A stretch of 64,000 bases of DNA from Kalmusia sp. IMI 367209. Lineage: Eukaryota; Ascomycota; Dothideomycetes; Pleosporales; Didymosphaeriaceae. Positions within the stretch are counted from its first letter, which is position 1, and every line of letters starts with the position of its first letter. The DNA lies in assembly GCA_027946365.1 (NCBI GenBank), contig JAPEUQ010000003.1, positions 744,001-808,000 of the forward strand, read 5' to 3'. Made by a program: the position numbers and the translations under genes. Shown in pieces: positions 1-64,000 of this stretch. Under the pieces are notes generated by a model. That model searched no databases and was not told where the DNA came from. It worked only from the letters and a program-made list of their open reading frames with translations.

Positions 1-1841
1 TCGTCGGTATATTATGAGGGTTGTGTAAGTTGACTCGCTACATACATTGTATGAAGAGAGTTGATCTACAGTATTGAAGTCAGTCTGTGCTTCAGAAAGC
101 TGTGGGAACAATGGTGCGCGTATGCACTTGATGATACTGCACGATAGCCTTACACTTTCGCTCAGATCGTCCGCTCCTTCTTCATGTCAAAGCTTCTGTC
201 AAAGCTTCAGGATACAATGGTTAGCTTTTTAAATCTGGGATCCGGAAAGGAGCCGAGTAGCATTTTCGACCACGTTGTGGCGATAATTCCCCGGGCTTGT
301 CATGCTTGACGCAGGGCATTACCCCTTGCCCAAGTGAACCATGGTCGTAGCTTGGAGAAGATCTGGAGCCACTCAGCTGCCCTCATCTGTCAGGGCAGCC
401 GAAAACCTGGAGAAGAACAAGGGTACACAGCTTGGTCGTGGTGATCTTGAAGAGAACCCGATTGGATGAGATACCGGTTAATATGAGAATTAACAAAGCT
501 GCATGCAACAAAACTCCGTTCGTCGTCGGCCCAGAGAGGTTGAACCAAGAACTCACCGTAGATCTTAGTATTAGTTGCTTGCCACCGTGGTGGCAAGCTT
601 CTTCGGCTGCAGCTCGTTGCCTTTAAGGGAGACCCTTTTTGCGGTGTTTCCACCGGGACGATTGCGCATTTTGTCTGTTAGGATGTTTTACATACACGCG
701 AATGGGTGATAAGACATCTAGCGTTCCGTAACTTAGGAACATATATCATACGTCACCTGAAGATCGGCTCAATGTTTCATGAGGTTGAGTCCCTAAATGT
801 GTACCAAGAAGATGGGATCTCCACTTGTTCTCAACTTCTTCAACTAACAGCAATATGAAAACCTCGGAAGATCTTCTAGAGACTCTAATAAAAGAGGGAA
901 TAAAAAAATGCATTGGTCCTGACAACATTGATTTAAAATTGAGGGGAGTTGAGGGGCGTTGTGGTGGGGTCGTGAACGGGAGAGAGATCGATCGACATGG
1001 AAAACGTGGCGATGATGCCCCGCAATCGCAGCGGTGATCACCTTCTGCAAAGAGTGCGGAAGCAACCCAAATGCAAAGCTCAATTTCCTTCGGCTCACGA
1101 GACATACCTAGGAAGATCAAAGCAAGTGACAAACCGACTAGCCCCGTTGATCCTCCTGAAAGAGTCGCGCATTCGTAGATCGTGACATACATTGATGCGT
1201 TCCTACGTCTAACACCTCCATCGTGCCCTTGCGACTCTGCAAGTGGTCGTTGCATTGTAACTCACTGCTCATGTCATTGGACTGAGAAGAAATCCATTGA
1301 GTAACAGTTTTTATGCAGCGAGGAGGAAAAGGGCGCTAGGCGCGCCTATGTTGTGACTGCACGACTGACGAAGCACCCAACATCGAAGAGCTGCATGTCA
1401 ACCACAGCATTTACTTTTCTCATTGGGTCCGTGCCCTTGATATGATGAGACGCTATGTCGCAAATAAGTTTCTATCGCCGATTTATCTACTCGATCTCTG
1501 AGACAGGCGTGACCGTTCAGCCGTATCTCTTGCCAAGTGTATGCCAGCGCATCTAGGCATCTAAAGGGCAAAATGTAGTGGCACATCTGGCCAAAAATGA
1601 TTGGCGAATCCAGTTGGTGACTAAGAGGCAGCCACGGCGCCTACGAATAATTCGATCTCGTCGTTCGTATTCAGCCTCGAAGGGCAAAACTATGGATTTA
1701 GTTGTTCTTAACTACTTATAAACCGCTAGGTCTGCTTGAAAAGATCCGTAGTCTTTTTTTTATCACAGAAACTTCAGATCATTTTCAACAGCTTTCAGTC
1801 GGCATCTTCATCGAACCCTTACCTCTCGAGCAACTTGCATC
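1..1841. other. No gene recognised
   Basis: Only short overlapping open frames occur here, without plausible splice structure or recognisable domains. A pyrimidine-rich stretch at about 1755-1840 (TTTTTTT, CTTCAG, CTCGAGCAACTTGCATC) looks like promoter and 5' leader for the gene starting at 1842. Confidence 0.5.
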
Positions 1842-3033
1842 ATGAACCCGACTGAACAATTCCAATTTGAGCTCGATCTTGCTCTTGCTGATTCCGGTCC
1901 TTTCATTGAAGATACCTGGATATCACTATCTGACGGACAGAATGCTACACCCAACATGCATAATTTAGAATCCCTCGTTGATAAGTCTTTCCCGTACAGC
2001 TTCGACGGGTTCACATTCAATGTAAGCTATGCGTTATTACAATGAAAGACAATCTAACGCTAACAAAATTGCTAGTCTTTTGCGAGCATGAGTTCGAATG
2101 AGAGAGTGTACCATGCATCACAACCTACGAACGTATCCGATGTTCTCTCCAATATTCCCAGCAACCCCATCGATCTTGGTATCGATCTTGACTTCGCTCC
2201 ATGGCTGTCATTAGATGGCGCTCCTGAACCCTCTATTCAGCAGTAATTATGATCCGTTCGATTTCCTTCTACATGAATATCGAGGCTAACCTTTCCGGAT
2301 GGGGCTTGAGATGCACAATAACCACATCATATGTACGGTAAGCCTAGTAGTGGGCCTTGGCCCCTTCAACACATACCTTGCCCACAATCTAGGATCTCCA
2401 TTATCTCTATTATTATCTGTTTCCTCGTTTCTGGCGGCATACTCTAAGTTGATGTGGCCTATGGCCTCATTGATAATACTGGGAGTATGTCACGTTGTGA
2501 GCTCGACATGTATGAACCGTTTCCTTGATTTCCTTGCCCCCCCGGGGAATAGCCCCATGGTGAAAGATGGAATGACGAACATCGACGATGAATGCCTCTC
2601 CCCATCCATAGGTACCAGACACGACACGAAATTTGCAGCCGCTTCGCGAGAAGTAGCCTTAGTCCAACAAGGACGAGTTGATCTTAAGGGGCCACTAGTT
2701 ATGTCAAACTTACCTTCATCTAGCTCATCTTATAGGATCGAGAAGAGAACTGTGTTTGTGTGTGCAATGGCGGAGTGTAACAAGACTTTTGGGAGGATTC
2801 ACGAACTGCGTCGCCATCAAAGAAGCGTTCATCATAAACGCATGGACTTTGTCTGTCGAGAACAAGGATGTGGAAGGGCGACTAGAGGGTTCCCTCGCAA
2901 GGACAAGAGAGACGACCATGAGCGAAAGATACATGGAGTTCAACATGACGCACGATCAAAAAGAGAACCAGCGCCCGATGCGCATCAGATGGTAAGGAAG
3001 CCTGAGTATATCCTTGATAGACATATCGATTAA
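1842..3033 (+). CDS. C2H2 zinc-finger protein, gene model unresolved (possibly broken)
   Basis: The first two exons are clear: 1842-2021 and 2076-2246, joined in phase 0 across an intron with GTAAGC donor, GCTAAC branch and GCTAG acceptor. They encode 116 acidic, low-complexity residues typical of a transcription-factor N-terminus, ending at TAA 2244-2246. A separate open frame at 2299-3033 carries two C2H2 fingers near its end: C-x4-C-x12-H-x4-H (AECNKTFGRIHELRRH), then a second finger with the GFPRKDKRDDHERKIH signature common in fungal C2H2 factors. This frame has no convincing start of its own, so I read both parts as one gene with at least one more intron between about 2243 and 2650. I could not find a junction that keeps phase. 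A donor-like ATG|GTAAGG near 2989 suggests a further 3' exon. Role: probably a DNA-binding regulator (inference). It could also be a decaying gene. Confidence 0.5.
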
Positions 3034-3505
3034 TAGTCCTAGTTTGATTGGGAGGATAATCAAGAGCCAACAGTTCGAACACCGGTAGCAACTTAGAATG
3101 GGTAGAGGACTTGGGGGATAGATATGGAAGGCCGAAAGAGCGACATTGAGTTAGCCTAGATCGGAGCGATAGCCATGAAGCCGTCTCGTAATTTTCCTGT
3201 CCTGTATGGGGGTATAGAATGGAATTGGTCGACACGATACTTGAGATATTCTCCGGTAATGACATTTGATTGCTTCGCACCAAGATCAAAGGACAATATA
3301 GAAGATCCAAACCACCACGAATATACCTGGTATCGGGGTAAAGCTCGAGTCCTGGCGCCTAAGAATTCGTTTAGTAGCAGAAGTGTCACCTGTGCACATT
3401 GTCAATGCAGATATAACGAAAAGCGAGCAGATGCACAAGTAAAGGATCAAAGAAAAAAGGTATTCCCCAGTATCAAGCCCATATGCTCAAAACGTGGTCA
3501 TTACA
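3034..3505. other. Intergenic, possible 3' part of the C2H2 gene
   Basis: An open plus-strand frame at 3175-3516 has no recognisable content. It may include a terminal exon or the 3' UTR of the zinc-finger gene, or be spurious. Confidence 0.35.
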
Positions 3506-4794
3506 TTATCTTCTAAACATACTAGGCCACTTTCTATCCCCAGCGTCGTTGTCCTCTCTATTATTTTCCGCACTGACCTCCTTAGCCTCATTGCCACCGG
3601 GCAACTCGACTCCTCTCGCCCCGTCAAGCTCAAACACCATACCGCTTCCCCTCCCAAACGGGCGTCTCCTCTTTTCTGACCCAACGGCACTGGCACCGTC
3701 ACCAACTTCCACAGGCGGCACCTCAGACTCCCCTATCTCGAAGATACTTCTCGAGCGTAGGCTGGGCCCCCGCTGCTTACGACGTATATACCAGCAACCG
3801 GCGACCGCGAGAAGAAAGATGAGGACGCCGACGCTGACGCCGACTCCGACGGCTATTGCAACAGTATTATTGTTGGAAGAGGGGGTGGTGATGTAGTTGT
3901 TGACGGTGTTCGTAGCTGCAGGGCCGCCGGAGCCTGTAGCTGGAGAAGCGGAATTTGTAGCATCGGATTGGGGTGCGGTTTGTGCTGTGGTCTTCGTGAC
4001 GTCCGTTTGCGATCCTTGCGTGCCATCTGCTTTGACGCTGCTGCCATCGGAGTTGTCTTTCTGAGATGTGTTGGCCGATGCGTCTGTGGCTGCCGGTTGA
4101 TCAGATTCTCCTGCGGACGAAGCCTTTGCTTTAGTAGTCGCAGCAGCTTCTCCCTGCTGCCCACTTTGTGTCTCCTGTGGCTCGTCTTGCGCCGTCACTT
4201 CCGTGGGCTGCGACGATGCCTTCGTCTGTTGTTGTTGTTCCTGTGTCTGTGTATTTGACTGCTGCTGTTCTGCTTTACTAGTGGGCTCTGGGTCATCTTG
4301 CTCTGGTGCACTCGTCGCTTGCGCTTGAGTCTTTCCAGCAGTAGCGATAACTGAGGGACTTCCGAAATCGAACGATTCCGCGCTGCTGTCGTTGCAACAG
4401 TCGGCTGACCTGCCACAGCAGAATTTCCCGTCGCTGCACACGTAGACTTTTTCGTCGCCTTGCGGCCAAACTTTATTTTGTTAGTCTTCTCTTTGCCTGC
4501 GTTAGGAGCAAAGGACTCACTCGAGGTGCATGTCTTTGGACATCCATCGCCCCAATTCTTATCCGTGCAGCCACCTCTTAGTACTCTCTCGTAATTATCA
4601 TAGCGATAGTCGTTGCAAAGTCCATTACTCAAACACTCGAAGCCCTCCGCGCAGCACACACTAGTCCCCCCCGAACTGCAAGCAAAATGACCAGAATCCG
4701 ACGAACCATCAGGGTAGTAACATGTCTGGCCGACCGCGCTGATTATAAAGGAAAGGAACGTCAGAAGGGCGACTGAACCATGAGTAGGCGCCAT
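3506..4794 (-). CDS. Secreted-type Cys-rich single-span membrane protein
   Basis: Two exons, 4794-4521 and 4446-3506, join in phase (donor GTGAGT, branch GACTAAC, acceptor AAAAAG) to give about 404 residues. Residues 1-22 form a signal peptide ending near AVGQ. A cysteine-rich head follows (TCYYPDG, FACSSGGTSVCCAEG, CLSNGLCND, GGCTDKNWGDGCPKTC and, after the junction, YVCSDGKFCC). Next comes a long Ser/Thr/Gln/Ala-rich stalk, a single hydrophobic span at about residues 286-312 (TVAIAVGVGVSVGVLIFLLA) followed by the basic stop-transfer sequence RRKQRG, and a cytoplasmic tail. This plan is common in fungal cell-surface proteins and resembles wall-stress sensors, with a heavily O-mannosylated stalk between a Cys-rich ectodomain and a short tail. 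No WSC or Mid2 domain can be named with certainty, so the sensor role is inference. Confidence 0.8.
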
Positions 4795-5647
4795 CTATAC
4801 CATACCCGTGTTTTCACAGCTGCAACACGTCGAGGCGTAAGGCAGACCGCGAGGTGGAAGGCGGGTCAGAAATAGGAAGGAGACGAAAGCCCACGGATAT
4901 AAAGGGGAGACAAGGACTCAAGTACAAGAGCCTCCCCCGCTTACCAGGGCAAAACCTGGAACTTCCTACAGATCGAAATGGGAGCCATTTCGCGAGTACG
5001 CTTTAGCCGTGCACGCCGTTCATGCCGTGACTCTGGTCTCCTTTCCGTTAGCATCTCTTGGGGTCCGCTATCATAACGGCAGTCTCCGTGGGCATGAAGC
5101 CATACGAGCCCCTGTATATTGTTATTAGGCGATGGGAACCGAGTGAATTATACTAGGAGTGGCTAGGCTATGCCGGGGTTGTATGGCGTAGGATTTTAAC
5201 GATGGACCATTTCGGGCACGCTTCACACCAAGCGCCTGATCGATTTTTTTTACCGGAGTTCTACGTGCTTCTCCGGATGATACATGTGTGAGCTAAACAG
5301 CAGACTGTTTGGAATTCAGAGTTCGCTTCTGCCCTCAGTCGATGAACACAAGAATAGTGGGAAGTGAATTTGGCGATAAGCAGCCACTGTCGCCAAGCTT
5401 CCAAAATTGGAGGATTTTCGAGCCAAAGTAGTGTTGTCATCATCTCGGACTTGTAAAGTGATGTCTAGGCCTAAATCGACAAACGATCGATATAAGTTCG
5501 CCCCAGCATCACGATAGCGCTGCTGGCCTATGAGGGGGTCGAGACCGTACTAAAGGCATTTAAACTGGGCAAGTTTTCTCTCGTGCATCAAGCTTTTGGC
5601 GCTCCTGGACTGTCTATTCGTAGGTCTCAGCTGAGATGTGAACAGTA
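4795..5647. other. Intergenic
   Basis: Contains the presumed promoter of the minus-strand membrane-protein gene. No open frame or RNA gene that I can support. Confidence 0.5.
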
Positions 5648-6581
5648 TTACGCTGCGGATTCCACCGGAACTTCCTTCGTCGTCTCCTCCTCCACCTCTG
5701 GCGGAAAATCCGCAGTATCGGGACCAAAGACTCCTATCTCACTCCTTCCCATCCCGCCACCCTTTTCTTCCGTCTCTTCCCACTCCTTGAGGAAATACAA
5801 ACCCTGGCTGTCCAAACCCTCACCCTTGTTTTTGCTGTCCTTCATTTTCGCCTCGTCGTAATCAAAAACCCGCCAATCAGCATTGAAGAAGCGTCTGTTA
5901 CAGACAGCCGCGCGCAAAAAACCAGAGTGCGAAACCACAGCAATCACTTTCTCGGGTCTGGAGTAGAGCGATTGTAAGCAAGCCTGGCCGCGGGCTAGAA
6001 TGGCTTTTCGAGTGAATGCATATGGATTCGATGCGAGGTTTGACGTCTTGTCGGGATAAAGTGGATCCACCATCGAAAAGTCAAATGGAAATTCTTTGGC
6101 CATGGTGGAGATGGGCGAGCCCGTATCGCATGGCTTATCCGCATTTTCTGATCATGTTAGCGTAGCACAGACAGCAGGTGCGACGTGCTCAGCGGGAAGG
6201 GACGAACGGCCCAGAACAATAAGCCACAAAAGGGTGGATCATCACGGCTGCGATCGTCGACCCTCTAGATCTTCCAGCCGACAGAGCTCAGAGGTGAATG
6301 TCGTGAAGCCTACCTTGCCAGCCAGCGTCTGGCAACACCTTGATCTTCTTCTCTTTGATGAGCCATTCCAGCCCAATGCTGGCGGTCTGCAGCGTCCGCC
6401 TCATCGAACTGACAACTATCAGATCGACCTCATTTCCAATTTTACTGTTTTTCAGGCTTTCCTGAAGCTCTTTGCATTGCTGTTCACCTAGTTCAGATAA
6501 CGGCGGATCGTGGATGGACCAGTCACTTGCAACGTTATGAAGGGCTTGAGCATGACGAATGAGTAGCAACGTGGGGGCCAT
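5648..6581 (-). CDS. Histidine phosphatase / phosphoglycerate mutase-like protein
   Basis: Two exons, 6581-6314 and 6147-5648, are joined across a 166-nt intron (donor GTAGGC, branch GCTAAC, acceptor ATCAG) to give 255 residues. The N-terminus MAPTLLLIRHAQALHN contains the RHx catalytic signature of the histidine phosphatase superfamily. Further on, SSMRRTLQTA and VVSHSGFLRA supply the conserved arginine and the second catalytic histidine. The junction restores a typical family stretch (DAGWQ-ENADKPCDTG). The C-terminal 40 residues are acidic and Glu-rich. The family ranges from sugar-phosphate phosphatases to non-catalytic proteins; the RHA and SHSG residues suggest an active cytosolic phosphatase of unknown substrate. 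The start at 6581 lies directly before the catalytic motif, as is usual in this family. Confidence 0.85.
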
Positions 6582-6893
6582 GATAAGTTGTGTAGAAAGT
6601 GTTCGAGAGAGTTTGGCGAAAAATAAAAGTATATGTATTACCGGGCCGTTTCTATTCAAAACATATTTCGGAAGGTGCAGTCGACCCACGCATGGTGGGG
6701 CGAATTTTATTGGGCGCTTGCCCGACGTCATCTTGTTACTGTCCAAGTCGAAAGCATCTATTCTATGCAGTATTCGACCGTCGGCCGTTGCACCTGTAGA
6801 CTATTCATTGTTGTTTCCTTTCATAATTCGGTCGTTACAGGATAACGCCATCTATGCTGCGCTGACACTCAGGTATAGTTCAGACACAGTGGT
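6582..6893. other. Short intergenic spacer
   Basis: Lies between the PRE10 stop and the phosphatase start. It serves as 3' UTR of one and promoter of the other. No feature seen. Confidence 0.5.
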
Positions 6894-7987
6894 CTACTCC
6901 TGCATCTTCTCTTCTTCCTCGTCCTCATCGTCACCCTCCAATGCCTTCTTCGCTAGTCTCTCGGCCTCCTCCCTCAACTCCTTTGGTACCTCCTCGTGCC
7001 TTCCCTTGGTGGGCCCGCTCGTGGAGCTTATCCAAGTCATCTCCAACTCAAACTCCTTGTCCTTGTTGTCGTCATGTGCAATGTAGATGATGCGCGCAGC
7101 CTCCTTAACTCCCTCTTCAAGTGAGAGTTCACCCTCGGAGAGATTCAGCTTTTCTAGCTCAGACTTTGCGATTTGTCGTCCCTTGCCTGTGGCTGCGCCG
7201 TAGTAGCCCTTTTGCCATGTTAGCTTGTGCCATGGTACAATTTCCGCATGTCCATCTTACCCAGTAGAGGCCGCTTGGCTCGATCATGTAGAGGTACGGA
7301 CCGCCATGTTTTGCACCGTCCTTCTTGCCACCAGAGCCAACACTGGGTCCAGAACCAACCTGACCATCCACGGGCAACTCGGCCTCCGAATCCCATCCTC
7401 CTATGATGGCAGTAACAGCAAAAGGCCGCACACTGGAGTACAGAGTGTATGCCTGGACGTAACTTCCCATGCGGTCTGCAAGCGAGGAGGTAGGAATCGG
7501 GGCTTTGTAGAGATTGCGCCACGAAGATGCCTCGTCGCGTGCTCGGGATACGAAGTGACGACCATCGGGAAGAAGACCTGAAGACACCTAACGTGTATCT
7601 TGTTAGGGGCATTCTTACGGGTCTGGGATAACCACGGGAACAGATGTCCATTGCTTACAATGCCCATATTTCGATCGACCGTCGCTATCCGCTTGTTCGC
7701 TCCCGATTTGAGCAATTTGCTAGTGACGAGCTTCTCCAGAGCGAGGACAATCCCATCCTTGCACCGTATCCCGATAGCCGTCCCACCATTCTCTACCGCC
7801 TTGACTGCATATTCGACCTGGCCGTGTGAGCAAATGTGGGGTATATTGCGGAGCGCGGATTTGTACTTGGAAGTTGCGGCCATCGGGCGAGAAGACGGAG
7901 TTGGACAGGTCGTAACCTGTGCCTATGGACGTCTGTCATAGCTGTTAGCTGCTAGAGCTGCACAACAGAGCAGCTGGGACCCACCAT
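6894..7987 (-). CDS. PRE10: 20S proteasome alpha-type subunit (PRE10/PSMA3)
   Basis: Five exons on the minus strand, 7987-7985, 7932-7867, 7817-7659, 7587-7261 and 7208-6894, give 289 residues with all phases intact. The protein starts [19 protein letters not shown], the alpha-subunit N-terminal gate signature, and continues with [19 protein letters not shown], the typical Pre10 core and GLYWGYYGAA. It ends in an acidic Glu/Asp-rich tail, as this subunit does in other eukaryotes. It is a non-catalytic alpha-ring subunit of the 20S core particle in nucleus and cytosol. The first coding exon is only ATG, followed by GTGGGT. The gene is divergent from STT4 with 669 bp between start codons. No PACE-like element was searched systematically. 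Confidence 0.95.
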
Positions 7988-8656
7988 AGTGATCGCGGAA
8001 GGAGGTGAGTTGTTACAGAATTTGACTGTAGACTGTGGATTTCGAAGGAGCTATGACAGAGCAAGTAGGGCGTCGAGGCGGCGGTCTTTGGGGTGTTGAT
8101 GGAGTTCGCCGTGCAGGCAGTTGCGAGTTGCGCGTTGGAGCTTGGATCTCTTTTGGGTAAGCGCAGGCTTGTCTTGGCAAGATCAAGCCCATGTATTCGG
8201 GGCACGTAGTATTCATCTACTACCCAGCACCCAAGCGTGGAACTTTTTGTTCTAATTATTCACGAACCTGCGATCTCCATGTACGTTGTCTTAGGGTTCG
8301 AGCGTATGTACCCTACAGGTTCCACCTCAGATAGATGTCAATGGCCGATAGAGACATATGAGTTCCATACTTCTGTTTGTAGCCATTAATTTAAATTATT
8401 ACCTATGATAACATTGTCTCAATTGTAAAGGAGACCCGCTTACATCTACCTGTATCTGAGGTTGGTATCGTGGTGGTTTCATATAACTCATGAGTGTGAC
8501 CGCACCGCCACATTTCATGCGCCACAGTCGGTAACCAGACAACATTTCGTCACTCGACGAGCGATACCTGGGGTACCGCCATATTGCTCGTGCCGCCGAT
8601 ACCTTTCAATCAGTGTCGCGGGCTACTTGCCCTCCCCTTCTTCAGTCAAAGGCGAC
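7988..8656. promoter_or_regulatory. Shared promoter region of PRE10 and STT4
   Basis: A 669-bp intergenic stretch separates two divergent start codons, so it must hold both promoters. Short open frames on the minus strand at 7945-8216 overlap the PRE10 leader and have no recognisable content. No specific factor-binding site is claimed. Confidence 0.5.
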
Positions 8657-11600
8657 ATGACGTAAGTTTAGTATATACTCAGGGTGTGATGTGGTAGCTA
8701 ATATCGCGACACAGGCGCACCATTCGTAGCAACGCCCTCGAGAAGCTCGCAAAGCTCTCTGCGCAGACATCTCCTTCCTCGTCACCGAACCATGACCTAC
8801 AAAGGATATACAAAAGGTGTTCTAGCGGACCATTCGCGCATAATGGTACCACGGGGGAAGATAGCGCTCCGATCACCAACATAGCTATAGTTCGTGGGAT
8901 ACGAAGATCGATACAGAAGGCCAATTCTGATGTGTGCTAGAAACTGCCGGAGCTCGAGGCTGTCCTCGCGCTCTCCAAGGCTGCTCCCTTCGTAGAGTCC
9001 CCTATCATCGCTGAACAGCTATTGCAACGCCTGGCGCCCTACTTGCCGGAGTCATTCGCGCAAAGATTATCACCTTCTCCCCAGCTCCGTGCTATAGACC
9101 CGTCACCTTATGAAATCCTCACTCAGCGCCTTACCTCTGCGATCCTTGTCCTCGGTATCCGTCACGATCGCCTACGACCGCGCGTCCTCGAGATCGTTAC
9201 ACAATACATACAGGGCTGGTCGGTTGCTGCTGCTCAGCTATCTTCAGAGCAATTTGATCATGACGATCAGATTGATTTCGCAGCCGACAGCGAGCTCGGG
9301 CGTGTCATGACACAAAGCATGTCGCTCTTGGGGTTTTTGAATGCAGCTGCAGAACATGCTAAATTTTGGAGTGCATATGATCAGCTACGCTTAGTGGAGA
9401 GCATTCAAGAGGCGTTATCTGAGAAATACCTAATTGCTTTTGAGACAGCGCTGTCAATTGTGCGCAACGCGCGCTCTCACCAGCATGGTTTAAGACATTG
9501 GAAGCAACATACCAAGCACTACGCCGCCATTGGACGACCATTGGGCGCTATGATACTCCACGATGCCTTCCTTAAAGTCACTGTCGCTTGCGCTTCACTG
9601 CTAGTAAAAGTATCTGATCGCGAATCCAAGGTCGATATATTGGATTCACTTCGGTTCTCGCATAACAATATCCATGTATTACGGGATGCTTCCACCGAGG
9701 CACTCGCTGAAGGATTGACACGCATTGCTGTTGATGAGATGGACCGACTGGACAATGATCTTGACTATCTTCAACGTGTTGGATCTGCATGGCAGCAACG
9801 TCAAGCTTCTGCAGTCAAAGCAAAGGTCATTACAACTTGCGTGTGCTGCGCAGTTTATGATGAGGACGTAACGGACTCTGACTTGCTCATGTCGTGGCTT
9901 GACAATGCGTTAAATGACCCAGCGCAAGCGGCAGATTTGACGTTAGCATCCACGGTGCTGAAGTCTATGGCAATTCTTGCCAAACTGACACCAGCCATCG
10001 CCTCGAGCCTAGGACGCTCTCTTCCGCGTGTCATCGTACAGGGTGGCTTCGATCAGCAGACCACATCCGTAGCTGCAGAGTGTCTTGCTTCGGTTTTGAG
10101 TCTCCTTCCGCAAGATGCAGTCATCACAACCCTGTATAGTCTAGGGAATGTCATTAGTGCTGGTCCAGTCGGTGATCGAAATTCTACCGCGACAACCATA
10201 ACTAATGGTCATGGGAAGACTTCGCGTGCTACTGGTATATACAGTCATCAACATGAAGGGAGTGCCATCTCGCTCACACCGAGCGACGTTGAGGCGCCAA
10301 ATCACGTACACACAACCGTGATAGAGACAATTGTTTCTATAGCAAGAAAAAGCAAAGACGAGAAAATCATAGCACTTGCGCTATCCATGCTAGTACAGAA
10401 AGTGGGATGGATCAGCAAAGTTATAGATGCCAAGATCGTCACTGATTCCGCGCTCCTAGGAATTCACAGTGGGCCTGGAGAGTTTCGGTCGTTACTCAAG
10501 CTGTACTCAAAGCTTTGTCACGACGCTCTTGTGAAGGACGACCATTTTACTCTTGAAGCAGTGAGTTTCTTCCGTACAGTCTCCATACAAATCTGACGTT
10601 CAGCCAGATAAAAAATGCTCGCCTTCACCTCTCCCGAGAGATTGATGCCGGGTCCGATGCTTTTGAACTCTATCTCACCCATTTGCTTGATACAATCGTT
10701 AGCAAAGGAGATGCGCCAGAGAGTCACCATCGTCAACTTCGAGACACGGAGTTGGCTGCACAAGAGATTGCCCAACTACTTCCGCCTTTGGCCCTTCTTC
10801 TATCGCGGAATGCCGAACTTGCAGATCCATCGCAGCTGGACGATGCAGTCCTCAGTCTGCAGAGAGATGCTTGGTTCAATATCGTCATCCACGGCTTCGA
10901 CCTTACATCTAGTCTTACAAAAGAGCATGTGAATGAGCTCCGGACGCTAGCACGCTTCAGTCAGCCTTTGATTACTGAAGAGCGAGCCTCTCTTGCAGAG
11001 AGTGACATAGAGCTGAATACTGTACTACGAAGAGGCAAATCTCCTGAACATGTGGTCGAGCAGAAGAAACGCCTCGCGAAGCTATTGCCGTCGTGCGAGT
11101 CTGACGTTAGGTCTCTCAGCTACTCAGAGGCCGTTTTCTTGAATACTGCTTACCTCGTCGAGGATCTGCGAGCTAGTGCAGGTGACTGCACAAAGGCGCT
11201 TGCATATTTTCTTGACCCTAAGCTGCGCAGTGGTGCTGTGGGAAACTGCATGCTCGCTATTGCAGCCGCAGCTACTCGGACATACGTGACGAAGACACTA
11301 TCTGGAAAGCTTCACGCGTTCTCAACGCCGTATCTCGCACAACAGCTTGCAAACATCTTCTCCGGATGTTGTCATCGTATTGCTCGAGTTCAACAGGCAG
11401 CGACTACATGCGCAGATATCATCATTCGCGATGTACCTTCCACACTTTGCCAGAAGAGTGCTTTGTTTGCTCTATTGGAACTTCTTTCTATCATGTGGTC
11501 CAGTTGTCTAGAAGGCGAGACCGACGAGTATGGTTGGACATCCACCTTCGTATCAGAAAAATCCAACATTGTCGTTGAACTTTCTGACGACTACATTTTC

Positions 11601-14600
11601 CGAAGAGAGACCCTGAACAGCATCCACAAACGAGCTGTCACTTGGGTGAAAGGAGTCCTTGACATTGCTCCACTTGATATCAAGGGATTATTACAAACTT
11701 ACCTCTCTGAATACGATGACGAAGGCGCTTATGGTCACATATCCCTCGGGCGCTCCTTTGCACTTGAGATGGGATCGGTGATTCCCACTACCGATCAGCG
11801 TTTAGGTGCTATCGAGCGACAAGGCATCAATATCAATACTGCATCGGACTTCATCGCGCAGTATACCACACGACAAGAGTATAGATTTGTTGATGGTCAG
11901 ACTGAACAAGATGACGAATGGCTCAGGTTGGATGGATCGTCTCGCGAGGGTCGATCTGCCTTCCGTCGCAGAATCGACGATGCTACCAAGTTGCTCATCG
12001 ATCTTGAAAGTCGGACCTTGAACAACAATCACGTCACCATTGCTGAGCTCCGAGATATCCTCCGACGAGCAGCAGCACTTCTTTGTCGGGTGAAGCTGGA
12101 CCAGTCACCGATTGTGCACCACCTAGTGGGCATTCCCTTCGCAGTTTTTACAAAGCAGTCCATAAAACTTGGTATCTCACTCTGGATGAGTGTCATTAAG
12201 GAGAATCCTCGAATGGAGTCTCGCATTCTAATGTCGATTGCGGAGTGCTGGGAAAATACTGTTCATAAACGCAGAGGCATCTTCAGTCCTGCTTTGAGGT
12301 TTGTAGGCCCTCAAGCTTGATTACGTTACGTTGCTAATACATATAAGACATCCTGACCCATTCTATGGAAAACAAGAATTCGCCCCCACAGACAAGCCAT
12401 ACCTCGCGAAACGGCAGCAACACATTTACAACGTCATTGCTCCCCATTACCGACTTGTGCAGTTCTTGTCCAGCCATTTCAACGCCTCGCGCCTTGGTAA
12501 TCCAGATGTCGAGTTGGTATATAACCGACTAATGCACGTGACGCTCGATGCTTTAATTACTGGGTGTGCTCAGCCGCTTGCTAGAGAAGCTTACTTTCAC
12601 ATTATTCTCCTTGGCTTACGCATCGTACGCCACTGTACCACGCTACCCTCCGCTATCAAATGGCGACTGAAAGATCGTACTCTAAGCGCGGGGCTAGCTT
12701 GGTTTGCCAAAGCGCCAGAGTAAGACCCCCTTACGTATACTAAAGTACTTCGCTAATGGAGTAGGTGGTCGTTTGGTGGAAATCGCCTTCAAATCAAGGC
12801 TGAGACTCATGTCCTATCTGATGTCCAAGCCTACCTCGAGGTTATTGGGCAGATAGGCATTGCCCCAGAAGGCTCCTTGAGATCACTCAAAGCCAAGCAA
12901 GACTTGTTGTCGCTTCTTATCTCAAACGAGCAAACTCGCCTGATGGTGTGGCTATTTCCGCTTGACTATGGCAAAAAACACCACTTCACATCCGGTCAAC
13001 ACAGCAAGACACTAGCAGACGTAAGTTTTACCTTTTCGTGAGAATACACAGGGTCTCAACATTTATTAGGCTGCCGTAGCTTCACACCTTAAGACAGCAT
13101 GGGAAGAGAACCCAGCTATTGCTGTGCACCTTCCTAAGCGCTTCCAAAACCAGCGCCTGATTACAGAAGTGCGCTTCCAAGTTCTCAACTTCCCACAAAG
13201 AGTTCTCAACGAACCCGATGCCCTTGAAATACTGCTAGGCAGGCAACTCCCGAGCGACGTCACCTTCCAACTCAAGGTTCGTAGACGATCCCTCTCTGCA
13301 ATGGTACCTAATTGATCATCTATAGTATCTCATGTACTGGGCATCTTTGAATCCCATTAGCGCGGTCACGTATTTCCTACCCGCGTATGGTAACCACCCA
13401 TTCATCATCCAATATGCGATGAAGGCGCTCGAGAGTCACTCGGTCGATGTTACGTTCTTCTACGTGTCACAGATTGTGCAGACACTACGCTATGATGTTC
13501 TTGGCTATGTTGAAAGATACATCATCGAGACGGCGAAGTTCTCGCAGTTGTTTGCCCATCAGATCATCTGGAATATCAAGGCGAACGCGTACAAAGATGA
13601 GGCGTCTCAAGTGGTAAGCAATCACTTCGTAGCCTCGATACTTTTTATTAACACGGTCTAGCCCGATCCCGTGAAGCCTACGCTGGATAAAGTCATGTCT
13701 AGCCTGGAATCTAGTTTCAGCAGCGCCGACCGAGAGTTCTACGAGCGCGAATTTGCCTTCTTCAATGAAGTCACTGGTATCTCTGGTACACTGCGGTCGA
13801 TCCTGGATAGACCTAAAGAGGAAAAGAAACAAATGATCGAGGAAGAGCTCCGCAAAATTCAAGTCGATGTTGGCGTCTATCTACCCAGTAACCCCGACGG
13901 TGTCGTGGTCGGTATTGATCGCAAGTCTGGTAAGCCGTTGCAGTCTCACGCGAAGACCCCATTCATGGCTACCTTCCGCATCCGCAAGTCCAAGAGCGAT
14001 GCTCTAGAGGAAGAAGGGGTTACCAAAGACGAAATCGCGAGCAGCGCGTCATCGTCCAAGCAAAACTCGTACGAAGTGTGGCAGTCCGCCATCTTCAAGG
14101 TGGGCGATGACTGCAGACAGGACGTTCTGGCACTGCAGATGATCGCTGCCTTCCGCGGCATTTTCAACAATGTCGGGCTGGACGTCTGGGTTTTCCCGTA
14201 CCGAGTGACTGCCACGGCACCTGGCTGCGGCGTCATTGACGTACTTCCCAACTCCATCTCGCGCGACATGCTTGGCCGCGAAGCCGTCAACCGGCTCGAC
14301 GATTACTTCATCAGCAAATATGGGAACGAGGATTCGATCCGCTTCCAAGAAGCGCGCAGCAACTTCGTAAAGAGCATGGCCGCCTACAGCGTAATCTCTT
14401 TCCTGTTGCAGTTCAAAGACCGGCACAACGGGAATATCATGATCGACGATGCTGGCCACATCATCCACATTGATTTCGGCTTCTGCTTCGACATCGCGCC
14501 TGGCGGTGTGAAGTTCGAGCGCGCGCCTTTCAAGCTCACTGGCGAGATGATCGCCGTCATGGGTGGCAGCCAGACGTCACAGCCGTTCCGTTGGTTCGAG

Positions 14601-14858
14601 GAGCTCACCATCAAGGCCTTCCTGGCGAGCCGACAGCACTGCGATCATCTGTGTCATGTGGTCGAGGTGATGTTGGACAGTGGTTTGCCGTGCTTCAAGC
14701 CAGAAACCATCCAGCATTTCAGGGAGAGGTTCGTGCTGGAAAGGAGTGAGCGGGAGGCAGCGGATTATATGCGGGAGTTGATTAAGAAGAGCGCGAGTAG
14801 TTATAGTACAGGTGGGTATGACCGGTTCCAGTTGATCACCAACGGGATTCCGTTCTAG
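8657..14858 (+). CDS. STT4: Phosphatidylinositol 4-kinase STT4 (type III alpha)
   Basis: Nine exons, 8657-8661, 8715-8889, 8941-10560, 10608-12298, 12348-12719, 12765-13020, 13070-13276, 13326-13613 and 13662-14858, keep phase and encode 1936 residues, close to yeast Stt4. The N-terminus reads MTRTIRSNALEKLAKLSAQ, typical of fungal Stt4. A long alpha-solenoid follows, then the PIK accessory domain (about 1390-1540) and the kinase domain (about 1600-1936). Catalytic features are SAIFKVGDDCRQD, DRHNGNIMIDD (catalytic loop, about 1790) and HIDFGF (metal-binding DFG, about 1808). The enzyme makes PI4P at the plasma membrane for actin, cell-wall and endocytic signalling. The 5-nt first coding exon (ATGAC) is unusual. 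The exon 2/3 junction (GTTCGT donor, TGCTAG acceptor) is the weakest splice call; all others have good signals. Confidence 0.95.
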
Positions 14859-15165
14859 ATGGTGGTGATGGAGAGAGTGTGAGGAGTGGTGTAGGTAGTT
14901 TGTTGTTGTTTAAATGCTCATACTCCATTCTCCCATAGATCTGGGGTGATGCTGTGTGAGCATAACTCCGCAGTTCTGACCTGTTAATCCATTCGGACAT
15001 ATAAGCCAGCTCTCGATGGTCAGTCACATGGCCACCGTAACCAAAAAATTGATTAGCCTCTCGCTACACTGTCTAGGATCTATTACAGCCCCGCATTTGA
15101 GATAAAAAAAAACCCCCTCACCCGGATAAGAAGGCGACGAAAAAAAAAAAAAGATGATTCTGCTC
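14859..15165. other. Spacer between STT4 and the tRNA gene, with a Pol III terminator
   Basis: The STT4 3' UTR is followed by 13 consecutive A residues at 15140-15152 on the plus strand. Read on the minus strand this is a T13 run about 13 nt beyond the tRNA 3' end, a strong RNA polymerase III terminator. Confidence 0.7.
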
Positions 15166-15308
15166 TGAGGCATAGCTGATTCGAACAGCTAACCTTCTGG
15201 ATATCCCGAAGTCAGATTCTGGAATCAGACGCGCTACCACTGCGAGTTTGTTAGCAACTGATGTGCCAATTGGCTGTGAAGGGTGATCCTTACTTGCGCC
15301 AATGCCCC
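15166..15308 (-). tRNA. tRNA-Trp(CCA) gene with two insertions (one in the D loop)
   Basis: Read from 15308 down to 15166. Acceptor GGGGCAT pairs with ATGCCTC at the 3' end (one G-T pair), with discriminator A. The D stem GCGC pairs with GCGC. The anticodon arm is TCTGA-TTCCAG, giving anticodon CCA. The T arm AGCTG-TTCGAAT-CAGCT is perfect and includes a B box. A short insert (about 17 nt) lies one base 3' of the anticodon, the canonical tRNA intron position; closing the stem as TCTGA/CCAGA leaves an A31-C39 mismatch. A second, non-canonical insert of 54 nt (15293-15240) interrupts the D loop. Removing it restores a consensus D loop (AATGGTA, or AGTGGTA if cut one base over). T13 follows as terminator. 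The gene could be functional or a disrupted copy. Confidence 0.8.
15240..15293 (-). other. 54-nt intron-like insert in the tRNA D loop
   Basis: On the minus strand the insert begins GTAAGG, contains TTGCTAACAAAC (a fungal branch-site match) and ends CTCGCAG, with about 14 nt from branch to acceptor. These are the features of this genome's protein-coding introns, at the same size. The tetramer CGCA occurs on both flanks. Confidence 0.75.
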
Positions 15309-17818
15309 GCGCATCTCTCTGAAAGAAGAGATGAGATTTGTTTGATGGCAAATTTTACTTTTTACAAATCTATATACGCAGCATGAGATGGGAAAAAAAA
15401 GCGAGCAGACGTTAGTGCGCTTACGTGCTGAGCAGAGAGGGAGGGGCAAAAAGTCCGGCTCACGGAATGGGCTAGAGTGGGGTGTGCTTTGGGGTTAGCT
15501 GGGATCTAGACGCTTTGGTGGGGCGGGTGTGAGTGGTCAGATGGGCTAGGCGGGCTGTGTGGTAGGGTCATTGAAAATGGCTGCACATGGCGTCGTGGTT
15601 AGGGGATAATAAATAAGCCGGATATCGGTGGGCATTCAGTCTTATTGGGAGAAATTCGGTCAGTGTATCTATCTGGTGGATGTGCAGTTCTTGTGTCGCG
15701 GACGATCAGGGGGTTACATGCGTCCAGGACGACTGGCTCCCATGCGGCGCCTTGCATTGGAGAAAGCATCAGGGCCGGTTTCACGTAGCAAAACACAGAG
15801 GATGCATTGCGGGTGTAACCGTTTTTTTTTCCTTTTTTCCGTGTTGGCATCTGGGAGAAGTGTAGCTTGGGGGAATACAGGGCACTAGTCCATTTCTTTC
15901 GTTACGGTCAGACCAGAGTTGCGCAAGAGGACCGGAGTCGGATCGTGGCTCTGGGCCAGATAAGCATCCGAAGCTTTTGCATCCTGGCCCTTGACCACAC
16001 GTTTGGCGCATACACGCACCCGGAAAAAGTAAATCGCCTAATGTTGCTCTGGAGGAGGGGTATAGCAGTGCAAAAGAACAAGCTATACAAAGCAGAGGGG
16101 GTAAGCTTTCGCAACAAGGGGGACTGTGCAGCGCGATTGGACCGCACCGTTGCTTGGATTATCATGAGGATTGTCGAGCATAAGTACAAGGTATTGCTCC
16201 AATGTCTGCGGTGAAGCAGGCCGGGTACGACAAGTTCAACAATGGCCGTCAATCTCGCGTGGCGGCGTTTGCCACGTTGTACGAAGGGAAGCGCGAATGA
16301 GTAGGCCCGCCCGTGTTCCGCGGCTTAAACGCGCAACCTCGTTTGTTTCAGGGCAGTCCATCGCAACTTCTCTGGCTCCACCGTTCATCTATTTGCGTCG
16401 TGTAGACTCATCAAGTCCGGTCTGCATTCCCGCAGATGACGACGCCCCTCTCACCTGCTGGCCGACGGGTGGACGCTTCTTGCGATTCCCCGAACGGGCA
16501 ACACCTCGCGGAATCCGCACCCTCCCCGGCTTGTCTCAGCGTGCCAGGCTGAGCAGAGAAACGACATCAAATACCATGGTTCCTGTGCAGCACATGTACA
16601 TTGGCCACGGTCGCTTTGACAGCTGGCTCTTTCGGGGCTTACCTCATGTCAAACGACACGTACGGGTGCACCCGCGACTTCAGCCCCTGCGATGCGGCTT
16701 GGACCTCGCTGGTCTAGCTGTTCGCTCTACTTCATGCACGGTCATCGATATCCGCAGACGGGCACTGTGCACGCCAATTGCTATTCTTGTGGCTTTTCCA
16801 TCACGTCGAACGCAGACAGCCCGCAGCGCAGATACGAATCTCTCCTCATCAGCTGGCACCCGTTTCCAGCCTCCAAGTGTGCGCAACGCTGCACGCTCCC
16901 ACTAGACTATCCTCCCGTCTCGGACCCCCGCCAAGCCCTCTCCTTTTCCCCAGTGTAGGCCGTCTTTCCGCCCCCCTTCAGATGACTGCCAAGACGGCGT
17001 CGCGTCGCCTTATCCCAATCGCGCCGGCCGACCCACCGCACGCGCCTATCCCCGATGCCCATCCCTGCCTCCCTCCTGCGCCAGACATCAGCAGAACTCG
17101 TCACCTCGTCTCTCCACCCCGGCGCAACCAGGCGTGCTTCGCCGTGCAACGGCCAACCACGACGCCCAACGCGGTGATGTGAGTCGGGATAGGGCTGTCG
17201 CGTGCCCCTTCGGTCCGCTTCTCGTTAACGAGCTGCACGCTTGGCAAGCCTTGGCATTGCCATTGCGACCCCTGCGGTGGTGGCCGCATATGTGTAGCGG
17301 CGGTGCGAGTGTCTTCGTCGCGAATTATATCATGCCGTTATACCCGTGGTACCATTCTGCTTGAAGCTGCTGCTTTCTCTCGCTGCCCTGGTCTGAGACG
17401 GGCGTTGTACGTTGGTGTGCTTTTCGTCTCTTTGTCTTTCGAGCCGTCCGCGTCTGCTTGCGTTGCATTGCCCGCCGTCGTATTCGCTTTCCGCCCGTTT
17501 CTTCTATTTCTGCGAGCCGGAGAAGGCTGAAGACGCAGGTGCTTCAGCTGTCCATTCTTTTTTGTTGGCGCTTCCAGAGGAGTCTCTCGCTGCCGTTCCG
17601 AGTTTGCGCGCTCGGGTCTCCCGCGCATACGTAAGTACCTAAACCTGGAAGAGACCTTGCGGCGCATCTCCTGGCTAGACATGACAAGACGGAAGACGGC
17701 AAGGCGGCAATGGCAAACATGCTAATCTTCGCAGGTATACCCTCCGCGTCGCATTCCGCATATTTCCACCCTGCGCAGTCTCCCTTCGTGACCGTCCTAT
17801 GATCCCGAGAGCGCTGAG
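15309..17818. other. Long GC-rich intergenic region
   Basis: Many open frames on both strands overlap here because the DNA is GC-rich, but none shows introns, domains or a convincing start. The region includes the promoter of the acyltransferase gene. I see no repeat or RNA gene besides the flanking tRNA. Confidence 0.45.
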
Positions 17819-19367
17819 ATGGCTATTGGAAAGGAGGGTAACGTGAAGTGGGTGGATGTAAGTCATCTCCAGCGCCCCCCAGGCATTACCGTTCGGATGG
17901 CACCGCGGTGTCCAGTTAGGACGCCTTAGCCTCTGCAGCGCTGCTACTGCTGTGCGCGTCCGCTGGTGGCACACAACCCCACGATGTTCGTTCGCTAACC
18001 CAATTCCCCCTCCCAAAGGGCCTGCGAGGCTTCGCGTCCGCACTCGTCGTCCTCACCCACATTTCCCGCGCATGGGCCGGCCACCTTTTCTGGGCCACCA
18101 CCGCCGAACATACTGCCCCGAAGCTGTTGCAGCTGCCGTTTCTACGCGTTCTCATACAGGGCCGCCTCGGCGTGTCCATCTTCGCCTTCGTGACGGGCTA
18201 CGTCTGCGCATTGAAGCCGCTCAAGCTGTACCGACAGGACAAGCATGAAGCAGCCTTCATATCCATATCCAAGTCGGCCCTCCGCCGCTTCCCCCGTCTG
18301 TTCCTGCCGTCAGCGGTGGCGACCGTCGTCTCCTTCTTAATATGCGAGTTGGGATTGTACTCTGTAGCTGAACATGCGGATTCGGGATGGATCAGCCAGA
18401 TTCCCCCGCGGAAGGGCAGCTTGTTCCCAGGTATTGGGAATCTGATATACGAGATCGGAGCCATTTGGATCAAGCGGAACAACGAGTACGACCGCAACCA
18501 GTGGACAATGCTGCCTCTCCTGCAGGAGAGCATCAAGATCTACGGATATCTGCTCGCGGTAGCATACGTCAAGCCTCGGTATCGGATGCTGGCGAGCTTC
18601 GGCATGTTCGCCTACTTCTGGATGGCTTCAGATCGTGAGTCTTTTTCCCCACCAAGTTCCTGGGCTCTGCTGACTTTAGTGCGTGTTCAGCTGTCTTTGG
18701 CATGCTAGGCTTCTGGGGTGTCCTCATCGCCGAGCTCCAATTCGAGCCCGCAACCGCCCGCTTCATCGACCAGCAACGCATCCTCGCGCCCGTGCTCTCC
18801 GCCGTCCTCATCTTCACCGGCTCCTACATCGCGTCCTACCCCGAATCGCACGTCGAATGGATGCCCTGGTCTGAAAACCTCACCCAATTTCTCAAGCCAA
18901 ACCTGCCTGAGAACCCCGACATGCCCCGCTTCTCCAGCGGTATCGGGCTCATGCTTGCCGCGGTCGGCATCGTGCTTAGCCCGCGTATGCAAGAAATCTT
19001 GGCCAGCAAGATTTTGCTGTTCTTCGGAAAGATGGGTTTCGCCGTGTATCTGCTGCACGGCACACTCATGAAGACGATACTGTCGTGGATGGTGTACGGA
19101 ATATTTGTACCAGCAGACCACAAGGACGACAAGGGGCAGCCGCAGATGACGCGGATGAAGTATCCGGGGCACCAAACACTCTTCGTGTGCCTGCTGTTCT
19201 GGTTCCCGATCCTGTACGGGAGCGCGTACGCGTGGACGCAGTACGTGGATCCGTGGTGCGAGCGCATGACGAACAAGCTCGTGGAGAAGATAAAGTTCGA
19301 AGAGGCAAAAGGCAACGGTTACATACCGATGGGCAGCGTGCAGGTGCAAGGACACCATGCCGCATAG
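17819..19367 (+). CDS. Acyltransferase 3 family membrane protein
   Basis: Three exons, 17819-17857, 18019-18634 and 18691-19367, give 443 residues. The splice between exons 1 and 2 rebuilds VKWVDGLRGFASALVVLTH, the hallmark N-terminal motif of acyltransferase 3 (OafA/NodX/PlsC-unrelated) proteins. Its histidine in the first membrane segment is the likely catalytic residue. About eight to ten hydrophobic segments follow, for example LGVSIFAFVTGYVCAL, TVVSFLICELGLYSV and MGFAVYLLHGTLMKTI. The family transfers acyl groups from a donor across or within a membrane, often onto sugars or secondary metabolites. The substrate cannot be told and no biosynthetic cluster surrounds the gene. Intron 1 is long for this genome (161 nt). 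A short upstream exon cannot be excluded. Confidence 0.88.
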
Positions 19368-21524
19368 AGAAGCATAGCATTGTAATTTTTTCTGTACATG
19401 ATTCAAAGACGTAGCGTTCATAAAAGATATCCAAGCAATACAGGTAGCATCATCTCCAGGGGGGCTATTCCGAGACCTCCTCATCCACCACTTCTCTCCT
19501 CCCTTGCTTTCCGCGCGACCATCATTCCACCCGTCTCATCCCACCGCAACACCACTCGCCCACGTCTGCCCCCTTCCCTACATACCCAGTCCCCTAGCGC
19601 GACGCCATCTAATCCCTCTTCTCCTCCCCAGCATACGCCTCATCCTCAACGCGGACATCCCGCCTCGATCATCCTCCATCCTAGACCAAACCAATCCCCC
19701 ACACTTCTCCACCACCATCTTAGCCACGACAACAACACAAGACGCCCCACGAGTAACGCCCCGCGGTACGAAAAACCCCGTGCTACCCCGATACCTCGCG
19801 CTCTCTTTCCACCCTCCGTTGCGGCAGCCGCGCGTGCCGTCACACAAGGACGGCCAAATGCGAGTAGGCCTGCGGCTTTCTTGATGTATTTGCTCAAACA
19901 AGAGTTCGATGTGGGAGATGCGAGATATGGGCGTGCAGGCGGAAGTATGCTGACTGGGCTGTTGCTGTGCGTCTCTGGGGGAAGGAAGAAAGTTTGGCTG
20001 GGATGGTTGCATTTTGCGGGGGCGTGTAGGGCCTCGCTTTGTGCGAGCTGCTTGGGGGGCGGGTAGGTGGAGATGTGAGGTGAGTTGGCGGTGGAGTCGG
20101 GATGGACGGGCAGTAGGAATGCGTGATGAAAGGGACTAGTATGAGAGTGAGTGGTTTAGTAGGCACAGCGTAACGGGAGAGAGAGATGCTCTGCACGCGG
20201 CGAGGGAAGAAGAGCGCCTTGGTAGCGCTAGGGAATGCGCAGATGGCTGCTGGGATCGATGAGACGCGAGCATCGTTGGAGAGAGTTGGGCCATCGTAGG
20301 AGAGACTAGTGCTGCAGTGTAGGGTGTCTGGTCCTTCGACATGCGCTCGTACTAAGGTGTAGAAGTGCGCGCGAATGGATCTTTACCATGCTGGGTCGCT
20401 GGACAGTCATTCGCATGTAGTCAGGCTGTCTGTCTAACTAGTCATCCACGTTTGTTTCTTCGCCATTCTAGACGTGAGATGTTGTGTCGATATTATTTAC
20501 TTTCTTACGTTCTGAGATAACCATTTGTGGCTTCGTAATGTGACATAACTTTGTTTGACATTTTACTTAGTAAAGAGGCTTTGATGAAGCAGGAGTTATG
20601 CAAGTAAACCGAGCATGTCTTACTCGGGCGCAGTGTTTGCGTGAGAAGCCGATCCACGGGACCGTACAAAACGTCCAAAGAGGAGTCAAGCCCAAGAAAA
20701 GGGTCCGTCTACACAATGTTAGCAAGATGGGTATAGAGATCCCGGCTATTGGATCCGCCCGCGACTTGTTACACTCAGACATTACCCCATCACACAACAT
20801 CAAAGCAGTTCGTCACGATTCACTGGACGCAAGACACGAAGCACCGACATTAGAAAGAGCATCGATTATAATTTCCTTCATGCCAAGGCTATTCCCCCAT
20901 CGAAGTCAACACACCTCATCCCTCTTCATCCAAACACATTTCCCCAAAAAGGCCATACAAACTCATACCATATTCCTCGCGTAAAACCCAACAAGAAGCG
21001 TCAAACACGCTCTGGATTAAAGAGCACAGAACCGGTGCAGCAGCAGTAGCAGAAGCAAAGACCAAAGCTGGGGGGGAATCTCAACGAGCGCTTAGATGCG
21101 GTAAAGAAGTCGAAAAAAAAAAAAGGGCGGCGCAAAGCCAAGAAACGCTTGCTTTTAAAGGAGCAAGGAGGGGGTGTAAATTGGTATGCAAAATCCAAAG
21201 AGAAAAGCGCATGGAAATTGGGGTATGCGGAAAACCTCTAAAACGCCGGGAATGATCGAGGTCGTATTTTTAAATGCGTCCGCCCGCTGCAGATATTATT
21301 CTGTACATGGAAGATCGCGTCCGAGAGCCCACGGATCCAGTCCTGGGACTCGTAATTAGAATCAAAAATTAAGGAGATATGGATAGATGGCCAAGTTGTG
21401 CGTGGTTGTCCGTGTACGGGTCGTGAATCTGATGATGGGTTCCAGTCCTTGTAGCCAGGCATCGTTATCATGAGAAAAGTGATGAATCTTGTGTTCGCAA
21501 AATAGATCCAGTCTAGCATTTGGC
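19368..21524. other. Intergenic region
   Basis: Proline/serine/arginine-rich overlapping frames at 19398-20342 on both strands look like composition artefacts: no splice signals, domains or typical start. From 20350 the DNA becomes AT-richer and holds the 3' flank of the RhoGAP gene. No feature I can support. Confidence 0.4.
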
Positions 21525-24500
21525 CTAATCGAAGGCAGTCTCCTCGCGAATCAGCATCGGGTTCCCGCGGTATTCCTCTCTCTGGCGAGGTGGATTGGAG
21601 CCATTGGAGCCCTTTCGTTGGCCCATGCCCATGTTCATCAAAAGCATTCCGCTTTCACGTCGCTTCTGTTTCTGCTCGCGTGCGTTGCCAGATTGCCTTG
21701 CGCTGTTCAGGCTACCATAGCCCTCCCCACCCTGATATTGCTGTTCATAGCCAGGCGAGTCATAGCTAGGACGAACTGGAATGAAGCCGGTGTCGTAGCC
21801 AGCATATTGTGTATGCTGCTGTTGCTGTTGCTGAGGTGGCTGCGGCGGTGGGTAGTTTGGAGCATTGCCCATTGGAAAGGCGGAAGGCGGTCGCCCGTTC
21901 CACTGTTGTTGATTGAGAGGTACCTGTGGCTGGAAAGAGGTCTCATTGTAAGCAGGCGTCGGGATATCTGAGAACATTTGATGTCGGGGCGATCTAATCT
22001 CATCACCAAGGTGAGTGGTAGTACGAATTTCCTGAATTGGAGAGTTGGCTTCATCGATAGGCGTGCCGAAAATATCTTGGAAGTCGGTCAAAAAGAACGA
22101 TATCAATGGTGCTGGTATATTCAACGTAGGAGCGAAGACGATCCCAACGTTTCGCACAGTCATCTTATTGATTGCGGCGTTGTCGACAATTTCGATCAGG
22201 AAAGACGACATATGTCGTAGAAGCTCAAAGTTTACTCGCGGCAGTTTGTGTACGAGGACGTTGAATGCCTGAATCTTTTTCGAGCGTTCGTCTAGATCTG
22301 CATGATATTTTAGTAAGAGAAGTGTAAATATGGTAGGAACCGACATACCGAGGACCTTGAGAAAGTCTAAGTGCAACTCTCTCGTCAGGATTGATGCTGG
22401 GAGTTCGCGCAGATACAGTTTGAGCAGGGACGCAACGGCATGGATGTCATAATATTGACCATCCAAAAGTTTGACGTCTCCTTCAGTATTGAAACGCTCC
22501 CGGAGCGCCCGAATCACAATGTTAGAGCCACTGAGACGGAAAATGCCCTCCTCACTGATAGCGTTCTTTGCTCTCAGATATTCCAAGCTGCGGTAAACGA
22601 CAGACGGGATCGGATCGTTCAGCCCAATTGGTTGTGTGTACTCCACAGCTTCTGCCAAAGGTATACCGAAAACATTCCGGTTCTGCACAACAACTCGTTC
22701 TGGCGCACGAGTTTGCTGACTCATGGAGTGATCGGGCAAAGCATCTGAGCCACGACCCTTAGACCCAAAGCCAAAGATGCTACGCTTCTTATCCTTGATT
22801 GTTGTTGGAGCAGCCAGTGATTTATTGCCCCAGATCTCCAAGTTTTGGATAGGCGCACCGTTACTGGGGCCAGAGATAGAGGGGTAATTCCGGGAGCCTT
22901 CACTGGAAAACGAACCAGTCTTAGGGGAATGTGCGTGAGCTTCTTTGGCTTCCCTGTGCGTTGGGCCGCGCATAGGAGCTTCTGCGGCGATCGTATCATC
23001 GTAGCTCAGGCCTTGCAATCGACTAGGCTTGTTGTCTAGTTCCGGGCTGTCTTTTCTTCTAGAACGAGATGAATCTTTGCCTTGCGTTTTGGTGAGGACT
23101 GCAGGTTTAGGGGCACTCGCTGGGGGTTGCGTTTCTACGGGTGAAGTTTCTTCTTGCCAATCAACGTGTTGCAGCAGAGCTTCAACCCAGGCGTCTCTTT
23201 CCTCGTCACTCTCCGCGCAAAGCACGTGACGTACCAGACTCGAAGAATCCTTGCGTTTTGGCTCCAGAATCAGGAAAGCATGTCGGTATTGGTTATCCTC
23301 CGAATCATCACGGCGTTGCGGAGACTGGTTCGTCTGCTGTTGAGATTGTTTGCCAATCTGAGCGTTCAAAAGTTTGATTGTGCCAAGATGCGCACCGCCT
23401 GCCACCTCATAGTATCGGAACTCAGGACCGTCGAGTACGAAATGGCGTGCCTTCCAACCACCAAAATTCTTGCCTCGTTTCGTGAGGTATCCTTCTTTCA
23501 ACTGCTTGCTCTTAGGCGCGGGCGCGGCCTGCGGTGCCGCCGGTTCAGGGGCCAAGGTGTCTCCACTTTGGGCGCCGATCACGTCTGTCGAAAAGAATTC
23601 GCAGACAACGAGGGCAGCTTGTTCGTTCATAGGAGTCTCAAGGATGGTGTCAAAGTAGTGGTTCAAAGCTGCTCTTCTCGCGTCGACCCTAGCAGGTGCA
23701 TGCCCACTGAATAAGGCTCGGTCAGGAAGTTTGCCAGGAAAGTCACAGAGTGACTTCAACTGTGCATCCAAAGCGGGTAGTGCTACAATGGTCTTCTCCA
23801 TGCGCCATAGCTGCTTCCCATCGGACCGTGCATAAATCGCCAGATGAAAGACGGGGTCCTCTTCCTGAGGTTTGGGTGCTAAGAAGCTCATGCGAGATGG
23901 CCGGAGTCGGGATGAAGACACTTTCACTTCGATCGATGGTAACGCATTAGGGGGGAGCAGAAGCCCAGGATACTGATCAGACAAAAGTCCACGATACACA
24001 TATTCTGAGCTTTGCATATCTTTCGAATCCGCTTCTGGGCTTGGTTGGGCCGAAGGCGGCTTCAACAGATCTGACCCCAGCGTCTGTTGTTTTGGCTGGC
24101 TAGGTGCTTCAGGCCGCGTTGTTTGGGGCGACGTGTAGGACTGAGGTGTGTTTGGTGGTAGCGGAACCGGTTGTCGCGGAGCCCGTGTTGCTGGTGGGGG
24201 CATCCCATTAGGGATGGTCCTTGGAGACAGTGGAGGTGAAGCCATGTTCTGTTTCGGATTCCTTGGCAATGGCGATCCAAGCGGTCTGTCTCCTGGGCGA
24301 GGGCTCGTTGGCAGACCGGGGCTCATCAGAGGTGAAGAGACTACGCTGCGCTGGGCTACCATGGAGCTGTCTGAGTTGGTGGGGCTGAGAAGAGCGTTGA
24401 GGGAATTGGCAGGTGGGTGTCGCGGAGACAAAGGAAGCCCAGCCTGGAGAGGACTGAACTGACGGGGCGACAGACTGGCCGTAGGAGGGTGTTCATGATC

Positions 24501-26196
24501 TTCAGAAGACTCCGGAGAAGAGACCTTTGATTTGCTCTTGCTCTCGCTCTTCTTCTTCTTCGTTGACTTGCTTCGCGCCTCGTCTTCCTTCATTGCCATA
24601 GCTTCTCGGACACGGTCGTCTTCCTCACGCGTTTTACGCCTTCCCCGCTCAACAATCGGGATCTCATCTACCTCCAAAGTATCGTCGTAATCATCAGAGT
24701 CGTCATTCTCTCCAGGATCGACCTGCAGCAGGTGTGCACTCGTCTTCACGGGCTTTGATAGGTTGAGCGGAGCCGGTGGCGCTTTCCGCAATGCTTGCGC
24801 AGGTTTTGGTGGGGGTGCTTCAAACCCATCTCCCCCTATGACTGGTGTTGCCTGAGTGAGAGACAGCTGCGGCGCTTGCAAATTATTTTCGGTGGTTGTT
24901 GAAGCTTTTCGTAGGGGGAAGGTTGCTTTTGGAGACTCAGTCGGCCGCTCTACAGTAGGCGTGCTTTCGCTCACGAGAGCGCTCAAACCAAGACCTTTGC
25001 TAGCAATAGCAAGCGGCTTTACGGAATAGTCGGTTGGAGAGTTTATGGCCGACGAGGGACCGGATGCGGTGTGAGCATCCGAGGACTGTGACGGCGACTG
25101 TGCCAATTGCGAATCCGAGAGCAATTGCGCAGCGGATGTTTCCTGTGTGAGCGGTGATGCTTTGTGTTCAGCGGGTCGTGTCACCGTGCTCGCCTTGGCA
25201 AGATCCTCCTGTCTCTCGCTGGGAGCAGGCGACTGGCTCTCGTCACGTTCCACGACAGAATCGAATGTGTCGGATCTTTGGGGTGCGCCGGGTATCGGTG
25301 GGACTTGGTTGGTGTACTCTTTGAGCTTCTTCCGGTAACGGTCTTTGTCCTTCAATGACCGCTCCAGGTCTTTTTGCAGGCCAATGATCATGGACCGCTG
25401 TTTCTCAACCAACCGCCAGAGTTGTGTGCTGTGGCTAGATGCGCTCTGCTTTTCTTTCCACAGTGCCAGCAGCGCTGCCTCTGGCGACCCGGCGGCTGCT
25501 ATGAGCGCAGCCATATCCGGCGGGTGCGATGTGCTTGTGTCCTGTGACGGCTTCGGCGCATGGTTAGGGTTCCCCCTGAACGCGTGCGAGGCACTCGAAG
25601 ACACTGAAGAGGCAGCTGAGTCTATTGACGGATTGCGCGGGGGTGCAGGGCGGTTTTCTGCTCGGTTCGGTCGCGAAGGGGGAGGCATGGCGACGGGAGA
25701 TGCTGGAGGCGAAATGCCAGCCGAGGACAGGACTGGGGCAGACACGTTCCGTAGCTTCGCATACGAGGAAGGTTTGGCGGGCTGGGTGCCGCCTCGGAGA
25801 GAGATTCGCGGTGGAGTAGGTGGGCTTCCCTGGACGGGCGCCGGTGCTGATGTGTGAATGTCCTCCTCCGCAATCAGAGCATCAAGCTTCTCTCGCGGCG
25901 AGCGGGGGCCGTCCTGATACGGCAGTGAGGACTGGAGTGAGCGTGGCGCCTGGGCTGCTGGTCCGCTGCTAGCAGCTGAGAAGGGACTTGGATGTAGCGG
26001 GCTGGGTGTTGGCCGCCGCGGCGAGGAACGCGAGTCGAGAGGCGAGAGTGGTTGGAGGTTCGGGCGCGTCGGCTCGCGCAGCGTGCGGATGCCCTCAGCC
26101 TGCGAGGAGAGCGTGGGGCGGGGGCGGAGGGGCGGGAGGGTCAACGTTCTGGCGTCGAAGACGAGGTGGTTTGGGAGTCCTCTGTCTGCTCTCCAT
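21525..26196 (-). CDS. BEM3: PX-PH-RhoGAP protein, Bem3-like
   Basis: A large minus-strand gene whose proposed exons are 26196-26146, 26099-22349 and 22297-21525, giving about 1524 residues. Order: a proline/serine-rich N-terminus, a conserved MAALIAAAGSPEAALLALW segment with a short coiled coil (about 210-280), disordered acidic and Lys-rich stretches, a PX domain (about 713-850), a PH domain (about 882-1010, GYLTKRGKNFGGWKARHFVL) and a RhoGAP domain (about 1160-1365) with arginine finger in EEGIFRLSGSN. It ends in a Gln-rich tail. Proteins of this plan inactivate Cdc42 at growth sites. The second intron (22298-22348) is 51 nt and lacks stops, so a conceptual translation runs through it; removing it restores FLKVL-DLDERSKKI. 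The 5' end is less certain: the 46-nt first intron lacks a good branch site. Confidence 0.88.
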
Positions 26197-28739
26197 GTTG
26201 CTGAAGCATGACCTTCGGTTGTAATGCTGGCTTAAACCAGCCTAGCTGCACAGACAAGGATGGGCTCCTCTAAAATGGGGCCTGCCTCTCGCTAGACTGG
26301 AACTGACACAGTGGAGTGCGTCTCGTAATGTTTGCTGCCGTCTGGGAGCTGTTGCGTGCCGCGCATTGAACAATCCACGGCGGGCCTCCGGGAGACGGGC
26401 GACTGGCGACTGGCGACTGGCGACTGGCAAAGTGAATACAGTCGGGAGGCCAGGCCGGCGGGCTTCGTACGCATGCAAGAAGAGTGCGCCGGAGTCAGGT
26501 GGCTCTCGCAGCCCACGCGAAATGCCCGGACGAGCAAGGACTGTACATATGGCGATGTGCCGGGCGGCCAGGGAGATTAATGAGAGCCCCAAGGCCTTTT
26601 CCCATTCCAGCGCCCGCCCGGCGAGTGAACCAGGCCTGCTCCACGTTCCTGCGTCGAGCCCTGAGCAGCCGAGTGCTTGACGAGCCGCCAGGCGCTCGCT
26701 TTGTCTGCTCCTCCACCTTTGCGACCATGTCGTGGCTGCAAGCAGATGGCGTCCGCCCTTCCGCGTACACAAAGCTGAAACATGTATCCAAAGCGGCCCT
26801 ACGACTGCGTGGGCGCCAAAACCCCGTCTGCGCCCGCAATTGGACGCGCCCGCCGCCCGCCATCACCATCGCTGGGTTGCTCGTCTCTCTATCACAGCCG
26901 ACCCATGTGGCCGTCTGCTGCTGGCCGACAGCGAAGAGGCCCGTCGAATAGCACCCGCCCAAGGCTCTGCGTGGAGCACACATCACTGGCCAGCGCGCCG
27001 AGTAGTGCTCTGGCCCCCCTGCTATAGCAGATAGGAGAGCCCACTCTCTTGGAGGCAGTCCAGCGCGTCAGGCGGTGAGCGGAAAGGAGACGTCTGATTC
27101 TCTTCTGTAACTTCATTGGCGGGGCGCGATATGGCTGCGAGTGTCTGGTGGCGGCGCACACACACACTGGAATCGCAGCGGATGGCGCGAAGCTTTTCCA
27201 AGAAGTGGACCCCGCCCTCGAAGTCAGGGTGATCCTCCAAGGCCCATTCGTCGCCGGCCGTTCTGTATGTAATTTATCTGCCGTCCTACAGTAGAACGAG
27301 GGGACTGTGCTTCTGCAAGTGTGGAGAATGTCACGACACTTGATGTTTGAGACGGCCTGTGCAGCCACACAGCGGGCTCTGGCGTCGACGGCTGATCTGG
27401 TAATCGCATTGTGGAAACAACTTAGTGCGCCAAAGTCGTACGATGTCCAGCAGTCACTATAACACCTTTGCGCAAGACACTGCAGCCGCTGGGTTGAAGA
27501 AGGGGGGGGGGTTTGTGTTCAGTTGCCAACTCCCGCATCCCTCATGCGCGCCGTCTAGCCGCCGCAACTTGACGGCCGGTATGCAGTGCGAAGCTGCAAG
27601 TTGCTGCATCCGACGTCGTCTAACAACGTCCAGAGTGTCCGTTACCCTTTGGGGCCGCTCACGACAGCAGACCAGCGCCAGGCGAAGTTGAAGGACAGAG
27701 AGACAGCGGCCTAGGGAAACCTTTGGTGCGGTACGACATAAACGCCGCTGCGTGGAGATGAGGTGTCCCTCGCCGGCGCCTGGGGGCTTGCAGATGATAA
27801 CCACCGCATGTCCTTCTAGATGCAGCAGGATGCTATTTCGATGGTCTTGACCTCATTACGGAGTGATTGCTCGCTGTCCTGGCGGACACGCCCAGGATCC
27901 GAGATGGTGTCGCTTCTTCCGGCCCACGCGCACTTCACCCGGGATGCATTGCTGCCGAGCCTGTCACAGCAGAAAGTAATTGCGATCCCCAAACCGCTGC
28001 GCCCAGCGGAAAGCAACACACGGCGGGAAGATCTGGACCAAGCTGGATCCGAGCCAAACTCAAAACTTCCAAGAACCTCCCAGATTCTGCAAGTCTTGGA
28101 CCAGCCGAAGCGCTCGTGTTCTCACGAAACCCATTCCATGAGACCCTTTTTCCACACTGAAACAGCCTATCGAGTTGGTTCCAGTCGTGCTGACGAGCTG
28201 CTTGCAGGTACCCGAGGAGGAAGCGTTAGAGATCCCAGGATCGCCGTTGGCAACAGCAGACGCAGGTACACGGCGTACCTACCCGATCGGGCAGGGAACA
28301 TCTACAAACGTACACTCGACGCTGCTTTCGATAACCGCCCCTTACGAACAAAAGCGAACCAACGATCCAACGATCCTTGCGGTGCACATGTGTGGAGGGG
28401 GGGCCCTTGCGCAAACCCAATAGCGCCTCCGTGTCACCGCCAGCCGAGCGTATACGACTTGGATAGGAGCTTCCCGATTCGACGGCGTCTGTGCTCGGGG
28501 CCACTCGGCATCTTGAAGAAACAGAACGATGGACTAAAGGCTGTATTCCAGTTCTTTGGTAGACTGGAAGAAGCCTCTTGACACTAAATCTAGACCTGAT
28601 ACCAATGCATAGCTCTCTCTACTGGGTACCAACCTCCAGTTGAACTCCCCGCAAGAGACCATTCATAGCTCCACTTCCTTTGAAACTGATCAACATCGCC
28701 GAGATAAGCAGCCTCGCCACCGAACAGCCAAATACAATC
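26197..28739. other. Long GC-rich intergenic region
   Basis: Dense overlapping frames on both strands (for example plus strand 27820-28581) show no domain, intron pattern or preferred frame, so I call no gene. The upstream part must contain the RhoGAP promoter. Confidence 0.4.
26401..26428. repeat. Four tandem copies of GACTGGC (7 bp)
   Basis: Four exact units lie at 26401-26428, preceded by one imperfect unit (GACGGGC) at 26394-26400. They sit about 200 bp upstream of the RhoGAP start. A variable microsatellite is likely. Confidence 0.9.
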
Positions 28740-28877
28740 ATGAGTCCCGAAGGCACAACCCAATCATATTTCGAGTTCGATGACGGTCTCCGGACTACCC
28801 CTCACACCAAGCTTTTGGCAGGATCGCAATGGTCAGGCTCTGTCACCGACAACTTGTATACCGGTGATTGCTTGTAG
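28740..28877 (+). CDS. Possible small protein of 45 residues, function unknown
   Basis: An ATG in good context (ATCATGA) opens a 45-residue frame beginning MSPEGTTQSYFEFDDGL and ending at TAG 28875-28877. It is preceded by a CA/TC-rich, leader-like stretch from about 28600. No signal peptide or domain is visible. There is no homology argument, so this is a candidate only. Confidence 0.25.
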   Translation: MSPEGTTQSYFEFDDGLRTTPHTKLLAGSQWSGSVTDNLYTGDCL

Positions 28878-29657
28878 CTAGCTAGTAATCGGTATACATA
28901 GTTGATGTTGATACCTAAGCTCGAACGAACGGAGTGATTCGTTCCGTTGTGGTAGCCTAGGCAGAGCCTAATGCTAAGGTCTTTGCTTAAAGTCGATGGT
29001 AATAGTGTGGACTGCTCCTACTCTATGATGTAAGGAAATGACAATCAATTACTAGACATTAGGTAGGGGAAACGGCTAGTGAACGTTCGCGATATCAGAA
29101 CATGTCTGGAAAACATCTATGGATCTGTGCAATTACTTTACATAGTGTCTTTCCTGAAATAACTTGAGGCTGATATGCAGAATTTGTTGCTTGTGTGTCT
29201 GGAGGTTCGTAGTACACTTCATCTGGTGATGAAAGAGATTTCATTTGATTTATCGATACATGTATGGCCTGGCACAGCACCCTCAGTGCCCGTGATTCAC
29301 ATAGATACCGGACCTTCTCCATCACCAAACTCGATACATTTGCCAATATGTAGTGTATTAAAATGCATCTGGGATACGTGAATGGGCTTCGTACGAATCA
29401 CATATCCTGGAGTAGCACACTTCCTCGTGCACTCTTGGGCACTTGGCCAGTTCACTAGTATCCTGTCACGATACGCATAGGTGACCGCATAGTTTCCGCA
29501 CTCTGAAGCACGCAACGTATATTTCGATGTGGCAAGGCAGCGTTGGGATTCCTAGTTGAACGATGAATTCAAGATATTTGATCGAAGGGTATGTTGATAT
29601 GGTACAGATCTTCTTTTTCTCATTACACTTGTGTTGTACAAAGTTGCCCCCTTCTCT
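28878..29657. other. Intergenic, AT-richer
   Basis: Contains the 3' flank of the mitoribosomal gene. No supported gene. Confidence 0.45.
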
Positions 29658-30178
29658 TTACATCCCTAATCGCCCGTCCCCGCCACGGTTCGTCTTGTTC
29701 AACCGCCTTGCAGTTGCGATCTGTAGCGGTCAGCTGCCGGTCATCTTCACATTGCAGCGATGTGCTCACCTGTGTCCTTGTCCGCTGTCCGCGCACCGGC
29801 AGTCCCATAGCATGCCTTCGTCCCCGATACGTGCCCATATCCTTCAATCGCCTGATATTGTCCTGGATCTCTCGTCGTAGGTCGTTCTCGATCTTCATGT
29901 TTGACAGTTCTGCGGTAAGGTCTAGAAGGGTGCTATTCTTCAAGCTGCCGACCTTCGCCCAAGGCTGGATGTGGAAGCGCGCCATGATGCTTTGCGACAC
30001 TTTGGGACCGATGCCGAAGAAGGTCTCGAGGGAGCGCTGTGCAATTGTTAACTTGGTAGACAAAGATTGGCATGGGTCACGTACTTTTACAAGCGTCCCC
30101 TCCGTGAAGTTGATATTAGAGATGAAAGGCTACAATGCATTAGCGCGATTCGACTTCAATCAATTGATTTCCTACCAT
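29658..30178 (-). CDS. SWS2: Mitochondrial small-subunit ribosomal protein uS13m
   Basis: Four exons, 30178-30176, 30129-30085, 30036-29770 and 29720-29658, join in phase to 125 residues. The protein begins MPFISNINFTEGTLVK, followed by the S13 helix-two-turn-helix (FFGIGPKVSQSIMARF), a central region ending DMGTYRGRRHAMGLPVRGQ, and a C-terminus with IATARRLNK, all diagnostic of S13. It binds 15S rRNA in the head of the mitochondrial small subunit. The first coding exon is ATG alone, followed by GTAGGA. The last intron removes a stretch that would otherwise disrupt the RNA-binding tail. The gene is divergent from the cyclophilin gene, with 215 bp between start codons. Confidence 0.93.
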
Positions 30179-30393
30179 GATGTCGTCGAGGCGCAGGCTG
30201 TGCTGCTTGGTGTGGCCCTTCGAATAAGTTTGAGGAGCGCCTCACCAGGGTCGCGAAACGGTAAAGCACGGAGAAAGGAAATGCCGATCGCGGGAGCCAC
30301 CACGTTTCAGGAAGCGGCCACCATTGCTACTCGAGGGTCCAACTGTCCATAAAACCCCACCCACCCCAATTGGACCCAGGTCAACCAGGCACT
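30179..30393. promoter_or_regulatory. Compact bidirectional promoter (uS13m / cyclophilin)
   Basis: Only 215 bp separate the two divergent start codons, so both promoters must overlap here. No individual motif is claimed. Confidence 0.55.
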
Positions 30394-31619
30394 ATGTTTT
30401 CTCTTCAGCGCATCGTTGTGTCAGCGCTGCTGATTCTTACCATTACCTTTGCCTTCTTTGCCCAGGGCTCAGAGGCTGCTAAGGGTGAGTGCACACAGCG
30501 CTGCAGTCCATGAAGCATGAGCTGGCAAGGAAGGGCATTGACAAATCTATACAGGCCCCAAGATCACCCACAAGGTCTACTTCGACATCGAGCATGGCGA
30601 TGAGAAGCTTGGTCGCATTGTGATGGGTCTGTACGGCAAGACCGTGCCGAAGGTACATTGACTCTGCTTATCTCTAGAACCAAGCTGACAGCTCTACAGA
30701 CAGCAGAAAACTTCCGGTATGATGCACTGATTTGAGTGCATGGGTACGAGCTTACAGATGTATAGCGCCCTAGCTACCGGTGAAAAGGGCTTCGGCTACG
30801 AGGGGTCCACATTCCACCGCGTTATCAAAGCCTTCATGATCCAGGGCGGTGACTTCACGAACGGTGATGGCACTGGCGGCAAGTCTATCTACGGCCAGAA
30901 GTTCCCCGATGAGAACTTCAAGCTCAAGCACTCCAAGAAGGGGCTGCTCAGTGAGTGACCCCGCATCCCCGCTATCTATGCAATTGTAGCTGACAGACCT
31001 AGGCATGGCCAACTCTGGAAAGGGTATGTAATCATGGGGTACACCAGGCTACCTTTGACTAATGTGCACCAGACACGAACGGTTCACAGTTTTTCATCAC
31101 CACCGTTGTCACCGGGTGGCTCGACGGCCGCCATGTCGTCTTTGGCGAGGTCCTCGAGGGCTACGAAGTCGTGGATGCCATCGAGAACGTGCCCAAGGGA
31201 GCAGGCGACAAGCCGGTGAAGACGATCAAGATCGCTAAGAGTGGCGAGTTGGAGGTTCCGGAAGAAGGTATCCAGCATGAGCTATAGACCCTTACCGTGG
31301 CTGCGGACCAGATGGAGAGGCGCTGATACTTCCCTTTTCTTAAGATACATATGGCGAAGCGGAGCCTGCCATTAGTGGCGACAATCTCGATATTACTTCA
31401 CAGCAAACATTGGCAGACGCTGCTGATGTCGCAGAGCCAGCAATCAAGCTAGAGGATGACTCCGTTCCGGTTCCAGCACAAACCAGCAGCGACATTGACG
31501 ATGGTCTATCGCTCGGGCAAAAGTTTTTCTTCATAGGTGCTATTGTCGCAGTCTGTGCGCTCTTTCTACGTAGCGTTGGGGGCAGGTCGTCTGGCTACAA
31601 GCCGAAAAGCATGGCGTAG
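30394..31619 (+). CDS. cypB: ER-type cyclophilin (PPIase) with C-terminal membrane anchor
   Basis: Seven exons, 30394-30484, 30555-30652, 30700-30716, 30766-30950, 31003-31023, 31073-31267 and 31345-31619, encode 293 residues. Residues 1-28 form a signal peptide ([18 protein letters not shown]). The cyclophilin domain (about 33-195) shows [33 protein letters not shown] with the catalytic arginine, and NGSQFFITT. An acidic linker follows, then a hydrophobic span near 260-275 ([15 protein letters not shown]) and a short basic tail. It should isomerise prolyl bonds of secretory proteins in the ER lumen while anchored by its C-terminus. Two exons are tiny (17 and 21 nt), but both are required for the conserved motifs. 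The tail ends KPKSMA, with no HDEL-like signal; membrane anchoring may replace it. Confidence 0.93.
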
Positions 31620-34423
<2,804 letters not shown>

Positions 34424-35704
34424 ACACCTTCTGTCCATGGAAACACGAGGCCCTGGATCTCCTATCTTCTCGCAATCGATACCTGGGCCTCTCGCCGCTC
34501 ATAGCGGTAGAGGCGCTTACGCATGAACCATTCATGCTAGATGCCCTGGACGAACATTTCCTTTTTCTTCTATCGGTTCTCTGTTTTATTTTGCGATCAA
34601 TCCGGCCATCCTTCGGAAGTTCGGAAACTCATACCCCAACCAGCATATAGACTTGTTTCTTTGCAAACATGCGTCTTTCGAGCTCTGCTGCATACCCAGG
34701 ACACACGCGGTCGACCTCCACTGGAGTTCGATCCTTAGACGACGGAGGTGTCTACCTCTTCTAGGAACGCATTACGAACATTTTATGCCGTCGCCCTCCC
34801 TGGTCTTCATGCTGCTTGGGGCCTCCAGATAGATTTCCAATTTCGGGCTTTCGAACGATGCCAGCGACTTGTTTTCATTTTGGTTTTAACTTAAAAGCGA
34901 TTCCTTTCCCTGTCATACCCCTCGACGAGCGTCTTTTTCGTCGTCTCTCTCAAGTCGGAGAGCTCTCAGCGTGGATCTTTTTGGACGACGGAAAAGTTTG
35001 CTGGTTCATCGCACATAGATGGCGTTCACCTGGGTTAATCCTTTCTATAATGAGCTTCATGGAGGCTTTGCAAGGAGATACCCCAATTTGCGGCGGCTAT
35101 TACGGCTGCGTGAGCCAGCTCGCGGTGGAAAGGCTTTGGTTTGCATTAACAGCGACCCTCTCATGACAGGGAGGCGGGAATCATCAAAAAGCATGAGTTG
35201 GACAGTTATGGATTTATAGATTAGTCTGCGGAGCTTACTATGCTGCTCCAAATGCGAGTACTTCTCTACACGTGCGTTTGTAATCGTGATGCTTGAGCTG
35301 GCTTTCAGATGCTTCATGTATAGGTGAATGATATGCACTGGACTCAACAAACGAAACGTGTCTATTTCGTGTATGTGCTTCCTCAGCAGAACCATAAACC
35401 AATGCGACGTGGTTGGTGGCGATTTTTTAGTCTCGCAGGGTAGTGGGCCATTGGTGCTTGCACGTGAATTCAATGAGGCATGTGCGTCTAGAACCTCACC
35501 GGATTTATGTTATTCCGCAAGCTGGTGATCATGGATGAGAGCTTCGTTGAGTCGATCTACGAGCACAGGGTGCTTGTGCCGTTTTCTAGCTTTCATTTGT
35601 GAGGTCCATTGCCTCAATTTCTATGCGCCTGGTCTGAAAGGTGCTCAGGCTCGCACGGCACCCTTGCGCCCCCGAACCCTTACACAAAGACGACCGAGCT
35701 CAGC
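34424..35704. other. Intergenic between DED1 and IES1
   Basis: Begins with the DED1 3' UTR. Frames such as plus strand 34816-35166 lack domains and look incidental. Confidence 0.45.
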
Positions 35705-38046
35705 ATGGATGCGACTTCATCAGCGGCAACCGCCCGCGACGAGCCCGACTCGCGCAACAGCCTCCGACACATCCTCGCAGCCGACCCATCCGCCATGGAA
35801 GAGTCAAAACCCACGCCTCCTTCGCTGCCGAACACGCCTGGCCCCGACGAGAGCGAGACTGGCCAAGGCGACTCCGAAGATGCGCCCAAGTCGCAGCGCC
35901 CGTACTACACGGCGAATCCCACAACAATGCGGCGCAATGCCAACGGGAGCGTCTCCTCGGTATACTCGGGTAACAAGATTCGACATCTGAAGAAGGACGA
36001 CGGCATTCCGCTCTGGCGCAAGGACATCCAATACGACTTTCTCAAATACGTATTTGACGATGAGCAGAAGGTCTTCTCCAAGATGGACGGCGAGAAGGGC
36101 TTTACGTTCGCGGATATCTACCTGGATGCTATGGCCAAGAGCAGCAAGTGCAGCAAGATTCTGAAGGACAAGCTGTTGACAGAGCGGCCGGCCGCTGTCA
36201 ACATGGCCATGGTGTGCCTCCTGGTGAACGTGGGAAGGATGAACACCACGCTGAACTGTGAGTATAGCAGCGCTTCAAGCCATGCATTCCACTAACTATC
36301 TGCAGTCTTTCCGGAAATGCGAGCCCAACTGCGTACCTACCATTCGATCCCCTCCCTCCAAGCCCACCAAGACCCGAACGCATACAAGCAGCTTCAGGAC
36401 GCCCCGCGGCTGAAGTCTATACTCAAGGGCGCCACAGAGGATACTGAGCAGCCGAGCACAATTGAAGACATCATGGACAAGCCAGTTCCGCGAACGAACC
36501 CCGTCAACCTCATCTTCGTCCTCTCACAATATGCACCCAAGATCTCCGAAGTTCACTTCGCGCCGCCACGAGACTTCTTCGACCTCGTAATGCGACCCAA
36601 TCTCAGCAGTCGGAGCAGAGCGACCGCCTTCCTATGGCTCATGTGGTGGTACCTTGAGAGCGACTTCTCTAAGGAGGACGCGTTGAGCAATCCTTTTGGA
36701 CCGGGGCAGTATGCATCTTCCGAGGAGAATGTGAAGAACAACCTGCCTATCAAATGCCCGCCCTTCGAATTCCTTACACCGGAAGCCGAAGCCCTGGAGA
36801 ATGTTGATACAATCGAGGAGCAGGAATTTGGCGAGCAGAAGCGGAAAGAGAGAACCGGTACGACATTTCAACTCCAAGCATGATACTATACTGACAGTAC
36901 CTAGTCATACTAGCCAGTGATATGGCCCCTGTAGTGACCGGCCCTAAACGCACCAACAAGAAAGCATTCAACCAGAACCCAGTTTTTTCGGTAGTGGCTG
37001 ATGACGGCGCATCTACTCCTGGGCGGGAGCGACAGTCGCCTTCACACGGTAAGCCTATTCCGCCAATACCACTAGAATATTGAGTCTAATTAGTCCAAGG
37101 CTCCGCAAGAGGACGAGGAAGCAAGCTCGCACGGTCGCTCATAGAACGAGACTACGGTTCAGACACGGATCGTACACGCTCAGCTTCGCCCCCTGGAAGC
37201 GTTTACAATACGGGGAAGAAAGCTACGCCAAACATGCGCATCAACACACTTTTGAATGAAGAAGGACCTGCCTCCACACCTGCACCCAAGGGACCAGGGC
37301 GTGGCAACTGGTCTCGCAAAGCTGCTTCTACCGCTCGAGGCTTCAAATCCAAGTTGGACGCTGCGAACTCTCAAGACGGGCAATCACCTTCCGGTAATGC
37401 ATCTACCTTCTCCGGACCCCACGGATTTTATCTACCCCTAAATGGCTCAGACCCGACGCACAAGCGCACGCGGCCGCTAACACAGCACCAACTCGCTGTC
37501 GAACAGTACCGTCGTCGACGCGTCGACGTCATCCTTGACCGTGGAATTCGGAAAGAGTACAAGATTGCCGCTCAACGTCGAAAGGCACAATCCCCACTAT
37601 TACGAGCTTGGATAAGATGCAAGGGTGTTCAAGATGGATACGACTCGGAAGAAGAAGCAAATAGTTCATACCAGCAAGATGGTGAGGTTGGGAACAGATC
37701 ACAACCTCCCCTACTTGCAGGTTTAGTACCCCTCGACTATGGCGGTGAAGTTGATGATCATGGCGAGGAGGCATACTACCGTGCTAAGATGTTGAATCGC
37801 GCCATGCGACGAATGGACCGATGGGAAGAGAATAAGGGCGTGGTTCGCACCAGACCAAAGGGCTCTAACCGGCAGCTAGAGAATGGCAGCGCGCGAGCGA
37901 ACGGGGAAGATGATTTCGCCGATGAAGATGAAGAAATGCAAGATGCAGATGATATGGAGAGGCGAGACGACAGCGATGAAGACGAAGACGAGGATGAGCG
38001 CGTGTATGATCCACATACCTTGCCACAGCCGACCCAAATGGACTAG
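35705..38046 (+). CDS. IES1: INO80 chromatin-remodelling complex subunit Ies1
   Basis: Four exons, 35705-36257, 36306-36857, 36905-37048 and 37100-38046, encode about 731 residues. The conserved core spans roughly 95-385: LKKDDGIPLWRKDIQYDFL, then NPVNLIFVLSQYAPKISEVHF and RATAFLWLMWWYLESDFS, which I recognise as fungal Ies1. The C-terminal half is low-complexity and basic, with a conserved block HQLAVEQYRRRRVDVILDRG, and ends in an acidic tail and YDPHTLPQ. Ies1 is a fungus-specific subunit of the INO80 remodeller in the nucleus. The last acceptor is a tandem site (TAG at 37091-37093 or AAG at 37097-37099); both keep phase, but the second lies at a better distance from the branch (CTAAT). 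Confidence 0.85.
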
Positions 38047-38648
38047 GCATCGAGACGACCTAAAAATCAGCCTGCACTACTGTCCAGTGGCCTTGTTCAT
38101 GTATTAGCTATCCCTTGTCCCTTCCCGTCTTCTATGTACGATCCACAGACCTTACCTCAGTGGCCACATTTAGCTCAGGAGCCCTTGTGGCCAACTCGTG
38201 GTTCTGTACAATTACAATCCGAGCAATCAACTTCTATTCCTTCATCGAATGATCATTACTTCCTTTTAGCTAAGGCAATACGTTCTCGCAATTCGTTGAT
38301 CATTTTGCTGTTGGGGCAACGACTAATGGAGGAGCTCAAGGCGAAAGTGAAACGAGGAAACTTGAAGGGTATACTAGCATTCTTACGTTTGTGGAGCAAT
38401 ATTGGCGTAGGGTGTCTGAGCTATCTTTCAGCGACGGGATTAGTGTAGCACTTGCGAGCATTATGCCTATTGGAGATTTATCTTTGGAGCAGGATAGAAT
38501 TCGAATCAAGCCATGAATCGATATCAGAGCTATTGCTTTTACAGAGTGTATTACTACAATGAATGGGTAGCTTTTGTGCACTCCAGATCTACTAAAATCG
38601 ACGGCTGCCTATCCTGCAGACTCCCTTTCCTCTCGAACCACAATTCTT
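38047..38648. other. IES1 3' flank with a copy of its last codons
   Basis: About 90 bp beyond the IES1 stop, 38133-38163 resembles the end of the IES1 coding region, with YDPQTLPQ in one frame against YDPHTLPQ in the gene. No intact gene otherwise. Confidence 0.4.
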
Positions 38649-39088
38649 TCAGGCAGGACAATTTACAATCGCACTCTCAAACGGCTGCGAACCCTGCACA
38701 CACCCATTCAGCCCCGCGGAGAACCCTCCAGCGGGCTGCGAACACTGATCGTCGTAGAACAAGCTCACTACATGCCTAATCAGCCTTCTCCACACAGATA
38801 TCACCCTCCCCCCAACTTCCGGATCAGCTCACCTGTGCACCCAGCGCTTACAGAGATGGTCTTGTACGATACAATGGGTGGCACATTGCCGTTGCGGTCC
38901 AGTGGGTGGCACGTATTTGCAGCGCCGAAAATGGGGTCTCCGAAGATGAGGGACTGGGGCGTGCAGCCGCCGGCGCTGTAGAGCTCGCCGACAGCATGCC
39001 ACTCGACCTGTCGGGGGTTTATGGACGAAGATGGGGCCGCGGTGGTCATAGCCACGAGAGCGGCGAGGGTGGGGAGTGTGAAGCGCAT
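38649..39088 (-). CDS. Small secreted six-cysteine protein
   Basis: Two exons, 39088-38833 and 38767-38649, joined by an intron with donor GTGAGC, CTGAT branch and GTAG acceptor, encode 124 residues. Residues 1-18 are a signal peptide (MRFTLPTLAALVAMTTAA). The mature part has six cysteines (GGCTP, NTCHP, AGCT, DDQCSQ, NGCVQ, VNCPA), enough for three disulfides. The phase-1 junction GCT-VSLFYDDQC was chosen because it alone continues the cysteine pattern to a stop. Small Cys-rich secreted proteins in filamentous fungi are often effectors or antimicrobial proteins. Nothing here assigns a function. Confidence 0.75.
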
Positions 39089-39909
39089 GATGGAATGGGA
39101 TCCGAGTGATGACTAGCAGAAACAAGCAACTGTATGAAGCCCTCGTTGGTATTAATGCTGGGGATGCGGAAGAATACTGGTAGAGAGAGGAGCGGTGAAT
39201 TTATGCTTCACGCAGCCTTGCGATGGTCGTGCTCCAGGTACCGGATCGCGGACCGTCTGATGGACCCCGAGCATCCATTTTCTCGAATCAGAAGATACCT
39301 TAGCCGTCTTTGCGAAGCCTCGTTCGCGCCACGGGTTTGACCTGGCGAATACAATCTTCAGCAGGTCAATTCGTGAAGCTCGCGGCAGCCTTCAGTGTGA
39401 CGGAAGTGCATATCACGAGCACATAAGCTTATGGGCTCATCAGCAGTCTTGAAGAAAACTCACGATGCTCTGCTGCATCTCCTAGTTTATTCCTATCTTG
39501 GGTATATGACAGACGTTGATTTATGCAAGGTACCAAACCTAGCTCATCTTTTGAGCAAGCGTATGCGATCTGGAACAACGTTGTACTGGCTAGCTTTCTC
39601 AATGGTTCGATCTATACGAGATAGGAAGATGTGGCTGGCACTTGTTGTCGGTCTATGGAGCTTACGATAATTGGGCTGCTTATTTGCTGATGCGTCTCGT
39701 GCTGAGCAATAGCCCCCACGATATCTTGGAAGATGACAAGAGGCGAGCGACATGAAAACCTTTACAAGTGATGTAGAATACGATTACGGCTATTACAGCT
39801 CACTTCTTGATAATCGGTACGTCCTCCACAGCTAAGCCCATCATCTTAAGTTATGAGCCCGCTACACTTTTACGAGATACACACGGATAGTTCTGAACAT
39901 AACCCTACC
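39089..39909. other. Intergenic
   Basis: Promoter side of the secreted-protein gene and 3' flank of the DUF3140 gene. No supported gene. Confidence 0.45.
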
Positions 39910-40364
39910 CTACGTCTTCTGTGCATCGTGGCCCCAATTCTTCAAACTCTTATAACTCTTACTATTCGTATCCTGCTTCGCCTTCTCCTCCTGCGCGAGG
40001 TGCCTCTTGCAATACGCCGCCACCTTCCTCATATGATCGATATCATCTTGATCATACTTCTGCGGATCTTTCTTGGGATTCTTCTCCAAGATGGCGATGA
40101 TCTTGCGCCCACTTTCATGACCGATAGTCTCCCCGCTGCCGTCATCTTTGGACCTATGGGTGTAAGGGTGGAGGCAAGGAGGACTAAGGAGGGAAACATT
40201 TACCATCCTGAACCAGTGGACTCGTCGCTTCCGAGCCAGTCTTTGAGCTCGGATGCGGACATGTTGACGAGGTCGTTGAACTCCCTTTGCCCGCATCTTA
40301 GCTATGGGGTCATGCATAGTTTAAATTTAACATACTCAATGACGGTGTCGTTGTCTTTGACCAT
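39910..40364 (-). CDS. DUF3140 family protein
   Basis: Three exons, 40364-40336, 40284-40204 and 40153-39910, give 117 residues. It starts MVKDNDTVIEEFNDLVNMS, continues ELKDWLGSDES and SGWSKDDGSGETIGHESGRK, and ends with a basic helical part (HMRKVAAYCKRHLAQEEKA, SLKNWGHDAQKT). This is the full-length pattern of the DUF3140 family, found in bacteria and fungi and sometimes annotated as DNA-binding. The molecular role is unknown. It is the last of four consecutive minus-strand genes; spacing of more than 400 bp argues against co-transcription. Confidence 0.85.
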
Positions 40365-40817
40365 TCTGCTCGAGGTAGACGTGGAGTTCCGTAATGTTTT
40401 GTAGAAATTGAGCAAACTCGTGGTGTAAAGGTGTTATGAGAATGGAATGGTCTACGATTTCATGGCAGCAAGGTACTTGTAACTATGATGCTTTGAGACG
40501 ATTTATGGATTACATCATGAATGGAGCCAAGGGAGTGCGTCACGTGATGCCTGTAGATGGTACGCTTTGATGATAGCATGGCGCCCACGCGAAGCATTCA
40601 CATACAGGAACATAAGAAACGCCCTGAGACTCTGGAATCCTCTTCCTATGAGCATATTCATGTCCACGAGTATTAAGATGACTCTGAGTATTAATTTGGC
40701 CTTGCATCATGATCTCCGCATCGAGCTAGTGCAGCACCGGCGGAAGGTTAGCCCACGTCAAGCGAAGGACAGAAACGAGAAGACACAGACAGCTACTCCA
40801 CAAGCCAACATCCTCGT
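40365..40817. other. Intergenic
   Basis: Between the EthD-domain gene and the DUF3140 gene. No feature seen. Confidence 0.45.
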
Positions 40818-41434
40818 TTAAAGTTTCGACTCCTTCACGCCCTTGAACCTCTTATCACTTGGCAGAATCCCATCCGTCCCTCCACTTTCCACGTTCTTGC
40901 TCCCATAGATCAAATGATCATACCCTACCATGACCTGAATAGGCCCTTCCATGAAATTTGCTCCGTCGCCTTATCATTTCATCAACCTTGTGACTATATT
41001 ACGGGGGGTACACTTACTAACAAGCTTCTCCGCGAACGCAGGACTACTCTGAAAACTCACCCAATCCTCCAAACTCTTGACGTGCATCTCGCCCATGCCA
41101 TCGAAAGGAAGGGGTTCCATACCGAACTTCTTTATTTCCGCTTTATGCTCGGGTGTTGTGTGTGACTGATATGTCACACAATCAGTCGCCTCCTCGTTTT
41201 CTAAAGCAATGAATATATATGTAGGATACACACCTGAACATATCGCGTACAATGGCCTCCAAACCCCTCCACCGCCACCGCGAGATCCGCATGGACGCTG
41301 CGCCACCAAGCGTGGAATCTCTCCTGTGAAATATCCTTGCGTTTGTTGATGAAGATGAGGAGGCGGATGTAGGGTTGCTTGTTTGAGTTGTTCTCGGGGC
41401 GGAGCTCGGAAAATGTGAAGGAATGTTCGTCCAT
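40818..41434 (-). CDS. EthD-domain (dimeric alpha-beta barrel) protein
   Basis: Three exons, 41434-41234, 41165-41018 and 40969-40818, encode 166 residues. The sequence IRLLIFINKRKDISQERFHAWW followed by HADLAVAV is the EthD signature: ferredoxin-like strand, then a helix with W and H. The second half (MHVKSLEDWVSFQSSPAF, then VMVGYDHLIYG) completes the domain. Fungal EthD proteins include enzymes of polyketide tailoring and many of unknown role. No biosynthetic genes neighbour this one, so no pathway is proposed. An in-frame ATG at 41464 could add ten residues; the later ATG is closer to the usual family length. Confidence 0.82.
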
Positions 41435-41916
41435 GATTGAAGGTATCAACCAACGTGTGAGCATAGAATCTTGTCGAAGAAAGGAGTATGAAGTACTGTG
41501 GGGATGAGGAAGGGGAGCGCGCCGCCGCTAACGACTTAGCTCGGGTGAACACATCCGGGGTACCGCGTGGGTCCGACATGCTTGTGCGAACGCATGTGGG
41601 GACCGACATTTTTGAAGTAAACTATCAGACCTGTGGTAAACAAGCTTGAGAACTGGAGTTCACAATCGCAAGACGAAAATACATAGAGAGGTTTTTGGTG
41701 TATCATCTTATCTTATAGGGAGTAATTTTTGCCGACAATGTATCAACAGACCTTGGGTCTGGGACTGTATGAATCGCCCAAGGCGAAGCACAAGATTTCT
41801 GCCCTAAGGTCATGGTGTACTTACGGACTAATCAGCTGTCCGGACTTGTACATCGACTTCTCGATAGTCCGGAAGTTATCTACCTCTTCATCTGTTGTTA
41901 TGTGCGACGGAAGTGC
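41435..41916. other. Intergenic
   Basis: Between the MDM20 stop and the EthD start. No feature seen. Confidence 0.45.
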
Positions 41917-44900
41917 CTAACCCAGCCGGACTTTTAAAATTCCCTCCACCGCAAAAGTCGCCGAATCGACGTACTCCATTGAATACTGATCCAAGGTTTC
42001 GTCCGTGATCGACTCAAATATTGCAGCGCCGGTTTCACCCCAGGCTATCTGCTCCCTGATATGATCCACGCCATCCCGTTTGAGTCGATCAACAGCTGCT
42101 TGCGCATTAAGTTGGATGAGCCGGTAGATTTCATTGATGTTCTCTTGAAGAAGGTTGCATTTCGACACGGTGATTTCCCTGTACAGTGGATGCGCGGGCT
42201 GTTTGGAGATAGGGCGCAACCAGTCAGTAAGGCGATTGAGAACGCGGAGCGCTTCTAGGCGCCCATACATGGCCGCAAGTCTTTCTTCGCTGAAATATGG
42301 GAAACATTTGAGACTGCTGTCAGTGAACTTTTGGTAAAGCTCTCCAAGATCTTTTTCCTCCTGTTTCAGCTTTGCAAAAAGGACTACAGACAAACAAATT
42401 AGTCAGTAGAGGCACTGCATATTTACACTCAGGGCACGTACCTTCGAAGGCGTTTCCTAGTGATTCGAATTTGATCATAGGAACTCCTGATTGTGCATGT
42501 ATAGTAAGCATGAGTCACATAAGAGTTGCGTCAGTCACTTACCTGTGGGAGTCAATGCGTAGAGTATAGATGAGATTGGCATCCACACTTTCTCAAACAT
42601 TCCAAGCTCTGTAGGATGAAAATGAGCATGGGTATCCGCATCATCGTTTAGCGTTGCAGGATTCTCCAGATTCCATTGTGTAAGATAAGGCGCACTCGCA
42701 TTGAGCGCCTGATACGCCGGGATCCAGTCAGCAATTGTTTATATGACACATCCAATGGTCTAATTTACCTCATCCAAAGATAACTCCTTGAAGACTGCCT
42801 TGGTTGTGATATTGACTAATATACGGTACTTGTACACCCAAAGCTTCGTGATACGGTCCATAGTACGAAGGGGGCCCATTGCACCTGGTGGGAAGTGATT
42901 TATAAATGGAATCGCGGTCCAATCGCAATTGTCCGATATGTTGTCTTGATCTAAAGTGTGATTAGATTCATATGAGTTGATGAAGATAGGCAACGCCTTC
43001 GGCCTCTAGAGATTCAATAATGGTCAACTTACCCCTCAAAGGAAGGTCTAGCGACCTGTCCACTGGTTCTCCCTTAAAACGAGCTATACGACGTCTTTCA
43101 GTGATGCAAAATTGCTTTGTCAGACTCAGACGTAGTTTGTTTTTAAGATCAAGTAGGTCCAGAGCTTTGTCGTAACGGAACTGCTGTATACCCGCGTACA
43201 GTAGATCATCGGTGCGATCTTCCATACGAGATATAGCCGTAATGACTTTTTCTAACTCGGCATCGGCTGAGAAGCCTCTCGGACCAGTGACGCTATATGG
43301 GTGTGATTGCGAGATCCGCGCTAGCAACACCCACGAAACGGTGTCATGTAACATCTCTTTGACTTTAGCGAGTCCGTACTGTTCAAACGCAAAGCTTCCC
43401 AGGCCGAGCTTTAGGTGTATCCGGGCTGACATCAAACCTAGAAATCTACCTTGGTGTTGTGGATCGAGAGAGATGGCATATCGAACAAGCGTTGCCGCTT
43501 GATAAAGGTATCGCGGTCGGGATTCGACGTTGATTAAATGTATCAGCGCTTGAAGTGCAATTCGAATACACGAGGAAGCCAATTGCGCATCGGCCTTGCT
43601 TGTGTTTATCTTGATGCGCCAAAGCCTAAGTGCATTTCCAACAAATTTTTCGAGCAACGCCGGGTCAGGACTATACGGTATAGATACTATCATGAGAAGC
43701 TCAAATTCGAGTACCCGCTCCTCGGCATCGTGCCATGTTCGCATATCATTCTGAGCCTGTTAGTAAGCCAACAGTCAGGAATGCTTCGAGTATCATACCA
43801 GAATCTTTGACTCCGAGGCATCCTTGGGAAATCCTTCCATTGCCAAACCTCGAGCATGTTCGCTGATTGCGGATTGAAAATCTCTTTGCTCATCAACTGG
43901 CAGCAGAGCTACAAAGCGGCGGAGGTCATTGAAACAGCTTGGTGCGCGAAAATTCGAAAAATAGAATTGCTTTATATTTTCGAGATTTGGTTCGTCAAGG
44001 TAGGAAGCGAAGGACAAGATCGTAAGACCTACGGATCTCTGAGTCTCGGGCTTTACTGGAAGCAATTTGCGAATCCGGGCGTACAACGGAAAAACCTTCC
44101 TCCGGGCTCTACACCAGTCAGTCTGCTATGAAAGGCTATCATTGTAGTTGTGGTCACTTACTCTGTTTGAGAATAGAGGTGCGAAGCTGCATCAAGCAAG
44201 CTTTGCCACACCTTCCAAGTAACTGTGCACACGTCATAAAGAAGATCGCTGACACTTGTAGGATCGCCCTGCTGCCAGATCCTGCTAATAATTGCCGTGC
44301 AAGTCTTTTCAAGAAGCTTCCATTCCTTTTGTTCGTGAGCGACATCTACTTTGAGGAGTTCGAAATCTCGGATGTGACTGTCGATGATTTTCTTAATGGC
44401 TGGTGGTGGATGCTCCCAAAGCTCGAAGAGCTCCGTGCAACGATTTTGGCGCTGATAAATAGTAGCCATGAAACGCAGGTCACTCATACTCGAGATCTGT
44501 ATGGATTCATCCTGTAGAGATTTAGAATACATCTTAGTGATTGGAGCATGATGGTTACTGTAGGCTTCGGAGAATTATCATATGCGTCTTTGATCTGCCG
44601 CAGGGCAAGGGTGAATTGGATTTTGCTGCCGGGATCAACTTTGCCTAACACTCTACTGGCTTCGACTTTCTTTTCGGCGGCTAACTGATTCGCCAAGACC
44701 AGAGCATAGTAGACGGCTTTCTTACTCTTCGAATCGGGGCCCTCTTTATTTGCTTGCACGATGGCCTGAAGCAAGTAAGTACATGAGAGGGGAATGAACG
44801 CGCGAGAACGACACACATATCTGGCATCTTCCCAACAATCAACCCTCATGGCAGTGACAAAAAGGTCAGACCATAATTTCATCTTTGCTCTCCGCGTCGC

Positions 44901-45294
44901 AAGAACTTTGGCGGCGTTTTGCCATGCTTTCAGGCCTTCGGTGCCCACCGAAGACTGGTGTGGATGCAGGGTCTCGACTTTTTGCGACGCTTCCAAGAGA
45001 TTTCTATAGATCAACGAAAGTAAAGGAAGGTCAGTGATCGGGGGCTGCTGTTGACAGAGACCGATCAGTATAGGCAGAACCTCTTTCGCTCGGCCGTCAT
45101 GCTGGAGCAGAACAGAAGTTTTCCAGGTCTTGTCACCATTAGCCATTTGAGCAGTGCGTTGCGGATGTACGAGTTACCAGGACATATGGATCGTTGGGCC
45201 GTTTCTTCAGGAGTTTGCCAATCGCATCCAGAGCGAATTTTGGTTTCGGGTAGTCACGTTGCGCTTTGCAGAGTTTGTCCCAGTTGAAGGCCAT
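41917..45294 (-). CDS. MDM20: NatB N-terminal acetyltransferase auxiliary subunit (Mdm20/Naa25)
   Basis: Nine exons, 45294-45178, 45128-44559, 44511-44162, 44108-43799, 43756-43033, 42950-42769, 42708-42543, 42486-42442 and 42383-41917, join in phase to 976 residues. The N-terminus has TPR-like helices (KFALDAIGKLLKKRPNDPYVL, EVLPILIGLCQQQP). The middle contains a block I recognise from Mdm20 (LYQAATLVRYAISLDP, then KVKEMLHDTVSWVLLARIS). The remainder is helical. NatB acetylates proteins starting Met-Asp/Glu/Asn; this subunit anchors the Naa20 catalytic subunit to the ribosome and affects actin cables and mitochondrial inheritance. Length fits filamentous fungal homologues, which are longer than yeast Mdm20. 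The boundary of exons 6 and 7 is the least certain. Confidence 0.82.
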
Positions 45295-45656
45295 ACTAGT
45301 TGCGCGGGGCCCTTGCAGGACATGCAGATAGAGCAAGAAAATGTTTATTGCAAATGAAAATGATAGTGGTATAAAGAGGTCTGCCCCGTTGTGGTGACCG
45401 TAACGGGTGTATGTGGGTTGGCGGAAATGTAGAAAGAGACGCGCGCGAGGCAATTTGTCGCGAGCTCGGCTGCGCTTTCCCTTCGGATTCTTAGGGCAAC
45501 AGCGACATGACTCTGCGACATGCCCACCTTGTCTGGGCCGTCCTGTCGTGCCTGTGTCTTGCTCGCAGACTTGAAATTTGCTAAAATTTACATTATTGCA
45601 CATGTTGTACATACAAGGTAGTATACACGATAATATATACACTTCCTACTCAACAC
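45295..45656. other. Short intergenic spacer
   Basis: Between the MSM1 stop and the MDM20 start. No feature seen. Confidence 0.45.
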
Positions 45657-47662
45657 CTACTGCTCACTTGGCAGAGGTGGAAATAATGCGCCTTCGTACT
45701 TCACCCCCAAATCAATTGATGGTACACCATACTCGAGATCACACCCGACCTTACAGTATTCGAATGTTCGTCGGGACTCGTGCACTCCAAGTTGATCAAG
45801 CATCATCTTCGCCTTGTTAGGCATGTAAGGCTGTAGAAGGATGCCAGCCATGCGCAGAGCTTCCGCCGCCAAATATATAATTCTGTCAACCTCCTCTCCG
45901 GGCTCGCCCGGACCGTAGGGGAAGGATTTTGGCCCACGGCTCCGACATCTGGACAAACTGGTTCGACTGGAGATAGGTTAGGCTGTGCCAGTGTAGCCAA
46001 AGAAATCAGACTTACCCCTCTGACAAGATCAGCGATGCGGCGGATTGCCTGTCGTGGGTCGTGTGCATCGAGACACTCTGCAACTTCTGATGGTATTCTT
46101 GATAAGGTGTTGTTATAAAACCTAGACCCAGAGCCTTCGACCCATTCTGATGCTGGCAAGGGGCCGATGCGCTCGATGGCGCCTCTTACGCTCCATTTCT
46201 TTCCTCGTGTGATGCGCGATGTGAGGTTACCCATTTGTCCATTCAAGAAATTGTTGTATATCTTGATGATCTGCAAGTTATCGTAATTACCATCATCTTG
46301 AATCCCCCCATCATGTGCTAGATAATAACGCATTACGTCTGGGCCGAATCGGTCGAGAGCGAGGAAAGGGTCGACGACTCGGCCGGTAGACTTAGACATC
46401 TTGGAGCCGCCCAGAGTCCAGTGCGCGTGGGTAAGGATCCTCTTTGGAAGGGGGAGGCCGAGAGCCATCAGAAAGGCAGGCCAGTATATGCAGTGAAAGC
46501 GAACGATGTCTTTGCCAATCACATGGCAATCTGCAGGCCAGCCACCCGTGTGACCGCGACCAGGAGCCCACGGGTAACCAGCTTTCGTAACGTAGTTCAT
46601 GAGTGCATCGAGCCAAACGTATATGGTCTGTGAGTTATCCTCCGGCACTGGGATACCCCACGTCAGGCGCTCGGATGGACGAGATACTGACAAGTCTTCT
46701 AGGCCAGACTCGACAGCTTGCACAACCTCCTTCATGCGGTGTGCAGGAGTGATCCACTCGGGATTCTCTTTGTAAAATCGTAGCAGCGGTTCGCGGAATT
46801 GAGACAGCCGAAAGTGATAGTTCTCCTCAGAGGACCACTCCACCTCGCTGCCTGTTTCTATCGATGTCTTGCTTAAAGTTAGCACCACCCTACATGCGGG
46901 GACGCAACCACAACACGTACCATGATCTTCCGTCCAGTTGGTGGATCGAGATACAGCTGCACCGCCGACTGCGGGTAGAAGGCCTCGTCCGTCACCGAGT
47001 ACCATCCTTCGTGTTTCTCCGTGTATATGAGGCCCTTCTCTTTCAGCAAAAACTGCCGACCATCAGCCTGTGTCTTCGCAGCGATGTCAGTTCTTGAGTC
47101 GTACCCAAGCATATGCAACGGCGTCCTTGTGGTCCGAGTCCGTTGTCCGCACGAAGTGGTCGTTCGATATCAGTGCCTTCGCGGCAAGCTCTTTGAAGAT
47201 GGCGGCGCCCTTGTCGCAGAACAGTTTGGGTTCGATGCCCGCTTTTGCCGACGCTCGCTGGACCTAGGAATGGTCAGTGCCGCAGATGACGTCTGAGGGT
47301 GCAATTGACCTTCAAACCATGCTCATCTGTTCCTGTGCAGAGCAGCGCTCTCTCCCCCTTCAGCACCCTCCATCGCTTGAGGATATCAGTGAGCACCAAA
47401 GTGTAGAGATGGCCCACGTGGGGAGCTGTGCGCAAGGTCAGCTATCCTGTATGGATTCGGGATGCACTGGAGCATGCGGACCAGCATTGACGTAGAAAAT
47501 GGGCGTAGTGATGTAGTATGGCTTCTGGTCGGGAGTGGACTGCGTGGTGTATTGGTGAGTGCGGGTGCTCCGCGCCTGGCAGGAACTACATATCCATGGA
47601 GACTTATGCAAACGTAAGCTCCGTATCCCAGGCAACGTCGAACTCAATAGAAGTGTGCGCAT
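45657..47662 (-). CDS. MSM1: Mitochondrial methionyl-tRNA synthetase, apparent frameshift near the 3' end
   Basis: Exons are 47662-47482, 47425-47310, 47263-47105, 47052-46921, 46867-46016 and 45966-45657. The N-terminus is Arg/Ser-rich, like a mitochondrial presequence, followed by KPYYITTPIFYVNA. The class I signature appears as PHVGHLYT (HIGH), DEHGLKVQRAS follows, and GGSKMSKSTG is the KMSKS loop. The anticodon-binding helical domain starts near NNFLNGQMGNL. In the last exon the homologous reading begins in one frame (NQFVQMSEPW) and continues in another (GPGEPGEEVDRIIYLAAEALR), so the exon length is off by one base. The switch lies at about 45915-45940, near a GGG and an AAAA run. It is either a sequence error or a real lesion; the rest of the gene looks fully conserved. 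Confidence 0.85.
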
Positions 47663-48669
47663 CCTTTCTCAGCGGCAGCTCATCTTCAAGCTCCATCGGC
47701 GAACTACCAGAGCTCCGCGACATTTTTACGCACGGTCCTCGTCGCTTACTCATCTATCAACTCATTGCTCCCAGATCGTTTCTCGTCCATCACACCTGTA
47801 GCACGCAATATTGCGCACACGGCTCATAGCCGTTATAGTCTGCATGCGCGGCTCTGAGAGCATCTTGACATGTTTTTCTCGGTTCTAATTCACCCTGCGT
47901 CATCGCTGAGCAAGATCAGGTCACATAACCAGCCTTCTTGGAACTGCTCCGCCTTCTCGTGTCAGAAATAGTTCAAAAGTTACTGACGCGAGCCCTTCCC
48001 TCTGCTACTTGTTCCCTTTCCTGGACTGTGGTATCGTATCTGTTGACGGCTTGTGCCGTTCCCGTTATTCTATGCAATAAGCCTGCTGCTCTATTTACAT
48101 GGCTTGACACTTCTGCACACGAGGTGGGACCACCTTCTACGTATTAAGAAAGAGACATATCGTGGACCAAAGTCTAATCTTTCTTACCCTACCGCAAGAC
48201 GCGTAGTATACTCGTTTCGCAGGCCCAAGGGCCAGGCCAAGGCGATTTTCCGTATACATCACCGACTGGCAGACGCCCCGGCTAGCTTCAGGCGCCGATA
48301 ATTAGTTCAATGATCTCGAACCTCTTGGCGAGACTGTAACATCAATCTGGACTCATTTGACCGAGTTGTCGGTGTCGATGCGGCGGTGGCTGGTCGTTTT
48401 TCCGTTGCCAAGACTCAACTTCTATTGAACCTATTCAGACCCAAAAAGGGTAATAGCCAACGCTTCACCCTCAACCCCTCTTTGTTTATACCTATGTCTA
48501 GTCTGAGAAAATTACGTAGTCTACCGTTATTGATGAACATCCAGGTCGACTAGCAGCCTCTACGGTCCTTCTCGAACGCGGGGAATGCTTGTTGGCAGCT
48601 ATCGCCGCCGAGCATGCAAGCCAACATACCTAGCCTCGGATTTTCCATGGTCATGAGTGAGAAGGAACT
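47663..48669. other. Intergenic between MSM1 and the pheromone gene
   Basis: No supported gene. Includes the MSM1 promoter. Confidence 0.45.
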
Positions 48670-48794
48670 CTCAATAGGGTTCTCGATAGGGCAAGCCAGA
48701 GCTGCCTTTGGCCAATTGCCATCACCATTCACTCCAGTTAGTCCTCTCTCGCGTCTATTGAGCTCTATTGAGCATCTATTGAGCATCTATTGAG
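48670..48794 (+). promoter_or_regulatory. Cluster of five CTATTGAG boxes upstream of the pheromone gene
   Basis: CTATTGAG occurs exactly at 48755-48762, 48765-48772, 48776-48783 and 48787-48794 on the plus strand, and once inverted (CTCAATAG) at 48670-48677. Start-to-start spacings of the four are 10, 11 and 11 bp. The array lies 187-226 bp before the start codon. As I recall, this octamer is the reported binding motif of the MAT1-1-1 alpha-domain regulator in Penicillium, which activates alpha-pheromone genes. Confidence 0.75.
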
Positions 48795-48980
48795 CATCTC
48801 TGGTATACTCACAGGTCTGGCTGCCATGGAATCCTTTGTTCAGTTCTACTTCTTGTTGAAACATAAATATTCATCCATCCCCAGTCATCAACGACTCGAC
48901 ATCGACAACTCCAGACAAGCTTCTACAGATAGTCGACGCAACTCCAACTCTACCACTCATTCTACTCCCAATCCATCAAC

Positions 48981-49670
48981 ATGAAGTTTACCATCACAAT
49001 TGCTGCTGCTATTCTAGCGGCCACCGCCTACGGTGTTGCTATTCCGGACCCTAACTGCCGCTTCCCGGGCCAGCCTTGCAAGCGTGAAGCTCTTCCAGAG
49101 CCCAAGGCGGCCTGGCATTCTGGTCACCGCACATTCCCAGGTCAACCCATCAGCAAGCGCGAGGCCGAGCCGGAGGCAGATCCCAACTGCCGCTTCCCTG
49201 GTCAGCCATGCAGGCGTGAGGCTCTTCCGGAGCCCATCCCTGAGCCAGAGGCCGACCCGAATTGCCGCTTCCCAGGCCAACCATGCAAGCGTGAGGCTCA
49301 ACCGGAGGCGGAGCCTGAGCCGAAGCCTGAAGCCGATCCTAACTGTCGCTTCCCAGGACAGCCGTGCAAACGGGATGTCGAAGTCAAACGTGAAGCTGAA
49401 CCGGAGGCCGACCCGAACTGTCGCTTCCCCGGCCAGCCATGCAAGCGCGATGTTGAAGTGAAGCGTGAGGCCGAGCCTGAGGCTGACCCTAATTGTCGCT
49501 TCCCCGGGCAGCCGTGCAAACGCGATGCTGAGGTCAAGCGTGAGGCCGAGCCTGAAGCTGATCCTAATTGCCGCTTCCCTGGACAGCCATGCAAGCGTGA
49601 GGCTCTCCCTGAGCCCATCCCCGAGCCAGAGCCCGAACCGAACTGTCGCTTCCCCGGCCAGCCCTGCTAA
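48981..49670 (+). CDS. ppg1: Alpha-factor-type mating pheromone precursor, multi-repeat
   Basis: A single exon of 229 residues. Residues 1-19 are a signal peptide (MKFTITIAAAILAATAYGVA). The rest is a chain of cassettes containing NCRFPGQPC, eight identical copies, each but the last followed by KR (once RR) for Kex2 cleavage. They are preceded by EA/EP/DP dipeptides fit for Ste13-type trimming. The pattern (two Cys around a Gly-Gln-Pro core) matches alpha pheromones of Pezizomycotina, which usually read WC...GQPC(W). One cassette differs: WHSGHRTFPGQPISKR has no cysteines. Three cassettes contain an extra DVEVKR or DAEVKR spacer. The product should be secreted and recognised by the Ste2-type receptor of the opposite mating type. 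The CTATTGAG array upstream supports mating-type control. Alternative: another Kex2-processed repeat peptide. Confidence 0.85.
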   Translation: MKFTITIAAAILAATAYGVAIPDPNCRFPGQPCKREALPEPKAAWHSGHRTFPGQPISKREAEPEADPNCRFPGQPCRREALPEPIPEPEADPNCRFPGQPCKREAQPEAEPEPKPEADPNCRFPGQPCKRDVEVKREAEPEADPNCRFPGQPCKRDVEVKREAEPEADPNCRFPGQPCKRDAEVKREAEPEADPNCRFPGQPCKREALPEPIPEPEPEPNCRFPGQPC

Positions 49671-52482
49671 GTATCTCGTCTTAGTCACGGTGTACGATTG
49701 ATGCGGATATGCTTCTGATTCTTCGATTCTCGACCTGCCTCTTCGACATGTATACGTTTGGAACGCCGACACTGACTCCTGGGAACAATCACCATGGACC
49801 ACCTTGCACATACAACACTTTGCCATTATTACCCTTATCGTACTGGCTCAAGTTACATGAATCTACCGCACATCGACCCGATGGATGTATGTACACGAGC
49901 AGGCCAGACCTCGTACGCTATCACAGCAACGCACTGCTGTCCGACTGGATCTTACGAGGGTGCATGCTGGTCTATTGCCATCTTCTTTAGCTAGCATAAT
50001 TTACTTATGGTTCTCTCCATCAATGCTTCTGTGTGTAGTGACTCTTCCTTAATACTAATGAAATCATCCTGAATGTAGTGAGAGTTGGGCATCAGATATG
50101 CCCAATCGTAGTCTAAATGTCTTTGGGCTCTTCAGGTCTCATGTCATACTGCGATGTGACGCTCGCTCTGCTGTCGCGCAATGTAACCTTCCACTTTCTT
50201 CTAGCGCTCCGAGTTGTACTTGCACATGCCCACTTTTCAATCTTCTGCCCTTACTATCACATACGACGCTCTGCGTTGTCATCACAAGTCGAGTCGGTGC
50301 TCCGAAGCGTACTGTGCCTGTGCTATCAAACATGTTCTCTCCGTACAAATCCAGTCAAGCATCACACCATCACCCGTACCCATGTCTTCTAGAACATCAC
50401 ACGATGCTCCATCGATGTTTGTAATATCGCACACAGTATTAATGTAATTAGACCTTCTGCAGCTTCCCGCTGTCACTTCCGAAATCGGCTTTGACAGGTC
50501 AGTCTACAGGATCGGGGGGTACACGTACGATGGTGCTAGTAAAGCGCTTGCAGAACGTTACAGGACCGAATATCATGATAATAAGATCATGTAGCTTAAT
50601 ATCGCAGATGATTACGCAGAGAAATTGAGGAAATTGGGGTTATTTTGGGGGGTTTGTGGCTTCCAGTAGAGTGTTGTATTGCACGTTTTGTAGGGGTGGA
50701 GAACTGAGGCACTATCAATCATGTCGATAAATGAGTTATGAGCATATTGAAATGTGTTTTCGAATATTGTTCTAGATCATATATGCCTTACATATTTTTA
50801 TACTATTTTGAGCCTCCTATGGGACTGTTGCACAGACAATTCATTATCTGAAGATACTAATAGCCCGCTGATATTCACCCAGTAGCGGTTGATCATTTCC
50901 TATGAGCATGGGAATTCAATGCATCTTCTCAAATTCTGCTGCCAAAGTAGTTATGAAGGAAAGCGCCACGCAACCCTAACGCCTACGCCAAATACCTGAA
51001 GAATACACGGCTCAGCCATTCCACTCATGTAGTAAACACAGCATAAGGATTCAAATTTCTATCAGATTCTAACTCCAAGACTTTGCCTGAGTACAGAATT
51101 CATAATCGCACCTTATAGAAAAGTAATACCATAAGATTATTTGTTACTACATGTACTTGAATATCTGTCTTAGAAAATAGGTGGTAGCATTCGAGAACCA
51201 TCCCCGACAGAGGCCAACGCCCATGCAGCCTACGCTTCATAAAAACAACAAGCGTCGACCAAGCGCCGGCAGCCTCTCTAGTCTAGATGATACCCACCTT
51301 GGGAAGAAGTCTCAATGCCGAAGCAACGACATCAACAACAGAGGCCATACACGTCGCATTCTCACCATCATATTGATGCACGAAAACTCGCAATGCAGTA
51401 ATCACAACGACAACACCTCCGCTCACGACTCAATCTCATCGTACTCGCGCACCTCCACCATCCACCTTTCCCAAACAACCGCAGTCCGCCTCGCACCCCG
51501 AGTCCGCCTCGTCAATCAGCCGCAAAGTTTCAACGCGCCGTTATGCGCAAAAACGCCCACCGGCATATTCATGCCGCGAAACGAACGCTGTTTCCAGCGG
51601 CCGAAATTACGGACGTACGAGAGAAAGAGAGAGGCAAACGACAAAACCATTAAGATAGGATCGCCGTGTATTTAGCGGCCATTCCGTCGGCAAAGGTTAC
51701 CAAGGCCGCGGTCGAAATGAGCGGCAGGTGTGACGCTATGCGCATGTTTCTCGTCACAAGGCGCTAAAACGTCGTCACTAATGCTATGCACGCGTGCGTA
51801 ATGCGAAGGCAGAGAAGGCGAGTCGCAACCTAGTGCTGGATTCAGAAGATGGGGAGGTAAATTAGGGGAATTATATTGGCTGTTTCTATAGGGAATGTGT
51901 CCGTCTGTGGGATTTTCTTCATCGTGTTGTGTGTCGCAGAATAGCGTAGGTTGAAGCCGCAAAGTACGATGCGATGCATACTCAGTACAGGTTTTTTTTA
52001 TGGTCATTACGTGTCATTCATAGCTACCTAAGTATTCGCCAGTACCAGCTCGCGATGAGCAATTTCTAGCTAAATTGCCGAAGCACTACCTATGCAAATG
52101 TGTCCTACAAACCCTCATTACCAAATGCCATACCAATCAATCAATCATGTGTGCGCTCCTTCGTGGATAACCTCGCGGTTCCGCGTCCCAAGTCTTAACG
52201 TATAGAATAGATGATGCTGATGTAAAGGAGAGGAGAATGCGGAGAAGATGGAGTGAAAGAACCGATCATGAAGGGTATAAACAGTCGTCATCGCAACTCC
52301 ACTAAGGGAGCATCGGGTATTGATAGGAAGCGGAAACATAAAAGCAAACAAAGTGCGCGCTCGCTAACAAGCTGGAAAGGAAAAAGAAAACCACAATTTG
52401 GAACAAGAATTTGCAGTTGACCGCCGGAACATTTTGGGTTACCAGACTGTCTGCTGGTAGTAATGGAAACTGAAGTGAGCTT
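49671..52482. other. Long AT-richer intergenic region
   Basis: From about 50500 to 51200 the DNA is clearly AT-rich with few long frames. The frame at 51181-51675 opens with a non-ATG codon and shows no domain. No transposon ends or coding remnants were recognised. Confidence 0.45.
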
Positions 52483-55009
52483 TTAGACGGCAGCGCCGTT
52501 CACGACTACAGCATAGCCGTCGCTCTTCGCCTTGAGAGCTTTTGCAAGCATAAGCTCACGCATCCAGTCAATGCGATCATCTCGCGACTTGACAGCGAAG
52601 TGATGGACCTTGCCATTGGGAAGGACTTTCTTAATCTCGCCCTTGCCCGGTGCGGTGGGCACAAGCTGGAACTCGAACGCGGCGGGAACACCGTTCTTGT
52701 CTTTGTGGCCAGATGTAAGCTTCAAAGCACGTAACTTAGCAGAGAGCTTATTGGATGCAAGCGACGAGCAAGCGACAGCGTAGTCATCCACATCGATAGT
52801 CTGCAGGGCCGAGGAGGACGGGAGCTCATTCGGATGCATAGCGAGGGTTGTGCCTTGCAAGCGGAAATGATGGTCTTGCCACTCATGGCGAAGCAGCTTG
52901 GTGCGACGCTTCTTCATCCAGCCATGGTGATTCACACCATTATACACAAACCCCCTGGGCGGTGCACGCCCTGGTTTTGCGGTCAAGGTGGGATCTGATA
53001 CCGGACTATCGTCACCAGAGAACTGTGTTTCATGCAAGGTATCTGAGTCGCCGTCGGACGGACCCGTCGGGCTGAAAACTTGGTCCTCGTTGAGTGCTGG
53101 GAGAGGTAGCGAGGGCCGACGCCAGTCGGCGCGTGACCCGGCTCGTTGCACCGGATCCCTGTACTGCATGTTTGGTGGCACCGATTGGCTTGTGTCGCGC
53201 GAAACTGGCCCCGTTGGAACTGCTGTTACAGGAGCATCCATTTCGGAGAAAGGTGTACCGAATCGGTACACGCCCGCTGGAGATGCTGTCCTACAGGGAG
53301 AGAAGGCGGTGTCTGGTACTACCTGTGGGCTAGAAGGAACTGCACTACGAGAGTTGTTATATTGAGGACCAGCAGACATGGAGCGCGGTGGTGGGATGCT
53401 GAGTTTAGGAAGAGACTTGAGATTGAAGTGTGGTGCAGGGGTGAATTCGGGAGGGTGAAGGGCCGGATTTGGAAGCGCCATGGGGTCGAACGAAGTAGAT
53501 GTGTGCGCTGATGTAGAGGCTGAAAAGGCGGAGTTCTGTTGGTAGTAGTAGTATGGTTGTACCGTAGATGGGCGAGGAGGAAACATGTCTACTGGTGGCG
53601 TTGGAGGGGCCTCAATGGGTGTTGCAGTTGCGTACGGCTGCTGAACACCTTGCAGCGTGAGAAATTGTCGCACATTGTCTTGAGGATCGCGCGACTGTAG
53701 TGTCTGTAGTGCATCTTCCTTGAGATCAAACTCGGGTAGCTGACCAGGTCCCAGCAAGTCGGAGGACGCTACGACGGATGGTATCGCGTCTGAAGTCGGA
53801 CGGTAGACGGCGTCCACAGCACGAGCTGCTGTATCCGCGTTGCCAGGATCACCAGCGATGAAGATGTGGCCCCCGTTCTCGGGGGAGATAGGAAACCCAT
53901 GCTCTTCCTGTAGTCTTGCAAGCTGTCTTTGTTGCTTTCTCCATTTGGCACACCGCTCGCCCTTGGCGCATTTGTGGGGCTTGGGTAGTAGCTGCTCGAT
54001 AGCGACGATAGAGACAGACTCAGCTGGTGTGATTACGTCGTCACCTGGATTTCGGTGTCGCCGCCCCCTTCTTCTTCGACCACCCCCTGGTGTAATCGGT
54101 GTCTTCGTATCCTCGCCGTCGCATTCGACACCCCTAGATTTATCGCGGTGGCGTCGTTCCCTGTTCTTGCTCTTCGACCTCTGCCTTGCCTCGGTGCAAG
54201 GTCGATCAGTGTCTTCGAAAGGTGTTGGTGCGGCAGCCACAGGTGAGATCAGTCCGTCGGCTGTGCGTAACGAGTCTATCTGGTTCCACAATTCGTGACG
54301 TTTCCCAAACGATTGGATCTCTAGCTCCTTGAGATCATCGAATTGCAAGTCGAGTAAGATTGCTCCTGTGATATCATGCGCTTCGAATCGGTCGATCACA
54401 TCATCATCAAAGCCGTTTTGGTACATCCAAGTAGCGACCTCGCTAGACGACCAAGCTCGAACCTCTGCGCTGTCGAGATGAGCAACAGCAAATGCGATGT
54501 TGTTGTACTCTCTCCTTGGGACGACGGTTTCAGGAGTGGCTTCTCGGAACGAAGTCTGAAGCCGAGGAGGCGTTTCTTTAGGAAACAACGGGGAAAGCTG
54601 TAAAGCAAAGTCGAAGTCATTTGAAGACTGCGATGAGCGAAATAGATGCGGGCCTTTCGGTCCTTCTACAGCCTTGGGCAGATACCATTCCGCAAACTGG
54701 GGTCGGATATCGGGATCTCTTGGCGTTTGCACCTCCTCAAAGGTGGAGATGGTGGTTTGACTTCGGCGATTGTCGTTCTGGCGCGGGTTACAAGGCATTC
54801 TGACACGCATTGGGTGCATAACTCACAGAAGAGCGGAGGCTGTACTCTTCAAAATCGCTTGAATCGTCTTCAAAGTCTGTATAGGTCTCGCTGATGTGGG
54901 AGATTGGTCGTTCTAGCGAGGTTCGCGCAGACACTGCGCCGACGAACAGCGATTGCGCCTTCCCTCGCTCGAACATTTCGCTGGGCTCCAGCGGGGTGAT
55001 GGGTGTCAT
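52483..55009 (-). CDS. SAM and PH domain protein (Boi/Pob1-like)
   Basis: Two exons, 55009-54827 and 54777-52483, joined by a 49-nt intron (GTGAGT to CGCCAG, TGTAAC near the branch position), give 825 residues. A SAM domain lies at about 165-227 (VRAWSSSEVATWMYQNGF, ITGAILLDLQFDDLKELEI). A long Pro/Ser-rich linker with a basic cluster (RRRRGRRHRNPG) follows, then a C-terminal PH domain at about 680-810 (HHGWMKKRRTKLLRHEW, then FAVKSRDDRIDWMRELM). SAM plus PH is the core of yeast Boi1/2 and fission-yeast Pob1, polarity proteins binding lipids and Cdc42/formin partners; no SH3 domain is seen here. An upstream ATG|GTAGGT at about 55073 with a CAG acceptor before GCC ATG ACA could add Met-Ala as a separate first exon. 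Confidence 0.8.
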
Positions 55010-58000
55010 GGCCTGCTATGAGAGGGTCAGAACAGAGCTGGAGAGAAGATTATGTGGGGATCTACCTACCATGATCACGGTAGCATGCACACAAGCTCAC
55101 TGTTGGGGAATGGTGCTAGGTGCTGCTTTATCTGGGGTTTCGAGCGGATATTCCGATCATGGTATACGCAACAACGAGGCACAGCAGTCGAAGATCGGGA
55201 GAAAAGCCCTTCGGGTGGAGGGCATTCGGTAGACTTAATGTAGAAGCTCCCTGAGGTCGTCTCGGAGGGGAGGACGATGGTTCGACGTGGTGGATATCGA
55301 CCCTGCAGAGATAGCACAGCGCTGGCTTCTTCCACCCAGTGAGGGACCTGAAGGCTAGACAGGGCCTGGTTCGGCCGCCAATCCGCGCTCGAAGTTTTCC
55401 CGCCCATATGCAGCGAGGTGGAATGGGCGCTTACACGAGGACGTTGAGAGGGCTGACGGGGCCCATTCGCTGAGGGTGTTTCCTTTGAAACACTGCTAAA
55501 ATAGCTCTTTCGGGCATCGTAAGTCCGTTAATACAGCCCGCAGCGACCTAGGCGCATGTGGAGGCAGGGCCCCGTGGAGGGGCGCCCCACTCTGGATCAT
55601 GGCTCGCTTCGGCACGAGGAGGCTCGAGCGGGTAGACGACGGCGTGAAGGAGCTGGGCCCTGGCTTCCGCCCTCTAGGCTCTGGTGGATCTCTGGATAGC
55701 GTGTGCTACTGCCCGACGGTGTCCTTGTACACCGCAGATCTGAGTTGTCACCGCCAACTCGTTCGCATGCTACCGTCGCGTGCGGAGCAGGTGTCGGCCG
55801 TTGCGCAGCCCCACGAGGTACGTACCTCGGGGCGGCAGCAGCCAATGGGGGCCGGAGCAAGAGGGAGCATGACGAGACGGCGGTCAAGTGACGGCAGGGC
55901 CTGAATCGAGCATGGCGCGGGGGGAATGGTGGTTGGATGGAGGTTGGGCTCTCGCTGCTCGAGGGTTGAGGCTGGCTGGCGCTGGCTGGTGCTGGCTGGT
56001 GCTTTGGCTGGCTCTGGCGATGTCGGCTCTCGCAGGACGCGACGACGACGGTAGACGAGCGCCGACTCGGAAGGGGAAGGCGCGTCCGCGCTGCACGGCG
56101 CCTCCGACGACGACTCGAACCCCTCCCCCTCATCGCCAGCATTTGCCAGCATTTGCCAGCCACTCTGCACCGATCAAATATTGGAACATGTTGTATCGCA
56201 AGGATCCTCGGCAGCTCCTCCACCCACTCTGCAGACGGACGGCTGCGTGCAGTTCCCTAGGTATTCTGCACGCCACGCGGAGCCACAGCGACGCATTCCG
56301 TCATGCCTCTTGCCCAAAGCCTACGACTGCTTTTCGTCGTAGAACCCACATAAAACACGTCGCCCGCCGTGCGACCTTCTCTGCTCCCGCCCGTGGAGCC
56401 CCAAAGCGTTGACTCATCCCGTCGGGCAGCGCCCTGCGTGACCTCGCGCCGCTCCGTCGCGTGTCTGGAGCCCCTTCAGACCGCTCTCCCGGCTGCCGTC
56501 GTCAGTCTCCTCGCTCCAAGGGATGCTGGTGCGAGACTGGTGCGAGCCTTGTGCGAGCCTGCGATGGCACCGTCGTTCTGCCCCCGAGCCAACCGCAGTG
56601 CAGAACACCGCCAACCCTCTTCTCACCTGACTGGATGCTCATGCGGGCTTGAGCACTTTTGTCCCTCGTGCTCCGCTACTCCATCATGGACTCGTCGAGG
56701 CGTGGTGGCGAGAGGCGAATCAGGCCGTGTACATGGCCTCCAATGCTCGCACGCCGGCCGTTAGTCGGCACGGCTTGAGTCTTCAACCGTCGCGCCAAGC
56801 CCTCGCTGAACTTTGCAGCCGTCCTACACCTGTCCGCCCTGAGGACGAAGCCGATAGAATGGTCGTTCGGGCCTCAACATTTCGTATCAAAGCTGTCCAG
56901 GCGTACATCCTGCCAGCGGCCCTGCCAGCGACCCTGCCAATCGCAAAAGCGGCATGCGGGTCGCCCGGGCCTGCCTGAATCATGATCAGAACCCGCAAGA
57001 GGCTCTCACAGGTGCAACATCTCAGATTTGCCATCCAGGAACCACATCCTTCGTCGTCCAGAATCCGGGTTCGCCTGAAGTCGCCGTCAGGCTTGCTGAG
57101 TACGGGTTGGAGCAACGACAGGAATCGCGGGTTGTAGCGGATACCATGCATCCCAGAGTAAGATCCGCGCTGTCAGGTGAGCTTCCTACGCGTAGAGTAG
57201 CCAAGCATGTACCTGCTACTTGAGGTCCATTCGCGGAGCGATCAAGTATTGACTGCAGTTGTCGGTAACCAATCGCGTGCCGTAGAGGCCGTATGTCGTC
57301 TGAACGGGAAAATAGTCCAGCCGTCCAAGACCTCGACCCAGCTTGGCTAATTATGGGACTTTATTTTGAGCTAATTAGCTTCACCAGGCTATCGCGGATT
57401 ACGGGTGAAGGAAACGGATGCACGAAATCCAACCGACATGGTCCCTGCCACCCAGAACCTTGTCCGAGCTTGATAAGCCCTACGATTGGACGGGGTGTGG
57501 AGTTAATCTAAAGCTTGTCATGCAAAATCCGACTCCATCGACATAGCTCGTACCACTCACACTGCAATCCCGCGCAAAGATGGTCGTCGTGCCTTTGGTC
57601 CCGTCGCTTCTGCATGTCGCACCCTGGCTCATCCATGTCGCACGGACTACCACTCGGAAGAGCTCGTCCTCGACCGACCTGCCCTGTTCGGTGATCCTTA
57701 TGCGATCACCTCGCTGTGGAAATGACCACGGCAGATATGAGAATGAATTGGTCGAAGTCTACATACGTCCTTTTAGTCATCTCCAATGGTGCGGAGAAGG
57801 AGAGCACAGCGTGTGACCACATCTACGATACATTGCACGTTATCCATGCGAAGCGAAGCATCCCATTTGGAGCATCCATCTTCTCTGCCGCCCATTGGCT
57901 GGAGATGCGCAACGAGCGAGGGCACAGCATCACGAGCGCTGCGCATCCTTCGGTGCCCACGTCGAAGCGGAGTTCATGCTCGTAGTCCCAGTACACTGGA

Positions 58001-58795
58001 TTCCAATTGCTCACAAATGCAGGCTCTACCTGTGTAGCTTGGCAATATTGCGGATCGACACTGGCCAGGAAGAGCAACGTCTTCGGGCCGGCCAGTTATC
58101 GCATCCGCTGCAAGTGTTCGATCTGCTACCCACGCCGCATTCGGACGCACTGGTCAGTTATGCTGGGGGTGGTTGGGATCACGAAGGGGCCAAGTGTGAA
58201 AGTCCCGGTAAGCAGCCTTGCCCTCAATTTTCCCGAAATGGGTTATTTAGTGCTAAAAACGCCATGCGGGGGCTGCTATCCTCAATATGGCCCCATGCAG
58301 GAGCGCACAGAGTGGCAGGAGGTCTGAGCTGGCGGGTATTTTGGAGGCAAAAATAGCTGCACCCACCAAGAAATGCCCCAAATTTCGAGCTCAATCTGCA
58401 GGTAACCCACCATTAACCAATCAGCAGTCTGTACGCTCACGCAACACGTAGTTGAACACTTCATCCCGTTGGAGGATCACATTTGACCGCCTGGCCAGCT
58501 CCAAGAATAGATTCGGTTGATTTTGCTATCATTGTACTCTTTGTGGCACTCTTAGGGTACATAACCTTCATCGTCCTTCTCCAGAAGAGGTAGACCACCA
58601 TAATTTGCTCCCGCTCCTCTCTCCTTCGAAGCTGGCTTCGAAATACCAATCTTTAATTAAGAGCAACCCTGGTCGAGCTTTGCTAGCCTGTCCCTTACGA
58701 TCCCTCCCGCTGCGCGCCGCGTTAGTCCTTATTGCCGCATTGTTTACTAGCCTTTCATAAACCACCTTACCGGTCCCGAAGTACATGAGCTGTCC
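55010..58795. other. Long intergenic region, partly GC-rich
   Basis: Open frames overlap on both strands at 55600-57200, as expected from base composition. None has introns, domains or consistent codon use. The 3' part (about 58400-58795) holds the promoter and leader of the Zn2Cys6 gene. Confidence 0.4.
55971..56000. repeat. Three 10-bp GCTGGCTGGY units
   Basis: GCTGGCTGGC, GCTGGCTGGT and GCTGGCTGGT are in tandem, followed by degenerate CTGG-rich sequence to about 56018. Simple repeat. Confidence 0.85.
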
Positions 58796-60854
58796 ATGTC
58801 CTCCTCTTCAGTGCCATCGTCCGCTGGCAAACAGACTGCAAACATGGTGGGAACAACAAACGCTGCCAATGCGGCCAAGCAAGCTGCCACGAAGATGCAC
58901 CGTCGCTCGCGGACAGGTAAGTCATGCTTCTCCGCTCCTTTGGCAGGGATCCCCGCGCTTTACACTTGCTAACGACAGCTCCGCAGGATGCTTCACATGT
59001 CGCTTACGAAGAAAGAAGTGCGACGAAGCAAAGCCCTCGTGTCGCGCATGCAAGCACCTCGGACTGAAATGCGAATACAAGAGACCAATGTGGTGGGGCA
59101 GTGCTGATTCGCGGAAACAGCAGAAAGAACACATTAAGAACATTATCAAGCGCACAAAGCTCCAGGAGAAGAATGCGCAAGGTGTTGCGATGAGCGCAAC
59201 AACACCGCCGGGCCTCTGCCACTCTCTGCCGACATCTGATACCTATTCAGACGGCATCGGGTGCACACGTGCACCGTCCGTCGACTCACAAATTTCCTTG
59301 GATTACAACTTCAACGCCGTTTCAACACCTGGTCTTTACGACTCTATCGCCATGCCGCCGCCCATGTTCGCTCCTTCGTTCCACCACGCTGGGCAGTTTG
59401 CACCTTACGAGGTCGACATCAAAACCGAAAGCCAGCTATTCATTGATGATATTCCGACCCGAAGAGACTCCACAATTTCGACCTTCAGCACATATCAAAC
59501 ACCACCTGTCACCGGTCATCCCTTTCCCACAGAAAACTGGATACAGCAGGACTACTTTGAAAGCCGACGAGAGTCTTACGCCGAGGAGCCTCTGGATTTC
59601 CAGGTATTTGACTTCCATCACGGATCCTTCAGCCCGTCGCATCAGTCAATGATCCAAGTCGACGAGTGCGACCAGTATCTGCTCAACCACTTCATCGAAA
59701 ATGTTCTTCGACTCATATTCCCCATCCTTGAAGTAAATCAGCACGGTTCAGCAGGCTCAGACGTGATTCTCCCTGCACTGGCGTCTAATAAGACTTACCT
59801 CCACTGTTGTTTGAGCATCGCTGCGTGGCACCTCAAGGCTACCGAACGAATTCAAGGTGAACAAATTGACCAGGACATCATCCGACATCGCTACGCCACA
59901 ATCAAAGAACTATGCGATGCTTTCAAACGTGATACCGAGCACGCGCAGATCCTCGAGGCTACCCTTGGCATGATCTTCTTCGAGTGTTCAGTGGGTCGCG
60001 CAGATGACAACGTCCAAGACGTCCCATGGCATCAACATTTCGTAGCCGCTACGCAGTTGGCTCAGAGACTGGATCTCCCAGCGCATCTTGTCGCCTTGAA
60101 TGGCCAACCACATTCACAGCCACCATTCAACATGACTCTTACATCATGGATTGATATCCTTGGAGCGACTATGCTTGGTAGAACCCCAGTGTTTGCGGAC
60201 ACCTATCGCGAAAAACTCATCGCAGATTCACCATCTGGCCTCGCCGAACTCATGGGATGCGATGATCGAATCATGTACTTGATCTCCGAAATTGCATGTC
60301 TCGAGGCGCTCAAGCTCGACAAGATGGACGAGGTGCAGCTGTGCGCTCACATTCACCTCCTAGGTGACCAGATCAGCCTGTCTGAGCCCCCACCAGGGAC
60401 TGTGAAGAACCCCTACTCTTCCACGGGTGCAATCCGACCAAAGCAACTCAGCAGTAATCTAACTGCGGTATTCCGTCTAGCCGCCCGAATTTACCTCTGC
60501 AGCCTAGTTCCCGACTTTGATCGCACCCAAGCGAGCATCGCTAATCTGGTCAACGCCTTGAGCGATAGTATGGAATATGTCCCTGCGGGTCCAGACGGTT
60601 TCGATAGTTCTTTGGTCTGGCCGCTTTTGATTGCCGGCTCTGTTTCGCTCCCCAACTCGCCGTTCCGCAAGATGTTCACGGAACGAGCTAACCGATTAGG
60701 CGAGGCCTCGAACTTTGGTTCGTTTGGTAGGATAAAAGAGCTCCTCAAAGACGTGTGGCGCATCAACGATGATGCGCTCGCAAATGGCGACAAACAGAGT
60801 GTCCACTGGCGGGACACGATGCGACAGAAGAGCTGGGATTTCCTGTTGATCTAG
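58796..60854 (+). CDS. Zn2Cys6 transcription factor with fungal-specific regulatory domain
   Basis: Two exons, 58796-58916 and 58987-60854, encode 662 residues. The splice (GTAAGT, branch GCTAAC, acceptor CGCAG) creates RTGCFTCRLRRKKCDE and completes a C-x2-C-x6-C-x6-C-x2-C-x6-C binuclear cluster at about 41-69, followed by a basic linker (HIKNIIKRTKLQEK). The large C-terminal half fits a fungal-specific transcription-factor domain (LLNHFIENVLRLIFPILEVN, ILEATLGMIFFECSVG). It acts in the nucleus on CGG-type sites; target genes cannot be inferred and no gene cluster adjoins it. The open frame also extends upstream of 58796, but only the ATG at 58796 reads correctly into the zinc cluster. Confidence 0.9.
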
Positions 60855-61703
60855 AAATCTTGGCCCTACTGCTGGACGGCATCCCGGTCTGTACTGTCAG
60901 CCCCCTCTCATCCATTCTCTTCTTGTTGCGATCGCTTGCGCCCGGCACCTCGGCACCACCGCGACGTCGCATCGCTCTTTTCTGCATATATTACCTTGAC
61001 CACGCTTTATACCCACACTGTAATTTTTATACCGGGCGGACTTCTGGAGGAGCCGGAACAGCATATAGGGAAATGGTGGCTTTGTGCAACGGCATGCATG
61101 GCGTTGGGGGCATTTTTATGGTTGATGATTTAACGGCTGACTTGATGTCCTGCAAACACTTGCAGGCAATCGGGTCTGGGGATGGGGTAGAATATGCAAG
61201 CAGGAGCTAGTGCAGCTTTTGCGCGTACAAGGTGTATCATAGTTAAAGGGGGCCTGCAGCAGCTAGAAGGTAAACTCAAAGGGGCCCCACGATTAGTAGT
61301 GAATGAAAGCTCGCGACTTGCATCGTGCGAAATGCCGCTCCAAGTATCCTGATGCTCTGTGATTGGTTGCCACATTTGTGTCCCCTCTTCCGCAAGTGGC
61401 GTCAACAGGATACGTTGCTAAATATAGGACGAGACTGCCGGGAAGATTTCGAAGCTGCACATCAACGGAAAGACGACTACGCGCGGCACATGCTCATACG
61501 CTTTAGAAACGCGGAGATCGCACCTCTGTGCAGATAAGCTCGCCATCACCTGACCGTCTCGCATTGTCGACTGCGAATACGGCCCTAGACTGCAATTTCC
61601 CGTTTTCATTAACGTAGCACTTTAAAGGGTATCTGGCCCCCACCGTGTATACAACGCCCGTCAGTAACGCGCTTCCGCCGCACACTTCGTACTCGCCGCT
61701 CAA
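60855..61703. other. Intergenic
   Basis: 3' flank of the Zn2Cys6 gene and promoter of the next gene. No supported gene. Confidence 0.45.
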
Positions 61704-62849
61704 ATGTCGTCTTCGGCCGCGTACCCACCGTTTCCTGCAGTAGACACAACGAACCGCCCGGGCGTGTCGACGGACGAGGTAGAGTCGCCTAGCATATCGA
61801 GCACCAACGCTCTCGCCCGCTTCGAGTTTGAGGCTGGCCATGGCAGGGAGGGCACCAAGATTCTCATGGTAGAATGGGAGGACGACGACACAACACGCGG
61901 CATCCGCGGCGAGTGGCATATCTCATGGGAGGGCAAGGGAAAGACCACGGTGCTGCCGGCCGAGGACCAGCCAAGCAACGACGTGAACCGCATCTACTTC
62001 ATGCTCGCCCCCGGCGTCGCGGTGCCCTCCAGCGTAACGCTGACACACCGGCCACAGGATGGCGACAAGAAGACCGTAGTATGGCACACGAACCCGCTGC
62101 CAGCCATATTTCCTCCCGAGCTGGGCGCATCGGCGCGTGCAACGGGGAGGAAGGGCATCCTACACACAATCTGGGCAAAGAAGCGGCTACAGGTGCTGCA
62201 GAGGGAGATTGAGGCGGAATCGAAAAACAACGTCGAGGGCATCGGGTTCCTCATGGCAGTGCAAGAGAAGGAGTGGATTGAGCAGACCTTCGGCGTCAAC
62301 GCAAAGCCTGCAGGCCTCAGTATCCAGCTTGCCGAGCCAACAGTTGCACCTCTGGGCCCTGCAAGTCCCCGATCACCGGGCGGCAGCCGTCTCATGGAGA
62401 AACTGCGCGGCCTCAAGTTGGGCACCAGCGAGAAAGACCTCACGGCAAAGACTGAGCCTGGCGAAGCCCCCTTCGCGAACCCTCTGTCGCCCGAATCTTC
62501 CGACGTAGCCGTCTCGTCGTTTGCAGCCTTCAAGGGGAACAACCCCGCAACACTCGCTGCGAAACCCCCGCAGCCCCCGCAGCAGCCCACCCGAAAGGTT
62601 GCAGCGCGCATCGAGCCCCCGGACACGGTGACACAGCAGCAGAGGGCTGGTATGGCGTCCCTCAACGCCTTTGCCGCACCCGATGTGCCCACGTTTGAGT
62701 CCCGAGGCGCCCCCTTACCGGACGACGACCACGATGACGGGCTCTTTGCCCTGCCAATCAGTCCCCGCAGCCCCGAGATGGGTAAGAGCCCATTCTCATT
62801 CGCTGGAAACGAGACAGCAAAATATGTCACCGGTGAGCGTGCCTCATGA
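61704..62849 (+). CDS. Fungal protein of unknown function, 381 residues
   Basis: A single exon starting at ATG in good context (CAAATGTCG). No signal peptide or membrane span. The N-terminal half (about 35-210) looks folded: ALARFEFEAGHGREGTKILM, IRGEWHISWEGKGK, VPSSVTLTHRP and KGILHTIWAKKRLQVLQRE alternate strand-like and helical stretches. The C-terminal 170 residues are Pro/Ser-rich and probably disordered. The layout, folded domain plus disordered tail with SP motifs (SPRSPG, SPRSPEM), suggests a phosphoregulated cytosolic protein. I do not recognise the family. The reading frame is clearly preferred over the antisense frame, with balanced composition and a clean start and stop. Confidence 0.7.
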   Translation: MSSSAAYPPFPAVDTTNRPGVSTDEVESPSISSTNALARFEFEAGHGREGTKILMVEWEDDDTTRGIRGEWHISWEGKGKTTVLPAEDQPSNDVNRIYFMLAPGVAVPSSVTLTHRPQDGDKKTVVWHTNPLPAIFPPELGASARATGRKGILHTIWAKKRLQVLQREIEAESKNNVEGIGFLMAVQEKEWIEQTFGVNAKPAGLSIQLAEPTVAPLGPASPRSPGGSRLMEKLRGLKLGTSEKDLTAKTEPGEAPFANPLSPESSDVAVSSFAAFKGNNPATLAAKPPQPPQQPTRKVAARIEPPDTVTQQQRAGMASLNAFAAPDVPTFESRGAPLPDDDHDDGLFALPISPRSPEMGKSPFSFAGNETAKYVTGERAS

Positions 62850-63449
62850 GAAAAGACATGAGCGGAGCGGCGTGTCCTGGAGTTTTGGTCATTGTTGCTT
62901 TGTTTGGATTGGACAGCTTGCTGCGGTGGCTTCTGTGCTGGCTTTGATGATACCTAGAGAGTATGTAGTGATGATTGGAAAACGTCTTGTATGACGATGC
63001 GGAATAGCTTCGGCCCCGTTAAAGCCTCGAATAGCTGAGGCTTGCTTACGAAGAAATGGACTTGTTTTATAAGTAGTGTGTTAGGCTTTCAGTGACTCGA
63101 AGTTGTGAGGGGACCCGATAACAACATAACGAAAGCATTGTCATTTATGGTCTGAAGGGTGCGTAATCCGCTTTCTCGTTCGTTTTGTGAAGTCTACCAG
63201 CAGAAGCATGCCAGCTGCCTCTCAGCGCGTGAAAACACGCGCGTGGTGATATCACGTGGCAGTCTTGGCTATCGAGCACGCTAGCCATTAGCGCGGCTCT
63301 GTTACTCAAGTTCCGATACGGACTGAACAAGGCCGTCATCAAACCTTCACCACCGCCCACTGTGGCCCCCCCTCTCCCCTGCGCGTTCTATTTGATCTAT
63401 TCGGACCTGTCGCCCTAACCGCAGAATATATAGACTTGAGTCAACCGTC
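62850..63449. other. Intergenic
   Basis: 3' flank and PRP39 promoter. No supported gene. Confidence 0.45.
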
Positions 63450-63962
63450 ATGTTTGTCAACGGGCGCGGCAGCATTGCGCAAGTGCATTACACCGGCGAC
63501 GAAGCGGCCGCTGAGATTAAGAAGTTGCTCGACGCCGTGGTACGTCTCTTCATCGACCTCTCTAACATCAAAACGCGCTAACATATGTCCAGGTCGAAAA
63601 TGAAGATGAGTTCGAACGCTGGGAAGCCTTGGTTTCCCGCGCAACAGAGCTAGAAGGCGGTGTCACCCGCAACTCCAGCCCGTCCACCATCGAGCTGGTG
63701 CGCAACGCCTACGACTGCTTCCTCGCCAAATTCCCTCTCTTTTTCGGATACTGGAAGAAATATGCCGACCTCGAGTTTGCGATCGGTGGCACTGAGACAG
63801 CTGAGATGGCAAGTGCTGCTTAGCCTTCTCGAAAGGCTCGCGCTGACCTTGTTCGCAGGTTTACGAGCGCGGAGTATCGTGCATACCTAGCTCTGTCGAT
63901 CTATGGGCTCATTACTGTGCTTTCAAAATGGACACGAGCCATGACAACGACATCATTCGAGA
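63450..63962 (+). CDS. PRP39: U1 snRNP-associated splicing factor Prp39, 5' part (continues past window)
   Basis: Three exons, 63450-63539, 63593-63808 and 63859-63962, are followed by a GTAAGT donor at 63963, so the gene runs off the window. The visible part has ENEDEFERWEALVSRATELE, then FLAKFPLFFGYWKKYADLEF and VYERGVSCIPSSVDLWAHY, the first HAT (half-a-TPR) repeats of Prp39. Prp39 pairs with Prp42 or itself in U1 snRNP to support 5' splice-site recognition. The second intron begins with GC (ATG|GCAAGT) and ends CGCAG; a GT-only model would stop early at TAG. The first exon (MFVNGRGSIAQVHY) is less conserved and its start is tentative. Confidence 0.85.
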
Positions 63963-64000
63963 GTAAGTTTGGCTTCCTTCCTTGATTCGGGAACTCAACC

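Follow-up and report, generated by a model that had tools for sequence, protein, structure and literature searches.

Inserts with spliceosomal intron signals outside position 37/38 in tRNA genes of the fungus Kalmusia sp. IMI 367209

Introduction

The introns of tRNA genes and those of mRNA genes are usually regarded as separate worlds, served by separate enzymes. Non-canonical introns in eukaryotic tRNA genes are described in PMC4090602 as supposedly rare and mostly as marks of pseudogenes. In the genome of Kalmusia sp. IMI 367209 (Pleosporales, Didymosphaeriaceae; 42.8 Mb, 30 contigs), the window, which is the whole 64,000-nucleotide stretch of DNA analyzed here, contains a tRNA-Trp gene split in its D loop by 54 nt with the features of a spliceosomal intron. 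An earlier note on this DNA suggested that an introner-type element may have inserted into the gene, with two main outcomes, a tRNA in need of the spliceosome (or of an unusual endonuclease site) or a killed gene. The locus then raises the question of whether such an insert is compatible with a working tRNA gene and, if so, which machinery would remove it.

Anatomy of the tRNA-Trp gene

The tRNA-Trp(CCA) gene occupies 143 nt of the minus strand (15308..15166) and is composed of three exons and two introns, all features given here being on that strand. Its acceptor strands (GGGGCAT/ATGCCTC), D stem (GCGC/GCGC), T arm (AGCTG-TTCGAAT-CAGCT) and discriminator A (A73) can be read directly. Exon 1 (15294..15308) contains the 5' strands of the acceptor and D stems followed by A14 and A15. 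It is separated from exon 2 by the non-canonical 54-nt intron at 15/16 in the D loop (15240..15293), which reads GTAAGG..GCTAAC..CGCAG and was delimited by its GT..AG ends and branch motif. The branch-site motif GCTAAC lies at 15250..15255, with the putative branch A at 15251 and 11 nt of the insert left beyond it. Exon 2 (15219..15239) comprises the remaining D arm, the 5' strand of the anticodon stem, the CCA anticodon and nucleotide 37. An ordinary 17-nt tRNA intron at 37/38 follows (15202..15218), recognized by the same length and position in a paralogue (L030); its GGGA would be able to pair with TTCC of the exon, as judged by hand. Exon 3 (15166..15201), supported by the sequence and an Rfam match, provides the 3' strand of the anticodon stem, the variable loop, the T arm with the B box, the 3' strand of the acceptor stem and A73.

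Upstream, at -68 from the gene start, a TATATA element (15371..15376) is probably part of the polymerase III promoter, and a run of 13 T (15140..15152) that starts 14 nt downstream of the gene would be the polymerase III terminator. On the opposite strand, an open reading frame with a PI3/PI4 kinase domain (13671-14858, plus strand) ends about 280 nt from this T run.

Once both introns are removed the cloverleaf is intact, with the CCA anticodon, A73, B box and terminator all present, and the D loop reads AATGGTA, a consensus sequence. The anticodon stem has an A31.C39 mismatch at its foot, common to the window gene and L030. The coordinates, arms, anticodon and T run given in the earlier note agree exactly with the sequence, as does its description of a 54-nt D-loop insert with full spliceosomal signals and a consensus D loop after excision. 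Three details have to be corrected. The motif GCTAAC, placed by the note 14 nt before CGCAG, ends 5 nt upstream of it; the alternative placing shifted by one base is absent, there being a single mature-equivalent placing for this insert; and the anticodon arm, taken as uninterrupted, is split by the 37/38 intron.

Standard searches pass over the gene in its interrupted form. ARAGORN called no tRNA on the insert-containing gene, and the Rfam scan of the window at its cut-offs reported none either; a focused Rfam search of the unspliced gene reached 18.3 bits with the tRNA model (positions 10-63), the cut-off being 29. When the D-loop insert was removed and the 37/38 intron kept, ARAGORN reported a tRNA of undecided isotype (ccag), and L030 was treated likewise. 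Single-strand folding of the precursor was uninformative (z -1.5).

Interrupted tRNA genes in the genome

The insert is not a lone case. At least 12 tRNA genes of this genome carry 13 inserts outside 37/38. These inserts measure 49-71 nt and fall at 8 distinct positions in genes for 7 isoacceptors. Besides the window gene at 15/16, they are found at 53/54 in two His genes (L009, L010), at 52/53 in four Asp genes (L098, L108, L122, L133), at 25/26 in two Ala-CGC genes (L094, L103), in the variable arm of a Ser-AGA gene (L011), at 34/35 within the anticodon of a Pro-CGG gene (L128, C25:1589864) and twice, at 19/20 and 30/31, in a Leu-CAG gene (L129). The positions were numbered by hand from the sequences, and none of the 13 inserts is at 37/38, the site of Sen-type introns. 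The interrupted Trp, Asp, Ala and Pro genes have a 37/38 intron in addition. In the Pro gene, bases 34 and 35 of the anticodon are parted by the GT..AG intron, with the 37/38 intron further downstream, and thus the order of splicing would be forced.

The set of 12 genes was assembled from an Rfam search, B-box patterns and gene patterns, and it is a lower bound. The genome-wide Rfam tRNA search gave 61 matches with 63 of 1270 candidates scored, and it missed L030, a tRNA of 49 bits. The B-box pattern search marked 64 places against 19 in the control, and 63 of the 64 were covered, the other being mitochondrial. The pattern GGTTCGAYCCC marked 45 places against 26 in the control, and its 32 new places yielded one clear tRNA (L172) and a doubtful one (L175). 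The resulting tRNA list is incomplete, tRNAs for Phe, elongator Met and Lys-TTT being among those missing from it. Yeast and human tRNA sequences gave no match as DNA queries. Also, six contigs from a viral-contig scan for fungal relatives had no such gene at the match, and two further scans of this kind returned no contig.

Ordinary 37/38 introns are abundant, being present in 51 of the 64 tRNA calls made by ARAGORN at loci other than those with inserts elsewhere; the remaining 13 calls are intronless. This collection served as the control set, and it includes one gene called twice (L006 and L069) and two doubtful tRNAs (L131, L175).

Splice signals of the inserts

With boundaries chosen as GT..AG among the 1-4 equivalent placings of each insert, all 13 inserts have GT..AG at a mature-equivalent boundary together with a CTRAY motif that leaves 9-12 nt after the branch A. 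One of the two Leu introns was first placed elsewhere and then shifted so that the stem is restored. In contrast, none of the 51 control introns at 37/38 has GT..AG at equivalent boundaries, and none combines GT..AG with the branch motif even when the boundaries are slid by up to 4 nt on either side. The split of 13/13 versus 0/51 has a probability of 7.6e-14 if the genes are taken as independent, which paralogues are not. In simple shuffles of the Trp insert, GT..AG with the branch motif arises in 0.00055 of cases, and for the 13 inserts, with equivalent placings allowed, the fraction ranges from 0.0006 to 0.0035. Against a spliceosomal reading stands the fit to the splice-site consensus: the fungal donor GTRWGT is complete in just two inserts (those of Ala L103 and Pro L128) and one base off in the other 11; the acceptor is YAG in nine and AAG in those of the four Asp genes. 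The fungal branch consensus is given in PMC5832005 as RCTRAY at 6-36 nt from the acceptor, and the R preceding CTRAY is found in 7 of the 13 inserts. Inserts with a T4 run are absent (0/13) where shuffles expect 1.7, a deficit that is not significant (P 0.16).

The mRNA introns of the window provide a local comparison. Spliced protein alignment of two protein genes allowed six introns of 44-56 nt to be drawn, the last of them doubtful. Four of the six contain a CTRAY whose A is followed by 10-12 nt, and of the two without the motif one is doubtful as an intron. Their donors vary (GTGAGT, GTACGT, GTACGA, GTCAAT, GTCCGC), and one acceptor is AAG, as in the Asp inserts.

These observations bear on the possibility that the inserts are introns of the tRNA endonuclease (Sen) at ectopic sites, such as those of the red alga Cyanidioschyzon merolae, of nucleomorphs and of some archaea. 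The Sen enzyme is expected in this fungus because many of its tRNA genes have 37/38 introns, and the positions 25/26, 30/31 and 53/54 are among the non-canonical archaeal ones listed in PMC4090602. However, the signals that all the inserts share and the 37/38 introns lack argue against an endonuclease origin, and so does size, since 49 of the 51 introns at 37/38 measure 6-35 nt and the inserts start at 49 nt. The reading of the inserts as ectopic Sen introns is then improbable. A bulge-helix-bulge with a 4-bp central helix is also missing from the 13 inserts at any equivalent placing, in a weak test that just 6 of the 51 introns at 37/38 pass.

ARAGORN called a tRNA on all 12 spliced forms, with the expected isotype in 11 (Trp undecided), and on 4 of the 12 unspliced forms, with the right isotype in one of those four; deletions of equal length elsewhere in the genes were also called in 16-59% of cases (11 genes, Leu left out). 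This deletion control and the bulge-helix-bulge test, both weak, were dropped as evidence.

Asp and His genes and paralogues of the interrupted genes

The Asp and His genes carry the greatest weight for function. Over the whole genome and with up to 3 mismatches allowed, a 27-base Asp pattern found four genes and a 26-base His pattern two; all six are interrupted, no intact Asp or His gene appeared in these searches, and the control gave no match for either pattern. A shorter His pattern of 17 bases marked 136 places (178 in the control), namely the same two genes exactly and 134 places with 2-3 mismatches, and ARAGORN recognized no tRNA at the seven loci with two mismatches. An intact Asp or His gene, strongly diverged or unassembled, may still exist. 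If there is none, the Asp and His codons could not be decoded without removal of the inserts. The functional claim is made because these two families were found only in interrupted form; the Trp gene alone would not carry it.

Two fragments, at L122 (C23:298934) and L134 (C26:487056), match 31 nt of the 3' part of spliced tRNA-Asp and are devoid of the T-stem intron. Each is preceded by TGCAGTATCTGTTTTTATAC, no 5' half is recognized, and the B box of an interrupted Asp gene precedes theirs by 0.26 and 0.71 kb. They could be remnants of intron-less genes or copies of spliced RNA.

A comparison of paralogues reveals that the exons, with the 37/38 intron set aside, are identical between the two His genes, among the four Asp genes and between the two Ala-CGC genes, while the introns outside 37/38 have diverged. 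Their identity is 82% for His and 80-92% for Asp, with the donor, branch region and acceptor kept, and the two Ala-CGC introns have no mutual BLAST match at E<=1, yet both retain GT, the branch motif and AG. Ser-AGA has the intact paralogues L055 and L063. Of 81 places, four differ between the spliced L011 and L063, and a pair of them, 7 and 74 in sequence numbering, fall on one acceptor pair and replace G-C by A-T, as paired by hand. For Pro-CGG, the intact paralogue L099 equals the spliced L128 over the first 36 and last 40 nt.

For Trp, L030 (C9:199150) is a second gene (89 nt, 49.1 bits), which lacks the D-loop insert and has a 37/38 intron of 17 nt. This gene, first seen as a pattern match with 2 mismatches, rules out that the window gene is the sole tRNA-Trp gene and thus the only Trp source. 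The mature bodies of the two differ at 10 of 72 places, none of which breaks a stem, and 8 of the 10 are compensatory changes at four base pairs (3-70, 4-69, 29-41 and 52-62 by standard numbering). This suggests that the window gene diverged from L030 while still under selection as a tRNA. The insert may have been gained before or after this divergence, and the window gene may be dispensable or newly dead, given L030. ARAGORN also read CCA at L127 (C23:3758096, minus strand; 39 bits), with an 80-nt insert at 37/38, and at L175 (C23:1747875, minus strand), a doubtful tRNA with a 122-nt insert at 37/38; neither insert is GT..AG.

These comparisons allow an evaluation of whether the interrupted genes are pseudogenes, that is, redundant copies hit by inserts while intact copies do the work. 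Uninterrupted paralogues do exist for Trp (L030), Ser-AGA (L055, L063) and Pro-CGG (L099), and according to PMC4090602 insertions in the D or T arm of eukaryotic tRNA genes usually affect a single member of a large set of synonymous genes and are regarded as pseudogenes. The earlier note had named transcripts that always keep the insert, together with many intact tRNA-Trp genes, as a sign of a disrupted pseudogene, and at least one uninterrupted gene is indeed there. However, it is difficult to reconcile dead copies with Asp and His families found interrupted in every member (four of four and two of two), with exons that stay identical while their introns diverge, with the compensatory changes in Trp or with splice signals in all 13 inserts, and the idea of a killed gene is therefore considered unlikely.

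Introner-like elements occur in Dothideomycetes. The spread of introners or other mobile elements with splice signals into tRNA genes, along the lines of the earlier note, would agree with the intron-like size and signals and with the short CGCA repeat found at either edge of the Trp insert, but it is the least probable of the explanations weighed here, because no second copy of the Trp gene or insert appeared at E<=10 (in a search of limited sensitivity that missed L030), the His gene search returned only its own two copies, and inserts of different tRNA families share only matches of 8-13 nt with E>=0.14. Moreover, it concerns the origin of the inserts and not their working, and could thus apply to older events.

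Proposed processing pathway

The most consistent interpretation, to which we assign a probability of roughly 80%, is that the inserts are spliceosomal introns in tRNA genes transcribed by polymerase III, and that the spliceosome takes them out before the tRNA goes through its ordinary maturation. Correspondingly, the 54-nt D-loop insert of the window gene is best explained as a U2-type (GT-AG) spliceosomal-type intron, and a tRNA in need of the spliceosome, one of the readings of the earlier note, is the one that fits best.

We infer from the sequences the following course of events. Polymerase III would transcribe the window gene with the help of its TATA element and of A and B boxes that seem to stay functional despite the introns. 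In the Leu and Ala genes, the introns seem to begin downstream of the A box. In the Asp and His genes, the AG end of the intron would join GTTCGATTCC or TTCGATTCC, so that the B box is kept. The A box of the Trp gene would be lengthened by the intron, whose GTAAGG would contribute a GG. The spliceosome would then recognize donor, branch site and acceptor and excise the GT-AG intron from the tRNA precursor. Only after this removal would the tRNA fold, and RNase P and tRNase Z would act on the ends and the Sen endonuclease and ligase on the 37/38 intron.

Under this scheme the cell probably needs its mRNA-splicing machinery for making some tRNAs. A stronger version, which we consider likely, is that tRNA processing in this living ascomycete cannot do without the spliceosome, all tRNA-Asp and tRNA-His and some of the tRNAs for Ala, Leu, Pro, Ser and Trp losing a spliceosomal intron, in one gene from within the anticodon, before Sen removes any 37/38 intron. 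If this holds, the whole of translation would rely on two systems of intron removal that work one after the other on the same RNA. Also, splicing of these tRNAs by the spliceosome would mean that mRNA-type introns can invade tRNA, that the tRNA supply is tied to splicing and that polymerase III transcripts get to the spliceosome more widely than thought.

Comparison with known systems

Among the titles and abstract openings listed by searches of CC-licensed PMC papers, no report of spliceosomal introns in tRNA genes was found, which does not prove that none exists. What is new here would be ordinary-looking spliceosomal introns in tRNA, a class of RNA for which those searches yielded no described case. 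Fungal genes of this kind may go unnoticed, since tRNAscan-SE 2.0, as described in PMC8450103, searches for non-canonical introns in archaeal candidates. A tell-tale sign would be a fungal genome seemingly without Asp or His tRNA genes.

Among tRNA introns, the ordinary eukaryotic type at 37/38 coexists with the non-canonical one in the window gene, and the two differ in position, length and signals. Introns outside 37/38, several to a gene and alongside 37/38 introns, as observed here, are described for the tRNAs of Cyanidioschyzon merolae, of nucleomorphs and of Crenarchaeota (PMC3978253, PMC4090602). However, those papers link the ectopic introns of C. merolae and archaea with splicing endonucleases and bulge-helix-bulge motifs, whereas GT, AG and a branch site are found here. 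The ectopic introns of the Guillardia nucleomorph, for which the same sources give 3-24 nt and an unknown mechanism, are shorter than the 49-71 nt of the present inserts.

Closer parallels are found in other structured RNAs. An mRNA intron in the 18S rDNA of deuteromycetes is on record by the title of a reference in PMC11782384, and the 2017 account of PMC5832005 names U3 and U6 as the sole small structured RNAs in which introns are known to be frequent. According to the same account, the introns of fungal U3 snoRNA resemble the tRNA inserts in being short and GT-AG, with an RCTRAY branch site, in a structured RNA made by polymerase III. They occur in the vast majority of the Pezizomycotina analyzed there, and intact and interrupted copies can coexist, as in this genome. 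A difference lies in their location, 133 of the 138 U3 introns of that paper being in the 5' half of the RNA, whereas the tRNA inserts are scattered over the cloverleaf. U6 snRNA of S. pombe and other fungi likewise has an mRNA-type intron in a polymerase III transcript, the same arrangement proposed here for tRNA; the four U6 loci of the present genome (L080-L083, one of them shorter, 73 nt) have no insert at the lengths matched. Nonetheless, U6 is itself part of the spliceosome, whereas tRNAs do not belong to it and have to go through RNase P, tRNase Z and Sen as well.
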